DNA of 64,000 nt from Aquipuribacter nitratireducens (GTDB lineage Bacteria; Actinomycetota; Actinomycetes; Actinomycetales; JBBAYJ01), in NCBI RefSeq assembly GCF_037860835.1, contig NZ_JBBEOG010000003.1, forward strand, positions 124,001 to 188,000, given 5' to 3'. Positions 1-64,000 of this stretch are shown piece after piece. The notes beneath the pieces were generated by a model. It was not told the DNA's origin. It made no database searches and saw only the letters and a program-made list of their open reading frames with translations. The translations under genes were made by a program, and so were the position numbers. Each line of letters begins with the position of its first letter. Position 1 is the first letter of the stretch.

Positions 1-1
1 C

Positions 2-1945
2 CGCTTCTCGGACCGACACGACCGCGTCATCTACGTCGGCAAGGCCAAGAGCCTGCGTCAGCGGCTCACGAGCTACTTCGCCGACCCCGCCGGGCTCCAC
101 CCGCGCACCCAGCAGATGGTGTTCACCGCGACGAAGGTCCATTGGACGGTCGTGCGCACCGAGGTCGAGGCGCTCCAGCTCGAGTACTCCTGGATCAAGG
201 AGTTCGACCCTCGCTTCAACGTCAAGTACCGCGACGACAAGTCCTACCCGTGGCTCGCGGTGACCGTGGGGGAGGAGTTCCCGCGCGTCCAGGTGCTGCG
301 AGGGGCCAAGCGGAAGGGCACCCGCTACTTCGGTCCCTACTCTCACGCGTGGGCGATCCGGGAGACCGTCGACCAGCTCCTGCGCGTGTTCCCCGTCCGC
401 ACGTGCAGCGCGGGCGTCTTCAGGCGCGCGGGCCAGGTCGGTCGACCGTGCCTGCTCGGCTACATCGACAAGTGCTCCGCCCCGTGCGTGGGCCGGGTGA
501 GCGCCGAGGAGCACCGCGCGCTCGTCGACGACTTCGTCGAGTTCATGGCGGGGGACACCCAGAAGTTCGTCCGGCGCATCGAGCGGGAGATGAAGGCGGC
601 CGCCACGGCCCTGGACTACGAGCGGGCCGCGCGGCTGCGTGACGACATCGGGGCGCTGCAGCGGGCGCTCGAGCGCAACGTCGTCGTGCTGCCCGATGCG
701 ACGGACGCCGACGTCTTCGCCCTCGCCGAGGACGAGCTCGAGGCCGCCGTCCAGGTCTTCCACGTCCGCGGTGGCCGCATCCGCGGGCAGCGCGGCTGGG
801 TGGTGGAGAAGGTGGAGGACGTCACCACCGCCGAGCTCGTCGAACGGCTCCTCCAGCAGGTGTACGGCGCCGACGACCCGAGCGGGGACCCGAGCGGGGC
901 GGTGCCGCGCGAGGTGCTGGTCCCGGAGGAGCCGGCCGACGCCGACGAGGTCCGTGAGTGGCTGTCGGGCCTGCGGGGGTCGCGCGTGGACGTCCGGGTG
1001 CCGCAGCGGGGCGACAAGCGCGCGCTGCTCGACACCGTCCGGACCAACGCCACGCAGGCGCTCGCGCTGCACAAGACCCGCCGCGCCGGCGACCTCACGA
1101 CCCGCAGCCTCGCCCTGCAGGAGCTGCAGGAGGCGCTCGCCCTGCCCGAGGCACCCCTGCGGATCGAGTGCTACGACGTCTCCCACCTGCAGGGCAGCAA
1201 CCGGGTGGCGTCGATGGTCGTCTTCGAGGACGGCCTGCCACGCAAGTCGGAGTACCGCACGTTCAACGTCCGGGGCGACCTCGGGGACGACGACACCGCC
1301 GCCATGCGGGAGGTCCTCGGCCGGCGGTTCCGGCGCTACCTCGAGGACCGCGAGCAGGCCGGCGACCTCGAGATGGGCCCCGACCCGGACGAGGGCGACG
1401 ACGAGGGGGCGCGAGCGCCCGGCGCGATCGACCCGACGACAGGACGACCGCGCCGCTTCGCCTACCCGCCGCAGCTCGTCGTGGTCGACGGCGGCGCCCC
1501 TCAGGTCGCGGCGGCGGGCCAGGCCCTCGCGGACCTCGGCATCGCCGACGTCGCCGTGGTCGGCCTCGCCAAGCGCCTGGAGGAGGTGTGGGTGCCGGAC
1601 GACGACCACCCCGTCGTGCTCCCGCGCTCGAGCCAGGGGCTCTACCTGCTGCAGCGGCTGCGCGACGAGGCGCACCGCTTCGCCATCACCAAGCACCGGG
1701 CCCGCCGCAGCAAGGGCATGACCGTCAGCGAGCTCGACGCCGTGCCCGGCCTCGGGCCGGCCCGGCGTCGCGCGCTGCTCGACGCGTTCGGCTCCGTCCG
1801 CGCCGTCCGCGAGGCGGACGAGGCCGCCGTCGCGCAGGTGAAGGGCATCGGTCCGGCGCTCGCCGCCGCGGTGGTCGCCGCCCTGCGCCCGGGCGACGGC
1901 GCGGGTGTCTCGGTCGACACGAGCACCGGCGAGGTGGTGGGCTGA
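2..1945 (+). CDS. uvrC: Excinuclease ABC subunit C (5' end missing)
   Basis: This is the nuclease subunit of UvrABC nucleotide excision repair. It cuts the damaged strand 3' and then 5' of the lesion. The reading frame is open from base 2, so the start lies before the window; an internal ATG at 116 is not the start, because the GIY-YIG core ([14 protein letters not shown]) is encoded upstream of it. A cysteine-rich segment follows (residues ~135-165), then a UVR motif that contacts UvrB (~190-220), the RNase H-like 5' nuclease domain, and a C-terminal tandem helix-hairpin-helix ([13 protein letters not shown] and VKGIGPAL). About 20 N-terminal residues are missing. rapZ follows 34 bases later, the usual actinobacterial order. 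Confidence 0.97.
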
Positions 1946-1979
1946 GACCCCGCCTCACCCAGCCCGAGGAGACGCACCC

Positions 1980-2879
1980 GTGACCGAGCCGCTCGACGGC
2001 GACGCCCCCGAGGCCTCCGAGGTCCTCATCGTCACCGGCATGTCCGGTGCCGGGCACTCGACGGTGTCCAACGTGCTCGAGGACGACGGCTGGTTCGTCG
2101 TCGACAACCTGCCGCCGGAGATGCTGCCGCCGCTCGCGGAGCTCACCATCCGCGCCGCCGGCGCCGTGCCCCGGCTCGCGGTCGCCATCGACGCCCGCGG
2201 CCGCACCGTCACCCCGGACCTCAGCCGGGCCCTCGACGACGTCCGCGCGAAGGGGCTGTCGCCCGTCGTCCTCTTCCTCGACGCGGCCGACCCCGTCATC
2301 GTCCGCCGCTTCGAGTCCGTCCGCCGACCGCACCCGCTGCAGACGCAGGGGGCGACGGTGCTCGACGCCATCGCGGAGGAGCGGCAGCTCCTCGAGCCGG
2401 TGCGCGAGATGGCGGACATCTTCATCGACACGAGCGACACCAACGTCCACCAGCTGGCGGCGAAGGTGCGCGCGGCGATGCGACCGGCGGGCGCGGGCGG
2501 GGCGGACCTCCACCTCACCGTCCTGTCGTTCGGGTTCAAGCACGGTGTGCCGGTCGACGCGGAGAACCTCGCCGACGTCCGCTTCCTGCCCAACCCGCAC
2601 TGGGTGCCGGAGCTGCGGCCGCGGACGGGTCTGGACCCGGCGGTCGCCGAGCACGTGTTCGGCGACCCGGCGGCGGAGCAGTTCGTCGACGCGTACTCCC
2701 GCTGCCTGCGCATCATGACGAAGGGCTACCGGGACGAGGGGAAGCGGTTCGCCGTCGTCGCCGTCGGGTGCACCGGGGGCAAGCACCGCAGCGTCGCCGT
2801 CGCCGAGCAGCTCGCGGAGCGGCTCTCCGGTGACGGGGTCGTCACGCACGCCGTGCACCGCGACCTGGGGCGGGAGTGA
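1980..2879 (+). CDS. rapZ: RapZ-family nucleotide-binding protein
   Basis: RapZ (YvcJ) P-loop protein, 299 aa, the usual length. In E. coli the family controls small RNA decay; in Gram-positives it binds nucleotides and its role is less clear. The Walker A region at residues ~19-27 reads GMSGAGHST, followed by FVVDNLP, both typical. The P-loop Lys (often Arg in actinobacteria) is His here. The C-terminal domain holds SFGFKHG and GCTGGKHRS, the conserved phosphosugar-binding half. I chose GTG 1980 because GAGGAG sits about nine bases upstream; an upstream ATG at 1905 would overlap uvrC and lacks that site. yvcK overlaps by four bases, so the two are probably translationally coupled. Confidence 0.95.
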   Translation: MTEPLDGDAPEASEVLIVTGMSGAGHSTVSNVLEDDGWFVVDNLPPEMLPPLAELTIRAAGAVPRLAVAIDARGRTVTPDLSRALDDVRAKGLSPVVLFLDAADPVIVRRFESVRRPHPLQTQGATVLDAIAEERQLLEPVREMADIFIDTSDTNVHQLAAKVRAAMRPAGAGGADLHLTVLSFGFKHGVPVDAENLADVRFLPNPHWVPELRPRTGLDPAVAEHVFGDPAAEQFVDAYSRCLRIMTKGYRDEGKRFAVVAVGCTGGKHRSVAVAEQLAERLSGDGVVTHAVHRDLGRE

Positions 2880-3898
2880 GCGGACCCGCGCCCACGGGAC
2901 TGAGGCGGCGGGTGCCGGCCGCGGCCCGGTCGCGCCGGGGCGCCCGCGCGCCGGTGCGGGTCGTCGCCCTCGGCGGCGGGCACGGCCTCGCCGCGTCGTT
3001 GGCGGCACTGCGGCACGTCACGGAGGACGTCACCGCGGTCGTCACCGTCGCCGACGACGGCGGGTCCTCGGGCCGGCTCCGCGAGGAGTTCGGGGTCCTG
3101 CCGCCGGGCGACCTCCGCATGGCGCTGGCGGCCCTGTGCCACGACTCGCAGTGGGGCCACCTGTGGCGCGACGTCCTGCAGCACCGCTTCTCCGGCGACG
3201 GGCCGCTCGCCGGGCACTCGGTCGGCAACCTCCTCATCGTCGCCCTGTGGCAGCTGCTCGACGACCCGGTCGACGGGCTGCGGGTCATCGGGGACCTCCT
3301 CGGCGCGCAGGGCCGCGTGCTGCCGATGTCCGACCGCCCGCTCACGATCGAGGCCGACGTCCGTGACCCCGCGAACGGCGTCACCGGCACGGTGCGGGGG
3401 CAGAAGGAGGTCGCGACCACCGCCGGCCGGGTCGGCTGGGTGCGGTTGGACCCGACCGACCCGCCCGCGAACCCCGAGGCGGTGCGAGCGGTCCTCGAGG
3501 CCGACTGGGTCGTCATGGGGCCGGGGTCGTGGTTCACCTCCGTGTGCCCGCACCTGCTCGTGCCGGAGCTCGCCGACGCCCTGCAGCGCACGACCGCGCG
3601 CCGCTGCGTCACCCTCAACCTCGACCCCGGCACCAACGAGACCGCCGGGTACCGCCCCGAGCAGCTGCTCGAGGTGCTCGGCGCCTACGCGCCCGGCCTC
3701 ACCCTCGACGCCGTCGTCGCCGACCCCGCCGCGGTCGACGACGTCGACGCGCTCGCGCACGCGGCCGGTCAGCTCGGCGCGAACCTCGTCATGCGTCAGG
3801 TGTCGTGGAGCGACGGCACGGCCCGGCACCACCCGCTGCGCCTCGCCGCCGCGTACGCCGACGTCTTCGCCGGCGTCACCGCCGACCTGCGCCGCTGA
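2876..3898 (+). CDS. yvcK: YvcK/CofD-like gluconeogenesis factor
   Basis: YvcK family, 340 aa. Members have a CofD-like Rossmann fold, bind UDP-sugars, and support growth on gluconeogenic carbon and envelope integrity; no enzyme activity is firmly established. The GGGHGL loop lies at residues ~25-30, [12 protein letters not shown] at ~58-69, and PPGDLRMAL and HSVGNLL follow, all family hallmarks. The GTG start overlaps the rapZ stop as GTGA. rapZ-yvcK-whiA is a conserved actinobacterial trio, which supports the call. Confidence 0.95.
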
Positions 3899-3934
3899 CC
3901 TCGGGCGTCGGCACGAACGCAGACCTGCAGCGTG

Positions 3935-3967
3935 CGGGCGGGCCTCGCGAACCGGACAGCCCGCCCG
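3935..3967 (+). promoter_or_regulatory. Hairpin between yvcK and whiA
   Basis: A perfect 9-bp stem (CGGGCGGGC at 3935-3943 with GCCCGCCCG at 3959-3967) and a 15-base loop, in the 92-base gap before whiA. There is no T-tract. It could be an attenuator, an RNA processing site or just GC-rich chance pairing. CAGGAT lies six bases before the whiA ATG and could be a weak -10. Confidence 0.3.
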
Positions 3968-3990
3968 GGTGCGGATGGCAGGATGACGGG

Positions 3991-4971
3991 ATGGCGCTCA
4001 CGGCATCGGTCAAGGACGAGCTGAGCCGCTTGCCCGTCACGCGGGTGTGCTGCCGCAAGGCCGAGGTTACGGCGATGCTGCGCTTCTCGAACGCGCTCCA
4101 CATCGTCGCCGGCCGCGTCGTCATCGAGGCCGAGCTCGACACCGCCCAGGCCGCGCGCCGACTCCGCCGCGAGATCGGCGAGGTGTACGGCCACCCCAGC
4201 GAGCTGCTCGTGCTCCAGCCCGGCGGGCTGCGTCGTGCCACCCGGTACGTCGTCCGCGTGAGCCGCGAGGGGGAGACCCTCGCCCGCCAGACCGGGCTGC
4301 TCGACGCCCGGAGCCGCCCCGTCCGCGGCATGCCGCCCCAGGTCGTCGGCGGGGCCGTGTGCGACGCCGAGGCCGCGTGGCGCGGGGCCTTCCTCGCCCA
4401 CGGCTCGCTCACCGAGCCCGGCCGCTCCAGCGCGCTCGAGGTCACCGCGCCCGGCCCCGAGGCCGCCCTCGCCCTCGTCGGCGCCGGGCGCCGCCTCGGC
4501 ATCCAGGCCAAGGCCCGCGAGGTCCGCGGCGTCGACCGGGTCGTCGTCCGCGACGCCGAGGCGATCAGCGCGCTCCTCACCCGGCTCGGTGCGCACGACG
4601 CCGTCATGGTGTGGGAGGAGCGGCGCATGCGCCGCGAGGTCCGCGCCACCGCCAACCGGCTCGCGAACTTCGACGACGCGAACCTACGTCGCTCCGCGCG
4701 CGCGGCCGTCGCCGCGGGCGCCCGGGTGGAGCGGGCGATGGAGATCCTCGGCGACGAGATCCCCGACCACCTGCGGCAGGCCGGGCGGCTGCGCCTGGAG
4801 CACAAGCAGGCGAGCCTCGAGGAGCTCGGCCAGCTCGCCGACCCGCCCATGACGAAGGACGCCGTCGCCGGCCGCATCCGCCGCCTGCTCGCGCTCGCGG
4901 ACAAGCGCGCGAGCGAGCTCGGCGTCCCCGGCACGGACGCGAACCTCACGCCCGACATGCTCGAGGTCTGA
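3991..4971 (+). CDS. whiA: Sporulation/division regulator WhiA
   Basis: WhiA, 326 aa, matching the family length of about 327. It joins a LAGLIDADG-like N-terminal domain to a C-terminal helix-turn-helix; in Streptomyces it activates division genes together with WhiB. The N-terminus [14 protein letters not shown] and the N-terminal CCRKAE are typical. In the C-terminal half, [14 protein letters not shown] and the HTH stretch around [17 protein letters not shown] are conserved. ATG 3991 is the only start that gives this N-terminus. The gene continues the rapZ-yvcK run after 92 bases. Confidence 0.96.
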
Positions 4972-5020
4972 GGCCGGCGCCCGGCGCCCCGGCGTGCGGC
5001 GTCCACCACCGGGACGCCAT

Positions 5021-6150
<1,130 letters not shown>

Positions 6151-6152
6151 CC

Positions 6153-7388
6153 GTGCAGGACGTCGACGCCCTCGGGCAGGCGCTCGGCGGGTTCGGATCC
6201 CGCCGGGTGCTCGTCCGCAGCGACCTCAACGTCCCCCTCGAGCAGCCCGCCGAAGGCAGCGGCGGGTCCCCGCGCATCACCGACGACGGCCGGGTCCGGG
6301 CCTCCGTGCCGACCATCCGGCAGCTCGCCGACGCGGGCGCCGTCGTCGTGGTGTGCGCGCACCTGGGCCGCCCCAAGGGCGCGCCCGAGCAGAAGTACTC
6401 CCTCGCCCCGGTGGCCGAGCGGCTGTCGGAGCTCCTCGAGCGGCCGGTGCGCTTCGTCCCGGAGACGGTGGGGGCGGTCGCCGAGGCGGCGGTCGCCGAG
6501 GCCGGGCCGGGCGACGTGCTCCTGCTGGAGAACCTCCGGTTCAACCCGGGCGAGACCAGCAAGGACGACGGGGAGCGCGGCGCCTTCGCCGACGAGCTCG
6601 CCCACCTCGCCGACGCGTTCGTCTCCGACGGGTTCGGGGTCGTCCACCGGAAGCAGGCGAGCGTCTACGACGTCGCGCGGCGGCTGCCGCACGCGGTCGG
6701 TGGTCTCGTCCTCGCGGAGGTCGAGGTGCTGAAGCGGCTCACCGAGGACGTCGAGCGGCCCTACGCCGTCGTGCTCGGTGGCGCGAAGGTGTCGGACAAG
6801 CTCAAGGTCATCGAGAGCCTGCTGCAGACCGCCGACCGGATCCTCGTCGGCGGGGGCATGGTCTTCACCTTCCTCAAGGCCCAGGGCCACGAGGTGGGGA
6901 AGAGCCTCCTCGAGGAGGACCAGGTCGACACCGTCCGGGGCTACCTCGAGCAGGCCCACGAGCGCGGGGTCGAGGTCGTCCTGCCCACGGACGTCGTCGC
7001 CGCGACCGCGTTCTCCGCCGACGCCGACCACGACGTGTACCCGGTCGACGCGATCCCCGCCGACCGGCTCGGGCTCGACATCGGCCCCGAGTCGGCGGCG
7101 ACCTTCGGCACGTGGCTCGCCGACTGCCGGACCGTCTTCTGGAACGGCCCCATGGGGGTCTTCGAGATGGCGCCGTACAGCGAGGGCACACGGGCCGTCG
7201 CGACGTCGCTCGCCGCGCTCGAGGGCCTCGGCGCCCTCGGTGTCGTCGGCGGCGGTGACACCGCCGCCGCCGTGCGCGCGCTGGGCTTCTCCGACGACGA
7301 CTTCGGCCACGTCTCGACCGGTGGGGGGGCGAGCCTGGAGTACCTCGAGGGTCGCACGCTGCCCGGTCTCACCGTCCTGGAGGACTGA
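6153..7388 (+). CDS. pgk: Phosphoglycerate kinase
   Basis: Makes ATP from 1,3-bisphosphoglycerate; 411 aa, two Rossmann-like lobes. The N-terminal substrate loop [11 protein letters not shown] is at residues ~16-26, AHLGRPKG near 70, ENLRFNPGE near 127, and the C-terminal nucleotide site includes [10 protein letters not shown] and GGGDTAAA. The GTG at 6153, two bases after gap, gives the expected N-terminus. The frame stays open upstream inside gap, but that part does not match the family. There is little room for a Shine-Dalgarno, so coupling to gap is likely. Confidence 0.97.
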
Positions 7389-7393
7389 CACCC

Positions 7394-8185
7394 ATGGCGA
7401 CACGCACCCCGCTCATGGCGGGCAACTGGAAGATGAACCTCGACCACCTCGAGGCGACCCACCTCGTGCAGAAGCTCGCGTGGCTCCTGCGCGACGCCGG
7501 GCACGACCACACGGCCGTCGAGGTCGCGGTGCTCCCGGCCGCCACGTCCCTGCGCAGCGTGCAGACGCTCGTCGAGGCCGACGACCTCCCCGTCCGCACG
7601 GGCGGGCAGGACCTGTCGGCGCACGACTCCGGCGCCTACACGGGCGAGGTGAGCGGGGCGATGCTCGCGCGGCTCGGCTGCACGTACGCGTGCGTCGGGC
7701 ACAGCGAGCGGCGCGAGCACCACGGCGAGGACGACGCGACCGTCGCGGCGAAGGCGCAGGCCGCCCACCGCCACGGCCTCGTGCCCATCGTCTGCGTCGG
7801 CGAGCCGCTCGAGGTCCGCGAGGCGGGCGACCACGTGTCGTACACCCTCGCGCAGCTCGACGGGTCCCTCGCCGGGCTGAGCGCCGACCAGGTCGCGGCG
7901 ACGGTCGTCGCCTACGAGCCCGTCTGGGCGATCGGGACGGGTCGCACGTGCGACGCCGACGACGCCCAGGAGGTGTGCGCGGCGATCCGGGCCAGGCTCG
8001 CCGCGACCCACGGCGACGACGTCGCCGGGCGGGTCCGGGTCCTCTACGGCGGTTCGGTCAAGCCCTCGAACGTCGCCGGGATCATGGCGCAGGCCGACAT
8101 CGACGGCGCCCTGGTCGGCGGGGCCTCGCTGAAGGCCGAGGACTTCGCCGGGATCGTGAGATTCCGGGAGCACCCCACGGCGTGA
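7394..8185 (+). CDS. tpiA: Triosephosphate isomerase
   Basis: Interconverts dihydroxyacetone phosphate and glyceraldehyde-3-phosphate; a 263-aa TIM barrel. The substrate-binding Asn-Lys is in MAGNWKMN at residues 7-14. The electrophilic His is in GHSERR near residue 98, the catalytic Glu in [11 protein letters not shown] near residue 174, and phosphate contacts in [12 protein letters not shown] 7394 lies five bases after the pgk stop. A strong hairpin follows the gene. Confidence 0.98.
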
Positions 8186-8194
8186 CGTATCCTC

Positions 8195-8228
8195 GCGTGC
8201 GGGACGGATCACCGTCCGTCCCGCACGC
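8195..8228 (+). terminator. 14-bp perfect hairpin after tpiA
   Basis: GCGTGCGGGACGGA (8195-8208) pairs without a mismatch with 8215-8228 across a six-base loop (TCACCG), nine bases after the tpiA stop. There is no T-tract, as is common in GC-rich actinobacteria. It may end the gap-pgk-tpiA transcript or attenuate read-through into secG. TATCCT at 8188-8193 just before it resembles a -10, but transcription from there would start inside the stem. Confidence 0.6.
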
Positions 8229-8312
8229 AGGGCGCCGAGCGCCGCACGCACCAGCCACCCAGGCGGCGGCCCACCGGGCCGGCCGCCGCTTCCGACGGAG
8301 ACCGACCCAGCC

Positions 8313-8561
8313 GTGACCGACGTCCTCTCGATCGTGCTCCAGGTGCTCCTCGTGATCACCAGCGTCGTGCTGATCCTGCTCGTGCTCCTCCACAAGGGGC
8401 GCGGTGGCGGGCTCTCCGACATGTTCGGGGGCGGCGCGTCGTCGGGCATGGGGCAGCAGAGCATCGCGGAGAAGAACCTCGACCGGCTCACCATCTCGGT
8501 CGGGCTCGTGTGGGCGGTCGTCATCGTCCTGCTCAACCTGCTCACGCGCTTCGACATCTGA
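8313..8561 (+). CDS. secG: Preprotein translocase subunit SecG
   Basis: Accessory subunit of the SecYEG channel, 82 aa. Two hydrophobic helices (residues ~4-26 and ~58-78) flank a short glycine-rich loop containing GGGLSDMFGGG, the SecG signature. GTG 8313 gives the normal N-terminus (MTDVLSIVLQVLLV). secG next to tpiA is a common arrangement in Gram-positive bacteria. A small hairpin follows the stop. Confidence 0.93.
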   Translation: MTDVLSIVLQVLLVITSVVLILLVLLHKGRGGGLSDMFGGGASSGMGQQSIAEKNLDRLTISVGLVWAVVIVLLNLLTRFDI

Positions 8562-8569
8562 CCTGGTCG

Positions 8570-8588
8570 GGGTGCCACGACGGCACCC
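8570..8588 (+). terminator. Hairpin after secG
   Basis: GGGTGCC (8570-8576) pairs with GGCACCC (8582-8588) around a five-base loop, nine bases after the secG stop. The rest of the gap holds a tandem 10-base repeat (CCGGCACGAG at 8598 and 8608) and a GGAG site before rbpA. Confidence 0.4.
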
Positions 8589-8640
8589 GGTGACCCGCCG
8601 GCACGAGCCGGCACGAGAACGAGCACACAGGAGACCCACA

Positions 8641-8990
8641 TGGCAGGCGGCAGCGCGATCCGGGGGAGCAGGGTCGGGGCGGGCCCCATGGGCGAGGCCG
8701 AGCGGGGCGAGGCCGCCCCGCGGGTCAACATCACGTACTACTGCGCCAACGGGCACACCGTCCGGCCCTCCTTCGCGGAGGAGTCCGGCTCCGAGGTCCC
8801 CGAGCAGTGGGACTGCCCCCGCTGCGGCTTCCCCGCGGGCCGCGACCCGGAGAACCCGCCGGCCCCGCCGAAGGTGGAGCCGTACAAGACGCACCTGGCC
8901 TACGTGAAGGAGCGGCGCAGCGACGCCGACGGCGCCGCGATCCTCGACGAGGCGCTCGCCAAGCTCCGCGAGCGGCGCATCATCGTCTGA
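8641..8990 (+). CDS. rbpA: RNA polymerase-binding protein RbpA
   Basis: RbpA, 116 aa, found only in Actinobacteria. It binds RNA polymerase and principal sigma factors and stabilises open complexes. The N-terminal tail (MAGGSAIRGSRVG) is followed by a zinc-ribbon core with YYCANGH and WDCPRCGFPAG, then a basic linker (KVEPYKTHLAYVKERRS) and a C-terminal sigma-interacting helix. ATG 8641 has GGAG at -10. It appears to be a single-gene unit between the secG hairpin and the convergent pgl operon. Confidence 0.97.
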
Positions 8991-8993
8991 CCG

Positions 8994-9026
8994 GCTGCGG
9001 CACGGGCTCGACGGCGCCGCCGCAGC
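8994..9026. terminator. Possible bidirectional terminator, rbpA/pgl
   Basis: GCTGCGGC (8994-9001) pairs with GCCGCAGC (9019-9026) in the 45-base gap between convergent genes. The 17-base loop makes it weak. Confidence 0.3.
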
Positions 9027-9035
9027 GAGCGGCCC

Positions 9036-9818
9036 TCAGGGGCTCGCGATCCGGGTGACGGCCGCGGGCACCCGCGTCGCGGCCCCCCGGTCGAGCAGCC
9101 ACAGCGTCCGCCGGGTGCCGTGCGCGCCCGCGGCGGGCACCTGCCGCTCACCGGCACCCTGCAGGGCCATGGCGGCGGGGGCGGCCTTGTCGTCGCCCGC
9201 GACGACGAACCACACCTCGACGGCGGCGCGGATCGCCCCGAACGTCATGCTCACGCGCTCCGGGGGCGGCTTCGGCGACCCGCGGACCCCCGTCACGGTG
9301 CCGTCGGCGTGGAGCGCGGGGTGCTCGGGGAACAGCGACGCGACGTGACCGTCCGGTCCCATCCCGAGCAGGAGGACGTCGAAGCGGGGGACGTCCACCG
9401 CATCCCCGGGCCGTCGGTGGGCCGCGAGCTCGGCCGCGTACGCCGCCGCCGCCTCCTCCGGGCTGGGGTCCCCGGGGGAGTCCGGTGCCGGGACGGGGTG
9501 GACGTGGTCGGGCGCGACATCGACGTGGTCGAGCAGCGCCTCGCGGGCCTGCGTCTCGTTCCGGTCGGGGTGACCGGTGGGCAGGTGGCGCTCGTCGCCC
9601 CACCACACGTGCAGCCGCGACCAGTCGACGGCGGCGCGCGCCGGCGAGGAGCGCAGCTCGGAGAGCACGCGGGTGCCGAGCCCGCCCCCGGTGAGGACGA
9701 CGTGCGGCACCGCACCGGCGGACTGCAGGTCCGTCACGGTCGTGAGGAAGCGCGCCGCGGCCGCGGCGGCCAGCGTCTGCTGGTCGCGGTGGACGACGAC
9801 GAGCGTCGGCGAGGTCAC
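9036..9818 (-). CDS. pgl: 6-phosphogluconolactonase
   Basis: Hydrolyses 6-phosphogluconolactone, the second step of the oxidative pentose phosphate pathway; 260 aa. It belongs to the SugarP isomerase/NagB-like fold. VVLTGGGLGTRVLSEL, WWGDERHLP and LLLGMGPDGHVASLFP are hallmark motifs in order. The GTG start at 9818 overlaps the opcA stop as GTGA. It is the last gene of the tkt-tal-pgi-zwf-opcA-pgl run. Confidence 0.95.
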   Translation of the reverse strand: MTSPTLVVVHRDQQTLAAAAAARFLTTVTDLQSAGAVPHVVLTGGGLGTRVLSELRSSPARAAVDWSRLHVWWGDERHLPTGHPDRNETQAREALLDHVDVAPDHVHPVPAPDSPGDPSPEEAAAAYAAELAAHRRPGDAVDVPRFDVLLLGMGPDGHVASLFPEHPALHADGTVTGVRGSPKPPPERVSMTFGAIRAAVEVWFVVAGDDKAAPAAMALQGAGERQVPAAGAHGTRRTLWLLDRGAATRVPAAVTRIASP

Positions 9819-10750
9819 GCGGCCCCCGCGGGCGCGTCGGCGCCGTCCCGGAGCCGCCGTACCACCTCGCCGTAGACGACGTCGGGGTCGAGGCGCCGCA
9901 GCTCCTCGGCGAGGCACTCCGCGAGCCCCCGCCGGGGGAGCCCGAGGCGGTGGTCCGGCTCGCCGGGCTGGCTCAGCACCGCGGTGCTCCCGCTCGGCCG
10001 GGCGAGCCGGATCGTGCCGGCCGCACGCTCCAGCTCGACGCTGTGGAGCCCCGCGCCGGCGTCGCCCGCGGTCAGCCGCTCGACCGGGCAGTCCAGCCGG
10101 AGGCCGAGCCACGCCGCGAGGAGGTCCGTGGAGGGGCTGTCCGCGGCGCCGCGCACCGTGGCGTGCTCGACCTGCTCGTGCGGGGGCAGGTCGAGGGCGG
10201 CGGCGAGGAGGGCCCGCCACCGCGTGGTCCTCGTCCACGCCATGTCGGTGTCGCCGTCGGAGTAGCGGGCCGCCCGAGTCGCGAGGGCCGCGAGCGGGTC
10301 CCGGCAGGCGGCGGCGTCGGTGATGCGGCGCTGGGCGAGGCGGCCGACGGCGTCCTCGGCGGGCTGCTCCGGGGCGTCACCGGGCCACCACGCGACGATC
10401 GGGGCGTCCGGGAGCAGGAGGGGGACGACGACGGCCGAGGCCTGGTCGGCGAGCTCGCCGCGCAGCCCGAGGACGACGACCTCGCCCGCGCCGGCGTCAC
10501 CGCCGACGCGGATCTGCGCGTCGAGCCCGGTCTCCCCGGACCGGTCACCGCGCACGACGACGAGCACACGGCTCGGGTGCTCGCGGCTGGCGTCGGTGGC
10601 TGCACGGATGGCGTCCTCCGCCCGGTCGGCGTCGACGAGCACGGCGAGGGTGAGGACCCGGCCCAGCGCGACCGCCCCGGCGTCCGCGCGCAGGTCGACG
10701 AGCCGGCGGTTGATGGCCGAGGTCGTGGTGCCCGGCAGGTCGACGATCAC
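9815..10750 (-). CDS. opcA: G6PDH assembly protein OpcA
   Basis: OpcA, 311 aa, needed for assembly or activity of glucose-6-phosphate dehydrogenase in actinobacteria and cyanobacteria. The N-terminus MIVDLPGTTTSAINRRL and the mid-region PIVAWWPGDAP are family features. The GTG start at 10750 overlaps the zwf stop (GTGA), and the OpcA stop overlaps the pgl start the same way. Placement between zwf and pgl fits its role. Confidence 0.93.
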   Translation of the reverse strand: MIVDLPGTTTSAINRRLVDLRADAGAVALGRVLTLAVLVDADRAEDAIRAATDASREHPSRVLVVVRGDRSGETGLDAQIRVGGDAGAGEVVVLGLRGELADQASAVVVPLLLPDAPIVAWWPGDAPEQPAEDAVGRLAQRRITDAAACRDPLAALATRAARYSDGDTDMAWTRTTRWRALLAAALDLPPHEQVEHATVRGAADSPSTDLLAAWLGLRLDCPVERLTAGDAGAGLHSVELERAAGTIRLARPSGSTAVLSQPGEPDHRLGLPRRGLAECLAEELRRLDPDVVYGEVVRRLRDGADAPAGAA

Positions 10751-12342
10751 GGCAGCCTCCAGGTGCGTCCGTCCCGGGCCATCATCTCGTCCGCGCCGGC
10801 GGGCCCCCAGCCGCCCGAGGCGTACTGCTCGGGCTGGCCCTGACCGGCCCAGAACTCCTCGATGGGGTCGAGGATGCGCCACGAGAGCTCGACCTCCTCG
10901 TGGCGGGGGAACAGCGGCGGGTCGCCGAGCATGACGTCGAGGATGAGGCGCTCGTACGCCTCGGGGGAGGACTCGGTGAAGGCGTGGCCGTACCCGAAGT
11001 CCATGGTGACGTCCCGGACCTCCATGGCGGTGCCCGGCACCTTCGAGCCGAACCGCAGGGTGACCCCTTCGTCGGGCTGGACGCGGATGACGATGGCGTT
11101 CTGCCCCAGCCCGCGCGCGGCGGTCGCCTCGAACGGCAGGTGCGGGGCCTCCTTCATGACGACGGCGATCTCCGTGACCCGGCGCCCGAGGCGCTTGCCG
11201 GTGCGCAGGTAGAACGGGACACCCGCCCAGCGCCGCGTGTCGACGTCGAGCCGGATCGCCGCGTACGTCTCGGTCTCCGAGTCCGCCGGGATGCCGTCCT
11301 CGTCGAGGAACCCCCGGACCCGTGCGCCGCCCTGCCAGCCCGCGGCGTACTGCCCCCGGGCCGTCGCCGTCGACAGGTCGGCCGGCAGGCGGACGGCGGA
11401 GAGGATCTTCTCCTTCTCCGTGCGCAGGTCGTGGGCCTCGAACGAGACCGGCTCCTCCATCGCCGTGAGGGCGAAGAGCTGGAGCAGGTGGTTCTGGATG
11501 ACGTCGCGGGCGGCACCGATGCCGTCGTAGTAGCCGGCGCGGCTGCCGATGCCGATGTCCTCGGCCATCGTGATCTGGACGTGGTCGACGTAGTGGGCGT
11601 TCCACACCGGCTCGAACAGCTGGTTGGCGAAACGGAGCGCCAGCAGGTTCTGGACGGTCTCCTTGCCGAGGTAGTGGTCGATGCGGAAGACGGCGTCGGG
11701 CGGGAACACCTGCTCGACGACGTCGTTGAGCTCCCGCGCGGTCCGCAGGTCGCGTCCGAACGGCTTCTCGACGACGACCCGCCGCCACGCGTCGTCGACG
11801 GAGTCCGACAGGCCGCTGCGCGCGAGCTGCTTGACGACGACGGGGAAGGAGTCCGGCGGCACCGACAGGTAGAACGCGTGGTTGCCGCGGGTGCCGCGGT
11901 GCTCGTCGAGCTCCGCGACCGTCCGCGCGAGCTCGTCGAAGGCGTCGTCGTCGTCGAAGGTGCCCTGGACGAAGCGCAGCCCGTCGGACAGCTGCGTCCA
12001 CGTCTCCTCGGTGAACGGGGTGCGCGCGTTCTCCTTGACCGCGTCGTGGACGACCTTCATGAAGTCCTGCCGTCCCCAGTCCCGCCGGGCGAACCCCACG
12101 AGGGCGAAGCCTGGCGGCAGGAGACCGCGCTGCATGAGGTCGTACACCGCGGGCATGAGCTTGCGGCGGGCGAGGTCACCGGTGACCCCGAACATGATGA
12201 GCCCGCCGGGTCCGGCGATGCGGGACAGCCGCCGGTCCCGGGGGTCGCGCAGCGGGTTCGCACGTGGGGCGCCGCCGGCGAGACCGCTGAGCCCACCGGC
12301 ACCGGACCCACCCGGCCCGCTCCCCGTGGTCGAGACGCTCAT
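10747..12342 (-). CDS. zwf: Glucose-6-phosphate 1-dehydrogenase
   Basis: Oxidises glucose-6-phosphate to the lactone with NADP; the first NADPH-yielding step. 531 aa. The Rossmann fingerprint MFGVTGDLARRKLMP is near residues 50-64, and the substrate motif RIDHYLGKETVQNL near residue 215 carries the catalytic His-Tyr. The ~45 residues before the fingerprint (G/S-rich, [14 protein letters not shown]) are poorly conserved, so a later start is possible. The ATG overlaps the pgi stop as ATGA. Confidence 0.96.
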   Translation of the reverse strand: MSVSTTGSGPGGSGAGGLSGLAGGAPRANPLRDPRDRRLSRIAGPGGLIMFGVTGDLARRKLMPAVYDLMQRGLLPPGFALVGFARRDWGRQDFMKVVHDAVKENARTPFTEETWTQLSDGLRFVQGTFDDDDAFDELARTVAELDEHRGTRGNHAFYLSVPPDSFPVVVKQLARSGLSDSVDDAWRRVVVEKPFGRDLRTARELNDVVEQVFPPDAVFRIDHYLGKETVQNLLALRFANQLFEPVWNAHYVDHVQITMAEDIGIGSRAGYYDGIGAARDVIQNHLLQLFALTAMEEPVSFEAHDLRTEKEKILSAVRLPADLSTATARGQYAAGWQGGARVRGFLDEDGIPADSETETYAAIRLDVDTRRWAGVPFYLRTGKRLGRRVTEIAVVMKEAPHLPFEATAARGLGQNAIVIRVQPDEGVTLRFGSKVPGTAMEVRDVTMDFGYGHAFTESSPEAYERLILDVMLGDPPLFPRHEEVELSWRILDPIEEFWAGQGQPEQYASGGWGPAGADEMMARDGRTWRLP

Positions 12343-14009
12343 CCCGCGCGCCCCCGCAGCGCCGCGTCGACCGCGGCGAGGCCCGCCGCGTCACGGACCC
12401 GGAGCGTGAGGACCGGGCGGTCGTGGTCGCGCAGCACGCCGGCGTCGCCGTCGGCCTGCGCGGCCTTGAGCCGGCCGAAGGTGAAGTCGCGACCGGGGAC
12501 GGGCAGGTCCTCGGCGAGGTCGCCGACCACCTGGAGGAACACCCCGACGGGCGGGCCGCCCTTGTGGAGCTGACCGGTCGAGTGGAGGAAGCGCGGACCC
12601 CACCCGAACGTCACCGGGCGGCCGGACCGGGCGGCGAGGGCGTCCCGGGCGCCGGCGAGGTCGGCGTGCGCGAGGCGGTCGAGGTACACCATGACGGCGA
12701 GGTAGCCGTGCGGCCCGAGGTGGCCGAGCAGGGCCTCGACGGCCTCGTCGAGGCCGTCCGCACCACGGGAGCCCAGGGTGGCGTCGTCGGCGACGACGTC
12801 GACGCCGTGGTGGGTGGAGCGGGCCTCGCGGGGGGCGGGTGTGCTCTCGAGCAGCCCGCGGGCCGCCTGCTTCGCGCTCTCCACGTCGGGCTGGTCGAAG
12901 GGGTTGATCCCGAGGAGGAACCCTGCGGCCGCCGTGGCGTGCTCCCACAGGAGCAGCTGCGCGCCGAGGGGCCCGGTGACGACGACGTGGGCGTCCTCGG
13001 GACCCTCGACGTCGGCCGTGCCGTGCGGCACGTGCGTGGCCGCGCAGCGGACCACCACGGCGTCGGGCAGGCCGGCGGTGACCTCGGGGGCGCCGGGCGG
13101 CACGACGACGGGCAGCACCCCGACGCCCTCCTTGCCGGTCGACTCCGCGACGAGCTGCTCCGCCCAGTCGGGCAGTCCGGGCAGGGCACCGGCGGGGTCG
13201 TCGACGAGCACGAGCTTGTCACGGGGACCCTGCCCGTCCGCCGAGGGGACGGCCGCCATGGCCGCCGCGAGCTGGAGCGCGGGGTTGGCGGCGTCGTCGC
13301 GGGCGCAGTCGCCGGCGACCGCGGCAGCCTCGTCGAGGAGGCGGTCGACGTCGGCCCCGGCGAGCCCGGACGGCACGAGGCCGAACGCGGTGAGCGCGCT
13401 GTAGCGTCCGCCGACCTCGGGGTCGGCGAGGAAGACCGCCCGGTACCCCGCCTCGCGGGCGGCGGTCTCCAGCGGCGACCCGGGGTCGGTGACGACGACG
13501 ACGCGCCGGGCGGGGTCGATGCCGGCCTGCTCGAAGGCCTCGACGAACGCGCGGCGCTGGCTGTCGGTCTCGACGGTGCCGCCGGACTTGCTCGAGACGA
13601 CGACCACCGTCCGCTCGAGCTCGACGAGCGCGTCGCGGACCTGACCGGGGTCGGTGGCATCGAGCGTGACGAGCGGGACGCCGTGCGCCGCGCACACGAC
13701 CTCGGGGGCGAGCGAGGACCCGCCCATTCCCGCGAGGACCACCCGGTCGACCCCCTCGGCGAGCAGCTCCCCACGGAGGGCCGCGATCTCGGCGGGCAGG
13801 CCCCGGGACGTCTCGTGGAGGCGGGTCCAGCCGAGCCGCTTCGACGCCTCCGCCTCCGCCTCCGGGCCCCACACGGTGGCGTCGCCGGACGCGGTACGGC
13901 TCGCCACCCGCTCGGCGACGAGCCGCTCGAGGGCCTCGCCGCGACCGGCGGCCACGGCCTCCGACACCTCGACGCGCACCACGGGCTCCTGCTCCCCGCC
14001 CGGGCTCAC
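12339..14009 (-). CDS. pgi: Glucose-6-phosphate isomerase
   Basis: Interconverts glucose-6-phosphate and fructose-6-phosphate; 556 aa. Two SIS domains are visible, with [11 protein letters not shown] near residue 94 and [12 protein letters not shown] near residue 137. The sequence is of the divergent type that in some bacteria is fused to transaldolase. Here the two are separate but overlap by four bases (GTGA), which keeps them coupled. It may be less efficient than, or backed up by, a canonical Pgi elsewhere; that cannot be seen here. Confidence 0.9.
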
Positions 14010-15154
14010 CGGTGCTCCGCCTGGCCGCCGCTCTCACGGACCTCGGCCATCGCCTGCTCGACCGTGCCGAGCAGCTCCTCCCAGCTCGCCTCGAACTTCG
14101 CCACGCCCTCCTTCTCCAGCTGCGTGACGACGTCGACGTACCCGATGCCGAGCCGCTCGACCGCGTCGAGCTGCTCGGCGGCCTGGGTGTAGGTGTCCCG
14201 GACGGTGTCGCCCGCGATCTCCGCGTGGTCCTCCGTGGCGGCCAGCGTGGAGCCGGGCATCGTGTTGACGGTGTCGGGCGCCACGAGGTCGACGACGTAC
14301 TTGGTGTCCGGGTAGGCGGGGTCCTTGACGCCCGTGCTCGCCCACAGCGGCCGCTGCGGGTGCGCGCCGGCCGCCTCGAGGTCCGCCCAGCGCGTGGACG
14401 CGAGCACCTCCTCGTACGCCTGGTAGGCGAGCCGGGCGTTGGCGACGGCCGCGGTCCCGCGCAGCGATGCCGCGGCGTCGCCGCCCACCTCGTCGAGGCG
14501 GGCGTCGACCGCGGAGTCGACCCGGCTGACGAAGAACGACGCGACGGAACGGATGCCCGTGACGTCCGTACCCGCCTCCTGCGCCCGCTCGAGACCGTCG
14601 AGCCACGCGTTGAGCACGGCCCGGTACCGGTCGAGGCTGAAGATCAGGGTGACGTTGACGCTGATGCCCTCCGCGAGCACCGCCGTGATCGCGGGCAGGC
14701 CCTCGACCGTGGCCGGGATCTTGATCATGACGTTCGGGCGGTCGACGGTCGCGGCGAGGGCCTTCGCCTGCTCGATCGTCCGCGCCGTGTCGTGCGCGAG
14801 GCGGGGGTCGACCTCGAGGCTCACCCGCCCGTCCTGCCCGCCGGTCGCCTCGTACACGGGCGCGAGGACGTCGCACGCCTCGCGGACGTCGGTCGTCGTG
14901 ACGGCGGTGACGGCCTCCTCGACCGTCGCCCCGGACGCGACGAGCTCGCGCACCTGGTCCTCGTAGGCCGTCCCCTTCGCCAGCGCGGAGGCGAAGATCG
15001 TCGGGTTGCTCGTGACGCCGACGACCCCGCGGGCGACGAGACGCTCGAGGTCGCCGCTGCGCACGAGGTCGCGCGACAGGTCGTCGAGCCAGACGGAGAC
15101 GCCGTGCCGGCTGAGCGCGGCCACGGGCTCGGAGACGGTGGGTGCGGTGCTCAT
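14006..15154 (-). CDS. tal: Transaldolase
   Basis: Transfers dihydroxyacetone units in the non-oxidative pentose pathway; 382 aa. [14 protein letters not shown] near residue 48 is the N-terminal signature. The Schiff-base Lys is in NVMIKIPAT near residue 140, and [17 protein letters not shown] near residue 275 is conserved. ATG 15154 follows AGGAGG at a good distance, so this gene has its own ribosome entry 45 bases after tkt, while pgi, zwf, opcA and pgl downstream all start in overlaps. Confidence 0.96.
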
Positions 15155-15199
15155 GGGACCTCCTGGCGGTGCGACGGTTCGTGCAGGCGGGTCGGGCGG

Positions 15200-17326
15200 T
15201 CAGGCGCGTGCGGCGGCGATGCTCTCCCTCGCGGCCGCCGCGACGTTGTCCGGGGTGAAGCCGAACTCGCGGAAGAGGGTGGCGGCGTCGGCGGACGCGC
15301 CGAAGTGCTCGAGGCTCACGCACCGACCGGCGTCCCCGACCAGGGCGTGCCACGGCATCGAGACCCCGGCCTCGACGGAGACGCGGGCGCGGACCGCCGG
15401 GGGGAGGACGGAGTCGCGGTAGGCGGCGTCCTGCTCGGCGAACCACTCGAGGCTCGGCAGGCTCACCACGCGGGCGCGGACGCCCTCCTCGCCGAGCGCG
15501 TCCTGCGCGGCGAGGGCGACGTGCACCTCGGAGCCGGTCGCGAGCAGCAGCACGTCCGGCAGCTCGCCCTCACCGAGGCCCGAGGCCTCTCGCAGGACGT
15601 ACCCGCCGCGGGCGGCCCCCTCGGCGGAGGCCGTGCGCTCGTCGTCGCGGTCGAGGACGGGCAGGCCCTGCCGGGACAGCGCGAGGCCCACGGGCTCGGC
15701 CCGCTCCAGCGTGGACCGCCACGCGACGGCGGTCTCGTTCGCGTCGGCGGGTCGGACGACCGCGAGCCCCGGGATCGCCCGCAGCGCCGCCAGGTGCTCG
15801 ACGGGCTGGTGGGTGGGGCCGTCCTCGCCGAGGCCGACGGAGTCGTGGGTCCACACGTACGTGACGGGCAGGCCCATGAGCGCGGTGAGGCGCACGGCCG
15901 GCCGCATGTAGTCGCTGAAGACGAGGAACGTGCCGCCGTAGGGGCGGGTGCCGCCGTGGAGGGCGATCCCGTTGAGGATGGCGCCCATCGCGTGCTCGCG
16001 GATGCCGAAGTGGAGGGTGCGGCCGTAGCGGTCGCCGGGGAACTTCTTCGTCGCCTTCGACTCGGGCACGAAGCTCGGCTCGCCCTTCATCGTCGTGTTG
16101 TTGCTGCCGGCGAGGTCGGCCGAGCCGCCCCACAGCTCCGGCAGCACGCCGGCGAGCGCCGTGAGGACCTCACCGGACGCCGCCCGCGTCGCGAGCTTCG
16201 TGCCCGCCTCGAAGGTCGGGACGGCGTCGGTCCACCCGTCGGGCAGCTGCCGGCCCTGCATGCGGTCGAGGAGGGCGGCGCGCTCGGGGTTCGCGGCCCG
16301 CCACGCCGTGAACTGCTCGCTCCACTCGGCGTGGACGTCGGCGCCGCGGCGCCCGACCTGACGGGCGTGCTGAAGCACGTCGTCGGCGACCGCGAAGGTG
16401 GCGTCCGGGTCCATGCCCATGAGCTGCTTCGTCGCGCGGATCTCGTCGTCGCCGAGCGCGGAGCCGTGCGAGGCGCCGGTGTCCTGCGCGTTGGGAGCCG
16501 GCCACGCGATGACGGTCCGGAGCACGACGAGGGAGGGCCGGGGGTCGGCCTTCGCCTCGAGGAGGGCCCGGTGGAGGGCGGGCACGTCCTCGGTGTAGCC
16601 GTCCTCGGACTCGCGGCTGGAGCGCCAGTCGACCGTCGTGACGTGCCAGCCGTACGACTCGTAGCGGGCGGCGGTGTCCTCGCTGAGGGCGATGTCGGTG
16701 TCGTCCTCGATGGAGATCTGGTTCGCGTCGTAGACGACGACGAGGTTGCCGAGCTCCTGGTGGCCGGCGAACGACGACGCCTCGCTCGTGACGCCCTCCT
16801 CGATGTCACCGTCGGAGGCGATCACCCAGATCGTGTGGTCGAAGGGGGACGTGCCCGGCGCTGCGTCGGGGTCGAGGAGGCCGCGCTCGCGGCGCGCGGC
16901 GGTCGCCATGCCGACGGCCGTCGCGAGGCCCTGCCCGAGGGGCCCGGTGGTCGTCTCGATGCCGGGGGTGTGCCGGTACTCGGGGTGCCCGGGCGTGCGT
17001 GAGCCCCACGTGCGCAGCGCCTGGAGGTCGGCGAGCTCGAGGCCGTACCCGGCGAGGTACAGCTGGACGTACTGCGTGAGGCTCGAGTGGCCGGCGCTGA
17101 GGACGAACCGGTCCCGGCCCGTCCACGCCGGGTCGGCCGGGTCGTGCCGCATCACGTGCTGGTACAGCAGGTACGCCGCGGGGGCGAGGCTCATGGCGGT
17201 GCCGGGGTGGCCGTTGCCGACCTTCTCCACGGCGTCCATGGCGAGTGCGCGGGCCGTGTCGACGGCCCGGGAGTCGAGTGCGTCCCACTGCAGGGCGGGG
17301 AGGTCGGTGGTGGTGCTGTCGCTCAC
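15200..17326 (-). CDS. tkt: Transketolase
   Basis: Thiamine-diphosphate enzyme moving two-carbon units in the pentose pathway; 708 aa. The N-terminal domain has GNGHPGTAMSLAP, and the thiamine-pyrophosphate motif starts SDGDIEEGVTSE near residue 158. The pyrimidine domain has GIREHAMGAILNGIALHGG and the C-terminal domain ATGSEVHVAL. I chose GTG 17326 because GGAG lies eight bases upstream and the protein then begins in the usual way; a GTG at 17380 adds 18 unconserved residues. It probably leads the whole operon down to pgl. A TAGGGT hexamer at 17379-17384 (minus strand) is a possible -10. Confidence 0.96.
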   Translation of the reverse strand: MSDSTTTDLPALQWDALDSRAVDTARALAMDAVEKVGNGHPGTAMSLAPAAYLLYQHVMRHDPADPAWTGRDRFVLSAGHSSLTQYVQLYLAGYGLELADLQALRTWGSRTPGHPEYRHTPGIETTTGPLGQGLATAVGMATAARRERGLLDPDAAPGTSPFDHTIWVIASDGDIEEGVTSEASSFAGHQELGNLVVVYDANQISIEDDTDIALSEDTAARYESYGWHVTTVDWRSSRESEDGYTEDVPALHRALLEAKADPRPSLVVLRTVIAWPAPNAQDTGASHGSALGDDEIRATKQLMGMDPDATFAVADDVLQHARQVGRRGADVHAEWSEQFTAWRAANPERAALLDRMQGRQLPDGWTDAVPTFEAGTKLATRAASGEVLTALAGVLPELWGGSADLAGSNNTTMKGEPSFVPESKATKKFPGDRYGRTLHFGIREHAMGAILNGIALHGGTRPYGGTFLVFSDYMRPAVRLTALMGLPVTYVWTHDSVGLGEDGPTHQPVEHLAALRAIPGLAVVRPADANETAVAWRSTLERAEPVGLALSRQGLPVLDRDDERTASAEGAARGGYVLREASGLGEGELPDVLLLATGSEVHVALAAQDALGEEGVRARVVSLPSLEWFAEQDAAYRDSVLPPAVRARVSVEAGVSMPWHALVGDAGRCVSLEHFGASADAATLFREFGFTPDNVAAAARESIAAARA

Positions 17327-17461
17327 GGCGTGCTCCGTCCGGGTCCGCAGGACCCCTCGTTCCAGCCTCGTCGCGACCACCCTAGTGACCCGGCGGACAC
17401 TCGCCTCGCGGACGTCGAGCGGGCGAGACGAGGACCGGTCCGCTCGGCGGCGGGGCCGGCC

Positions 17462-18415
17462 TCAGACGAGGAACGGGTCGACGGCGACGGCGAGGAAGAC
17501 GACCGACAGGTACGTGATCGACAGGTGGAACACGCGCATGGGGCGCACCACGGTCGACACCTCGCCGGCGGTGCGCAGCTGTCGCGCGAGCCCGAGCACC
17601 GCCGCGGTGAAGACTGCGCCCGCGACGACGACCGTCACCGTGTACACGACGCCCATCCCTGCGACGGGCACCAGCAGGAGGGTGCAGGCGACCATCGCGA
17701 GGGTGTGGGCGACGGTCTGCCACGCCAGCGACCGCGCGGACCCGACGACCGGCAGCATCGGCACCTGCGCGCGGGCGTAGTCGTCGCGGTAGCGCATCGA
17801 CAGCGGCCAGTAGTGCGGCGGCGTCCAGAAGAAGATGACGGCCGACAGCACGACGGGCGCCCACGCCAGCGAGCCCGTGACGGCGGCCCAGCCGATGAGC
17901 ACGGGCATGAACCCGGCGGCGCCGCCCCACACGATGTTCTGCGAGGTGCGTCGCTTGAGGACGAGCGTGTACACGACGGCGTAGAAGACGACGGCGGCGA
18001 CCGCGAGGAGGGCCGCGAGCGGCGTGGTGCCCCACCACAGCAGCGCGACGGCCGCGACGCCGAGCGCGAGTCCGAAGCCGAGGGCGGCCCGGGGCGAGAC
18101 CTCGCCGGTGACGATGGGGCGGTGCCGGGTGCGCTCCATGACCGCGTCGATGTCGCGGTCGGCGACCTGGTTGAGGGTGTTCGCGCTGCCGGCGGCGAGG
18201 GTGCCGCCGACCAGGGTGGCGAGCACGACCCGCCAGTCGGGGAGGCCGCCGGCGGCGAGCACCATCGTCGGCACGGTCGTGACGAGGAGCAGCTCGATGA
18301 TGCGCGGCTTCGTGAGCGCGACGTACGCCGCGAGCCGGCTGCGCGCCGGTGCGGGCGCCGCCGCGGCGAGGGCGGGGGGCGCCTCGGGGACGGTGAGACG
18401 GGACGGCGGGGTCAC
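17462..18415 (-). CDS. ctaB: Protoheme IX farnesyltransferase
   Basis: Membrane prenyltransferase that converts heme B to heme O for cytochrome c oxidase; 317 aa, about nine membrane helices. ALTKPRIIELLLVTTVPTM is the N-terminal signature. The Asp-rich prenyl site NQVADRDIDAVMERTRHRP is near residue 95, and WTPPHYWPLSMRYRDDY matches the second loop. The GTG start overlaps the ctaA stop as GTGA, so the two heme A genes form one operon. Confidence 0.96.
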   Translation of the reverse strand: MTPPSRLTVPEAPPALAAAAPAPARSRLAAYVALTKPRIIELLLVTTVPTMVLAAGGLPDWRVVLATLVGGTLAAGSANTLNQVADRDIDAVMERTRHRPIVTGEVSPRAALGFGLALGVAAVALLWWGTTPLAALLAVAAVVFYAVVYTLVLKRRTSQNIVWGGAAGFMPVLIGWAAVTGSLAWAPVVLSAVIFFWTPPHYWPLSMRYRDDYARAQVPMLPVVGSARSLAWQTVAHTLAMVACTLLLVPVAGMGVVYTVTVVVAGAVFTAAVLGLARQLRTAGEVSTVVRPMRVFHLSITYLSVVFLAVAVDPFLV

Positions 18416-19356
18416 GATCCGACCAGCTCGCCCCGGGCCCGGGCCTGCGGCACCTCCGCCGCCTGCGCGGCCGGGGCGCGGACGCGGAGCCCGACGACGA
18501 GCGCCGCCACCGCGACGACGAGGAGGCAGGCGCCGAGCATGTGGAGGCTCACGAGGGCGCGCGGGAGACCGAGCCAGTACTGGACCCACCCGGTGCCGCC
18601 CTGGGCGAGGGTCACCCCGAGCAGCAGCCACGCCCGCCCGGTCGCGCGGCGGGGCGCTCCGACGGCGTGGAGACCGGCGAGCAGGCCGAGCAGCAGGCCG
18701 ACGAACAGGACGACGGCCTCGGCGTGGAGCACGGCGACGGTGCGGTAGTCGAGGTCGAAGCGGACCGGGACCTCGCTGTCCCCGGAGTGCGGTCCGGTCC
18801 CCGTCACGACGGTGCCGAGCACGAGCGTGGCCGCCGCGACCACGACGAGGCCCCCGCAGAGCACGAGGAGCGCGCGCGGCACGACGGGTCGGCGCGGTCC
18901 GTCGTGCTCGTGCAGGCGCAGCAGGAGCACGGCGCTCACGGCGACGAGGAGGCCGGAGAGCAGGAAGTGCGCCGCGACGGTCGTCGGGTGCAGCCCGGTG
19001 AGGACGGTGATGCCGCCGAGCACGGCCTGCCCGGCGGTGCCGGCGAGCACGGCCGCCCCGTACCCCCACAGCCGGCGGCGGTACCGCACGAGCAGCGCGA
19101 GGGTGGCGAGCGCGGCGAGGCCGACGACGAAGGTGAGGAGCCGGTTCCCGAACTCGATGTAGGGCCGCAGCCCCAGCGCCTGCTCCTCGACCGGCACGAC
19201 GGAGCCGGGCACGCACTCCGGCCACGTCGGGCAGCCGAGGCCCGAGGCGGTGAGCCGGACCAGGCCGCCGGTGACCACGATGCCGACCTGGCACACGAGG
19301 TTGACGACCACCACGGCGGTGACGAACCGGGGGACCCGGCCGGTGGCGGCTGGCAT
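18412..19356 (-). CDS. ctaA: Heme A synthase (COX15/CtaA)
   Basis: Oxidises heme O to heme A; 314 aa, with eight predicted membrane helices in two four-helix halves. GLVRLTASGLGCPTWPEC near residue 27 carries the paired cysteines of the first loop. IEFGNRLLTFVVG and LHPTTVAAHFLLSG are conserved, the latter with heme-binding histidines. The ATG at 19356 has no Shine-Dalgarno. TATCCT ends eight bases upstream, suggesting a leaderless transcript. Confidence 0.94.
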   Translation of the reverse strand: MPAATGRVPRFVTAVVVVNLVCQVGIVVTGGLVRLTASGLGCPTWPECVPGSVVPVEEQALGLRPYIEFGNRLLTFVVGLAALATLALLVRYRRRLWGYGAAVLAGTAGQAVLGGITVLTGLHPTTVAAHFLLSGLLVAVSAVLLLRLHEHDGPRRPVVPRALLVLCGGLVVVAAATLVLGTVVTGTGPHSGDSEVPVRFDLDYRTVAVLHAEAVVLFVGLLLGLLAGLHAVGAPRRATGRAWLLLGVTLAQGGTGWVQYWLGLPRALVSLHMLGACLLVVAVAALVVGLRVRAPAAQAAEVPQARARGELVGS

Positions 19357-19363
19357 GCGCCCA

Positions 19364-19369
19364 AGGATA
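19364..19369 (-). promoter_or_regulatory. -10 element of ctaA, leaderless
   Basis: TATCCT on the minus strand, seven bases before the ctaA ATG (19356). No purine-rich ribosome site lies between them. Confidence 0.55.
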
Positions 19370-19433
19370 GGCGCCTGCGGGTCGGACCCGTCGGAGCGCC
19401 CCGACCGCCCCGGCTGCTCCGGCCCCGGCGCGC

Positions 19434-20288
19434 TCAGAGCTCGAGGGCGCCGCGCAGCAGGCTCGCGCCCGAGTGCGTCGGGTCGCCGTCCGTCGGCTCC
19501 GCCGACACGTCGACGAGGGCGAACCGGCCCACGTCGAGCCCGCTCGGCACCGTGAGGTCCGCCGTCGCGTCCCCTGGCTGCTGGGGGACCACCGGTCCGA
19601 GCGACACCATCGCCCCGGTGTCGGGGTCGATGAGCCACGCCTCGAGGAAGTCGTCACCGGTGTCGGGCAGGCCGTCGAGCCACACCTGGAGGACGGGCCC
19701 GGGCGCCCCGGTGGGCTGGACGAGGCGGGCGAGGCCCGCGGCTCCCGAGCCCGCGCCCGCGCCGAACTCCTCCAGGTCGGCGGCCGCGAGGACGGCGGCG
19801 TCGCCGCCCGGTCCCGGCGCACCGGCTCCGCCCGGCAGCCCCCGCGCGGCCACGACACCGACCGCGCCCACCACGACACCGACGGCCGCGGCGGCTGCGA
19901 CCGCCCACGGGCCGACCCGCCGGCCGCGGCCGCCCGTGCGCCGCCGGACCGCGAGCTCGTCGTCGCGTCGCGGCGCCGGGGGCACGGCCGGGGCGCTCGC
20001 GCCCGCGTCGGGAACGGGGGAGGGGTCGGGTCCGTGGTCGGGTCGGGGCACCGTGCCGGCGCCGAGCCCGAGCTCGGCGGCGACGCCCTGCCACACGTGA
20101 GGGGGGACGGGGACGGGGTCGAGGTCGCGGGCCCGCGGGCCGCGGACGACGTCGACGGTGCGGGCCAGCTCCTCGACCGTCACGCGGCAGGTCGCGCACG
20201 TGCGGACGTGCTCGGCGTCCTCCGCCGTGAGGGCGGGCTCGCCGAGAGCGTGCAGCGCGAGGGTCCCCTCGTCAGGGTGTGGCCGCAC
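19434..20288 (-). CDS. RskA-like membrane anti-sigma factor
   Basis: A 284-aa single-span anti-sigma factor. The N-terminal cytoplasmic domain carries H-x3-C-x2-C (HVRTCATC, residues ~27-34), the zinc-type anti-sigma motif. A Pro/Asp-rich linker, a transmembrane helix at ~128-150, and an extracellular RskA-type C-terminal domain follow (LQVWLDGLPDTGDDFLEAWL, GRFALVDVSAEP). The start overlaps the sigma gene by 17 bases, so the pair is co-translated. It probably holds the adjacent sigma factor inactive until its outer domain is cleaved. Confidence 0.87.
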   Translation of the reverse strand: MRPHPDEGTLALHALGEPALTAEDAEHVRTCATCRVTVEELARTVDVVRGPRARDLDPVPVPPHVWQGVAAELGLGAGTVPRPDHGPDPSPVPDAGASAPAVPPAPRRDDELAVRRRTGGRGRRVGPWAVAAAAAVGVVVGAVGVVAARGLPGGAGAPGPGGDAAVLAAADLEEFGAGAGSGAAGLARLVQPTGAPGPVLQVWLDGLPDTGDDFLEAWLIDPDTGAMVSLGPVVPQQPGDATADLTVPSGLDVGRFALVDVSAEPTDGDPTHSGASLLRGALEL

Positions 20289-20916
20289 GCGCCACCTCCA
20301 GCGAGTCGCGCAGCCGCAGCAGGGTGCGCCGGATGTGGCTCTTCACGGTGCCCAGCGGCATGCCGAGGCGGTCCGCGATCTGCTTGTGCGTGAGGTCGTG
20401 GAAGAACGCGAGCTCGACGATGCCGCGCGCCGGCTGGTCGACGCCGTCGAGAGCCTCGAGGACCGTGAGGCGCTCGACCGCCTGCTCGGGCAGCGAGGAC
20501 GCGGGGACGGTCTCGGGCCCCACCGCGGCGCGGGCGGCCTCGTGCTGCCGGGCGAGACGGGCTCGCTGCTGCCACGTGTCGGCGCAGACGTGCCGCGCGA
20601 TGCCGATGAGCCAGCCCGCGATGGTGCCCCGGCGGGCGTCGAACGTCTCGCGACCACGCCACGCGCGGACGAAGACCTGCTGGGTGGCGTCCTCGGCGTC
20701 CTGCCGGTCGGCGAGCGCGCGCAGGCTGATGCCGTGCACGAGGCCGGCCCACCGGCTGTAGGCCTCCGCGAGCGCCCACTCGTGCCCTGCGGCGAACGCG
20801 AGCGCGAGGGTCTCGTCGTCGCAGGTCTCGGGGTGGTCGGGTCCGGGAGCCACGGGACGGTCGGCCGCGTTCCCCCGGTGCCCGGCGTCGCGGCGGTGCG
20901 AGGGCACGGGTTCCAC
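20272..20916 (-). CDS. ECF RNA polymerase sigma factor, SigK-like
   Basis: A 214-aa group IV sigma factor. Region 2 (DDETLALAFAAGHEWALAEAY to QQRARL, ~30-110) includes the core-binding DAEDATQQVFVRAW. Region 4 has a helix-turn-helix ending HKQIADRLGMPLGTVKSHIR. I chose GTG 20916 because TAGCCT sits seven bases upstream, the leaderless spacing seen elsewhere here; ATG 20952 would add 12 residues but lacks a ribosome site. The next gene is its likely anti-sigma factor. Confidence 0.9.
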   Translation of the reverse strand: MEPVPSHRRDAGHRGNAADRPVAPGPDHPETCDDETLALAFAAGHEWALAEAYSRWAGLVHGISLRALADRQDAEDATQQVFVRAWRGRETFDARRGTIAGWLIGIARHVCADTWQQRARLARQHEAARAAVGPETVPASSLPEQAVERLTVLEALDGVDQPARGIVELAFFHDLTHKQIADRLGMPLGTVKSHIRRTLLRLRDSLEVARAATP

Positions 20917-20923
20917 GAGCACG

Positions 20924-20929
20924 AGGCTA
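20924..20929 (-). promoter_or_regulatory. -10 element of the sigma factor gene, leaderless
   Basis: TAGCCT on the minus strand, seven bases before GTG 20916. It helps decide the start of the sigma factor. Confidence 0.45.
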
Positions 20930-21014
20930 GGCGGGGCGGGGCGGTGGGACATCCCGGAGCCGCACGGCGGCCGACCCGCCGACCGCCCCGCCGACCGCCG
21001 CGTCGCCACGGCGG

Positions 21015-21830
21015 TCACGCGCCGTCCCCGACGGGCACGGCGGTCACGACGACGTTGTCGCGGTAGCTGCGCAGCTCCGGCTGGAAGGGGCCGCCGCACG
21101 TCACCAGGACGAGGACGTGGTCGCCGTCGCGGGCGAAGATCTCGTCGACGGGGAGCACCGACTTCGTGATGGTCTCCCGGCCGACGACCTCGTACGCGTG
21201 CTGCTCCCCGGCCTCGTCGGTGACGGTGACGACGGTGCCGACGGCGACCTCGCGGAGGGGGAACAGCGCGCCCGGGCCCTCGCCGGCGGCGTCGACGTGA
21301 CCGGCGAGGACCGCGTTGCCCGAGTCGGCGCCCGGCGCGGCGCCCCAGCGGTACCAGCCGACGGACGCGATCTCGGCGGGGATCGTCATGGAACCGTCGT
21401 CCTCGACCCCCACGGCCTCCACCGCGGCGTCGACGTCGAGCGCGGGGATCGTGAGGTGCACGGGATCGGGGTCGCGTTCCGCCCGGGCCGCCGCGAGCCC
21501 GGCGTCGCGGACGGTGACCTCGCCGAAGGCCGGGGTGCGGTCCGGGACGGGCGCGGACGGCGCGGCCGGGGCCGGCGACGCCGACGGGACCGGCTCCCCG
21601 GTGGGGACCGGGTCCGCGGCCGTGCCCCCACCCGCACGGACCTCGGCCAGCGTCGCCCCGGCCTGGGGGTCGGGGCGGGTGACCCACCACCCGACGGGCC
21701 CGGCGAGCCCGACGGCGAGCGCCACGACGACGACGGCGGCCCAGCGGAGCCCCGTCGCGCGGGAGGCGCCGGCAGCCGTCGGCAGCGGGCGGTCGGTCCG
21801 CCCGTCCGGGCGGTCGGTGGAGCCGGTCAC
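21015..21830 (-). CDS. Class F sortase
   Basis: A 271-aa sortase that should sit in the membrane with its catalytic domain outside. A short cytoplasmic tail, one transmembrane helix (~31-50) and a Pro/Ala-rich linker (~65-95) precede the sortase domain. The catalytic triad is visible: His in AGHVD, Cys in LVTCGGPF and Arg in SYRDN. The TCGGPF surround is typical of class F. The GTG start has GGAGG upstream. The upstream DUF4397 surface protein is the obvious candidate substrate. Confidence 0.9.
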   Translation of the reverse strand: MTGSTDRPDGRTDRPLPTAAGASRATGLRWAAVVVVALAVGLAGPVGWWVTRPDPQAGATLAEVRAGGGTAADPVPTGEPVPSASPAPAAPSAPVPDRTPAFGEVTVRDAGLAAARAERDPDPVHLTIPALDVDAAVEAVGVEDDGSMTIPAEIASVGWYRWGAAPGADSGNAVLAGHVDAAGEGPGALFPLREVAVGTVVTVTDEAGEQHAYEVVGRETITKSVLPVDEIFARDGDHVLVLVTCGGPFQPELRSYRDNVVVTAVPVGDGA

Positions 21831-21934
21831 GGTCGTCCTCCGGACGGTGGCAAAACTGAGGGGGACGTGAGGGAGACGTCAGGGGGGACGTGCCGCCCGC
21901 CCCGGTGGGACGGGCGGCACGAGGGTAGGACCCG

Positions 21935-22747
21935 TCAGTCGCGGGCCGAGCGAGCGGCGACCGCGCGCCCGCCGAGGAGCACGACGGCACCGGCGCCGAG
22001 GGCGCCGACGACGGCGAGCTGCCACGGGAAGGCGTCGGACACGAGGCCGCCGGTGCCGGACGGGACACCGGACGGGCTGCTCCCGAGGCCGCTGATCGTC
22101 TGGATGGCGAGGTCGAGGGTGCCCTCCTCGGCGGAGCCGTAGGCGTAGACGATGGTGTTGACGCCCTCGGCGACGTCGACGTCGGCCGGCCCGAGCACCG
22201 GGTCGGTCGTGCCGGCGAGCGCGACGGCCGCCTCGACCGTGCCGGCGGGCAGGTCCGCGGTCTCCTCGTTCGGGTTGGTCAGCCCGGTGAAGACCGGGTC
22301 GCCTCCGGCGAGGACGTCGACGGCGGGCGCCGCCGCGGTGTGGCGGACCGTCAGGCGGCCCTCGCCCGCGGCCACCTCGGAGGTGTCGTTGACGAACGGG
22401 GTGAGGACCGGGGCGCCGGATTCGTCGAGGTGCGCGGCGACCGTGACGTTGGCTCCGGCCGGCACCTCGGCGGTCTGCTCGATCGCGGCGTCGTCGGCCT
22501 CGGGGTCGGCCCCGGCCGGGTACACCGCGAGGTCGTAGGAACCGGCGGGAAGCGTCAGGGGGTCGGTGATGGTGCCGGGCTCGAAGTCCTCGAGCAGCAC
22601 GTCGCCGTTGGCGTAGACGTCGACGGTCAGGCCGGGCACGCCGTGGAAGACGGCGACCTGGGCGTCGCCGGAGCCGGACGCCGCGGCGGGCGCGGCGAAG
22701 GCGAGGGGCAGCAGCGCTGCACCGGTGGCAGCGAGGATGGTCCGCAT
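21935..22747 (-). CDS. Secreted DUF4397 protein, possible sortase substrate
   Basis: A 270-aa surface protein of unknown role. A signal peptide (residues 1-25, ending APAAAS) precedes two DUF4397 repeats: VAVFHGVPGLTVDVYANGD near residue 30 and LTVRHTAAAPAVDVLAGGD near residue 130. The C-terminus has a short Ser/Gly/Pro stretch (VPSGTGG), a hydrophobic helix (PWQLAVVGALGAGAVVLL) and a basic tail (AARSARD), the layout of a cell-wall sorting signal, though no perfect LPXTG is present. ATG 22747 has GAAGGGA upstream. The sortase is the next gene in the same direction. Confidence 0.85.
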   Translation of the reverse strand: MRTILAATGAALLPLAFAAPAAASGSGDAQVAVFHGVPGLTVDVYANGDVLLEDFEPGTITDPLTLPAGSYDLAVYPAGADPEADDAAIEQTAEVPAGANVTVAAHLDESGAPVLTPFVNDTSEVAAGEGRLTVRHTAAAPAVDVLAGGDPVFTGLTNPNEETADLPAGTVEAAVALAGTTDPVLGPADVDVAEGVNTIVYAYGSAEEGTLDLAIQTISGLGSSPSGVPSGTGGLVSDAFPWQLAVVGALGAGAVVLLGGRAVAARSARD

Positions 22748-22801
22748 GTGGGTCCCTTCGGTCGGTGTCGGCCGGCGAGGTGTCCCCGAGGGCACCCGCC
22801 G

Positions 22802-22857
22802 GTGACCTCGTCGGTCACTGACACCCCCTCTTCCGGCGCACACCGCGAGGTGGATGC
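22802..22857 (-). promoter_or_regulatory. Possible ECF promoter and palindrome before the DUF4397 gene
   Basis: The 150-base gap upstream holds a perfect GTGACC-N5-GGTCAC palindrome (22802-22818). Further up lies GCATCC (22852-22857) followed after 15 bases by CCGGAA (22831-22836), loosely resembling SigK-type promoters. Both are weak, and I see no better promoter. Confidence 0.2.
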
Positions 22858-22897
22858 ACCCGCCGCCCGATCGCCGGACGGTCGTCCGCAGGCCGCG

Positions 22898-23668
22898 TCA
22901 GTCCCAGCGCAGGAGGCGCCGCGCCGCCCAGGCGAGGACGAGCGACCACGCCGCGAGCGCCGCGAGCGGGCCCCACGCCACCCGTGCGTCGACGGCCGCC
23001 GTGCGCAGCGCCTCCCCGAGCGCGCCGGTGGGCGACCACGCGACGAGCGTCGCGAGCGGGTCCGGCAGGACCCCGGCGACGGGCAGCACGAGCCCCCCGC
23101 CGACGAGGACGAGAACCCACGCGAGGTTCGCGAGGGCGAGGACGGCCTCGGCGCGCACGAGGGAGGCGAGGAGCAGGCCGGCGGCGAGGGAGGCCACCGT
23201 GCCGAGGACGAGGGCCGGCAGCGCCGCCGCGACCGCCGCGGGGCCCGGCGGGACGCCGAGGACGGCGGCAGCCGTCGTGAGCACGAGGAGCTGGAGCGCG
23301 ACGACGGCGAGCACCCCGAGGGAGCGTGACGCCAGGAGACCGCCCCGCCCGAGCGGCGTCGTCGCGAGCAGGCGCAGGACGCCGGCGCGCCGGTCGAAGC
23401 CGAACGCGATCGCCTGCCCCGTGAAGGCGGACGACACGACCGCGACCGCGAGCGCCCCCGCCCAGGCGGCCTGCCCCTGCGGCAGGGGAGACAGGTCGGG
23501 CACCCCGGTGCGGGCGACCCCGAGGAGCACCCCGAGCGGGAGCACGAACGTCACGAGGAGCTGCTCGCCGTTGCGGAGCACGGCCCGCAGGTCCCAGCCC
23601 GCCTGCGCGAGCACACGGCGTCGCAGCGGCGCGGGCCCCGTGGCCGGCGCCTGTGTCGTCGTGCTCAC
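22898..23668 (-). CDS. ABC transporter permease (ABC-2 type)
   Basis: A 256-aa membrane protein with about six hydrophobic helices and no signal peptide. It has the ABC-2 exporter look: a cytoplasmic N-terminal segment (AQAGWDLRAVLRNGEQLLVTF), then paired helices, with FGFDRRAGVLRLLATTPLGR as the conserved loop. The GTG start overlaps the ATPase stop as GTGA. In actinobacteria this pair commonly sits between ctaA and the suf operon; the substrate is unknown. Confidence 0.88.
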   Translation of the reverse strand: MSTTTQAPATGPAPLRRRVLAQAGWDLRAVLRNGEQLLVTFVLPLGVLLGVARTGVPDLSPLPQGQAAWAGALAVAVVSSAFTGQAIAFGFDRRAGVLRLLATTPLGRGGLLASRSLGVLAVVALQLLVLTTAAAVLGVPPGPAAVAAALPALVLGTVASLAAGLLLASLVRAEAVLALANLAWVLVLVGGGLVLPVAGVLPDPLATLVAWSPTGALGEALRTAAVDARVAWGPLAALAAWSLVLAWAARRLLRWD

Positions 23669-24651
23669 GCGGGCTCCCTGGCGGTGGTCCGTGGCCGTGC
23701 GACCGGGGTGGCGCCGGGGACGGCGCCGGGGTCGTCGGCGAGCCGCAGCACGAGGTCCTCCAGCGACGGCCGTCCGACCGTGATGCCGCCGCGCGCCCCG
23801 TGACCGGCCTGCCACGCCGCGATGCTCACGAGCTCCTCCGCGGCACCCGCGCCCCGCAGCTCGAACCGACCGGGGACGACCTCCTCCAGCCGCGCGCCGG
23901 GCCCGAGGGCGGCGAGCAGGCCGGCGGTCGGGCTGCCCGGCGGGGCCTCGAAGCGGACGACCTCCTCCCCGGTCACCTCCGAGGGGGGTCCGTCGGCGAG
24001 GACGCGACCGCGGTGGAGCACGACGACCCGGTCGGCGGCGCGCTCGACGTCGGCGAGGGTGTGCGACGACCACAGGACGGCCGTCCCGCCGGCGGCGGCC
24101 GCCGCCACGACGTCGAGCACGGCGCGGCGGCCCTCCGGGTCGAGGGCGGCGGTCGGCTCGTCCATGACGAGGACGTCCGGACGGCCGACGAGGGCGCACG
24201 CGACGGCGAGCCGCTGCCGCTGTCCCGTCGACAGCCGGCGGATGCCGCGGTCGCGGACCTCGTCGAGGCCGAGGAGCCCGAGCAGCTCCGGGACGGGGCG
24301 CGGGTGCAGGTGCAGCGCCGCGTGGTGGCGCAGCACCTCCGCCGCACGGGCCGCGGCGGGCAGGCCGAGGTCGGGCAGCACCACGCCCGTCCTGGCGCGG
24401 CCGGCGGCGTCCGCGGACCACGGGTCGTGGCCGAGCACCCGGACCCGGCCGAGATCGGGGCGCCGCATGCCGGTGACGCAGTCGAGGAGCGAGGTCTTGC
24501 CGGCCCCGTTCGGGCCGCACAGCGCGACCACCTCGCCGGCGTGGACCCGCAGGTCGACCCCGTCGAGCGCCACGACCGGGCCGCTGCCGCGCCGGCCGCG
24601 GAAGCGTCGCCCGACGCCGTCGACGACGACGGCGGCGGCGGTGTCGGGCAC
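23665..24651 (-). CDS. ABC transporter ATP-binding protein
   Basis: A 328-aa ATPase partner of the following permease. Walker A is CGPNGAGKTS near residue 46, the signature is RLSTGQRQRLAV, Walker B is VLVMDEPTAALDP, and the switch His is in WSSHTLADV. A ~100-residue C-terminal extension ends in a basic Pro/Arg tail. The GTG start (24651) has TACGAT six bases upstream and no Shine-Dalgarno. It is divergent from sufR, 139 bases away. Confidence 0.92.
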   Translation of the reverse strand: MPDTAAAVVVDGVGRRFRGRRGSGPVVALDGVDLRVHAGEVVALCGPNGAGKTSLLDCVTGMRRPDLGRVRVLGHDPWSADAAGRARTGVVLPDLGLPAAARAAEVLRHHAALHLHPRPVPELLGLLGLDEVRDRGIRRLSTGQRQRLAVACALVGRPDVLVMDEPTAALDPEGRRAVLDVVAAAAAGGTAVLWSSHTLADVERAADRVVVLHRGRVLADGPPSEVTGEEVVRFEAPPGSPTAGLLAALGPGARLEEVVPGRFELRGAGAAEELVSIAAWQAGHGARGGITVGRPSLEDLVLRLADDPGAVPGATPVARPRTTAREPA

Positions 24652-24657
24652 GTCACG

Positions 24658-24663
24658 ATCGTA
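24658..24663 (-). promoter_or_regulatory. -10 element of the ABC exporter operon, leaderless
   Basis: TACGAT on the minus strand, six bases before GTG 24651. Confidence 0.5.
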
Positions 24664-24754
24664 CGGTCCGCCCTGCCCGCGCCCGTCCGGGTGGACTTGG
24701 CGGCCACCCGGGCGGACGCGCCCGCCGGTGCGGACACGCTGCAGTCCCGCGCGA

Positions 24755-24793
24755 TTGGAGATCCCACCGGAATTACGTCACAATCGCTGTGTG
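24755..24793 (+). promoter_or_regulatory. sufR promoter with SufR-type operator
   Basis: TTGGAG (24755-24760), 18 bases, CACAAT (24779-24784), then six bases to GTG 24791. A palindrome CACA-N5-TGTG (24779-24791) covers the -10 and the start. Read on the minus strand it is ACACA-N5-TGTGA, close to the ACACT-N5-TGTGA site I recall for mycobacterial SufR. This suggests autorepression of the suf operon. Confidence 0.5.
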
Positions 24794-25531
24794 CAAATGA
24801 CGCAGGACGGTCCCGGCGTGCACGAGGCCCACGCGGCCGTGCGTGATGCCGAGACCCCGCGCGAGCGAGTGTTCGCGGCCGTCCTCGAGCACGGCCCGGT
24901 CTCGGCGGCGGCGCTCGCCTCGCGGCTCGGCGTCACGCCCGCGGCCGTCCGGCGGCACCTCGAGGCGCTCACCGACGACGGGCTCATCGAGGCCCGCTCC
25001 GCGCGCGCCACCGGTCGCCGGGGTCGACCGGCCCGGGTCTACGTCGCCACGGAGCGGGGCCAGGCGCAGGCGCCCGGGCTGTACGACGAGCTCGCCGTGT
25101 CGGCCCTGGAGTACCTCGCGGAGCAGCTGGGGGAGCCCGCGGTGCGGGCTTTCGCCGAGCACCGCTTCGGCGACCTCGCCGCCCGCTACCGCCCCCTCGT
25201 CGAGGCCGCCGGACCCGACCCCCGCGAGCGCGCCCGGGCCCTGGCCCGGGCGTTGTCGGAGGACGGCTTCGCCGCCAGCGCCCGTACCGTCGCCGTGTCC
25301 CCGCTCGCCCGACCGGGCGGGGCGTCCCCGGTGGGCGGTGTCCAGCTGTGCCAGGGACACTGTCCCGTGCACGCGGTCGCCGCGCGCTTCCCCCAACTGT
25401 GCGAGGCCGAGACGCGCGTGTTCTCCGAGCTCCTCGGGGTCCACGTCCAGCGACTGGCCACCATCGCCCACGGCGAGCACGTCTGCACCACGTTCGTCCC
25501 CACGCCTGCCCTCAGGAAGGACACCCGATGA
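24791..25531 (+). CDS. sufR: Fe-S cluster-sensing repressor SufR
   Basis: A 246-aa ArsR/DeoR-like winged-helix regulator heading the suf operon. The helix-turn-helix is at ~35-80 ([20 protein letters not shown]) with a wing RRGRPARVY. The C-terminal cluster site has CQGHC, then 12 residues to the Cys of LCEAE, the ligand pattern of actinobacterial SufR; HVCTTF adds another Cys. GTG 24791 fits a leaderless start; ATG 24797, two codons later, is equally possible. sufB overlaps the stop as ATGA. It probably represses suf when clusters are plentiful. Confidence 0.9.
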
Positions 25532-26982
25532 CCACGCACCCCGAGACCTCGCAGCCGACCGGCTCGCCGGTCCCGGAGGCCACGCAGGCCGAGCTCGAGA
25601 CCATCGGTCGCTACCAGTTCGGCTGGGCGGACCCCGACACCGCGGGCGCGAGCGCGCGTCGTGGCCTGTCGGAGGAGGTCGTCCGCGACATCTCCGCCCG
25701 CAAGGGCGAGCCCGAGTGGATGCTCAAGCTGCGCCTCAAGGGCCACACCATGTTCGGGCGCAAGCCGATGCCCGCGTGGGGCTCGGACCTGTCCGGCATC
25801 GACTTCGACAACATCAAGTACTTCGTGAAGTCGACGGAGAAGCAGGCCGCCACGTGGGACGACCTGCCCGAGGACATCAAGGCGACGTACGACCGCCTCG
25901 GCATCCCCGAGGCCGAGAAGCAGCGCCTCGTCGCCGGGGTCGCCGCGCAGTACGAGTCCGAGGTCGTCTACCACAAGATCAACGAGGAGCTCGAGCGCCA
26001 GGGCGTCATCTTCCTCGACACCGACACGGGCCTCAAGGAGCACCCGGAGCTCTTCAAGGAGTACTTCGGCTCCGTCATCCCCGTCGGCGACAACAAGTTC
26101 GCCGCGCTCAACTCCGCCGTGTGGTCGGGCGGGTCGTTCATCTACGTGCCGCCGGGCGTCCACGTCGAGATCCCGCTCCAGGCCTACTTCCGGATCAACA
26201 CCGAGAACATGGGTCAGTTCGAGCGCACGCTCATCATCGCCGACGAGGGCTCCTACGTTCACTACGTCGAGGGCTGCACGGCGCCGATCTACCAGTCGGA
26301 CTCCCTGCACTCCGCGGTCGTCGAGATCGTCGTGAAGAAGAACGCCCGCGTCCGCTACACGACCATCCAGAACTGGTCGAACAACGTCTACAACCTCGTG
26401 ACCAAGCGCGCGGTCGCCGAGGCCGGCGCCACCATGGAGTGGATCGACGGCAACATCGGCTCCAAGGTCACGATGAAGTACCCGGCGGTCTTCCTCATGG
26501 GCGAGCACGCCCGCGGCGAGACCCTGTCGATCGCGATGGCGGGCGAGGGCCAGCACCAGGACGCCGGCGCCAAGATGGTGCACGCCGCGCCCCACACGTC
26601 GAGCTCGATCGTGTCGAAGTCGATCGCGCGCGGCGGCGGGCGCACGTCCTACCGCGGCCTCGTGCAGGTGCTCGAGGGCGCCCACCACAGCGCGAGCACC
26701 GTGCTGTGCGACGCCCTCCTCGTCGACCAGATCAGCCGCTCCGACACCTACCCGTACGTCGACGTCCGCGAGGACGACGTGCGGATGGGCCACGAGGCGA
26801 CGGTCTCGAAGGTGAGCGAGGACCAGCTCTTCTACCTCATGTCGCGCGGCATGCCGGAGAGCGAGGCGATGGCGATGATCGTCCGCGGGTTCATCGAGCC
26901 CGTGGCGCGGGAGCTGCCCATGGAGTACGCCCTCGAGCTGAACAAGCTCATCGAGCTGCAGATGGAAGGGGCCGTCGGGTGA
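25528..26982 (+). CDS. sufB: Fe-S assembly scaffold SufB
   Basis: Core of the SufBCD scaffold on which Fe-S clusters are built; 484 aa. The N-terminal region has [16 protein letters not shown], and the right-handed beta-helix core includes [25 protein letters not shown] and [27 protein letters not shown] and [16 protein letters not shown] mark the C-terminal part shared with SufD. ATG 25528 overlaps the sufR stop, and sufD overlaps the end as GTGA. Confidence 0.97.
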
Positions 26983-28229
26983 CGACGGAGGTCATGTCAG
27001 GAGCACCCCAGGTCGCCGAGGCCCTCGGCGGCGCCGCTCCGGAGGTCACGCGCGACAGCGTCCGCTCCGTCCTCGACGCGAAGGTCCCCGACGTCAGCCG
27101 GGCCGACCGCACGCGCTCGCGCGACGTCGAGGCGTTCCCCGTCCCGACCGGTCGCGAGGAGGAGTGGCGCTTCACGCCGCTCAGCCGGGTGCGCCCGCTG
27201 TTCGAGCCCGTCGCCGACGGCCGGCCCGACGCGGTGCGCGTCGACGTCCGCAGCGAGGACTCCTCGGTCGTCGTCCGCGAGCACTCCGCCGAGGAGAGCC
27301 TCGTGCGCCCGGGCGACCGGGCGGCGGCGGTCGCCGCGGCCGGCGCCGCGGTCCGCACGACCGTCGAGGTGCCGGCCGAGACGGCGCTGACGGCGCCCGT
27401 GCTCGTCGACCTCGTCGGCGCGGGCGGGCGCGGGGCGGTCGACCTCGTGGTCGACGTCGGCGCGTTCTCCAGGGCCACCGTCGTCCTCGACCACACCGGC
27501 GACGCCACCTTCGGCGGGACCGTCGGCATCCGCGTCGGCGACAGCGCCGACGTCACGGTCGTCTCCCTGCAGTCGTGGGACGACACCGCCGTCCACGTCG
27601 GGCAGCACGACGCCGTCCTCGGTCGCGACGCGACGTTCCGCCACATCGCCGTCAGCCTCGGCGGTAGCGCGGTGCGCCTCGACGTCAACGTCGACTTCAC
27701 CGGGCCCGGCGCGAGCTCGCAGTGCCTCGGGCTGTACTTCGCCGACGCCGGGCAGCACCTCGAGCACCGGCTCTTCGTCGACCACAGCCAGCCGACGTGC
27801 ACGTCGGACGTGCAGTACAAGGGGGCCCTCCAGGGCGACGGCGCGCACACGGTGTGGGTCGGCGACGTCCTCATCCGGGCCGAGGCGACGGGCATCGACA
27901 CGTACGAGCTCAACCGCAACCTCGTGCTCACCGACGGGGCCCGCGCCGACTCGGTGCCGAACCTCGAGATCGAGACGGGGCAGATCGAGGGCGCGGGCCA
28001 CGCGTCGGCGACCGGTCGCTTCGACGACGAGCAGCTCTTCTACCTCATGGCCCGCGGCATGCGGCCCCTCCAGGCGCGCCGGCTCGTCGTCCGCGGCTTC
28101 TTCGCCGAGATCCTCCAGAAGATCGGCATCGAGGCCGTCGAGACCCGTCTGCTCGACGTCGTCGAGCGCCGGCTGTCCGACGAGGCCCTCGCCGTGACGC
28201 CCGACACCTTCCCCACCACCCCGGCCTGA
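26979..28229 (+). CDS. sufD: Fe-S assembly protein SufD
   Basis: Partner of SufB in the SufBCD complex; 416 aa. [17 protein letters not shown] near residue 48 is the SufD N-terminal signature. The beta-helix has [18 protein letters not shown], and the C-terminus has [19 protein letters not shown], parallel to SufB. GTG 26979 overlaps the sufB stop; the frame is open far upstream inside sufB, but that stretch is not SufD-like. sufC follows after 44 bases. Confidence 0.96.
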
Positions 28230-28273
28230 GCCACCCGAGCCCGGCCCGACACGCAGAGGACCACACCACCACG

Positions 28274-29032
28274 ATGACCACACTCGAGATCCGCGACCTG
28301 CACGTCAGCGTCACCGCCGACGGCGAGGCGAAGGAGATCCTCAAGGGCGTCGACCTCACGGTCCGCTCGGGGGAGACCCACGCGATCATGGGCCCCAACG
28401 GCTCCGGCAAGTCGACGCTCGCCTACTCCGTCGCCGGGCACCCGAAGTACGAGGTGACGGGCGGCAGCGTCCTGCTCGACGGCGAGGACGTCCTCGAGAT
28501 GACCGTCGACGAGCGGGCCCGCGCCGGGCTCTTCCTCGCCATGCAGTACCCGGTCGAGGTCCCAGGCGTGTCGGTGTCGAACTTCCTCCGCACCGCCAAG
28601 ACCGAGGTCACCGGCGAGGCGCCCGTGCTCCGGCACTGGGTGAAGGAGGTCCGCGAGGCCATGGAGGGGCTGAAGATGGACTCCTCCTTCGCCGCGCGCA
28701 ACGTCAACGAGGGGTTCTCCGGCGGCGAGAAGAAGCGCCACGAGATCCTCCAGATGAAGCTCCTCAAGCCGAGGATCGCCATCCTCGACGAGACCGACTC
28801 CGGGCTCGACGTCGACGCGCTCCGCGTCGTGAGCGAGGGCGTCAACGACGTCCGCTCCGAGCTCGGCCTCGGCGTCCTCCTCATCACCCACTACACGCGG
28901 ATCCTCCGCTACGTGCAGCCGGACTTCGTCCACGTCTTCGTCGACGGCCGCATCGCGGAGGAGGGCGGGCCCGAGCTCGCCGAGCGCCTCGAGAACGAGG
29001 GCTACGACCGCTTCGTCACCGCCAGCGCCTGA
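28274..29032 (+). CDS. sufC: Fe-S assembly ATPase SufC
   Basis: ABC-type ATPase of SufBCD; 252 aa, cytoplasmic. Walker A is MGPNGSGKSTLAYSVAGH near residue 37, the SufC-specific FLAMQYPVEVPGVSVSNFLR near residue 90, the signature GFSGGEKKRHEILQM, Walker B AILDETDSGLDVDAL, and the switch HYTRIL. ATG 28274 has an AGAGGA stretch upstream. sufT begins 11 bases after the stop; sufS and sufU, usually found here, are absent. Confidence 0.97.
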   Translation: MTTLEIRDLHVSVTADGEAKEILKGVDLTVRSGETHAIMGPNGSGKSTLAYSVAGHPKYEVTGGSVLLDGEDVLEMTVDERARAGLFLAMQYPVEVPGVSVSNFLRTAKTEVTGEAPVLRHWVKEVREAMEGLKMDSSFAARNVNEGFSGGEKKRHEILQMKLLKPRIAILDETDSGLDVDALRVVSEGVNDVRSELGLGVLLITHYTRILRYVQPDFVHVFVDGRIAEEGGPELAERLENEGYDRFVTASA

Positions 29033-29042
29033 GGAGGCGACC

Positions 29043-29372
29043 ATGAGCGAGACCCCGGACACCCCCGTCGACGTCGCCGACGTCGAGGAGGCGATGCGGG
29101 ACGTCGTCGACCCCGAGCTCGGCATCAACGTCGTCGACCTCGGCCTCGTCTACGGCATCCACGTCGACCCGCAGCGCAACGTCGTCCTCGACATGACGCT
29201 GACGAGCGCGGCGTGCCCGCTCACCGACGTCATCGAGGACCAGACGCGCAACGCCCTGGCGCCGCTCGCGGCCTCGGCGACCATCAACTGGGTGTGGATG
29301 CCGCCGTGGGGCCCGGAGAAGATCACCGACGAGGGCCGCGAGCAGCTGCGCGCGCTCTCGTTCAACGTCTGA
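29043..29372 (+). CDS. sufT: MIP18/DUF59 Fe-S protein SufT
   Basis: A 109-aa MIP18-family protein that helps mature or transfer Fe-S clusters. DPELGINVVDLGLVYGI (residues ~23-39) and MTLTSAACPLTDVIEDQ, with the conserved Cys, are diagnostic, and WMPPWGPEKIT follows. GAGGCGACC precedes ATG 29043. It directly follows sufC. Confidence 0.95.
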   Translation: MSETPDTPVDVADVEEAMRDVVDPELGINVVDLGLVYGIHVDPQRNVVLDMTLTSAACPLTDVIEDQTRNALAPLAASATINWVWMPPWGPEKITDEGREQLRALSFNV

Positions 29373-29379
29373 CCAGCGG

Positions 29380-30030
29380 CTGAGCGGGAGCCGGTTCCTC
29401 GAGGTCGCACCCGGCCGGGTGACCGGCTGGGTCGACCGGTACGTCGCGGCGCGCGACGGGCGCGTCGTCGCCCGCGCGGTCGCCGACGGGCTGCTGCTCG
29501 TCCCCGACGAGGGCGGGCAGGCGCACCTGCGTCTCCTGCGTCCGGAGGGCTGGTCGTCGGCGGCGGACCCGGTTGACCCGTCGGTCGTCTCCGCCCACCT
29601 CGCCGCCCACGCGGCCGCGTCGGTGCCCCTGCTCGTGGTGGCCGCTCGACGCGGTGGGTACGGGGTCGCGGTCGTCCGCGACGGGCGCGTGCTCGCGGGG
29701 AAGGTCGGCCGACGGTACGTGCAGGGAACCACCGCGGCCGGTGGCTGGTCGCAGCAGCGCTTCGCCCGGCGCCGCGGCAACCAGACCGACAAGCTCGCCC
29801 GCGACGCCGGTGCCGTGCTGCGGCAGGTGCTCGGGGCGGCGCTGCCGGTGGGGCCCGTGGCGGTCGCCGTCGCCGGCGACCGGGCCCTGGTGGAGGGCGT
29901 GCTCGACGGCTCGCCCGCCGCCGCGCTGCCGAGGCTCGGCCCGCTCGAGGTGGGGGAGCCCCGCCGCGCCGACCTCGACGAGCTCGCCGAGCGCGTGCTC
30001 GCGGTCCGCGTCACGGTCCACGACGCCTGA
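29380..30030 (+). CDS. acVLRF1 peptidyl-tRNA hydrolase, CTG start likely
   Basis: Actinobacterial Vms1/eRF1-like release factor, which frees nascent chains from stalled ribosomes. The core GRRYVQGTTAAGGWSQQRFARRR near residue 122 carries the catalytic-loop Gln residues typical of the family. The first ATG/GTG in frame is GTG 29419, but the residues before it (RFLEVAPGRV) match the family N-terminus. The best explanation is a CTG start at 29380 (CTG-AGC), eight bases after sufT; that gives 216 aa. If GTG 29419 is used the protein has 203 aa. No Shine-Dalgarno is clear for either. Confidence 0.88.
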   Translation: MSGSRFLEVAPGRVTGWVDRYVAARDGRVVARAVADGLLLVPDEGGQAHLRLLRPEGWSSAADPVDPSVVSAHLAAHAAASVPLLVVAARRGGYGVAVVRDGRVLAGKVGRRYVQGTTAAGGWSQQRFARRRGNQTDKLARDAGAVLRQVLGAALPVGPVAVAVAGDRALVEGVLDGSPAAALPRLGPLEVGEPRRADLDELAERVLAVRVTVHDA

Positions 30031-30035
30031 GGCGT

Positions 30036-30153
30036 GACTCGGGACGTAACGTCGCCCGGACCGGGACGTCCTGTCGTCGAGTGGGACGTCTTCGGGCTCA
30101 GCGGGCACTGCTGAGCCCGAGGACGTCCCAGTCGCCGTGCGGAGGTCCCAGTC
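30036..30153. repeat. Left array of 20-base repeat units
   Basis: Units of the form GACTGGGACGTC plus eight variable bases. GGGACG cores occur in plus orientation at 30041, 30063 and 30083, then inverted as GTCCCAGTC at 30125 and 30145, with 20-22 base spacing. The inverted units encode the last residues of the DUF559 gene. A matching array in opposite order lies at 31160-31263. Confidence 0.7.
30079..30133. terminator. 24-base near-perfect hairpin between convergent genes
   Basis: Arms 30079-30102 and 30110-30133 pair at 22 of 24 positions plus one G-T, around a seven-base loop. It lies between the 3' ends of acVLRF1 and the DUF559 gene and includes the latter's stop codon (30098-30100). 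It would serve as a bidirectional terminator. Confidence 0.6.
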
Positions 30154-31036
30154 CGGCGGCCACCTGCTGACGCATGAGGGTGACGAGGGCGTCGACGACC
30201 CTGCTCGGTCTCCGCATCATGACGCGGTCCACCTGGAGCACCCGCCACCCGGCCAGCCGGATCTCGTTGTGGCGGGCGCGGTCGACGGCGTACTGGCGAG
30301 GCTCGTCGTGGACCGCGCCGTCGTACTCGCACCCCACCCGCAGCTCCTCCCAGCCGAGGTCGAGCCGGGCGATCCGACGCCCGTCGAGGACGACCGGGCA
30401 CTGCGTACGGGGACGAGGCAGCCCTGCGCGGACGACGAGCAGGCGCAGCCGGGTCTCCCGGAAGGAGTCGACCCCGTCCGCGGCGTCGGCGAGCACGTCG
30501 CGCGCGGACCGCAGGCCCCGCAGGCTGCGCCAGCGGACGAGGTCGTCACGGACCTCGTGCAGCGGGAGCCCCGTCGCCCGTAGCACCGCGTCCACCCGGG
30601 CGACGCGGAGGTCGTGCGGCACCTCGGGCGTCCCCGTCGCCCGCGCGAGGTCGAAGGCTGTGCGGGACGCGCCCGTCGCGAGCCCCCAGGCGGTGCTCAC
30701 GACCTCCTCCGGACGCAGGGTGGCGAGGTGCGGGACCACCTCGGCGCGCCGGCGGATGCGGTGCGGACGGTCCATCCCGACGACGACAGGCTCGCTCGGC
30801 TCGGCGAAGCGTGCCCCCAGCGCCCACGCCGCGCTCGGGCCGAGCAGCACGTGGTCGTCGCCGTCGACGGCGCGGAAGGCGCGGACCCTGGCGCCGTGCG
30901 TGAGGGGCAGCGCCGACGACTGCACCGCCCCGTGGAGCACCTGGCGGTAGCGGGGTCCCCGGAGCGCGTCCGGTGTCTCGAGGCCGGCTGCGGCGCTGGT
31001 CCGGAAGGGCTCGCTGCTCAGCTGGCGTGCGTCCAC
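30098..31036 (-). CDS. DUF559/Vsr-like endonuclease domain protein
   Basis: A 312-aa protein of a type common in actinobacteria and rarely studied. The N-terminal two thirds resemble AbiEi-type antitoxin-like proteins (SAAWALGARF, RPHRIRRRAEVVPHL). The C-terminal ~100 residues have the DUF559 nuclease fold: RIARLDLGWEELRVGCEYDG with Asp and Glu of a PD-(D/E)XK site, then RHNEIRLAGWRVLQV. The last codons (DWDVLGLSSAR) are part of the flanking repeat. The GTG start has no clear ribosome site. Its target is unknown; defence, DNA repair and repeat processing are all possible. Confidence 0.8.
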   Translation of the reverse strand: MDARQLSSEPFRTSAAAGLETPDALRGPRYRQVLHGAVQSSALPLTHGARVRAFRAVDGDDHVLLGPSAAWALGARFAEPSEPVVVGMDRPHRIRRRAEVVPHLATLRPEEVVSTAWGLATGASRTAFDLARATGTPEVPHDLRVARVDAVLRATGLPLHEVRDDLVRWRSLRGLRSARDVLADAADGVDSFRETRLRLLVVRAGLPRPRTQCPVVLDGRRIARLDLGWEELRVGCEYDGAVHDEPRQYAVDRARHNEIRLAGWRVLQVDRVMMRRPSRVVDALVTLMRQQVAAGLGPPHGDWDVLGLSSAR

Positions 31037-31159
31037 GGCCCGAGGGTCGCCGTCTTGGCGCGGACTCCCGTGGTGCGTGGACGCCCGCCTGTGGACGACG
31101 CGCCTCTCTCTGCCGTGTGGACACGACCGCGGCCACGGCGTCCCACGCGTCGGCGCTCC

Positions 31160-31263
31160 TCGACTGGGACGACTTCGGGCTGTCCGGCGGGGCAGATCCC
31201 CGACAACGTCCCACTCGGCGGGACAACGTCCCAGTCGGCGGGAGGACGTCCCAGTCGGGGGTG
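31160..31263. repeat. Right array of 20-base repeat units
   Basis: CGTCCC cores at 31207, 31227 and 31247 define three 20-base units (31204-31263; the third is degenerate). One opposite unit lies at 31161-31171 (CGACTGGGACG). This is the order of the left array read on the other strand, so the two arrays form imperfect inverted repeats around the DUF559 gene. Stem pairing between 31161 and the array could also end the biotin operon transcript. Nothing else is seen in the gene-free stretch 31037-31270. Confidence 0.7.
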
Positions 31264-31270
31264 GGGCAGG

Positions 31271-31918
31271 TCAGTCCACGAGGCCACGCGCGGCGAGGGC
31301 GTCGCCGGTGGCCCGGGCGTGGCCCACCGCCCGGACGACCGTGGGGGTGACGAGGGCGCGGACGTCGCGGCTCCGGCCGCGGGCGCGGGCGGCGTCGCGC
31401 GCCTGGACGGCGACGTCCCACAGCACGTCGACGCTGCGGACGGCGAGGGCGAGGGTGAGGGCGACCCGGTCGGGGTGGAGGTGGGGGCCCAGCCGGGGCA
31501 GGTGCTGCAACGGGGCCACGAGAGAGGTGATCGTGTCGAGGAGCCGGTCCGTCGGCGTCGTCACCGTCACGAGGCCGGCGAGCAGCACCAGACCGAGGAG
31601 GTCGAGCACGACCTCGGCCCCTCGCCACGGCGAGCCGAGCACGACCTGGTAGACCCCCAGGACCACGAGGACGGGCGCCAGCCGCACGACGAGGCCGCCC
31701 CACACCCGGCGAGGGGTGCGGACCGCGACGTGGCCGAGCACGGCCATGACGAGCACGGCCGCCCCGAGGAGCAGTGCGACGTCGCCCGACCGGGCCGTCA
31801 CCACGACGACCACGACGACCGCGACGACGGCGAGGACCGCGAGCTTCGCGCCCGCCGGTGCGCGGTGCAGCCACGTGGTCCCCGGACGGTGGGCGGGCAC
31901 GAGGGCGGGGCGGCGCAC
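31271..31918 (-). CDS. ECF transporter T component (BioN-like)
   Basis: Energy-coupling transmembrane subunit of an ECF vitamin transporter; 215 aa with about five hydrophobic helices. The family's Ala-Arg-Gly loops are visible as QARDAARARGRSRD and at the C-terminus (ALAARGLVD). GTG 31918 lies four bases after the ATPase stop. With BioY upstream the substrate should be biotin. Confidence 0.87.
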   Translation of the reverse strand: MRRPALVPAHRPGTTWLHRAPAGAKLAVLAVVAVVVVVVVTARSGDVALLLGAAVLVMAVLGHVAVRTPRRVWGGLVVRLAPVLVVLGVYQVVLGSPWRGAEVVLDLLGLVLLAGLVTVTTPTDRLLDTITSLVAPLQHLPRLGPHLHPDRVALTLALAVRSVDVLWDVAVQARDAARARGRSRDVRALVTPTVVRAVGHARATGDALAARGLVD

Positions 31919-31922
31919 CGCG

Positions 31923-32621
31923 CTAGTCCCCGTCCATGAGCCGGCGGTACACGTCGAGCACCGGGTCCGGGGCCCCGTCGGCGACGACACGACCGGCGTC
32001 GACGACGACGACCCGGTCGCAGCCTGCGGCCAGACCGAGGTCGTGGGTCGCGAGGACGACCGGGATGTCGAGCGCCTCCACCGTCCGGCGGACCAGGCGC
32101 GTGTTGCGGCGGTCGAGCAGCGTCGTGGGCTCGTCGAGGACGAGGAGTCGCGGCCCCGTCGCGAGCACGGCGGCCACGGCGAGGAGCTGTCGCTGCCCGC
32201 TCGACAGCTCCCCGACGGGCACGTCGGCGCGGTCGGCGAGCCCGACGTCGGCGAGGGCCTGCCGGACCCGGCGGTCCCGCTCGTGCCGAGGCAGGCGGAG
32301 CCGACGCAGCGACAGGGCGACGTCCTCGGCGGGCGTCGGCATGACGACCTGCGCGTCGGGGTCGGTGAAGACGAAGCCCACGGCGGTCCGGGCGGCGGCG
32401 GGGGAGCGGGCGGGGTCGAGCGCGCCCGTCCCGGGCAGGTCGAGGACCACGCCCCCCGACGACGGGACGACGAGCGCGTTGAAGCAGCGCAGCAGCGTCG
32501 ACTTGCCCGAGCCGTTGGCCCCGACGAGCGCGACCCTGCGCTCGTGGAGCGCGAGGTCGATCCGGTCGAGCACGACGTACCCGTCCACGACGAGCCGGAC
32601 GCCGTCGAAGCGGGCGTACAC
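31923..32621 (-). CDS. ECF transporter ATPase (BioM-like)
   Basis: A 232-aa ATPase driving biotin uptake. Walker A is VGANGSGKSTLLRCF near residue 35. The Q-loop region is GFVFTDPDAQVVMPT, with the FxxxxxQ pattern of ECF ATPases; the signature is ELSSGQRQLLAVA and Walker B LLVLDEPTTLLD. I chose GTG 32621, which gives the usual short N-terminus (MYARFDGVRL); GTG 32654 is possible. It ends in TAG, rare here. Confidence 0.9.
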   Translation of the reverse strand: MYARFDGVRLVVDGYVVLDRIDLALHERRVALVGANGSGKSTLLRCFNALVVPSSGGVVLDLPGTGALDPARSPAAARTAVGFVFTDPDAQVVMPTPAEDVALSLRRLRLPRHERDRRVRQALADVGLADRADVPVGELSSGQRQLLAVAAVLATGPRLLVLDEPTTLLDRRNTRLVRRTVEALDIPVVLATHDLGLAAGCDRVVVVDAGRVVADGAPDPVLDVYRRLMDGD

Positions 32622-32668
32622 CTGCCCCTGCCCGGCGACGCCCGGCCGGTGCACGGGAGCGGGGACGG

Positions 32669-33298
32669 TCAGGACGCCTCCGCCGGCAGGGGCCCTGCCG
32701 CCCGGCGGGCGAGGACGTCCGGGAACGCCCGGTGGACGCTCGCGGCGACGAAGGCGGCGACGACGAGCTTGAGCCCGTCGCCCGGCAGGAAGGGCAGCAC
32801 CCCGCCGAGGAAGGCCGCGAGCGGGTCGAGCCCCGCGACGAGCTGGAGCCCGAGCCAGCCCCCGAGGTACGTGACGAGGACCCCGCCCGCGGCGCCGGCG
32901 AGGATGAGGCCCGGCAGGCGTCCTCGCCGCCGACGCAGCACGAGCGCGGCCCCCACCCCGGTGACGAAGGTCGCCGGCAGCCACCCGATGATGTAGCCGA
33001 CCGTCGGCCCGGCGAGCACCGCGAGACCGCCGACCCCACCGGCGAACACAGGCAGCCCGGCGAGCCCGAGCGCGACGTAGACCGCGACGGCGGCGACCCC
33101 GCGCCACGGCCCCAGCACGAGCCCCGCGAGCAGCACGCCGAGGCTCTGCAGCGTGATGGGCACGCCCGCGGCGCCGACCGGGACGGCGGGGACGAGGGCG
33201 AGCACGATGATGAGCGCCGCGAAGACGGACACGAGCGCGACGTCGCGTCCCGCGGTCCGCGACGTCGCGGCGGGTTCGACCGGAGCAGGGGTGGTCAC
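32669..33298 (-). CDS. bioY: Biotin ECF transporter substrate-binding protein BioY
   Basis: S component that binds biotin; 209 aa, about six membrane helices. VGAAGVPITLQSLGVLLAGL, GLAGLPVFAGG and LAGPTVGYIIGWLPATFV match the BioY family in order. The GTG start has TACCTT seven bases upstream and no Shine-Dalgarno. The ATPase and T component follow, giving a complete bioYMN-type operon. I see no BirA- or BioQ-like operator. Confidence 0.94.
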   Translation of the reverse strand: MTTPAPVEPAATSRTAGRDVALVSVFAALIIVLALVPAVPVGAAGVPITLQSLGVLLAGLVLGPWRGVAAVAVYVALGLAGLPVFAGGVGGLAVLAGPTVGYIIGWLPATFVTGVGAALVLRRRRGRLPGLILAGAAGGVLVTYLGGWLGLQLVAGLDPLAAFLGGVLPFLPGDGLKLVVAAFVAASVHRAFPDVLARRAAGPLPAEAS

Positions 33299-33305
33299 GG
33301 CGGCG

Positions 33306-33332
33306 AAGGTACCCGTCGGGCGCCGTTACGAT
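33306..33332. promoter_or_regulatory. Divergent -10 elements of bioY and the ABC-F leader
   Basis: TACCTT on the minus strand (33306-33311) lies seven bases before the bioY GTG. TACGAT on the plus strand (33327-33332) lies nine bases before the leader GTG at 33342. The two promoters overlap back to back. Confidence 0.45.
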
Positions 33333-33341
33333 GAAGTAGCC

Positions 33342-33383
33342 GTGGCCACGCTGACCTCTTCCCCGTCCGGCGCCCCCTCGTGA
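33342..33383 (+). CDS. 13-residue leader peptide before the ABC-F gene
   Basis: A mini-ORF, GTG to TGA, encoding MATLTSSPSGAPS. Its stop overlaps the ABC-F start as GTGA. It begins nine bases after a TACGAT -10, so it is probably translated at the very 5' end of the mRNA. It may couple or regulate ABC-F translation, or simply be an N-terminal artefact of a poorly placed start. Confidence 0.4.
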   Translation: MATLTSSPSGAPS

Positions 33384-34978
33384 TCTCCGTCGACGACGTC
33401 GAGCTCCGGGCGGGCGCGCGCCTGCTCGTGTCCGGGGCCGGCTTCCGTGTGGGCGCGGGCGACCGTGTCGGCCTCGTCGGTCGCAACGGCGCCGGGAAGA
33501 CCACGTTGACGAAGGTGATCGCGGGGGAGGCCGCTCCCGCCGCCGGGACCGTCACCCGCAGCGGCACCATCGGCTACCTCCCGCAGGACCCCCGCACGGG
33601 CGACCTCGAGCAGTCGGCCCGCACCCGGATCCTGTCCGCGCGCGGGCTCGACGTGCTCGCGGCCCGCCTGCGCAAGGCCGAGCGGCAGATGGCCGAGGGC
33701 GACGACGCGACGCGGCAGCGCGCCATGGACCGCTACGCCCGCGCCGACGCGGAGTTCGACGCCGCCGGCGGCTGGGCCGCGGAGAGCGAGGCGGAGCGCA
33801 TCGCGAGCAACCTCGGGCTCACCGCCCGCCAGCTCGACCAGCCCATCGGCACCCTGTCCGGCGGTCAGCGCCGCCGCGTCGAGCTGAGCCGCATCCTCTT
33901 CTCCGGCGCCGACACCCTGCTCCTCGACGAGCCGACGAACCACCTCGACGCCGACAGCATCGTGTGGCTGCGGGAGCGGCTCGCGGCGTGGCCCGGCGGC
34001 TTCGTCGTCATCAGCCACGACACCGGCCTGCTCGAGGCGACGGTGACGACGGTCGTCCACCTCGACGCCCAGCGCGCCGTCCTCGACGTCTACTCGATGG
34101 GCTGGAGCGCCTACCTCAAGCAGCGCGAGCTCGACGAGCGGCGCCGGCGCCGCGAGCGCGCCAACGCCGAGAAGAAGGCCTCCGCGCTCCAGCTGCAGGC
34201 GGCGAAGATGGGGGCGAAGGCGACGAAGGCGGTCGCCGCGCAGAACATGGCCCGCCGGGCCGAGCGCCTCCTCGACGGGCTGGAGGAGGTCCGCCGCGCC
34301 GACAAGGTCGCCGCGCTGCGCTTCCCCGACCCCGTCCCGTGCGGCCGGGTGCCGCTGACCGCCGAGGGGCTCAGCCGCTCCTACGGCTCCCTCGAGGTGT
34401 TCACCGACGTCTCGCTCGCGATCGACCGCGGGAGCAGGGTTGTCGTGCTCGGGCTCAACGGCGCGGGCAAGACGACGCTGCTGCGGCTGCTGTCGGGCAC
34501 GGAGGCGCCTGACACGGGCGAGGTCGTGCCGGGTCACGGGCTGCGTCTGGGCTACTACGCCCAGGAGCACGACACCCTCGACCCCGACCGCACGGTGCTG
34601 GAGAACATGCGCACCGCCGCCCCCGACCTCGACGACACCCGCGTGCGGACCGTCCTCGGGTCGTTCCTCTTCAGCGGCGACGACGTCGACAAGCCCGCTC
34701 GGGTGCTGTCGGGCGGGGAGAAGACCCGGCTCGCGCTCGCGACGCTCGTGGTGTCCGGGGCGAACGTCCTGCTGCTCGACGAGCCGACGAACAACCTCGA
34801 CCCCGCCAGCCGCGAGGAGGTGCTCGGGGCGCTGCGGGGCTACACCGGGGCCGTCGTCCTCGTCACCCACGACGAGGGGGCCGTCGACGCCCTCGAGCCC
34901 GAGCGGGTGCTCCTGCTGCCGGACGGCGACGAGGACCTGTGGAGCACCACGTACCGCGACCTCGTCGCCCTCGCGTGA
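33380..34978 (+). CDS. ABC-F family ATPase
   Basis: Soluble protein with two ATPase domains and no membrane span; 532 aa. ABC-F proteins act on ribosomes, in translation control or antibiotic protection. Walker A motifs are VGRNGAGKTTLTKVI (~34-48) and LGLNGAGKTTLLRLL (~356-370), with signatures TLSGGQRRRVELS and VLSGGEKTRLALA. The interdomain linker (ELDERRRRRERANAEKKASA, ~250) is basic and helical, as expected for a tRNA/ribosome contact. Position near suf and a small HTH gene looks like housekeeping rather than resistance. GTG 33380 overlaps a short upstream ORF. Confidence 0.93.
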   Translation: MISVDDVELRAGARLLVSGAGFRVGAGDRVGLVGRNGAGKTTLTKVIAGEAAPAAGTVTRSGTIGYLPQDPRTGDLEQSARTRILSARGLDVLAARLRKAERQMAEGDDATRQRAMDRYARADAEFDAAGGWAAESEAERIASNLGLTARQLDQPIGTLSGGQRRRVELSRILFSGADTLLLDEPTNHLDADSIVWLRERLAAWPGGFVVISHDTGLLEATVTTVVHLDAQRAVLDVYSMGWSAYLKQRELDERRRRRERANAEKKASALQLQAAKMGAKATKAVAAQNMARRAERLLDGLEEVRRADKVAALRFPDPVPCGRVPLTAEGLSRSYGSLEVFTDVSLAIDRGSRVVVLGLNGAGKTTLLRLLSGTEAPDTGEVVPGHGLRLGYYAQEHDTLDPDRTVLENMRTAAPDLDDTRVRTVLGSFLFSGDDVDKPARVLSGGEKTRLALATLVVSGANVLLLDEPTNNLDPASREEVLGALRGYTGAVVLVTHDEGAVDALEPERVLLLPDGDEDLWSTTYRDLVALA

Positions 34979-35054
34979 GGACGGGCGCCGCGCTCAGGTG
35001 GCGAGCCCCGGCCGGGACCTCCACGATGAGGGGCGATCGATGACTGGAGGGGCC

Positions 35055-35264
35055 GTGGCCGAGATCAAGAAGGGCGCCCGGGTGACGGGGGCCGATCGCG
35101 ACAAGCTGGCTGCGAAGCTGGTGAAGGAGTACGAGAAGGGCGCGAGCATCCGCTCGCTCGCGGAGAGCACGGGCCGCTCCTACGGCTTCGTCCACCGCGT
35201 CCTCAGCGAGTCCGACGTCACCCTGCGGGGGCGGGGCGGGGCCACCCGGGGCGCGAAGACCTGA
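35055..35264 (+). CDS. Small conserved helix-turn-helix protein
   Basis: A 69-aa protein, highly conserved in actinobacteria and of unknown function. A basic start (AEIKKGARVTGADRDKLAAK) leads into a helix-turn-helix (ASIRSLAESTGRSYGFVHRV) and a Gly/Arg-rich tail (RGRGGATRGAKT). GTG 35055 has GGAGGGG at a good distance; ATG 35040 would add five residues. The next gene appears to start in its stop codon. Confidence 0.85.
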   Translation: MAEIKKGARVTGADRDKLAAKLVKEYEKGASIRSLAESTGRSYGFVHRVLSESDVTLRGRGGATRGAKT

Positions 35265-36037
35265 GCGGCGTCACCCTCGAACGACCACGCGCCGAGGTCG
35301 TCCGCGTCGTCCTCGACGACCCCGACCGGCTCAACCCGCAGACCCCCGAGACGTGGGCGGCCCTCACCACCGCGGCGCGCGGCCTGCCGGCGGAGGTCCG
35401 CGTCGTCGTGCTCACCGGGCGCGGCCGCGCGTTCAGCAGCGGGCTCGACCGTGCGGCGATGGGCACTCTCGCCCACCTCGCGACGCTCGACGACGCCGCC
35501 CTCGACGCGACGATCGCCTCCTACCAGGAGGCGTTCACCGTATGGCGGCGCCCGGGGGTGCTGAGCGTCGCGGCCGTCGCCGGTCACGCCGTGGGGGCCG
35601 GTTTCCAGCTCGCCCTCGCCTGCGACCTCCGCGTGGCCGCGGACGACGCCCGCTTCCGCATGGCGGAGCCCTCGCTCGGCCTCGTGCCCGACCTCGCCGG
35701 CACCGGGCCCCTCGTCCGTGCCGTCGGCGAGGCCCGTGCCGTCGAGCTGTGCCTCACCGGCCGCGAGGTCGGGGCCGCGGAGGCGGCGCGGCTCGGCCTC
35801 GTCCAGCTCGTCGTGCCCCGGGCGGAGCTCGACGCCGCCGTCGACGACCTCGTCGAGGCCGTGCTCGCGACCCCCGCCGGGGCCGCCGCCGAGACCCTCG
35901 ACCTGCTCCGCGGCGCCGCCGAGCGCGACGCCGCGCACCAACAGGGTCTCGAGCGCGCCGCGCAGGCGAGGCGGCTGCGTTCGCTGGCGGCGGAGCGGAG
36001 CGGCCCCCGGGAAGCCGGGACGTCCACCCGGGGTTGA
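35261..36037 (+). CDS. Enoyl-CoA hydratase/isomerase, CTG start likely
   Basis: Crotonase-fold protein, 258 aa from CTG 35261. The N-terminal part (VVRVVLDDPDRLNPQTPETW) and the oxyanion-hole segment GRGRAFSSGLD are conserved, and GHAVGAGFQLALACDLRVA holds the second oxyanion Gly. MAEPSLGLVPDLAGTGPL follows. The first ATG/GTG in frame (35408) would remove the first ~50 conserved residues. CTG 35261 overlaps the previous stop as CTGA. The usual second catalytic Glu position reads Asp-Leu-Ala-Gly, so activity may differ from a standard hydratase. Confidence 0.87.
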   Translation: MSGVTLERPRAEVVRVVLDDPDRLNPQTPETWAALTTAARGLPAEVRVVVLTGRGRAFSSGLDRAAMGTLAHLATLDDAALDATIASYQEAFTVWRRPGVLSVAAVAGHAVGAGFQLALACDLRVAADDARFRMAEPSLGLVPDLAGTGPLVRAVGEARAVELCLTGREVGAAEAARLGLVQLVVPRAELDAAVDDLVEAVLATPAGAAAETLDLLRGAAERDAAHQQGLERAAQARRLRSLAAERSGPREAGTSTRG

Positions 36038-36045
36038 CGCCGCTG

Positions 36046-37965
36046 ATGTCAGGCATGTCAGGGATGGGCGCGCACAGCGTGATGCGCAGCTTCAGCCGCG
36101 ACCCCGAGGTCGCGCGCCGCCACGTCGCACGCGACACGTGGCGGCGCGTCGCCGGCTACGCGGCGGCGTACCGGTGGCGGATCGGGATCTTCCTCGTCCT
36201 CACCGTCGTGACGTCCCTGCTCGTCGTCGTGACGCCCCTCATCCTCCAGCGCCTCGTCGACGACGGCGTCACCGAGGGCGACCGGGGCGTCGTGCTGTTC
36301 CTCGCGGGCCTCACGGTCGTCGTCGCGCTCGTCGAGGCCGCCGTCACCCTCGTGACCCGCTGGCTCTCCGCCCGCATCGGCGAGGGCCTCATCTTCGACC
36401 TGCGCACCCAGGTCTTCGACCACGTCCAGCGCCAGCCCGTCGCCTTTTTCACCCGCACGCAGACGGGGTCGCTCGTCACGCGGCTCAACAACGACGTCAT
36501 CGGCGCCCAGCGCGCGTTCACCACGGTGCTGTCCGGCGTCCTCAGCAACGTCGTGAGCGTCGTCGTCGTGGTCGTCACGATGTTCGCGCTGTCGTGGCAG
36601 ATCACGCTCGCCTCCCTCGCCCTGGTCCCGCTGTTCCTCGTGCCCGCCCGCTACGTCGGGCGGCGCCTGCAGTCCCTCACCCGCGAGTCGTTCGCGCTCA
36701 ACGCCGAGCTCGGCACCCGCATGACGGAGCGGTTCAACGTCGGCGGCGCCCTCCTCGTCCGCCTCCTCGGGGAGCCCGCGACGGAGAGCCGGCAGTACGG
36801 CGAGCGCGCCGGCCGGGTCCGCGACATCGGCATCCGCATCGCGATGGCGAACCGCTTCTTCGTCGCCGCCCTCGCCCTCGTCGCGGCGCTCGCCACCGCC
36901 CTCACGTACGGCATCGGCGGCCTCCTCGCGATCTCCGGCGAGCTCACGATCGGCACCCTGCTCGCGCTCGCGGCCCTGCTCGGGCGCCTCTACGGGCCGC
37001 TCACGGGCCTGTCGAACGTCCGCGTCGACGTCATGACGACCGTCGTGTCGTTCGAGCGGGTCTTCGAGGTCCTCGACCTGCCGCCCCTCGTCACGGAGCG
37101 GGACGACCCGGTCGAGCTGCCGGACGGGCCGCTCGAGGTGCGTTTCGACGACGTCACCTTCACCTACCCCGGCTCGGAGAAGGTGTCGCTGTCGTCGCTG
37201 GAGCAGACCGGTGCGCCCGTCACGCCGGAGGGGCGGCCGGTCCTCCAGGGGGTCGAGTTCGTCGCGGCGCCCGGCTCGAAGGTCGCGCTCGTCGGGCCGT
37301 CCGGGGCCGGCAAGACGACGATGACGGCGCTGGTCGCGCGCCTGTACGACGTGGACGGGGGAGCCGTTCGCCTCGGCGGCGTCGACGTGCGCGACGCCTC
37401 GTTCGCCTCGCTCCGCCAGGCGGTCGGGGTCGTCACGCAGGACGCGCACCTGTTCCACGACACCATCCGCGAGAACCTGGCGTACGCCGCGCCCGGGGCG
37501 ACGGAGGAGCAGATGTGGCAGGCGCTCGAGGACGCGCAGGTCGCACCCCTCGTCCGCTCGCTGCCGGAGGGCCTCGACACCGTGGTGGGCGACCGCGGGC
37601 ACCGGCTGTCCGGCGGGGAGAAGCAGCGCCTCGCGATCGCCCGGCTCCTGCTCCGCGACCCGGGGGTCGTGGTCCTCGACGAGGCGACCGCCCACCTCGA
37701 CTCCGGCTCCGAGGCCGCCGTCCAGGCGGCGCTCGAGCGCACGCTCGCCGGTCGGACGGCCGTCGTCGTCGCGCACCGGCTGTCGACGGTCCGCGACGCC
37801 GACCTCGTGCTCGTCGTGCAGGACGGGCGGATCGTCGAGCGCGGCACCCACGCCACCCTCGCCGGGACCGACGGCCTCTACGCCACGCTGTACCGCACGC
37901 AGCTGCTCGCCGACCTCGAGGGCGCGACGGCGGCCGAGGAGGAGCTCGCCGCCGAGGCGCGCTGA
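36046..37965 (+). CDS. ABC exporter with fused membrane and ATPase domains
   Basis: A 639-aa half-transporter of the MsbA/MDR type, expected to work as a homodimer. Six membrane helices (~45-335) are followed by the ATPase domain: Walker A LVGPSGAGKTTMTALV near residue 420, signature RLSGGEKQRLAIARLL, Walker B VVVLDEATAHLD, and HRLSTVRDAD. The substrate is unknown. ATG 36046 is the annotated start; TTG 36034 overlaps the hydratase stop as TTGA and may be the true coupled start. Confidence 0.93.
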   Translation: MSGMSGMGAHSVMRSFSRDPEVARRHVARDTWRRVAGYAAAYRWRIGIFLVLTVVTSLLVVVTPLILQRLVDDGVTEGDRGVVLFLAGLTVVVALVEAAVTLVTRWLSARIGEGLIFDLRTQVFDHVQRQPVAFFTRTQTGSLVTRLNNDVIGAQRAFTTVLSGVLSNVVSVVVVVVTMFALSWQITLASLALVPLFLVPARYVGRRLQSLTRESFALNAELGTRMTERFNVGGALLVRLLGEPATESRQYGERAGRVRDIGIRIAMANRFFVAALALVAALATALTYGIGGLLAISGELTIGTLLALAALLGRLYGPLTGLSNVRVDVMTTVVSFERVFEVLDLPPLVTERDDPVELPDGPLEVRFDDVTFTYPGSEKVSLSSLEQTGAPVTPEGRPVLQGVEFVAAPGSKVALVGPSGAGKTTMTALVARLYDVDGGAVRLGGVDVRDASFASLRQAVGVVTQDAHLFHDTIRENLAYAAPGATEEQMWQALEDAQVAPLVRSLPEGLDTVVGDRGHRLSGGEKQRLAIARLLLRDPGVVVLDEATAHLDSGSEAAVQAALERTLAGRTAVVVAHRLSTVRDADLVLVVQDGRIVERGTHATLAGTDGLYATLYRTQLLADLEGATAAEEELAAEAR

Positions 37966-37969
37966 GGGC

Positions 37970-38305
37970 CTAGCTGTTCTGCCCGCTGTGGTCGTCGACG
38001 GAGGCGTACCAGTCGGCGTACGGCCCGGTCCTCGCGAGGTGCCGCGTGAGGTCGGGCGCGCCGTCGTCCCACCACACCGGTCCGCGTTCCCCGAGGGCGC
38101 GCTTGGCCGCCTCGACGCGTCGGCGGGCGTCCTCCCGCGCGGCGTCGTCCCCGCGGCGGACGGCGGCACCTTTGTCGCGCCGGGCGGCCATGAGCTCGCG
38201 GGTGAGCCGCGCGCGCTCGTCCTCGGGCAGCCGCGGGTCGGCCCGCCGCCACAGCCGGCCGCGCACCACGAGGTAGCGGCCGTCGGGCGTCACGAGCGGG
38301 CTCAC
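37970..38305 (-). CDS. Conserved actinobacterial protein, unknown function
   Basis: A 111-aa protein I recognise only as a conserved hypothetical. It starts LVTPDGRYLVVRGRLWRR, has a charged helical middle (~35-80, Arg/Ala/Glu-rich) and ends with WWDDGAPDLTRHLARTGPYA. No signal or membrane span. GTG 38305 overlaps the SDR stop as GTGA. It converges on the ABC exporter with only four bases between stops. Confidence 0.75.
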   Translation of the reverse strand: MSPLVTPDGRYLVVRGRLWRRADPRLPEDERARLTRELMAARRDKGAAVRRGDDAAREDARRRVEAAKRALGERGPVWWDDGAPDLTRHLARTGPYADWYASVDDHSGQNS

Positions 38306-39066
38306 GGGGAGCGGGTGAGACCACCGTCCACGGCGACCGCGGTGCCCGTGACGTACGAGGCCGCCGGGGACAGCAGGAAGGTCGCCACCTTCGCGAACTC
38401 CTCCGGCATGCCGACCCGGCGCAGCGGCACGCCCTCCTCGAACGCCTGGCGCGCGGCGGTGGGGTCGCCGGTGGCCTCCTCGATCTCGCGGACCCGGTCG
38501 GTGTCGAAGCGGCCGGGCAGGAGGGCGTTGACCCGCACCCCGGACGGGCCGAGCTCGTCGGCGAGCTCCTTCGCCACCATCGCGAGCCCCGGCCGGAGCC
38601 CGTTGCTGATGCCGAGGCCCGTGATGGGCTGCCGGGCGGACGTCGACAGGACGAGGACGACCGAGGCGCCCTCGAAGCCGGCGCTGCGCGCGACGGCCGT
38701 CGTGAGGCGGAGGGCGCCGAGGAACACGGACTCGAACGCGGAGCGCCACTGCTCGTCGCTCGCCTCGAACGCGCGGGCCGCGGGCGGGCCCCCGACGCTG
38801 ACGAGCGCCCCGTCGAGACGGCCGAAGCGGGCGTGGGCGCTCGCGACCAGCCGACCCGACGTCGAGGGGTCCGCGAGGTCCCCCGGCATGGCGAGCACAC
38901 GGTCGCCCGCGGCGAGGGAGGCCACCGCCTCCTCGAGCCGGTTCTCGTCCCGCCCGCACAGCACGACCTTCGCGCCCTCGGTGACGAGCTCGCGCGCGGT
39001 CGCGAGGCCGAGCCCCGACGAGCCGCCGGAGACGACGTAGACCCGTCCGTCCAGTCCGCAGTCCAT
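38302..39066 (-). CDS. Short-chain dehydrogenase/reductase
   Basis: A 254-aa SDR of unknown substrate. The cofactor loop VVSGGSSGLGLATA is at residues ~10-23. The expected Ser-Tyr-Lys triad is altered: the usual YxxxK region reads GLGISNGLRPGLAMVAKEL, so the Tyr is missing while the Ser (VLSTSAR) is present. The C-terminal DGGLTRSP is typical. I chose ATG 39066 because CACGAT lies seven bases upstream; ATG 39075 is possible. Confidence 0.85.
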   Translation of the reverse strand: MDCGLDGRVYVVSGGSSGLGLATARELVTEGAKVVLCGRDENRLEEAVASLAAGDRVLAMPGDLADPSTSGRLVASAHARFGRLDGALVSVGGPPAARAFEASDEQWRSAFESVFLGALRLTTAVARSAGFEGASVVLVLSTSARQPITGLGISNGLRPGLAMVAKELADELGPSGVRVNALLPGRFDTDRVREIEEATGDPTAARQAFEEGVPLRRVGMPEEFAKVATFLLSPAASYVTGTAVAVDGGLTRSP

Positions 39067-39121
39067 GGGCGTCATCGTGGCGCACGACACGCCTCCGCCG
39101 CGCCGGGACGCGCGGTCGGTC

Positions 39122-39922
39122 TCAGCCGCGACCCGGCTCGTACACCCACGGGGACGCGGCGTCGTCGCCCCCGCCGGCGCCCGCCGCGGTGTCGTCTCGG
39201 CCGGCACGCCGCGCGAGGACGACCCAGATGACGAGCCCAGCGGCCGCGAACAGGTACCACTGGACGCCGTAGGCCAGGTGGGGGCCCGGGTCGACGTCCG
39301 GCCGGGGCAGGGTCGCGAGGCCCGCCGGCTCGGCCTCGTCCTCGGTCGCGAGCACGGCGTACCCGGTGTCGAGGGCGGCGTCGCCGGGCAGGAGCGCGCC
39401 CACATCGAGCCGGTACGTCTGGCCCTCCGGCGCGCCCCGCGTCGCGGCGGACTCCGTCGCCCGCAGCCGCACGAGCAGCTCGACCTGCCCCGCGGGCGGC
39501 ACGGGGACCGACTCGGGGCGGCTCGCGTCGGTCCCGGCGGGCACCCAGCCCCGGACCACGAGGAGCGTGGTCGCGACCGCACCGTCGGACGGCGCGACGT
39601 CGAAGGGCACCGCGACGAGGTAGCCGTTGCTGCCGCCCTGCGGCCGGTTCCGCACGAGGACCGTGTCCGCGGGCCGGTAGCTGCCGCGCACGCGTGCGGG
39701 CAGCCACTCCTCGTCGGGCGCCACCCCGTCGTCGGCGACGGCGCGAAGGTCGGCGAGGTCCGTCGCGGCGGCGTCGTAGTTCGCGAGCACGGCGGCGTTG
39801 CGCTCGGCGCGCTGCACCCGGCGGTCGAGCTGCCACTGCGCGAGCCACACGCACGCGAGCGCGAACAGGACGGCCACGACCAGCCCGGCGAGCCACCGCG
39901 GCTGCCGCAGCGCCCGCCTCAC
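39122..39922 (-). CDS. SURF1-family cytochrome oxidase assembly protein
   Basis: A 266-aa SURF1/Shy1 protein, which helps insert heme A into cytochrome oxidase. Two membrane helices, at residues ~9-30 (WLAGLVVAVLFALACVWLAQ) and ~215-235 (YLFAAAGLVIWVVLARR), bracket an extracellular domain with VLVRNRPQGGSNGYLVAVPF and VVRGWVPAG. PHLAYGVQWYLFA is the C-terminal signature. GTG 39922 overlaps the previous stop as GTGA. It complements ctaA/ctaB about 20 kb away. Confidence 0.93.
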   Translation of the reverse strand: MRRALRQPRWLAGLVVAVLFALACVWLAQWQLDRRVQRAERNAAVLANYDAAATDLADLRAVADDGVAPDEEWLPARVRGSYRPADTVLVRNRPQGGSNGYLVAVPFDVAPSDGAVATTLLVVRGWVPAGTDASRPESVPVPPAGQVELLVRLRATESAATRGAPEGQTYRLDVGALLPGDAALDTGYAVLATEDEAEPAGLATLPRPDVDPGPHLAYGVQWYLFAAAGLVIWVVLARRAGRDDTAAGAGGGDDAASPWVYEPGRG

Positions 39923-40167
39923 CGGGGGTCCTCGGGCAGCTCCTCGAGGGTCACGACGTCGCGGAGGAACCCGCGGGCCGCGAGGAACTGGCTCAGGTGG
40001 TCCCGGTGCTCGTCGCAGGCGGCCCACACCTTGCGCCGCTCGGGGGTGTGGAGGCGCGGGTTGTTCCACCGCAGCGCCCACACCGCCTCCGCCCGGCACC
40101 CCTTCGCGCTGCAGAGCACGGGCTCCGTGGGGTCCGGCGGCTCCGGCGCCTCAGGCGGCGTCGTCAC
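39919..40167 (-). CDS. Small zinc-knuckle-like conserved protein
   Basis: An 82-aa protein, conserved next to SURF1 in actinobacteria. A Pro/Glu-rich head precedes CSAKGC and a later CDEH, which could bind zinc as C-x4-C...C-x2-H. ALRWNNPRLHTPERRKVW is the most conserved part. The start overlaps the DUF3099 gene by 17 bases. Function unknown. Confidence 0.8.
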   Translation of the reverse strand: MTTPPEAPEPPDPTEPVLCSAKGCRAEAVWALRWNNPRLHTPERRKVWAACDEHRDHLSQFLAARGFLRDVVTLEELPEDPR

Positions 40168-40492
40168 GGGTGGGGGGCAGCGCCGCGCGCTGCGGGGCCA
40201 CGGGCCCGAGACCCGCCGGCCGCACCGGGGTCTTCTCGCGGCCGGCGTTCGCCAGCAGCACCGCGATGTACGGCAGGAAGACGGCGCCCGGCACGAACAG
40301 CCACGCGGACCAGTGCGGCATCACCACGACGAAGCCGACGACGCACAGGGTCCGCAGCCCCATGGAGATCGCGTAGTTGCGCATGCGACGGCTCACGTCC
40401 TCGGAGTGCGAGGAGCGTGCCGTCGTGATCCTCACCACCGGCTCCGCCGGGATCACCCGGGGGTCCTGCCGGCCGGAACCGTCGCCGTCCAT
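40151..40492 (-). CDS. DUF3099 membrane protein
   Basis: A 113-aa DUF3099 protein. A polar N-terminal part (ITTARSSHSEDVSRRMRNYA) leads to two membrane helices (~45-62 and ~66-84) and a polar tail. ATG 40492 has TACCGT eight bases upstream (40501-40506), consistent with a leaderless start of the DUF3099-zinc-knuckle-SURF1 operon. Confidence 0.87.
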   Translation of the reverse strand: MDGDGSGRQDPRVIPAEPVVRITTARSSHSEDVSRRMRNYAISMGLRTLCVVGFVVVMPHWSAWLFVPGAVFLPYIAVLLANAGREKTPVRPAGLGPVAPQRAALPPTRDDAA

Positions 40493-40545
40493 CACGCACA
40501 ACGGTACGTCAGCGCGCGGACGGTGGCGCCACGGGGCAGGTGGCC

Positions 40546-41955
40546 TCAGGACGCCTCCGACACCGACGACAGGTGGAAGTCGCGGACGTGCAGCGCCGGT
40601 GCCGCGGTCCGCGGGAGCCAGTCGCCGAGCTCCCGCGCGAGGCACACCTGGGACGCCCCGGCGCCGGCGACGCGGGACAGCATCGCGGCGGGGGAGTCGT
40701 TGAAGCGGAAGTTCGTCGTCGCGCCGACGACCTCACCGCCGCGGACCACGTAGACCCCGTCCCGCGTGAGGCCCGTCAGCAGGAGGGTCTGCTCGTCGAC
40801 GGTCCTCACGTACCACAGGCACGTGAGGAGCAGACCGTCGCCGAGGCCCGCGAGCAGGTCGGTCGTGCCGCCCGCGCCGCCGGTGACGTCGACGAGGACG
40901 TTGCCCGCCCACGGCGCCACCGGCACGTCCGCGAGGGCCGCGGTGTGCCGGGTCGAGGGCAGCGCCCGCAGGACACCCTCGTCGAGGTAGCGGGTGCCGG
41001 GCACGGCGAGGCCGCTGTCGAACACCGACGCGACCTCGTCCGTGCTCGTGGCGGACACGACGTCGGACGTCGCGAGGACGGGGTGCGCCGGGTCGTCCCG
41101 CACCGTCAGGGGCTGCGGGGTCAGCCGCTCGCCGACCCGGGTGCGACCGCCCGGCCGGGAGAACGCGGAGCGGCCCTCGGCGGCGGCCCGGGCCTCCGCC
41201 GACAGCAGCCAGTACCCGAGCAGGTCGGCGGTCGCGGACGGCGGCAGGACGACGTCGTGGCGTCCCGGCGCCACGTCGACACGTCGTGCCTGCCACGTGA
41301 GGCCCTGCCGCACCTCGGCGTCGAGGGCGTGGAGGTCGACGTGCGCGCCGACGTCGCGGGCGCCGGCACCCGCCCACGCCGACCGCGAGCGGGCGTGCGA
41401 CTTGCCGTTGAGCTCGACGGTCCCGTACGGCTCGACGACGCGGTGCCGGGTGCCCGCGCTCGTCGCGGTCCACGTCGTCGTCACCGTGTGCTCGGCGAAG
41501 CCGAACAGCTCCCGGTCCTCCCCGCGGGCGCGGGCGAACAGCTCCCCGAGGGTCCGGGCGGTCCCGGCGAGCGCCTCGGGCGTGACGGGCGGGGCGGCCT
41601 CGGCGAAGTCGTCGTGGACCGGGCCCACCACCAGCGCGGCCCCGTCCTCGGCCGCCTCGGCGCCGTCGAGCTCCCGGACGGCGTCCGCGACGAGCCGTTC
41701 GACGTCGTCCCGGGACGCGACGGCGCGGGTGAGGGAGCCGACGGCCCGGCCACCCGCGACGTCCCGCACGACCGCGACCGACGCCGACCGCTCGCTCGTC
41801 GTGCCGCCCGTCGTCTGCTCGTTCGCGGCCCAGCGGAGGTTCGTCGAGCCCTCGTCGGTGACGACGACGACCGCGTCGTCGCAGCCGAGCCGCCGGGCGG
41901 CGGCGAGCGCGACGTCCACGACCTGCTCGACCCCCGGGTCCGGGTGCACGCTCAC
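40546..41955 (-). CDS. tldE: TldE/PmbA metalloprotease subunit
   Basis: Partner of TldD; 469 aa. The TldD/TldE pair forms a protease that in E. coli removes leader or cytotoxic peptides. This subunit lacks the HExxxH zinc motif, as expected for TldE. Conserved parts include LRWAANEQTTGGTTSER, AHPVLATSDVVSATSTDEV and the C-terminal GEVVGATTNFRFNDSP. The GTG start overlaps the tldD stop as GTGA. No peptide precursor gene is obvious nearby. Confidence 0.93.
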   Translation of the reverse strand: MSVHPDPGVEQVVDVALAAARRLGCDDAVVVVTDEGSTNLRWAANEQTTGGTTSERSASVAVVRDVAGGRAVGSLTRAVASRDDVERLVADAVRELDGAEAAEDGAALVVGPVHDDFAEAAPPVTPEALAGTARTLGELFARARGEDRELFGFAEHTVTTTWTATSAGTRHRVVEPYGTVELNGKSHARSRSAWAGAGARDVGAHVDLHALDAEVRQGLTWQARRVDVAPGRHDVVLPPSATADLLGYWLLSAEARAAAEGRSAFSRPGGRTRVGERLTPQPLTVRDDPAHPVLATSDVVSATSTDEVASVFDSGLAVPGTRYLDEGVLRALPSTRHTAALADVPVAPWAGNVLVDVTGGAGGTTDLLAGLGDGLLLTCLWYVRTVDEQTLLLTGLTRDGVYVVRGGEVVGATTNFRFNDSPAAMLSRVAGAGASQVCLARELGDWLPRTAAPALHVRDFHLSSVSEAS

Positions 41956-43451
41956 CGGCCCTCCTCCTCGGTGTTGAGCACCGACACGTCCGTCACGACC
42001 ACCGCCGGGCAGCCGTGGCTCACCGGGGCCGCCTGGCCCGGCTGCCCCTTGCCGCAGTTGAGCGCCCCCTGCAGCGACCACGTGCCGGGGCCCCCGACCG
42101 CGGCGAGCCGCGACCAGAAGTCCGGCGTGCTCGCCTGGTACGCGACGTCACGGAGCATCCCGTCGAGCCGCCCGGAGCGGATCCGGTGGAAGCGCTGGGC
42201 CGTGAACTGGAAGTTGAAGCGCTGCATGTCGATCGACCACGACCGGTCGCCGACGACGAGGATCCCGTCCTCCACGCCGGCGACGAGCGCCTCGAGCGAC
42301 GCGGGACCGGCGGGGTCGGCGGCGAGGGACACGTTCGGCATGCGCTGCAGCGGCGCGTGGAGGGGCTCGTCGGCGTACGCGCACCCGTTCGAGCGCTCCC
42401 CGCGCTCCGCCGCCATCGCCCGGTCGAGCTGGTAGCCGACGTGGCGGCCGTCGCGGACGATGTCCCAGCGCTGGGCGGGCACGCCCTCGTCGTCCCAGCC
42501 GAGGCTCGACAGCCCGTGCGGCTCGGTCCGGTCGCCCGTGACGGTCATGAGGTCGCTGCCGTAGCGGCGGGTGCCGAGCCCGTCGGGCGTCGCGAACGAC
42601 GTGCCCGCGTACGCCGCCTCGTAGCCGAAGGCGCGGTCGAGCTCCGTGGCGTGGGCGACGGACTCGTGGACGGTCAGCCACAGCTGGGTGGGGTCGATGA
42701 CGAGGTCGTAGCGTCCTGGCTCCACCGACGGGGCGGCGAGCTTCTCCGCCGCGAGGGGCGCGAGGGTCGGGGCCTCGGCGGTGCAGCCGCCGGGGGCGAC
42801 GACGTGCTCCCAGCCCCGCGCGGACGGCGCGGTGAGGCTGCGCATCGTGTCGGCGCGGCCGTCGTCGGCGACGACGACGGCGGTGACCTCCGGCTGGACG
42901 CGGACCCGCTGCTGCACCGTCCGGGTGCCGGCGAGGTCGGCGTACAGCTTCTGCTCCTTCACGCTGTGGACGAGCGCGTCGGCGTGCGTCCCGCCGGTGG
43001 CGAGGACGTCGCCGCACCAGCCGACGAGCACGGCGGCCTGCTCGGCCGCCGGCACGTCGAAGGGGTCGACGTCGTACGGCGACACCCACGTGCCCTGCTC
43101 GACCGGGGCGTCGGCGAGCTCGACGGGACGGTGCACGAGCGGGCGGGCGACCCGGGCGCCGCGCACGGCCACGGTGGCGGCGGCGCGCGCCGCCTCCGGG
43201 GTGAGGTCGCCGGTGGCGGCGAAGCCCCACGCCCCGTCGAGCACGACCCGCACGCTCACGCCGACCCGCACGGTGTCGTGGACGCCCTCGACAGCGCGGT
43301 CGCGGACGCGGACGACCCGGTCCCGGGACCGCTGCACGCGCACGGCCGCGTACGTCGCACCCGCGTCGCGCGCCTCCTGCAGCGCCGCGTCGACGAGGGC
43401 GTCGAGCGGGAGGGCGAGGAAGTCGGCGTCGACGCCGCGGCTGCCGGGCAC
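41952..43451 (-). CDS. tldD: TldD metalloprotease catalytic subunit
   Basis: Zinc protease subunit, 499 aa. The HExxxH motif is HESVAHATELDR near residue 268. The N-terminal domain has DDGRADTMRS and the C-terminal domain RSWSIDMQRFNFQF, LRDVAYQASTPDFW and NCGKGQPGQ, all TldD-like. I chose GTG 43451 because TAGCGT (43459-43464) lies seven bases upstream; GTG 43460 would add three residues. That -10 contains the TAG stop codon of the upstream oxidoreductase gene. Confidence 0.94.
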   Translation of the reverse strand: MPGSRGVDADFLALPLDALVDAALQEARDAGATYAAVRVQRSRDRVVRVRDRAVEGVHDTVRVGVSVRVVLDGAWGFAATGDLTPEAARAAATVAVRGARVARPLVHRPVELADAPVEQGTWVSPYDVDPFDVPAAEQAAVLVGWCGDVLATGGTHADALVHSVKEQKLYADLAGTRTVQQRVRVQPEVTAVVVADDGRADTMRSLTAPSARGWEHVVAPGGCTAEAPTLAPLAAEKLAAPSVEPGRYDLVIDPTQLWLTVHESVAHATELDRAFGYEAAYAGTSFATPDGLGTRRYGSDLMTVTGDRTEPHGLSSLGWDDEGVPAQRWDIVRDGRHVGYQLDRAMAAERGERSNGCAYADEPLHAPLQRMPNVSLAADPAGPASLEALVAGVEDGILVVGDRSWSIDMQRFNFQFTAQRFHRIRSGRLDGMLRDVAYQASTPDFWSRLAAVGGPGTWSLQGALNCGKGQPGQAAPVSHGCPAVVVTDVSVLNTEEEGR

Positions 43452-43458
43452 CCGCCCC

Positions 43459-43464
43459 ACGCTA
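43459..43464 (-). promoter_or_regulatory. -10 element of tldD inside the preceding stop
   Basis: TAGCGT on the minus strand, seven bases before GTG 43451. Its first three bases are the TAG stop of the oxidoreductase gene. Confidence 0.45.
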
Positions 43465-44454
43465 GGGGACGAGGACGAGCTTCCCGGCACTCCTGCGGGC
43501 CCGGAGGTCGGCGTGGGCGGCCGCGGCCTCGTCGAGCTTGTACGTGCCGCCGACGACGGCGCGGAGCAGCCCGGCCCGGACCATCGACAGCAGCTCGTCC
43601 ATGATCGGCACGAGGCCGCCGCGGGCGAGCGCCGCCTGCAGCCAGAACCCGCCGACGGTGCGCGAGGTCGCCATGAGGTCGACGGGGGCGACGCTGCGTC
43701 CCGCCCGCCGGGAGGCCAGACCGAACACGACCATGCGGCCCATGGGCGCGAGGGCGAGGTAGGAGCCGTTGAAGACGTCGCCGCCGGTCATCTCGAGGAC
43801 GACGTCGACGGGACGGTCGTCGTTGGCGGAGATGAGGAGGTCGCGCACGGACGCGGCGCCGCCCGCCTCGGCGGCGTTGACGTCGACGACGACGTCCGCG
43901 CCCAGGTCGTGGGCGAGGGCCCGCTTGTCGACCGTCGAGGCCGACGCGATGATCCGCCCGGCCCGCCACTGCCGGGCGAGCTGCACCGCGACCGTGCCGA
44001 CCCCGCCGGCCGCGGAGTGGACGACGACGCTCTCGCCCGGCGCCATGCGGGTGCACGTGCGCAGCAGGTGCCACGCGGTGACGCCCTGGAGCACGAGGGC
44101 GCAGGCGTCCGCGGCGGGCAGCTCCTCGTCGATGACGACGCTCGTCGCCTGCGGCACGGCCGCGAGCTCGGCGTAGCCCCCGCTCGGCACGAGCGCGACG
44201 ACCCGCCGGCCGACCAGCGTCGCGTCGGCGTCCGGCCCCGCCTCGACGACGCGGCCGACGACCTCGGCGCCCGGCACGAGGGGCAGCTGCTGCGGGGCGA
44301 GGTACGTGTTCTCGGTGGTGTGGGTGTCGGCGTAGTTGACCCCGCACGCCTCCACCTCGACGAGGAGGTCCGCGCGACCCGGCCGCGGGTCGGGCACGTC
44401 CTCCGGGACGAGGACCTCGGGGCCGCCGAAGGAGCGGACGACGACGGCGCGCAC
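43462..44454 (-). CDS. Zinc-free quinone oxidoreductase-like reductase (MDR)
   Basis: A 330-aa medium-chain reductase of the quinone oxidoreductase type. CGVNYADTHTTENTYL near residue 33 has the NYAD motif of zinc-free members. The Rossmann segment SVVVHSAAGGVGTVAVQLA near residue 140 binds NADPH, and EMTGGDVFNGSYLALAPMG follows. The GTG start has TAGAGT six bases upstream. It is divergent from fabG and ends in TAG. Confidence 0.92.
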   Translation of the reverse strand: MRAVVVRSFGGPEVLVPEDVPDPRPGRADLLVEVEACGVNYADTHTTENTYLAPQQLPLVPGAEVVGRVVEAGPDADATLVGRRVVALVPSGGYAELAAVPQATSVVIDEELPAADACALVLQGVTAWHLLRTCTRMAPGESVVVHSAAGGVGTVAVQLARQWRAGRIIASASTVDKRALAHDLGADVVVDVNAAEAGGAASVRDLLISANDDRPVDVVLEMTGGDVFNGSYLALAPMGRMVVFGLASRRAGRSVAPVDLMATSRTVGGFWLQAALARGGLVPIMDELLSMVRAGLLRAVVGGTYKLDEAAAAHADLRARRSAGKLVLVP

Positions 44455-44460
44455 CCGCGC

Positions 44461-44521
44461 ACTCTAGGCGAGCGGACCACCCGCTCGCCGGAGGGGCCGA
44501 CAGGCGTCCATCGGCTAGGTT
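44461..44521. promoter_or_regulatory. Divergent qor/fabG promoters with a 9-bp palindrome
   Basis: TAGAGT (minus, 44461-44466) serves the oxidoreductase GTG six bases on. TAGGTT (plus, 44516-44521) lies seven bases before the fabG ATG. Between them GGCGAGCGG-N5-CCGCTCGCC (44467-44489) is a perfect inverted repeat touching the first -10: a likely operator. Confidence 0.45.
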
Positions 44522-44528
44522 CGCCCCC

Positions 44529-45248
44529 ATGCCTGACGCGCACGTCCTCGTGACCGGCGGCAACCGCGGCATCGGTCTGGGGATCGCCACGCGGCTGCTC
44601 GCCGACGGGTACGCCGTCACCGCCACCTCCCGCAGCGGCGCCCTGCCGGACGGCGCGCCCGCGGGCCTGGGCGTCGTCGCGTGCGACGTGACGGACGCGG
44701 CGTCCGTCGACGCTGCCGTCACCGCCGCCGAGCAGGCCCGGGGGCCGCTCACGCGCGTCGTCGCGAACGCGGGCGTCACCGCCGACCAGCTGCTGCTCCG
44801 CATGAGCGAGGAGGAGTTCTCCGGCGTCGTCGACACCAACCTCGGCGGCGCCTGGCGCCTGCTCAAGCGCGCGAGCAAGTCGATGATCCGCGCCCGGACG
44901 GGCCGGGTCGTGCTCGTCGGCTCCGTCGTCGGGCTCTACGGCTCGCCCGGGCAGACGAACTACGCCGCGAGCAAGGCGGGCCTCGTCGGCCTCGCCCGCT
45001 CCGTCACGCGCGAGCTCGGCGGGCGCGGCATCACGTGCAACGTCGTCGCGCCGGGCTTCATCGACACCGACATGACGGCGGCGCTCGACGACGAGCGGAA
45101 GCAGTCGTACCTCGGGGCGATCCCGGCGGGTCGCTTCGGCGCCGTCGACGACGTCGCCGCGGCGGTGTCGTTCCTGCTCGACGACGCGGCCGGGTACATC
45201 AGCGGGGCCGTGGTCCCCGTCGACGGCGGCCTCGGCATGGGCCACTGA
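44529..45248 (+). CDS. fabG: 3-oxoacyl-ACP reductase FabG
   Basis: NADPH-dependent reductase of type II fatty acid synthesis; 239 aa. VTGGNRGIGLGIATRL is the cofactor loop, ANAGVT near residue 80, and the catalytic triad is Ser (VGSVVGLYGSPGQ), Tyr and Lys (NYAASKAGLVGLAR). The C-terminus (GAVVPVDGGLGMGH) is FabG1/MabA-like. fabI follows 30 bases on, the mycobacterial mabA-inhA order. Confidence 0.95.
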   Translation: MPDAHVLVTGGNRGIGLGIATRLLADGYAVTATSRSGALPDGAPAGLGVVACDVTDAASVDAAVTAAEQARGPLTRVVANAGVTADQLLLRMSEEEFSGVVDTNLGGAWRLLKRASKSMIRARTGRVVLVGSVVGLYGSPGQTNYAASKAGLVGLARSVTRELGGRGITCNVVAPGFIDTDMTAALDDERKQSYLGAIPAGRFGAVDDVAAAVSFLLDDAAGYISGAVVPVDGGLGMGH

Positions 45249-45278
45249 GACACAGCCACCTGAGAGGACGGGACGCAC

Positions 45279-46049
45279 ATGGGACTGCTCGACGGCAAGC
45301 GCCTGCTCGTGACCGGTGTGCTCAAGGACACCTCGATCGCGTTCCACGTCGCACGCCTCGCCCAGCAGGAGGGCGCGGACGTCGTGCTGTCGTCCTTCGG
45401 GCGCACCATGAAGATCACGCAGGCGATCGCGCGGCGGCTGCCCGCCCCCGCCCCCGTCGTGGAGCTCGACGTCACCGACCCCACCCACCTCGAGGGGCTG
45501 CCGACGGCGCTGCGGGCGCACCTCGGGGAGGACGGGCGCCTCGACGGCGTCGTCCACTCCATCGGCTTCGCCCCCCAGGGCGCCTTCGACTTCCTCCACG
45601 CCGGGTGGGACGACGTCGCGACGGCGCTGCACGTGTCGTCGTACTCGCTGAAGTCGCTCACCGTCGCGTGCCGCGAGCTGCTGCACCCGGGCTCCGCCGT
45701 CGTCGGCCTGACGTTCGACGCCTCCTACGCGTGGCCGGTGTACGACTGGATGGGCGTGGCGAAGGCCGCCTTCGAGTCGACGGCCCGCTACCTCGCCCGC
45801 GACCTCGGACCGGAGGGCGTCCGGGTCAACCTCGTGTCCGCGGGCCCGGTCCGCACGACGGCGGCGAGCTCGATCCCGGGCTTCGAGCAGTTCGAGGAGA
45901 CGTGGCAGGAGCGCGCCCCGCTCGGCTGGGACGTCCGCGACCCGGAGCCGACGGCGCGCGCGGTGTGCGCGCTGCTGTCGGACTGGTTCCCGGCGACGAC
46001 GGCGGAGATCGTCCACGTCGACGGCGGCTTCCACGCGATGGGGGCCTGA
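45279..46049 (+). CDS. fabI: Enoyl-ACP reductase, InhA type
   Basis: NADH-dependent final reductase of the elongation cycle; 256 aa. The N-terminus LLDGKRLLVTGVLKDTSIAF is InhA-like. VHSIGFAPQGAF near residue 93 and the catalytic YxxMxxxK (YDWMGVAK) near residue 157 are present. The last part has VDGGFHAMGA. A GAGAGGACGGG stretch precedes ATG 45279. SixA follows after one base. Confidence 0.96.
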   Translation: MGLLDGKRLLVTGVLKDTSIAFHVARLAQQEGADVVLSSFGRTMKITQAIARRLPAPAPVVELDVTDPTHLEGLPTALRAHLGEDGRLDGVVHSIGFAPQGAFDFLHAGWDDVATALHVSSYSLKSLTVACRELLHPGSAVVGLTFDASYAWPVYDWMGVAKAAFESTARYLARDLGPEGVRVNLVSAGPVRTTAASSIPGFEQFEETWQERAPLGWDVRDPEPTARAVCALLSDWFPATTAEIVHVDGGFHAMGA

Positions 46050-46050
46050 G

Positions 46051-46623
46051 GTGAGCGACGCGGCCGGAGGCATCGCCGCGACGGCGGCCGGCGAGTCCCG
46101 CACCCGCCGCGGCTCGCGGCGGCTCCTCGTCGTCCGCCACGCGAAGGCGGCCTACCCTGACGGTGTCGTCGACCACGACCGCCCGCTCACCGAGCGCGGC
46201 GAGCGGGACGCGGCCGCGGTCGGGCGGTGGATGGCGACGGAGCGCTTCGTGCCGGACGTCGTCCTCACCTCCGATGCGGTCAGGGCGCTCGGCACGTGGG
46301 AGCTCGTCGCGCCGGAGCTCGGCGTGGAGCCGGAGGTGCACGTGGAGCGGCGGCTCTACAACGCCGACGCCGACACGGTCCTCGACCTCGTCCGCACGCA
46401 CGGCGGGGACGCCCACACCGTGGCGGTGTTCGGCCACGAGCCGGGCCTGTCGACGCTCGCGAGGACGCTCGCGGACCCGGAGACGTCGGACCCGCAGGAG
46501 CTCGCGGGCCTCAGCGACCGGTTCCCCACCGCGGGCGTCGTCGTCATGCGGACCCGCTCGGCGTGGGTCGACACGCCGCTCGGCGGGCTCGTGCTCGCGC
46601 GGGTGGTCGTGCCGCGGTCCTGA
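46051..46623 (+). CDS. SixA-type histidine phosphatase
   Basis: A 190-aa histidine phosphatase. The catalytic LLVVRHAKAAYPDG (RHAK) is near residue 25, RPLTERGERDA follows, and the second His is in VAVFGHEPGLSTLA. The first ~20 residues are not conserved. Members dephosphorylate phosphohistidine proteins or small phosphoesters. Co-transcription with fabG-fabI is likely, but a role in lipid synthesis is not implied. Confidence 0.9.
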   Translation: MSDAAGGIAATAAGESRTRRGSRRLLVVRHAKAAYPDGVVDHDRPLTERGERDAAAVGRWMATERFVPDVVLTSDAVRALGTWELVAPELGVEPEVHVERRLYNADADTVLDLVRTHGGDAHTVAVFGHEPGLSTLARTLADPETSDPQELAGLSDRFPTAGVVVMRTRSAWVDTPLGGLVLARVVVPRS

Positions 46624-46645
46624 CGGTCGCGCGCGGCCGCCGGGC

Positions 46646-47845
46646 TCAGGACGCGGCGTCGGCGATCTCGTCGGCGTCGAGGCCGAGCAGGAAGAGGACG
46701 GCGTCGAGGTACGGGCCGGTGAGGGCGGCGTCGGCCTGCTCGCGCACGAGCGGCTTCGCGTTGAAGGCGACCCCGAGGCCCGCCGCGGCGAGCATGTCGA
46801 GGTCGTTGGCGCCGTCGCCGATCGCGACGGTGCGCGACAGCGGCAGGTCCTCCTCCCGCGCGAAGGCGCGCAGCGCCTCGGCCTTGCCGGCGCGGTCGAC
46901 GACCCCGCCGAGCACCCGCCCCGTGAGCCGGCCCCCGGCGACCTCGAGCCGGTTCGCCCGCACCCGCCGGATCCCGAGGGACCGGGCGAGCGGGCCCACG
47001 ACCTCCATGAAGCCGCCCGACACCAGGGCGACGGTGAAGCCGAGCTCGTGGAGGGTCCGCACGAGCGTCCCGGCGCCCGGCGTGAGCCGGACCGCGTCGC
47101 GGACGTCGTCGAAGACCGACACGGGCAGCCCGGCCAGGGCGGCGACACGCTCGTGGAGGGACGCGGCGAAGTCGAGCTCGCCGCGCATGGCGCGCTCGGT
47201 GACGGCGGCGACCTCCGCCTCCCGGCCGGCGTGGGCGGCGAGGAGCTCGATGACCTCGTCCTGGATGAGCGTGGAGTCGACGTCCATCACGACGAGGCGG
47301 CGGCCGTGCCGCACGATCCCGCCGGGCGAGACGGCGACGTCGACGCCCTCCTCGCTCGCGCTGCGCGTGAGGGCCAGGCGCAGCGCCGTCATGTCGGACA
47401 CCCCGGACACGTCGAGCTCCAGGGCGGTGACGGGCTCGGAGGCCAGCCGGCGCAGGCGGTCGACGTTCGCGCCCGCCTCGGCGAGGACCCCGGCGACGGC
47501 GGCCACCGCCGCCGGCAGCAGCGGCCGGCCGAGCATCGTGACGTGGAGGTGCCCGCCGCGGCGGACCGTGGTGTCGCCGCGACCCGGGGTCGTCGCGCAC
47601 GCGAGGCCGAGCTCGGCCGCGCTGGTCGCGAGCGCCCGCTCGACCCCGGCGGCGTCCGTGCCCGGACCGAGACCGAGGAGCACGGCGAGGGTGAGCCGGG
47701 AGCGGACGACGACCTGCTCGACGTCGAGGACCTCGACGCCCGGCAGCGACGCCGCCGTGAAGAGCGCCGTCGTGAGGCCGGGGCGGTCCTCACCCGAGAC
47801 GGTCACCAGGAGCGTCGGCCCCCCGCCGGTGAGGCCGGGGCTCAC
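46646..47845 (-). CDS. serB: Phosphoserine phosphatase with N-terminal ACT domains
   Basis: Last step of serine synthesis; 399 aa. Two ACT-like domains (residues ~8-85 and ~95-170) precede a HAD phosphatase. The nucleophile Asp is in VVMDVDSTLIQDEV near residue 190, and motif III is GDGANDLDMLAAAGLGVAF. ACT domains suggest serine feedback, as in mycobacterial SerB2. GTG 47845 overlaps the LLM stop as GTGA. Confidence 0.95.
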   Translation of the reverse strand: MSPGLTGGGPTLLVTVSGEDRPGLTTALFTAASLPGVEVLDVEQVVVRSRLTLAVLLGLGPGTDAAGVERALATSAAELGLACATTPGRGDTTVRRGGHLHVTMLGRPLLPAAVAAVAGVLAEAGANVDRLRRLASEPVTALELDVSGVSDMTALRLALTRSASEEGVDVAVSPGGIVRHGRRLVVMDVDSTLIQDEVIELLAAHAGREAEVAAVTERAMRGELDFAASLHERVAALAGLPVSVFDDVRDAVRLTPGAGTLVRTLHELGFTVALVSGGFMEVVGPLARSLGIRRVRANRLEVAGGRLTGRVLGGVVDRAGKAEALRAFAREEDLPLSRTVAIGDGANDLDMLAAAGLGVAFNAKPLVREQADAALTGPYLDAVLFLLGLDADEIADAAS

Positions 47846-48648
47846 CCGCCGTTGACGCGGTCGCGCCAGGCGACCCAGCGCGACACCCGCGACAGGTCGT
47901 AGTCGGGTCCGCCGAGCCCGATCGTGAACAGGCGCGTGCCGAGGGCGCGCAGCCGCTCGCCGACGTCGTCCGGCTCGCCCTCGACCCCGGCGGAGCGCTC
48001 GATCGCCGACGGCTCGCGCTCCTCCGCGTCGCACCACTCGTCGAGGACGCGGTGCTTGCGGGCGATGACGTCGGCGTCGCCGAAGCCGTGCCAGATGTCG
48101 GCGTGGCGGGCCGTGAGGCGCAGCGTCTTCCGTTCCCCGCCCCCGCCGACCATGACGGGGATGCGCCGCGTCGGGGCCGGGTTGAGCGCCGACCAGCGGG
48201 CCTCGATCCGCACGAGCGCGTCGGCGAGCGTCGTGAGCCGGCTGCCGGCCGTGCCGAAGGGGTAGCCGTACTCGTCGTAGTCCCGCTCGAACCACCCGGC
48301 GCCGATGCCGAGCACGAGCCGCCCGCCGCTGATGTGGTCGACCGTGCGGGCCATGTCCGCGAGGAGGTCGGGGTTGCGGTAGCCGACGCACGTGACGAGC
48401 GCGCCGATCTCGGCGCGCTCGGTCTGCTCCGCCCAGGCACCGAGCATCGTCCAGCACTCGAAGTGGGCGCCGTCCGGGTCGCCGTACAGGGGGAAGAAGT
48501 GGTCCCAGTTGAAGATGACGTCGACCCCGGCCGCCTCGGCGGCGTCGACCGCCCGGCGGATCTCGTCGTACGTCGCGTGCTGCGGCTGCAGCTGCACCCC
48601 GATGCGGACGGGCCGGTCGTCGGCGCGGCCGCGTTCCCCGCCGCTCAC
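47842..48648 (-). CDS. LLM-class F420-dependent oxidoreductase
   Basis: A 268-aa luciferase-like TIM barrel protein. [30 protein letters not shown] and [19 protein letters not shown] are typical of the F420-using subgroup. The substrate is unknown. It overlaps both glgC and serB by four bases, so it is translated with a glycogen and a serine gene. Confidence 0.92.
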
Positions 48649-49895
48649 CGGTCGAGCACCGTGCCCTTGGGCAGCACCGTGATGCCGGAGTCGGTGACGA
48701 CCAGCCCGCGCGCCCGGTCCTCGTCCGGCTCGATGCCGATGCGGACGCCCTCGCCGATGACGCAGTTCTTGTCGATGATCGCGCGGCGCACGACGGCGTG
48801 GCGGTGCACCTGGACGCTGTCCATGACGACGGAGTCGCTGACCGTGGCCCACGAGTGGACGTAGACGTTGGGGCTCAGCACCGAGTTCTCCACGAAGGCG
48901 CCGGACACCACCGAGCCGGGGGAGACGATGGAGTTGACGGCGTGGCCGATGCGGCCCTGCCAGCCGTGCACGAACTTCGCGGGCGGGTAGTACGTCTGCG
49001 CGGTGATGATCGGCCAGTCGTAGTTGTAGAGGTTGAACACCGGGTACACCGAGATGAGGTCCATGTGGGCCTCGTAGAAGGCGTCGATCGAGCCGACGTC
49101 CCGCCAGTAGTCGCGGTCGCGGTCGGTGGAGCCGGGCACGTCGTTGCGGATGAAGTCGTAGACCCCGCAGTCGTCGGCGTCGACGAAGCGCGGGACGATG
49201 TCGCCGCCCATGTCGTGCTTGCTGCCCTCGGTCTCCGCGTCGGCGGTCACCGCCTCCACCAGCGCCTCCGTGGTGAAGACGTAGTTGCCCATGGAGGCGA
49301 GGACCTCGTCGGGGGAGTCGGGCAGGCCCTGGGCGTCGGTCGGCTTCTCCCGCCAGCGCGCGATCCGGTCGGGCCGCTCGGCGTTGATCTCGATGACGCC
49401 GAACTGGTCGGCGAGCGACAGCGGCTGGCGGATGGCCGCGACCGTGCAGCCGACGCCGGTCTCGATGTGGGCGTCGACCATCTGGGAGAAGTCCATCCGG
49501 TACACGTGGTCGGCGCCGACGACGACGACGTAGTCCGGTCGCTCGTCGTTCACGAGGTTGAGGCTCTGGAGGATCGCGTCGGCGCTGCCGAGGTACCAGT
49601 GCTTGCCGAGGCGCTGCTGCGCCGGCACGGGCGCGACGTAGTTGCCGAACAGCGTCGTGAGCCGCCACGTCTGGGAGATGTGGCGGTCGAGGGAGTGCGA
49701 CTTGTACTGCGTGAGCACGACGACCTTGCGGTAGCCGGAGTTCACGACGTTGCTCAGGGCGAAGTCGATGAGGCGGTAGTTGCCGGCGAACGGGACGGCC
49801 GGCTTGGCGCGGTCCGCGGTCAGCGGCATCAGCCGCTTGCCCTCACCCCCCGCCAGGACGATCGCGAGGACCTTGCTGCCGCTCCGTCGGGCCAT
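48645..49895 (-). CDS. glgC: Glucose-1-phosphate adenylyltransferase
   Basis: Makes ADP-glucose for glycogen; 416 aa. The nucleotide loop [16 protein letters not shown] is at residues ~10-25. [19 protein letters not shown] binds activator and substrate, and [10 protein letters not shown] follows near residue 138. The left-handed beta-helix ([18 protein letters not shown], later [11 protein letters not shown]) is C-terminal. ATG 49895 has TAGGGT six bases upstream. Confidence 0.97.
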
Positions 49896-49901
49896 GGCCC
49901 G

Positions 49902-49924
49902 ACCCTAGCCGTCTGCCCTAGCGT
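49902..49924. promoter_or_regulatory. Back-to-back -10 elements of glgC and glgA
   Basis: TAGGGT on the minus strand (49902-49907) is six bases before the glgC ATG. TAGCGT on the plus strand (49919-49924) is seven bases before the glgA GTG. Only 36 bases separate the two start codons, so each -35 must lie inside the other gene. Confidence 0.6.
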
Positions 49925-49931
49925 GTGTGCA

Positions 49932-51149
49932 GTGCACACTGGTGTGATCACGAAGGAGTGGCCCCCGGCGGTCTACGGCGGGGCGGGGGTTCACGTCGTC
50001 GAGCTCGTGCGGGCCCTGCGCGCCGCCGGCCACGAGGTGGACGTCCACGCGTTCGGCGAGCCGGAGCCCGGACCCGGCGTGCACGGTCACGTCGAGCCGC
50101 CGGACCTCGCGGGCGCGAACGCCGCGCTGCGGACGCTCGGGGTCGACCTGCGCGTGGCCGCGGCCGTCGACGCCGCCACCGCCGCCGGCCGCGCGCCGCA
50201 GCTGCTGCACTCCCACACGTGGTACGCCAACCTCGGCGGCCACCTCGCCGCGCGCCTGGTCGGGGTGCCGCACGTCGTCACCGCGCACAGCCTCGAGCCG
50301 ATGCGGCCGTGGAAGGCCGAGCAGCTCGGCGGCGGCTACCGGATCAGCTCGTGGGCGGAGGAGACCGCGTACCGGCACGCGGACGCCGTCATCGCCGTGA
50401 GCGCCGGCATGCGCGCCGACATCCTCGCGAGCTACCCGTTCCTCGAGCCCGAGCGCGTGCCCGTGGTGCACAACGGGATCGACGCCGACGACTGGCAGCG
50501 CGACGAGGGCACCGACGTCGTCGAGCGGCTCGGCATGGTCCCGGGCCGCCCCGCCGTCGTCTTCGTCGGTCGCATCACCCGGCAGAAGGGCCTGCCGTAC
50601 CTGCTGCGGGCGTGCGCGTCGTTGCCGCCGGAGGTGCAGGTCGTCCTCCTCGCCGGTGCCCCGGACACCCCGGAGATCGCCGCCGAGGTCCGTGGCCTCG
50701 TCGACACCCTCCGGGAGGGCCGCGACGGCGTGGTGTGGGTCGAGCAGATGCTGCCGCGCCCCGACGTGTGCCAGGTGCTGAGCCACGCGACGGTGTTCGT
50801 GTGCCCCTCGGTGTACGAGCCGCTCGGCATCGTCAACCTCGAGGCCATGGCGTGCGGCGCCGCGGTCGTCGGCACCGCGACCGGCGGCATCCCCGAGGTG
50901 GTCGACGACGGCCGCACGGGCTGGCTCGTGCCGATCGAGCAGGTGGGTGACGGCACCGGGACGCCGGTCGACCCCGACCGCTTCGTCGCCGACCTGGCCC
51001 GCACCCTCGTCGACGCGGTCGCCGACCCCGCCGAGGCCCGCCGGCGCGGGGCCGCCGGGCGCGAGCGGGCCGTCGCGGAGTTCTCGTGGCACACGGTCGC
51101 GGAGCGGACCGTCGCCGTCTACGAGGAGGCGCTCAGCCGGGCAGGCTGA
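49932..51149 (+). CDS. glgA: Glycogen synthase / GT4 glycosyltransferase GlgA
   Basis: A 405-aa GT4 enzyme using ADP-glucose, probably the actinobacterial GlgA/GlgM type. TKEWPPAVYGGAGVHVVEL is the donor-side loop near the N-terminus, HSHTWYANLGGHLAA near residue 90, FVGRITRQKGL near residue 215, and the C-terminal EPLGIVNLEAMACG carries the conserved Glu. The GTG at 49932 is chosen by leaderless spacing; GTG 49923 and 49944 are alternatives. It is divergent from glgC. Confidence 0.93.
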   Translation: MHTGVITKEWPPAVYGGAGVHVVELVRALRAAGHEVDVHAFGEPEPGPGVHGHVEPPDLAGANAALRTLGVDLRVAAAVDAATAAGRAPQLLHSHTWYANLGGHLAARLVGVPHVVTAHSLEPMRPWKAEQLGGGYRISSWAEETAYRHADAVIAVSAGMRADILASYPFLEPERVPVVHNGIDADDWQRDEGTDVVERLGMVPGRPAVVFVGRITRQKGLPYLLRACASLPPEVQVVLLAGAPDTPEIAAEVRGLVDTLREGRDGVVWVEQMLPRPDVCQVLSHATVFVCPSVYEPLGIVNLEAMACGAAVVGTATGGIPEVVDDGRTGWLVPIEQVGDGTGTPVDPDRFVADLARTLVDAVADPAEARRRGAAGRERAVAEFSWHTVAERTVAVYEEALSRAG

Positions 51150-51933
51150 CCGCCGCGACCACGGCGCCGCGGGCGGCGCGCGACAGCCCGGCGAGCGCGG
51201 CCGCGCGTTCGGCCGCCTCCCAGCCGGACACCGTCCCGCCCGGGTCGACCGCGGCGGCGTCGAGGATCGCGAGGACGTGCTCGGCGCGGGTGAGCAGCCG
51301 GAGCGCGCGCGGCGGCAGCGTGCCGGGCAGCCGCTGCGACGTCGCACCGCCCTGGCGGAGCGCCGCGGCCGGGTCGTCGCGCCACGACGCGACGTCGAGG
51401 CGCTCGATCGCGTCCGTCGCCTCCGCGAGCGCCGAGCGGAACTCGCGGTCGGCCTCGGCGACGCTCGTGTGGACCGGCGACGCCGGACGGTCCGTGCGGT
51501 GGACGCGCCACGTCACGTGGGCGCCGACGTCGCCCTCCGGGCCGAACTCCTCGACCTCGGGCACGAGCGCGAGACCTGCGGGACCGGCCCGGTCCGGCAG
51601 CCCGTCGACGACGACGCAGCCGCCGGCCTCGACCGCGGCGGCGAGGACGGCGGCGGGGCCCGGCACGCCGCGCACGTCCCCGGGCGCGGGGAGGGCGCAC
51701 GACACGCGGACCGGCGCCTCCTCGCCCGCGGCGGCCAGGAGCACGAGGAGGTCCGACAGGTACCCGGGGTCCGGCAGGGGGAGCCCGGCGGGCGGGGTCG
51801 CGCCGAGCTCGACCGCGACCGTGTGCGGCTCGTCGGACCCCGTCACCGCGGCGAGGGCGTCCGCGGCGCCGCAGCGCCCGGCGGCGACGGCGCCGGCCCA
51901 GGCGGCGAGCAACGCCGGGCGGGGGAGGGTCAC
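51133..51933 (-). CDS. Conserved actinobacterial hypothetical protein
   Basis: A 266-aa protein I do not recognise. It is rich in Ala, Arg and acidic residues, has no signal peptide or clear membrane span, and contains WRVHRTDRPASPVHTSVAEAD and REFRSALAEATDAIERLDV. The GTG start has TACCCT six bases upstream. Its 3' end overlaps glgA by 17 bases, tail to tail. Confidence 0.7.
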   Translation of the reverse strand: MTLPRPALLAAWAGAVAAGRCGAADALAAVTGSDEPHTVAVELGATPPAGLPLPDPGYLSDLLVLLAAAGEEAPVRVSCALPAPGDVRGVPGPAAVLAAAVEAGGCVVVDGLPDRAGPAGLALVPEVEEFGPEGDVGAHVTWRVHRTDRPASPVHTSVAEADREFRSALAEATDAIERLDVASWRDDPAAALRQGGATSQRLPGTLPPRALRLLTRAEHVLAILDAAAVDPGGTVSGWEAAERAAALAGLSRAARGAVVAAVSLPG

Positions 51934-51939
51934 GAGGGC

Positions 51940-51961
51940 AGGGTAGGCGTCCCGCTACCGT
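51940..51961. promoter_or_regulatory. Back-to-back -10 elements, 51933 and 51969 genes
   Basis: TACCCT on the minus strand (51940-51945) is six bases before GTG 51933. TACCGT on the plus strand (51956-51961) is seven bases before ATG 51969. The start codons are 35 bases apart, the same layout as glgC/glgA. Confidence 0.55.
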
Positions 51962-51968
51962 GACCCGC

Positions 51969-52790
51969 ATGCCGGACGCCGCCGCCGACCCTCCCGTCGC
52001 GCCCGTCCCGCCCGTCGTGGACCTCGACGGCGTGGGGGTCGTCCGCTCCGGCAGCCACCTGCTCCGCGACGTCGACTGGACGGTGGGCGACGGCGAGCGC
52101 TGGGTCGTGCTCGGTCCGAACGGCGCGGGCAAGACGACGCTCTTCGACATCCTGTCCGCCCGCAGCTACCCCTCCTCGGGGCGCGCCACCATCCTCGGGG
52201 AGACCCTCGGGGAGGTCGACGTCTTCGAGCTGCGGCCCCGGATCGGGCTCAGCAGCGCGAGCCTCGCCGCGACGGTGCCCGACCGCGAGCGGGTGCGGGA
52301 CGTCGTGCTGACCGCCGCGCACGGCGTCGTGGGTCGCTTCCGCGAGCCGTACGAGCAGGTCGACGCCGACCGGGCCGACGCCCTCCTCGACGCCTTCGGG
52401 GTGAGCGGCCTCGGCGACCGGACCTTCGGCACGCTGTCGGAGGGGGAGCGCAAGCGCGTCCTCGTCGCCCGTGCGGTCATGACCGACCCCGAGCTGCTCC
52501 TGCTCGACGAGCCGGCCGCGGGCCTCGACCTGCGCGGTCGCGAGGACCTCGTGACGGGCCTCGCGCACCTCGCCGCCAGCCACTCCGCCCCCACGACCGT
52601 CCTCGTCACCCACCACGTCGAGGAGATCCCGCCGGGCTTCGACCACGTCCTCCTCCTGCGCGGCGGCGAGGTGGTGGCGGCGGGACCGATCGAGCTCGTG
52701 CTGACGGCGGCCGCCCTGTCGGATACGTTCGGCCTGCCGCTGGAGGTCTCGGTGGACGACGGCCGCTGGAGCGCGCGCGCCGCGCGCTGA
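51969..52790 (+). CDS. ABC ATPase, stand-alone
   Basis: A 273-aa ATPase with no permease beside it. Walker A is LGPNGAGKTTLFDILSA near residue 48. The signature is TLSEGERKRVLVARA (Glu in place of the second Gly), Walker B LLLLDEPAAGLDL, and the switch HHVEEIPPGF. It resembles the YlmA/ModF-like iron or molybdate ATPases in sequence layout; the function is uncertain. ATG 51969 fits the leaderless spacing; GTG 51960 is an alternative. Confidence 0.9.
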   Translation: MPDAAADPPVAPVPPVVDLDGVGVVRSGSHLLRDVDWTVGDGERWVVLGPNGAGKTTLFDILSARSYPSSGRATILGETLGEVDVFELRPRIGLSSASLAATVPDRERVRDVVLTAAHGVVGRFREPYEQVDADRADALLDAFGVSGLGDRTFGTLSEGERKRVLVARAVMTDPELLLLDEPAAGLDLRGREDLVTGLAHLAASHSAPTTVLVTHHVEEIPPGFDHVLLLRGGEVVAAGPIELVLTAAALSDTFGLPLEVSVDDGRWSARAAR

Positions 52791-52814
52791 GACCGACGGG
52801 GAAGGGGGGCTGCG

Positions 52815-53303
52815 GTGGACGTCCTGCGGGAGTCGCAGTGGGTGCTGTGGGTCGCGGGTGCGCTCGTGCTCGGGCTGCTCGAGCTCACGAGCCTCGACTT
52901 CGTCTTCGCCATGCTCGTGGCGGGCGCCCTCGCCGCCGCGGTCCTCGCGGCGCTCGGGCTCGGCTTCGGGTGGCAGGTGGCGGCGTTCAGCGTCGTGAGC
53001 CTCGTCGGGCTCGTGCTCGTGCGGCCCGCCATCAAGCGGTGGGCCGTGCGGTCCAACCCGGACGTCCCCACCAACGCCGACGCCCTGCCCGGGCGGCGCG
53101 CCCTCACCCTCACCGCCGTCGACGACCGATCCGGGCAGGTGAAGCTCGCGGGCGAGACGTGGAGCGCCCGCTCCGCCGACCGCAGCGCCACCATCCCGGC
53201 CGACACCGACGTCGTCGTCGTCCGCATCGAGGGCGCCACCGCGGTCGTGTCGCCCGACCCGGCCGCCCCGCCCGCCAGCCCCCCGAGATCGGAGCACCCG
53301 TGA
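52815..53303 (+). CDS. NfeD-like membrane protein
   Basis: A 162-aa short NfeD protein. Two or three membrane helices (~10-75) precede an OB-fold domain (ALTLTAVDDRSGQVKLAGE, ~95-145). Such proteins partner SPFH proteins in membrane microdomains. GTG 52815 has GGAAGGGGGG upstream, one of the strongest ribosome sites here. The SPFH gene overlaps the stop. Confidence 0.92.
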   Translation: MDVLRESQWVLWVAGALVLGLLELTSLDFVFAMLVAGALAAAVLAALGLGFGWQVAAFSVVSLVGLVLVRPAIKRWAVRSNPDVPTNADALPGRRALTLTAVDDRSGQVKLAGETWSARSADRSATIPADTDVVVVRIEGATAVVSPDPAAPPASPPRSEHP

Positions 53304-54439
53304 CCTTCGGACAGATCCTCACGACGATCGTCCTCGTCCTCGTCGTCATCGTCGTCGCCACGACGATCATCCGGGCGGTCCGCATCGTCCAGCAGGCGAC
53401 CGCCGTCATCATCGAGCGGCTCGGCAAGTACCAGAAGACCCTCAACGCCGGGCTGCACTTCCTCGTGCCGTTCATCGACCGGCCGCGGGCGACCGTCGAC
53501 CTGCGCGAGCAGGTCGTCAGCTTCCCGCCGCAGCCGGTCATCACGAGCGACAACCTCGTGGTGAGCATCGACACCGTCATCTACTTCCAGGTCACCGACC
53601 CGAAGGCCGCGACGTACGAGATCGCGAACTTCATCCAGGGCATCGAGCAGCTGACGGTGACGACGCTGCGGAACGTCATCGGCTCGATGGACCTCGAGCA
53701 GACGCTGACGAGCCGCGACCAGATCAACGGCCAGCTCCGCGGCGTCCTCGACGAGGCGACCGGCAAGTGGGGCATCCGCGTCAACCGCGTCGAGCTCAAG
53801 GCCATCGACCCGCCCGCGAGCGTGCAGGACTCGATGGAGAAGCAGATGCGCGCCGAGCGCGACCGCCGCGCCGCCATCCTCACCGCGGAGGGCGTCAAGC
53901 AGTCGGCGATCCTCACCGCCGAGGGCGAGAAGCAGTCGGCGATCCTCACCGCCGAGGGCCAGGCCCAGTCGGCGATCCTCAAGGCGCAGGGCGAGTCCCG
54001 CGCCATCCAGCAGGTGTTCGAGGCCATCCACAAGGGCAACCCGGACGACAAGCTCCTCGCCTACCAGTACCTGCAGGTGCTGCCCCAGATCGCCCGCGGG
54101 CAGTCGAACAAGATGTGGATCGTCCCCAGCGAGCTCACCGAGGCGCTGTCCGGCATCGGACGCGCCCTCGGCGGCCAGGGCCGCGACACCGGCGGCTACA
54201 AGGGCGAGCCGATGGGCGACGACGCGTTCGGCGACATCGGCGCCCCGGTGCTCGAGGACCCGGCGGAGGCCCTCGAGCGCGCGAAGGCGGAGGCCGCGGG
54301 CGCGACGCGGGACGCCGAGCGCGCCGAGCAGACCACCCGGCGCGGACCCGGCGGGGGCGCCGCGCCGCCCGCGCCCCCGGCACCTCCTGCCTCCCCGTCG
54401 CCCGCTGACGGGTCGGAGCCGCCGCGGGGCGACGCCTGA
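53300..54439 (+). CDS. SPFH/stomatin-family membrane protein (QmcA-like)
   Basis: A 379-aa protein with one N-terminal membrane helix (~5-28) and an SPFH domain (VPFIDRPRATVDLREQVVSF). A coiled segment near residues 185-245 carries four copies of an 11-residue repeat (SAILTAEGEKQ type). The C-terminal 60 residues are Ala/Gly/Pro-rich and unconserved. GTG 53300 overlaps nfeD as GTGA. Together they form a standard NfeD-stomatin pair that scaffolds membrane complexes. Confidence 0.94.
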   Translation: MTFGQILTTIVLVLVVIVVATTIIRAVRIVQQATAVIIERLGKYQKTLNAGLHFLVPFIDRPRATVDLREQVVSFPPQPVITSDNLVVSIDTVIYFQVTDPKAATYEIANFIQGIEQLTVTTLRNVIGSMDLEQTLTSRDQINGQLRGVLDEATGKWGIRVNRVELKAIDPPASVQDSMEKQMRAERDRRAAILTAEGVKQSAILTAEGEKQSAILTAEGQAQSAILKAQGESRAIQQVFEAIHKGNPDDKLLAYQYLQVLPQIARGQSNKMWIVPSELTEALSGIGRALGGQGRDTGGYKGEPMGDDAFGDIGAPVLEDPAEALERAKAEAAGATRDAERAEQTTRRGPGGGAAPPAPPAPPASPSPADGSEPPRGDA

Positions 54440-56052
54440 GCGAGCTGCCCCCGCTCGTCGACCCGGACCTGCCGGAGCGGGACCCCGGGTCGACGCGGTG
54501 GTGCTTCGCCGACCAGCTCGGCCCGCACTTCCTCGACGACGCGGCGCCGGACGCGAGGGACGGGGGCGACGTCGTGCTCGTCGAGGCGACCTCGGTGTTC
54601 CGGCGCCGCGCGTTCCACCGCCGCAAGGCGCACCTCGTCCTGTCGGCGCTGCGACACCGCGCCGCCGAGCTGGGGGACCGGGCGCGGCACGTGCGGGCCG
54701 ACACGTACGTCGAGGGGCTCGCCGAGGCGGGCGTCTCGCCGGAGCGGCCGGTCAGCGTGTGCGACCCCACGACGTGGGCGGCGCGGCGCCTCGTCCGCCG
54801 CCTCGCCGCGGGTGACGTCGGCCCGGGCGCGGGGAGCGTCCGGGTCCTCGCCCCGCGCGGGTTCGCCTCCGGGCACGGCGACTTCGCCGCCTGGGTCGCC
54901 GACCGCGGGGAGCGGCGGCTGCTGCAGGACGACTGGTACCGCCGCTCGCGGCGCCGCCTCGGCGTGCTCGTCGAGGCCGACGGCGAGCCCGTCGGCGGAC
55001 GCTGGTCCTTCGACGAGGACAACCGGGAGCCCCCGCCGCGGGGCGCCACGACGCTCGTCGCCTCCGACGCGCCCGCGACCGAGGCGCTGCGGGAGCCGTG
55101 GTGGCCGCAGGAGGACGACGTCGACGCGGAGGTGCGCGACGACCTCGACCGCATGGCCCGCGACGACGGCGTCACGTTCCTCGGCGACGACGGCCCCCGC
55201 CGCTTCGCCGTCACCCACGACGAGGCGCGCCGCGCGCTGCGGCACTTCCTCGCCCACCGCCTCGACGCCTTCGGGCCCTACGAGGACGCCATGCTGGCGG
55301 GTGACCGGTGGATGGCCCACTCCCTGCTGTCGGCGCCGCTCAACCTCGGTCTCCTCGACCCCGTGCGGGTCGCCCGGGACGCCGTGGGCCGGCTGCGGCA
55401 CGGCGCCCGGCTCGCGAGCGTCGAGGGGTTCGTCCGCCAGGTGGTCGGGTGGCGGGACTACGTGTGGCACCTGTACTGGCAGCAGGGCGAGGACTACCGC
55501 CGTCGCAACGCGCTGCAGGCGCGCCGGGCGCTGCCGGAGTGGTTCGCCGACCTCGACGCCGGCGGGCAGGTGCGGGCGGCCTGCCTGTCCGACGTGCTCG
55601 GCAGCGTCCGCGAGGAGGGCTGGGCGCACCACATCCCGCGGCTCATGGTGCTGGGGAACTGGGCGCTGCAGCACCGCTACGACCCGAGGGCCGTCACCGA
55701 CTGGTTCCACCGGGCCTTCGTCGACGGCTACGACTGGGTGATGGTGCCGAACGTCGTCGGCATGTCCCTGCACGGCGACGGCGGGGTGATGGCGACGAAG
55801 CCGTACGCGTCCGGCGGTGCCTACATCGACCGCATGTCGGACTACTGCGGCCGCTGCCCCTACGACCCGAAGGTGCGGGTGGGGGAGACCGCGTGCCCCT
55901 TCACGGCCGGGTACTGGGCGTTCGTCGACGCCAACCGGGAGCGGCTCGCGGGCAACCCGCGGACCTCGCGCGCCGTCGCGGGCCTCGACCGGCTCAAGGA
56001 CCGCGACGCGCTGCTCGAGCAGGAGCGCCGCCGGGGTGGCGACGCCCCCTGA
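54436..56052 (+). CDS. Cryptochrome/photolyase-related FeS protein, CTG start likely
   Basis: Photolyase-related protein of the prokaryotic FeS type, 538 aa from CTG 54436. The N-terminal STRWCFADQLGPHFLDD lies upstream of the first GTG (54574), so that GTG cannot be the start. An in-frame stop at 54406-54408 leaves CTG 54436 as the first candidate; it overlaps the SPFH stop as CTGA. The C-terminal half has the FAD-binding region (GWRDYVWHLYW) and cysteines of an Fe-S cluster (YCGRCPYDP and ETACPF). Probably repairs UV lesions or senses light. Confidence 0.9.
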   Translation: MSELPPLVDPDLPERDPGSTRWCFADQLGPHFLDDAAPDARDGGDVVLVEATSVFRRRAFHRRKAHLVLSALRHRAAELGDRARHVRADTYVEGLAEAGVSPERPVSVCDPTTWAARRLVRRLAAGDVGPGAGSVRVLAPRGFASGHGDFAAWVADRGERRLLQDDWYRRSRRRLGVLVEADGEPVGGRWSFDEDNREPPPRGATTLVASDAPATEALREPWWPQEDDVDAEVRDDLDRMARDDGVTFLGDDGPRRFAVTHDEARRALRHFLAHRLDAFGPYEDAMLAGDRWMAHSLLSAPLNLGLLDPVRVARDAVGRLRHGARLASVEGFVRQVVGWRDYVWHLYWQQGEDYRRRNALQARRALPEWFADLDAGGQVRAACLSDVLGSVREEGWAHHIPRLMVLGNWALQHRYDPRAVTDWFHRAFVDGYDWVMVPNVVGMSLHGDGGVMATKPYASGGAYIDRMSDYCGRCPYDPKVRVGETACPFTAGYWAFVDANRERLAGNPRTSRAVAGLDRLKDRDALLEQERRRGGDAP

Positions 56053-56074
56053 GGGCGGGCCCGGGGCGCTGCAG

Positions 56075-56080
56075 TACCGT
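56075..56080 (+). promoter_or_regulatory. -10 element of the TSUP gene, leaderless
   Basis: TACCGT, eight bases before GTG 56089, with no Shine-Dalgarno. Confidence 0.45.
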
Positions 56081-56088
56081 CACCGCTC

Positions 56089-56871
56089 GTGCTCGACCTG
56101 CTGCTGGCCGCGCTCGCCGGCGCGGCGGCCGGGTTCATCAACGCCGTCGTCGGCAGCGGCACCCTCCTCTCCTTCCCCGTCCTCCTCGCCCTCGGCCTGC
56201 CACCGGTGAGCGCGAACATCACGAACAACCTCGGTCTCGTGCCGGGGTCGTTCGCCGGCGCGTGGGGGTACCGGCGGGAGCTGAGGGGCCAGCGGCGCCG
56301 GGTCGCGGTGCTCGTGCCGGCGAGCGTCGTCGGGGGCGTGACCGGGGCCCTGCTCCTGCTCGTGCTGCCGGAGTCGGTGTTCGCCGCCGTCGTGCCGGCC
56401 CTCATCGGCCTCGCCCTCGTCCTCGTGCTGCTCCAGCCCCGGCTGCAGGGCTGGGTGCGGCGCAGCCGCGGGCGCGCCGCGGCGGCGCGGGGCACCACGA
56501 CCGTGCACCACGACCACCTCGCGGCCGCCGTGCCCGTGACGGCGCTCACGGGCGTGTACGGCGGCTACTTCGGGGCCGCGCAGGGCGTCCTGCTCATCGG
56601 CGCGCTCGGGGCGGTCGTCGACGACGACGTCCAGCGCATCAACGCCCTGAAGAACGTGCTGGCGGGGGTGGTCAACCTCGTCGCCGCCGTCGTCTTCGTC
56701 GTGGTGGCGCCCCAGGAGGTCGTGTGGCCCCTGGTCGGCGCCGTGGCCGCGGGGGCGCTGCTCGGCGGCCTGGTCGGCGGGCGGGTCGGACGCCGGCTGC
56801 CGCCGCTCGTGCTGCGCGGCGTCATCGTCGTGGTCGGGGTCGTCGCCATCGTCGCGCTCGTGCTGCCGTGA
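56089..56871 (+). CDS. TSUP/TauE-SafE family permease
   Basis: A 260-aa membrane permease with about eight helices. The N-terminal GAAAGFINAVVGSGTLLSFP and the repeat-2 motif TGVYGGYFGAAQGVLL are the paired TSUP signatures. Substrates of the family include sulfite, sulfoacetate and other small anions. GTG 56089. The trmH gene overlaps its stop as GTGA. Confidence 0.92.
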   Translation: MLDLLLAALAGAAAGFINAVVGSGTLLSFPVLLALGLPPVSANITNNLGLVPGSFAGAWGYRRELRGQRRRVAVLVPASVVGGVTGALLLLVLPESVFAAVVPALIGLALVLVLLQPRLQGWVRRSRGRAAAARGTTTVHHDHLAAAVPVTALTGVYGGYFGAAQGVLLIGALGAVVDDDVQRINALKNVLAGVVNLVAAVVFVVVAPQEVVWPLVGAVAAGALLGGLVGGRVGRRLPPLVLRGVIVVVGVVAIVALVLP

Positions 56872-57722
56872 GCGACGACCCGCGCGTCACGCGCGTCGAG
56901 GACCTCGACGACCCGCGCCTGCGGGACTACACCTCGCTCACCGACGTCCGGCTCCGCACGGTGAGGGAGCCCACCGAGGGCCTGTTCATGGCCGAGAGCA
57001 CGCAGGTGATCCGCCGGGCGCTGCGGGCGGGCCACCGGCTGCGCTCGGTCCTCGTGGCGCCGCGCTGGCTCCCGGAGATCGACGACGTGCTCGCGGCCGC
57101 GGCCGCGCAGGCTGCGCCCGTCCTCGTCGCCGAGGAAGCGCTGCTCGAGGCGATCACGGGCTTCCACCTGCACCGGGGCGCGCTGGCGTCGGTCCACCGT
57201 CCCGCCCTGCGTCCCGTCGCCGACGTCGTCGCCGGGGCGCGACGCGTGGCGGTGCTGGAGGACGTCGTCGACCACACGAACGTGGGCGCGGTGTTCCGCG
57301 GCGCGGCAGCGCTCGGCGTGGACGCCGTTCTCGTGACGCCCCGCTGCGCGGACCCGCTCTACCGGCGCAGCGTCCGCGTGTCGATGGGCACGGTCTTCCA
57401 GGTCCCGTGGACCCGGGTCGAGCCCTGGCCCGGCGGGCTCGAGGTCCTGCGACGGCTCGGCTTCACGACCGCCGCGCTCGCGCTCGACGAGCGCGCCGAG
57501 GACCTCGACGCGTTCGCCGGGGCGGCCCCGGAGCGGCTCGCGTGGCTGCTCGGCACCGAGGGCGACGGCCTGCGCCCGGCGACCGTCGCCGCCGTGGACC
57601 GGGTGGTGCGCATCCCGATGGCGGGAGGTGTGGACTCCCTCAACGTCGCCGCCGCGGCCGCCGTCGCGTTCTGGGCCACGCGACCGGACGGTGGGGTCAG
57701 GCGACCCCGGCCCGCGACATGA
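56868..57722 (+). CDS. TrmH/SpoU family RNA 2'-O-methyltransferase
   Basis: A 284-aa SPOUT methyltransferase. The N-terminal substrate-binding part (TEGLFMAESTQVIRRALRA) precedes the SPOUT knot: HTNVGAVFRGAAALGVDAVL, LLGTEGDGL and PMAGGVDSLNVAAAAAV. Targets are 23S rRNA or tRNA; which one cannot be told. The GTG start overlaps the permease stop. Confidence 0.94.
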   Translation: MSDDPRVTRVEDLDDPRLRDYTSLTDVRLRTVREPTEGLFMAESTQVIRRALRAGHRLRSVLVAPRWLPEIDDVLAAAAAQAAPVLVAEEALLEAITGFHLHRGALASVHRPALRPVADVVAGARRVAVLEDVVDHTNVGAVFRGAAALGVDAVLVTPRCADPLYRRSVRVSMGTVFQVPWTRVEPWPGGLEVLRRLGFTTAALALDERAEDLDAFAGAAPERLAWLLGTEGDGLRPATVAAVDRVVRIPMAGGVDSLNVAAAAAVAFWATRPDGGVRRPRPAT

Positions 57723-57927
57723 GCCAGCGGGTGTAGGAGACGTCGGTGCCCTGCGCCTCGGCGCGGTCGACGGCGGCGAGCAGGTCCTCGCGGGCCGACG
57801 CGCTCATGTAGCCGGCGAGCTCGGCGACGAGGCGACGCTCCTCGGCGCGCTGGGCGAGGGTCTCACGCAGCCGCGTCCCGAGGCCGGTGAGGGGGCGGGG
57901 CAGGCGGTCGAGGGTCAGGGTCGTCAT
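57697..57927 (-). CDS. Small conserved protein next to a LysR regulator
   Basis: A 76-aa protein of unknown function. It starts MTTLTLDRLPRPLTGLGTRL and has an acidic-basic helical middle (AQRAEERRLVAELAGYMSAS) ending in WLMSRAGVA. No membrane span. ATG 57927 has AAGGAG upstream; an earlier ATG at 57960 would add 11 unconserved residues. Its 3' end overlaps trmH by 26 bases. Divergent from LysR, so possibly regulated by it. Confidence 0.7.
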   Translation of the reverse strand: MTTLTLDRLPRPLTGLGTRLRETLAQRAEERRLVAELAGYMSASAREDLLAAVDRAEAQGTDVSYTRWLMSRAGVA

Positions 57928-57981
57928 GGTGCGCTCCTTCGGTGGTCGACGGTGGCTCAATGGTGCGCTGAACAGCCGCTA

Positions 57982-58023
57982 TACGTCCAATGACACGTAG
58001 AGCAGTGACCCATGCACTAGAGT
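57982..58023. promoter_or_regulatory. LysR intergenic operator and promoter
   Basis: A perfect TACGT-N8-ACGTA palindrome (57982-57999) sits in the 102-base divergent gap, in the usual place for a LysR binding box. TAGAGT (58018-58023) lies six bases before ATG 58030. The gap is more AT-rich than its surroundings. Confidence 0.45.
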
Positions 58024-58029
58024 CATGTG

Positions 58030-58929
58030 ATGGACGTCGACGCGCTCCGCTGGTTCCAGCAGGTCGCCGACGGCGCGCTCGTCACCGACGTCGCCGCCGC
58101 CGAGCACGTCTCCCAGCCCGGCGTGTCCCGCGCGCTCGCCCGGCTCGAGCGCGAGGTGGGGGAGCGGCTGCTCGTGCGGACCGGTCGGACGCTGCGCATG
58201 ACGCGCGCCGGCGCCGTCCTCAAGCGGCACGTCGACGCCGCGCTCCACGAGCTCGACGACGGCCTCGCGGCGGTCGCCGCCCTCGCCGACCCCGAGAGCG
58301 GCACCGTCCACGTCCGCTTCGAGCGCTCACTCGGGGCGTGGCTCCTGCCCCAGCTCCTCCGCGGCTTCGGGGAGCGTCATCCCCGCGTGCGGCTCGTCCT
58401 CGAGCCCGCCGGACCGGGGCAGCCCGCGACCGGGCCCGACGTCGACGTCGCGCTCGTGAGCGCCCGCCCCGCGGGCTCGTCCCACCGCTGGCAGCGGCTG
58501 CTCACCGAGCCGGTGCTGCTCGCGGTGCCGGCCGCCCACCGGCTCGCCGGGGCGGGGCGCGTCGGTCTCGCGTCGGTCCTGGGGGAGCCCCTGGTCCTGC
58601 TGGCGGCACCCTCGCCGTTCCGTGACCTGTGCGACGCGCTCCTCGCCCGGGCGCGCCCCGAGGGCGCGGAGGAGTGGGACGTCCGCTTCGAGGTGAGCGA
58701 CCTCGCGACCGTGCAGGGGCTCGTGTCGGCGGGCGCCGGGGTCGCGCTGGTCCCCGCCTCGGCGCTCGACGGTCGCGCGGAGGTGCTGCCGCTCACCGAC
58801 CTCGGTGCCACGCGGGACGTCGGCCTGGCGTGGCGGGAGGACGGCTCGCTGCTGCCCTCGGCCCGCCTCTTCCTCGACCACGTGGCGGACGTCGCCCGCC
58901 GGGGCCACGTGGCCGTCGCCTTCGGGTGA
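58030..58929 (+). CDS. LysR-family transcriptional regulator
   Basis: A 299-aa LysR regulator. The N-terminal winged helix has ALRWFQQVADGALVTDVAAA and HVSQPGVSRALARLEREVG. The effector domain runs from ~90 to the end (GAWLLPQLLRGFGERHP, TVQGLVSAGAGVALVP). ATG 58030 fits a leaderless start; GTG 58027 is an alternative. The target is probably the divergent small gene; the inducer is unknown. Confidence 0.93.
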   Translation: MDVDALRWFQQVADGALVTDVAAAEHVSQPGVSRALARLEREVGERLLVRTGRTLRMTRAGAVLKRHVDAALHELDDGLAAVAALADPESGTVHVRFERSLGAWLLPQLLRGFGERHPRVRLVLEPAGPGQPATGPDVDVALVSARPAGSSHRWQRLLTEPVLLAVPAAHRLAGAGRVGLASVLGEPLVLLAAPSPFRDLCDALLARARPEGAEEWDVRFEVSDLATVQGLVSAGAGVALVPASALDGRAEVLPLTDLGATRDVGLAWREDGSLLPSARLFLDHVADVARRGHVAVAFG

Positions 58930-58947
58930 GCCGCCGGCCGGCTCCCC

Positions 58948-59334
58948 TCAGTGGACGAGCCGGTACAGGGCCACGGTCGCGGGGACCCGGTAGAGCCGGG
59001 CGACGGGCCACGGCGCGTGGATGAGGACCTCCGCGAGCGTCCCGCCGTCGTCGGTGGGGAGCAGCCGGTGCTCCAGCACCATGCCGAGCAGACCGGCCCG
59101 CACCCGCCACGTCCACGTCATCGCGGCGTGGTCGACGTCGAGGACGACGAAGCGGACCTCGGTCCCGAAGAGGCTGTGCACCCTCCCGGCGGCGCCCGCG
59201 GCGAGGACGTCGCAGTCGGCCTCGACCCCGCGCACCTGCGGCGACCACTCCGGCCAGCGCTCGGGGCGGGCGTAGCGCTGCCACGCCTCGTGCGGCGGGA
59301 CCGGGCCCCGCGCCCTCGCCCGGGCCGGTCTCAC
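58948..59334 (-). CDS. SRPBCC/START-like ligand-binding protein
   Basis: A 128-aa polyketide-cyclase-like protein. WQRYARPERWPEWSPQV near residue 18 is the N-terminal signature of the fold, followed by an antiparallel sheet (FVVLDVDHAAMTWTWRVRAG). Ligand unknown. The GTG start overlaps the methyltransferase stop as GTGA, so the two may work together. Confidence 0.85.
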   Translation of the reverse strand: MRPARARARGPVPPHEAWQRYARPERWPEWSPQVRGVEADCDVLAAGAAGRVHSLFGTEVRFVVLDVDHAAMTWTWRVRAGLLGMVLEHRLLPTDDGGTLAEVLIHAPWPVARLYRVPATVALYRLVH

Positions 59335-59996
59335 CCGACGCCCCTGCCGGGCTCACGCGTGCAGACCACGACGTCGGCGAGGTAGCCGAGCCCCGTGCGT
59401 CGGTGCCGGCGCACGCGGAGGCCGTGGTCGGCGAGCAGCGCCGGCAGGTCCTCCGGTACGCGGAACGCGCCGAGCCCGCCCGCGGCCCGCAGCGCCGCGG
59501 CCCGGAGGAGACGCTGCCCGGGGCTGCGCGGCGCCGCGGGCACGACGAGCCCCAGGCGCCCGCCGGGGCGCAGCACGCGCACGAGCTCGGCCACCGCCCG
59601 CACCCGGTCGGGGGCCGGGAGGACGTGGAGGAGCCAGGCCGCCGTGGCGACGTCGACGGACCCTGTCGGGACGGGCAGCCCGGTCGCGTCGCCCTGTCGC
59701 GTCTCGACCCCGGCCACGCGGGCCGCGAGCGCGAGCATCCGCGGGCTGCTGTCGACGGCGACCGTCGTGGCCTCCGCGGGGCGGCCCCGCCGCGCGAGGG
59801 CGCGCGGGACGGCCCCGGTGCCGGTGCCGACGTCGAGCACGGCCTCCTCCGCCCGCACCGTCAGGGCGTCGAGGAGGACCGCGAGGCTGCGGGCCTCGAG
59901 CGGCTCCTGCACGCGGTACACCGCGGCGAGCGCGTCCCAGCGGTCCGTGGCAGCGGACGGTGGGGCCGTCGGCCCCGTCCTCTCACCCGACCGCAT
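59331..59996 (-). CDS. Class I SAM-dependent methyltransferase
   Basis: A 221-aa methyltransferase of the UbiE/Methyltransf_11 type. Motif I is VLDVGTGTGAVPRALA near residue 53, motif II GDATGLPVPTGSVDV, and LVRVLRPGGRLGLVVPA follows. Substrate unknown. ATG 59996 has CACCAT six bases upstream and no ribosome site. Confidence 0.92.
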   Translation of the reverse strand: MRSGERTGPTAPPSAATDRWDALAAVYRVQEPLEARSLAVLLDALTVRAEEAVLDVGTGTGAVPRALARRGRPAEATTVAVDSSPRMLALAARVAGVETRQGDATGLPVPTGSVDVATAAWLLHVLPAPDRVRAVAELVRVLRPGGRLGLVVPAAPRSPGQRLLRAAALRAAGGLGAFRVPEDLPALLADHGLRVRRHRRTGLGYLADVVVCTREPGRGVG

Positions 59997-60110
59997 CCGC
60001 CCATGGTGGCGCACGGCGCCCTGCGACGGCCGACCGACCCCTGACGGGGCGACGGGAGCGGGCGTCGGACGGCGGGGTGTGCGGTCCGGGCTGCCGGGTA
60101 CCGGTCGCGG

Positions 60111-61718
60111 GTGACCCTCACCGCCCGTGACTCCCTGCCCGGGTCGGCGTCGCAGGCGGAGGGGCAGTCCCCGCTGCGCCGGCACCGGCTGTCGGGATGG
60201 GCCGCGGGTGCCGTGCCGGTCCTCCTCGTCGCCGCCCTCCTCGCGCTGGCGGGCCGCTACGGCTACCACCGGGACGAGCTGTACTTCCGGCTGCTCGCCC
60301 AGCGCCCGGCGTGGGGCTACGTCGACCAACCACCGTTCACCCCCCTCGTCGCCCGCGCCGCGACCGCCCTGCTGGGCGACAGCGTGTGGGCGATGCGGGT
60401 CCCCGCTGCCCTCGCGGCCGGCGGGCTCGCCGTCCTGCTCGCGCTCCTGGCCCGCGAGCTCGGCGGGTCCGGGCGCGCGCAGGTCGTCGCCGCCCTCGGG
60501 GCGGTCTCCGCCTCGCCGCTCATCAGCGGGCACGTGCTCCTCACCGCGTCCACCGACTGGCCGCTGTGGGTGCTCGTCGCGCTGCTCGTCGCGCGGGCCC
60601 AGCTGCGCCGACGACCCGGGTGGTGGGTCGTCGCCGGGGCCGTCGCCGGCGTCGCTCTCGCCAACAAGCTGCTCGTCGTCCTGCTGCTGGCGTCCCTGGC
60701 GGCGGGGCTGCTGCTCGCCGGGCCGCGGGGCACCCTCGCGACCCGCTGGCCGTGGCTGGGGGCGCTCACCGCCCTCGCCGTCGGCTCCCCGACGGTCGCG
60801 TACCAGCTCCTCGCGGGTCTGCCGCAGCTCGACATGGCCGGCTCGCTCACCGGCGGCTCGGCGCGCTGGCTCGTCGTACCCGGCCAGCTCCTCGTGCTCG
60901 GCCCACCCGGGGCCCTGGTGTGGGGGGCCGGGCTCGTCGCGCTGTGTCGCCTGCCGCGCTGGCGTCCGGTGCGGGCCCTCGCGCCCGCGTACGTGCTCGC
61001 GCTCGCGCTGCTCCTCGCGGTGGGCGGGCAGTTCTACTACACGACCGGCTTCCTCCTCGTGCTGTGGGGCGCCGGGGCGGTCGTGCTCGCCGACGACCCC
61101 CTCCCGCGGCTCCTGCCGTGGCTGCGTGGGCGGCGCCTCACCCGGCTGCTCACGGTCAACGTCGCGACGTCGGCGGTCGTCGCCCTGCCGCTGCTGCCGG
61201 TGCCGCTGCTCGCCGGGTCCGGCGTGCCGGCGCTCAACCCCGCCGTGGGCGACCAGGTCGGGTGGCCGCGCTACGCGCAGCAGGTCGCCGACGTCGTCGA
61301 CACGCTGCCGCCGGAGCAGCGGGCGCACGCCGTGGTGCTGACGGAGAACTACGGCGAGGCGGGGGCGCTCGACCGGTACGGACCGGCGCTCGACCTGCCG
61401 CCGGTGTACTCCGGCCACAACGCGCTGCACGCCGCCGGGCCGCCACCCGCCGCCGCCCGCACCGCGGTGGTGCTCGTCCAGGACCCGGACCGGGCCGGCG
61501 GGGGCGACGCCGTCCTCCTCGACGTCCTCGACCGGACGTTCCGGCGCTGCGAGCCCGTCGGCCGGCTCGACTCCGGGACCGGCGTGCCGAACGAGGAGCA
61601 GGGCACGGCGGTCGTCGTGTGCGACGGGCTGCGCCGGTCCTGGACCGAGGCGTGGCGGGACTTCCGGTACGTCGGCCTGTCGACCTTCTGCCACCCCTGC
61701 CGCCGGCTCGGCGGCTGA
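60111..61718 (+). CDS. GT39/ArnT-type membrane glycosyltransferase
   Basis: A 535-aa membrane protein with about ten to twelve helices, of the dolichyl-phosphate-mannose/ArnT type. GYHRDELYFRLLAQ near residue 45 is the first-loop acidic motif, and WGYVDQPPFTPL follows. A C-terminal extracellular domain (~390-530) holds ENYGEAGALDRYG and ends with a Cys pair (STFCHPCRRLGG). Such enzymes move sugars from a lipid carrier to an external acceptor. The GTG start has TACCGG six bases upstream. Confidence 0.88.
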   Translation: MTLTARDSLPGSASQAEGQSPLRRHRLSGWAAGAVPVLLVAALLALAGRYGYHRDELYFRLLAQRPAWGYVDQPPFTPLVARAATALLGDSVWAMRVPAALAAGGLAVLLALLARELGGSGRAQVVAALGAVSASPLISGHVLLTASTDWPLWVLVALLVARAQLRRRPGWWVVAGAVAGVALANKLLVVLLLASLAAGLLLAGPRGTLATRWPWLGALTALAVGSPTVAYQLLAGLPQLDMAGSLTGGSARWLVVPGQLLVLGPPGALVWGAGLVALCRLPRWRPVRALAPAYVLALALLLAVGGQFYYTTGFLLVLWGAGAVVLADDPLPRLLPWLRGRRLTRLLTVNVATSAVVALPLLPVPLLAGSGVPALNPAVGDQVGWPRYAQQVADVVDTLPPEQRAHAVVLTENYGEAGALDRYGPALDLPPVYSGHNALHAAGPPPAAARTAVVLVQDPDRAGGGDAVLLDVLDRTFRRCEPVGRLDSGTGVPNEEQGTAVVVCDGLRRSWTEAWRDFRYVGLSTFCHPCRRLGG

Positions 61719-61742
61719 CCGCGGGCACACGGCCCTGCAACG

Positions 61743-61778
61743 CGGTGAGGCCCCGGGCAGGAGCCCGGGGCCTCACCG
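61743..61778. terminator. 16-bp perfect hairpin, bidirectional terminator
   Basis: CGGTGAGGCCCCGGGC (61743-61758) pairs perfectly with 61763-61778 around AGGA. It lies between the 3' ends of the convergent GT39 gene and tRNA-Leu and can end both transcripts. Confidence 0.75.
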
Positions 61779-61785
61779 TGGTGTG

Positions 61786-61869
61786 TGTCCGAGGGGGGAC
61801 TTGAACCCCCACCCCCTTTCGGGGACTAGCACCTCAAGCTAGCGCGTCTGCCAATTCCGCCACCCGGAC
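61786..61869 (-). tRNA. tRNA-Leu (anticodon GAG)
   Basis: A full class II tRNA on the minus strand. The 7-bp acceptor stem (GTCCGGG with CTCGGAC, one G-T) closes. The anticodon stem CTAGC/GCTAG holds the loop TTGAGGT, anticodon GAG, which reads CTC and CTT. A long variable arm (CCCCGAAAGGGG) and the TTCAAGT T-loop follow. CCA is not encoded; the discriminator is A. CTC is a dominant Leu codon in this window, so a GAG tRNA is expected. Confidence 0.95.
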
Positions 61870-61915
61870 AGAGGTGCTGCCCACCGCCGCCGAGCGGCCC
61901 GTGAGCGCGAGCGGA

Positions 61916-61921
61916 AACATA
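61916..61921 (-). promoter_or_regulatory. Possible -10 of tRNA-Leu
   Basis: TATGTT on the minus strand, about 46 bases upstream of the tRNA 5' end. No good -35 is seen. Confidence 0.35.
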
Positions 61922-62045
61922 GCACGCACGCGAAACACCGGGCACACCTGCAGGTCCCGGACGCGTGCGGCAGGGTGGGGTTGGCTAGGCAGCCGGCGAG
62001 GCACACGGTCGGGGCGGTGGTGCCCCGGGGAGGCGAGGCGAGCAG

Positions 62046-62858
62046 ATGGTCCCGAGAAGGCTCGTGCTGGTCGTCGCGGCGACCACGCTGGCGGCGTCCG
62101 GTGGCTGCGGCGGGCTGCCCGGCGGCACCCCCGGCCTCCCGACCGAGCTGCCGACGGACATCGGCATCCCCACGGTCCTGCCGAGCGACCTCCCGACCGA
62201 GCTGCCCGGCCTGCCCGGCGACGGCGAGGACACCGCCGCGCCCCCGGCGGAGACGGTCGCGCCCGCCCCGACCGACGACGGGCAGGCGGCCCCGGCACCG
62301 AGCGCCGCCCCGACACCCGCGCCGGAGGACACGGCGTCCGCGGTGCCGGCACCCACCGCCAGCGAGGAGCCGGGCCTCGTCGCCGACGTCGTCGACGGCA
62401 TCCCCGGGTGGGTGTGGGTCGTGCTCGTCCTCCTCGTCCTCGCGCTCGTGGCGGCGACCGTCGTCCTGCGCCGGCTCAAGCAGCAGGAGCTGCAGTGGGC
62501 CGCGCTGTGGCACGAGCTGACGGGCGAGGCGCGCTGGCTCGACGAGCGGGTCGTGCCCGCCGTCCAGGACCGCTCGCTCGACCCCCAGCAGCTCGTCACC
62601 CGCTGGCAGGACGGCCAGCGCCGCTTCGACGACCTCGACCGGCGGGTGTGGGCCGCGGCGAACGACGAGAAGAAGCCCCAGCGCACCGACGACCTCAACG
62701 CCCTCAGCGAGGCGCTGCTGCGGCTGCGCGACGCCGTCGACACCGAGGTCTCCCTGCGGGCGAGCGGGGTCGAGCAGCCGGGTCTGCCGGACGCGGCGCA
62801 GACGGTCGCCGACGCCCGTGACGAGCTGAGGCGCACCGTGAACGCCCGCACCCGCTGA
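62046..62858 (+). CDS. Proline-rich membrane lipoprotein with cytoplasmic helix
   Basis: A 270-aa protein of unknown function. A signal peptide ends in a lipobox-like ASGGC (Cys near residue 21). A Pro/Thr-rich stretch (~24-110) with repeats such as LPTELP follows, then a membrane helix (WVWVVLVLLVLALVAATVV, ~119-137) and a helical, charged C-terminal part (~140-270) with no known domain. GAGGCGAG lies before ATG 62046. If both anchors work, the middle is a loop outside the cell. Confidence 0.75.
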   Translation: MVPRRLVLVVAATTLAASGGCGGLPGGTPGLPTELPTDIGIPTVLPSDLPTELPGLPGDGEDTAAPPAETVAPAPTDDGQAAPAPSAAPTPAPEDTASAVPAPTASEEPGLVADVVDGIPGWVWVVLVLLVLALVAATVVLRRLKQQELQWAALWHELTGEARWLDERVVPAVQDRSLDPQQLVTRWQDGQRRFDDLDRRVWAAANDEKKPQRTDDLNALSEALLRLRDAVDTEVSLRASGVEQPGLPDAAQTVADARDELRRTVNARTR

Positions 62859-62879
62859 GCCCCGCGCTCCCGCGGTCCC

Positions 62880-62885
62880 TAGGGT
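62880..62885 (+). promoter_or_regulatory. -10 element of the M20 peptidase gene, leaderless
   Basis: TAGGGT, seven bases before ATG 62893, no Shine-Dalgarno. Confidence 0.55.
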
Positions 62886-62892
62886 GGCGCGC

Positions 62893-64000
62893 ATGACGAC
62901 GACCCCGCCGACCGCCGAGGACCTCGTCACACCGCTGTGCGCGGACCTGCTGCGGATCGACACCTCGAACTACGGCGACGGCTCCGGGCCGGGGGAGCGG
63001 AAAGCGGCCGAGCACGTCGCCGGGCTCCTCACCGACGCCGGTCTCGAGCCGGAGCTCGTCGAGAGCGAGCCCGGGCGGGCGAGCGTCGTCGCCCGGTGGG
63101 CCGGCGCGGACCCGTCCCGGCCGGCGCTGCTGCTCCACGGCCACCTCGACGTCGTCCCCGCGGTCGCCGAGGACTGGCGCGTCCACCCCTTCAGCGGCGA
63201 GGTCGTCGACGGCGAGCTGTGGGGGCGCGGCGCCGTCGACATGAAGGACATGGACGCGATGGTCCTCGCCAACGTCCTCGCCATGACCCGCCGCGGCGAG
63301 CGCCCGGCCCGCGACGTCGTCCTCGCGTTCCTCGCCGACGAGGAGGCGGGCGGCATGAAGGGGGCCCGTCACCTCGTCGAGACCCGCCGCGAGCTGTTCG
63401 ACGGGGTCACCGAGGCCGTCAGCGAGGTCGGCGGGTTCTCCCTCGACGTCGACGGCACCCGCGCGTACCTCCTGCAGACCGCGGAGAAGGGCATCCTCTG
63501 GCTCCGGCTCGTCGCGACCGGCCGCCCCGGGCACGGCTCGCAGGTGCACGACGAGAACGCCGTCTCCCGGCTGGCGGCGGCCGTCGCCCGGATCGGCGGG
63601 CACCGGTGGCCCTTCGAGCCGCCGGACGCGGTCCGAGCCTTCGCCGAGGGCTGGGCCGGGCTCACGGGACGGCAGCTGCCCCTCGACGACCCCGAGGCCC
63701 TCGAGGCCGCGCTCGGCACGACCGCGCGGTGGGTCCGCGCGACGACGCAGAACACGGCGACGCCGACCGTCCTCGACGCCGGCTACAAGCACAACGTCGT
63801 GCCCGGCCGGGCGAGCGCGCTCGTCGACTGCCGCTTCCTGCCTGGTCAGGAGGAGACGGTCCTGCGGACGGTCCGCGAGCTCGCCGGGGAGGACGTCGCG
63901 GTCGAGGTCGTCCACCACGACCGGGCCCTGGAGACGTCGGCCGACGGGAGCCTCGTCGACGCGATGACCGCGGCGCTGCAGGCGGAGGACCCGGGCAGCA
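62893..64000 (+). CDS. M20 family metallopeptidase (3' end missing)
   Basis: Zinc-dependent M20 peptidase or deacylase, 369 residues before the window ends; the family usually has about 430-450. The first metal ligand His and catalytic Asp are in LLLHGHLDVVP near residue 80. The bridging Asp is in GRGAVDMKDMDAM, and the general base Glu with the metal ligand in LADEEAGG near residue 145. The dimerisation domain begins near GRPGHGSQVHDENAV. Substrate unknown. ATG 62893 fits the leaderless spacing. Confidence 0.93.
   Translation, partial: MTTTPPTAEDLVTPLCADLLRIDTSNYGDGSGPGERKAAEHVAGLLTDAGLEPELVESEPGRASVVARWAGADPSRPALLLHGHLDVVPAVAEDWRVHPFSGEVVDGELWGRGAVDMKDMDAMVLANVLAMTRRGERPARDVVLAFLADEEAGGMKGARHLVETRRELFDGVTEAVSEVGGFSLDVDGTRAYLLQTAEKGILWLRLVATGRPGHGSQVHDENAVSRLAAAVARIGGHRWPFEPPDAVRAFAEGWAGLTGRQLPLDDPEALEAALGTTARWVRATTQNTATPTVLDAGYKHNVVPGRASALVDCRFLPGQEETVLRTVRELAGEDVAVEVVHHDRALETSADGSLVDAMTAALQAEDPGS

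Follow-up and report, generated by a model that had tools for sequence, protein, structure and literature searches.

A predicted AbiEi-Vsr-like nuclease gene between inverted cognate repeat elements in actinobacteria: a candidate REP/RAYT-like module

A nuclease gene between two inverted repeat elements

The window analysed here, a 64,000-nucleotide stretch of DNA from Aquipuribacter nitratireducens, contains a predicted nuclease gene that is bracketed by two repeat elements and flanked by an acVLRF1 release-factor-like gene and a CbiQ-type transporter gene (Table 1). Each element spans ~100 bp and consists of ~20-bp units arranged around a 57-bp palindromic core, with one element at either end of the gene. 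The left element begins 6 bp past the stop codon of the VLRF1 gene, and the right one ends 12 bp from that of the CbiQ gene. In the left element, the two arms (30056-30102 and 30110-30156) are 83% complementary. The original prediction of repeat arrays at both gene ends proved correct, its coordinates being only 3-4 bases off. So did its statement that the window holds no further copies: a search of the whole window with model R1 gave no strong third copy, the next best match scoring 22 bits compared with 77 and 64 bits for the two cores.

Table 1. Genes and repeat features at the nuclease locus (positions within the window)
Feature	Position	Strand	Description
Left neighbour, acVLRF1 release-factor-like gene	29419..30030	+	outside cassette
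Left (gene 3′-side) repeat element	30037..30156		three 20-22-bp units, core palindrome, two inverted units
Left units, plus	30037-30048, 30059-30070, 30079-30090	+	first unit (GACTCGGGACGT) degenerate, 22 bp from next
Left-element core palindrome	30078..30134	+	57 bp; 77.4 bits, model R1
Left units, inverted	30122-30133, 30142-30153		
Nuclease gene	30098..31036	-	312 aa, predicted AbiEi-like plus Vsr/DUF559-like; last codons overlap left element
Right (gene 5′-side) repeat element	31157..31259		one proximal unit, core palindrome, three distal inverted units
Right-element core palindrome	31161..31217	+	57 bp; 64.5 bits, model R1
Right unit, plus	31162-31173	+	
Right units, inverted	~31205-31216, 31225-31236, 31245-31256		
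Right neighbour, CbiQ-type transporter gene	31271..31990	-	outside cassette

The folding stability of both elements beats that of all shuffled sequences (z -6.9 for the left, -4.1 for the right). Strong folds and positions just past stop codons, often between convergent genes, would suit bidirectional terminators or mRNA 3′-end hairpins that stand by coincidence at both ends of a transferable gene. Arguing against such terminators, however, a T-run is absent after both window elements.

As originally noted, the C-terminal residues DWDVLGLSSAR are indeed encoded by units of the left element. We considered a functional role for this repeat-encoded C-terminus and rejected it in favour of likely overprinting: the tail is poorly ordered in the structural model and missing in an 81%-identical orthologue, so the overlap looks incidental.

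The repeat family in the source genome and its congeners

Tandem-unit and covariance searches of the 3.8-Mb source genome (G000) revealed ten cores, two at the window gene and eight (8/10) in solitary elements. All are intergenic, between tandem or convergent genes; judged by open reading frames, none of the ten appears between divergent genes. The units are spaced by 20 bp, and the cores come in two lengths, 57 and 47 bp, which differ by about one helical turn. The original prediction had held that repeats found without the gene at unrelated gene ends would speak for plain terminators. Such solitary copies are indeed the majority here, but the second half of that expectation was not borne out, as solitary copies in Micromonospora are sharp-ended, keep a fixed geometry and have a distribution tied to the nuclease type (see below). 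The dispersed copies thus behave as members of the same family as the gene-flanking ones, not as plain terminators.

In the longest array of the family (G000:C2:72402-72546, L040), six direct units lie ahead of the core or at it and one or two follow, with spacers so nearly identical that the array looks recently expanded. We also considered a pair of elements on contig C8 as a cassette; it brackets arsenate-resistance-like genes with no nuclease gene and was rejected as probably marking two gene ends.

One congener (G002) carries a syntenic, 81%-identical orthologue together with both elements; two of its four cores lie at this orthologue and two between rplA and rplJ. In the other (G001, 4.3 Mb), both cores with E<1e-3 flank its 53%-identical homologue, which occupies another site. 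This same site holds a different paralogue (about 41% identical) in G000 and G002, where tandem arrays of a different unit, GTCTGCGTTTCTGTCGACG, stand on both sides of it. With one site thus holding another paralogue and other repeats in different species, repeat type follows protein type, not position. Further G000 paralogues have repeats of their own, those at C12 being hairpins and those at C5 direct arrays; none were seen at the paralogues at C4:213k and C2:609k.

Five dispersed G000 elements are missing from the orthologous gaps of G002 and G001, and in two of these five gaps G002 has another repeat family, GGTCGTGGGACGTCGCGCACC. The original prediction had looked to presence or absence with clean junctions; presence does differ between species, but the junctions were unreadable because intergenic divergence is too great. 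The GGTCGTGGGACGTCGCGCACC family lies at positions 300-440 of L236 and 430-540 of L240 in G002, in which its nuclease gene was not found. The gap between the VLRF1 and CbiQ genes of G001 (L226, G001:C12) is occupied not by the cassette but by an unrelated gene of a secreted, lectin-like type, and was for this reason rejected as an empty site. Outside the genus, model R1 has order-wide matches at E near 1e-5, which may be due to chance.

Paired palindromes beside related genes across actinobacteria

A scan of named genomes yielded 80 homologous loci, 72 of them complete; these are not phylogenetically independent, many coming from related Micromonospora species. Across the 80 loci, palindrome density is 1.26/kb upstream and 1.72/kb downstream of the gene versus 0.08/kb elsewhere, that is, about 16-fold and 22-fold enriched, respectively. 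Palindromes stand on each side of the gene in 30/72 complete loci versus 0.17% of 1190 shifted control windows, a paired arrangement of the kind that the original prediction proposed to look for in related actinobacteria; in 17/72 loci neither side has a strong palindrome. Lineages with palindromes on both sides include Micromonospora, Cellulomonas, Oerskovia, Luteimicrobium and Catellatospora, and the palindromes usually carry a lineage-specific motif. In 29/74 cases the two ends resemble each other above the 99th percentile of 590 control pairs, with end sequences differing between lineages. A chance association is excluded by the genome-wide model search and the shifted-window controls.

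Some loci have more elaborate arrangements. Downstream of the gene, Micromonospora endolithica (L186) and Cellulomonas aerilata (L122) have three to four near-identical hairpins, regularly spaced at about 100-170 bp. A contig of an Acidobacteria MAG (L152) carries a homologue flanked on either side by hairpins that match each other (TTGACACGTGCATC...); its place in another phylum reflects either transfer or a binning error.

Replaceable cassettes and solitary elements in Micromonospora

One chromosomal locus of Micromonospora is occupied by a type-A, type-B or type-D cassette depending on the species, and each type comes with its own repeat. Comparing L153 with L193, the flanks are 94% and 95% identical and the genes 72%, and the similarity ends at the neighbours' stop codons, outside the repeats. 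Placed on the protein tree, repeat type changes only 2 times (0/500 shuffles as few), compared with 6 times on the flank tree, where 16% of shuffles are as good (p=0.16). Since repeat type tracks the protein tree and not the flank tree, gene and repeats behave as one replaceable cassette. Many lineages carry gene and repeats jointly, the two are exchanged as a unit at a fixed locus, and repeat sequence tracks protein type; the original notion that they form one element is well supported far beyond the window, by the congeners as well as by many actinobacterial lineages. The exchange itself could have taken the route of ordinary homologous recombination through the flanks. In Micromonospora musae (L164) the cassette is a mosaic, its upstream element being of type B and its downstream element of type D.

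Type-A flanking elements are asymmetric, with the CGAACA arm facing the gene and the CGATCC arm facing outward at nearly all loci; set in this consistent orientation, the two elements constitute inverted terminal repeats. Each of six type-A genomes contains 5-10 copies of motif A, as opposed to 0-4 in the others tested, and motif B occurs only in type-B genomes and in none of the six type-A genomes. Dispersal of solitary copies is seen here, too: 17 solitary type-A elements with sharp 78-79-bp ends (CAWGATC...GATCWTG) sit in unrelated intergenic surroundings, none with a homologous nuclease gene within about 2 kb. Despite their sharp ends, these elements showed no target-site duplication. Ten of the 17 are found in genomes whose cassette at the Micromonospora locus is of type B or D; they could be what is left of an A cassette that was lost, or belong to a type-A gene elsewhere. 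As for empty sites, the species compared are too diverged, and the one collinear Micromonospora contig ended too early.

The gap between the arms is 12 or 13 bp in 55/55 type-A elements, although 4-34 was allowed, and the arms covary at few positions only, for which reason we rejected base-pair covariation as proof of an RNA hairpin. Beside the GTAGTGG core, the covariation mostly reflects two subfamilies, T being found mostly in upstream elements and A in downstream ones. Taken together, the fixed spacing, the tandem or direct arrays at some paralogues and the lack of broad arm covariation favour recognition as double-stranded DNA over an RNA or cruciform hairpin. The same fixed arm distance, scarce covariation and non-hairpin arrays, along with a repeat sequence that is specific to the nuclease type and not to the host, also count against the terminators considered above and make them very unlikely.

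Predicted architecture of the protein

The window protein alone falls below the Pfam cut-off, so its original designation as a DUF559 protein holds at the level of the family: DUF559 is matched by 36/45 aligned members, REase_MTES_1575 by 44/45 and AbiEi_1 by 25/45. An HUH family was not among the Pfam matches of the protein family. In an AlphaFold2 model built with 45 sequences (pLDDT 92.7), residues 191-293 of the predicted structure match the I-Bth0305I catalytic domain (Z 10.0), NGO0050 (Z 9.6) and Vsr (Z 7.2), and residues 1-186 match AbiEi (6y8q; a moderate Z 7.7) and Rv2827c (1zel; Z 6.5). Four active-site residues, E194, D226, E237 and H243, are invariant in 45/45 sequences. We thus predict a protein with a DNA-binding half resembling the AbiEi antitoxin and a nuclease half resembling Vsr and the homing endonuclease I-Bth0305I.

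AbiEi proteins bind ~23-bp inverted repeats and did not bind each other's promoters (PMC7319586). Divergence between the Micromonospora types peaks at residues about 99-122 and 147-178 in the AbiEi-like half and is lower in the nuclease, a pattern that would suit a recognition role for the AbiEi-like half. AbiEi and Rv2827c both bind paired inverted repeats in their own promoters (PMC7319586), which raises the possibility that the repeats are operators of an AbiEi-like autoregulator, acting at its own promoter and on genes near the dispersed copies, with a separate role for the nuclease and no mobility. The upstream element, ~120-220 bp before the start codon, and the fixed spacing expected of double-stranded DNA binding would fit. 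An equal element in inverted orientation downstream of the gene would not, nor would dispersed copies at gene 3′ ends, with apparently none of the ten in G000 between divergent genes, nor elements that vary between species at orthologous sites and have sharp ends when solitary. In addition, the neighbours at the window locus are the VLRF1 and CbiQ genes, and no AbiEii nucleotidyltransferase toxin gene adjoins the nuclease gene; this speaks against the operator reading and means that the cassette is not a type IV toxin-antitoxin pair. All in all, we consider operators unlikely.

Another view is that the cassette carries a nuclease of the defence or restriction type and is exchanged at hotspots, in which case the repeats would be recombination boundaries or self-recognition marks. 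PADLOC profiles for AbiEi and restriction systems match weakly, the cassette locus is variable between close species, and a Caulobacter Vsr-like protein triggers a DNA damage response when ScmA cytosine methylation is missing (PMC12907096). However, the cassette contains no methyltransferase or partner gene, and defence alone does not explain the dispersal of multi-copy repeats; this reading appears quite improbable.

A candidate selfish module with an unrelated enzyme

In our assessment, the balance tips slightly toward a selfish module comparable to REP/RAYT, that is, a nuclease gene between two inverted cognate repeat elements, built around an unrelated enzyme. As with REP/RAYT (TnpA-REP), the gene is bracketed by inverted palindromic repeats, solitary repeats are intergenic, and repeat type is tied to gene type. 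RAYTs are HUH Y1 transposases, kin of IS200/IS605 (PMC6006769, PMC8266576). The protein described here, in contrast, is accounted for in both halves as AbiEi-like plus a PD-(D/E)XK Vsr-like nuclease and is not HUH, and repeat copy number is low, at about 2-10 per genome.

Other known systems share single parts of this arrangement. I-Bth0305I (EDxHD family), which scores highest among the structural matches to the nuclease half, is a phage homing enzyme whose DNA-binding part differs; here, the nuclease is joined to an AbiEi-like half, with multi-copy repeats on both sides. AbiEi of type IV toxin-antitoxin systems shares the fold of the N-terminal 186 residues as well as binding of inverted repeats with cognate specificity, whereas here a nuclease domain follows and the repeats are found at both ends and dispersed. 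Vsr and DUF559 proteins such as Caulobacter VsrA have the nuclease fold and active-site residues in common with our protein, which differs in having no linked cytosine methyltransferase; cognate flanking repeats are not described in the Vsr/VsrA sources consulted. Within the open-access literature (subscription papers and bioRxiv lying outside), which we covered for DUF559 genes with palindromes, Vsr/REP and AbiEi fusions, we found no earlier report of DUF559-type genes with cognate flanking repeats.

Under the favoured selfish-module reading, the predicted nuclease protein likely recognizes its cognate repeats, with the AbiEi-like half binding the units as double-stranded DNA. From the domain fold and the cognate association, we infer that the nuclease acts on the repeats: the Vsr/I-Bth0305I-like half would nick or cut at or near the units, and host repair or recombination would then copy the cassette or single elements into other sites, much as has been proposed for REP sequences and RAYT. 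The repeats would thereby double as recognition sites and as the non-autonomous form, and by binding the upstream element the protein may autoregulate its gene as well. Several points speak against this reading: some paralogues seem to lack repeats, 17/72 loci are without strong palindromes, the musae cassette has two repeat types, no target-site duplication was seen, and ordinary recombination through the flanks could exchange the Micromonospora cassette. Searches for a phage or full-length plasmid carrying the cassette gave no convincing match, so there is no obvious vehicle.

Actinobacteria commonly encode DUF559-type proteins, whose role is not settled; a cognate repeat partner provides them with a likely DNA target. 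Our broader proposal, which we hold tentatively and rate somewhat below even, is that these are undescribed, widespread selfish modules in which an AbiEi-Vsr nuclease and its double-stranded DNA site arrays spread and seed solitary repeats without HUH transposases. If this is true, the REP/RAYT way of life, in which a domesticated or selfish nuclease lives with its own repeats, evolved repeatedly from enzymes that are not related, and the proposal would also account for where a large set of intergenic palindromes without annotation comes from.

On a minor note, the ends of several Micromonospora contigs lie no more than about 150 bp from a repeat element (G299 C16, C41 and C50; G297 C128 and C346; G301 C26), as if the elements break assemblies.
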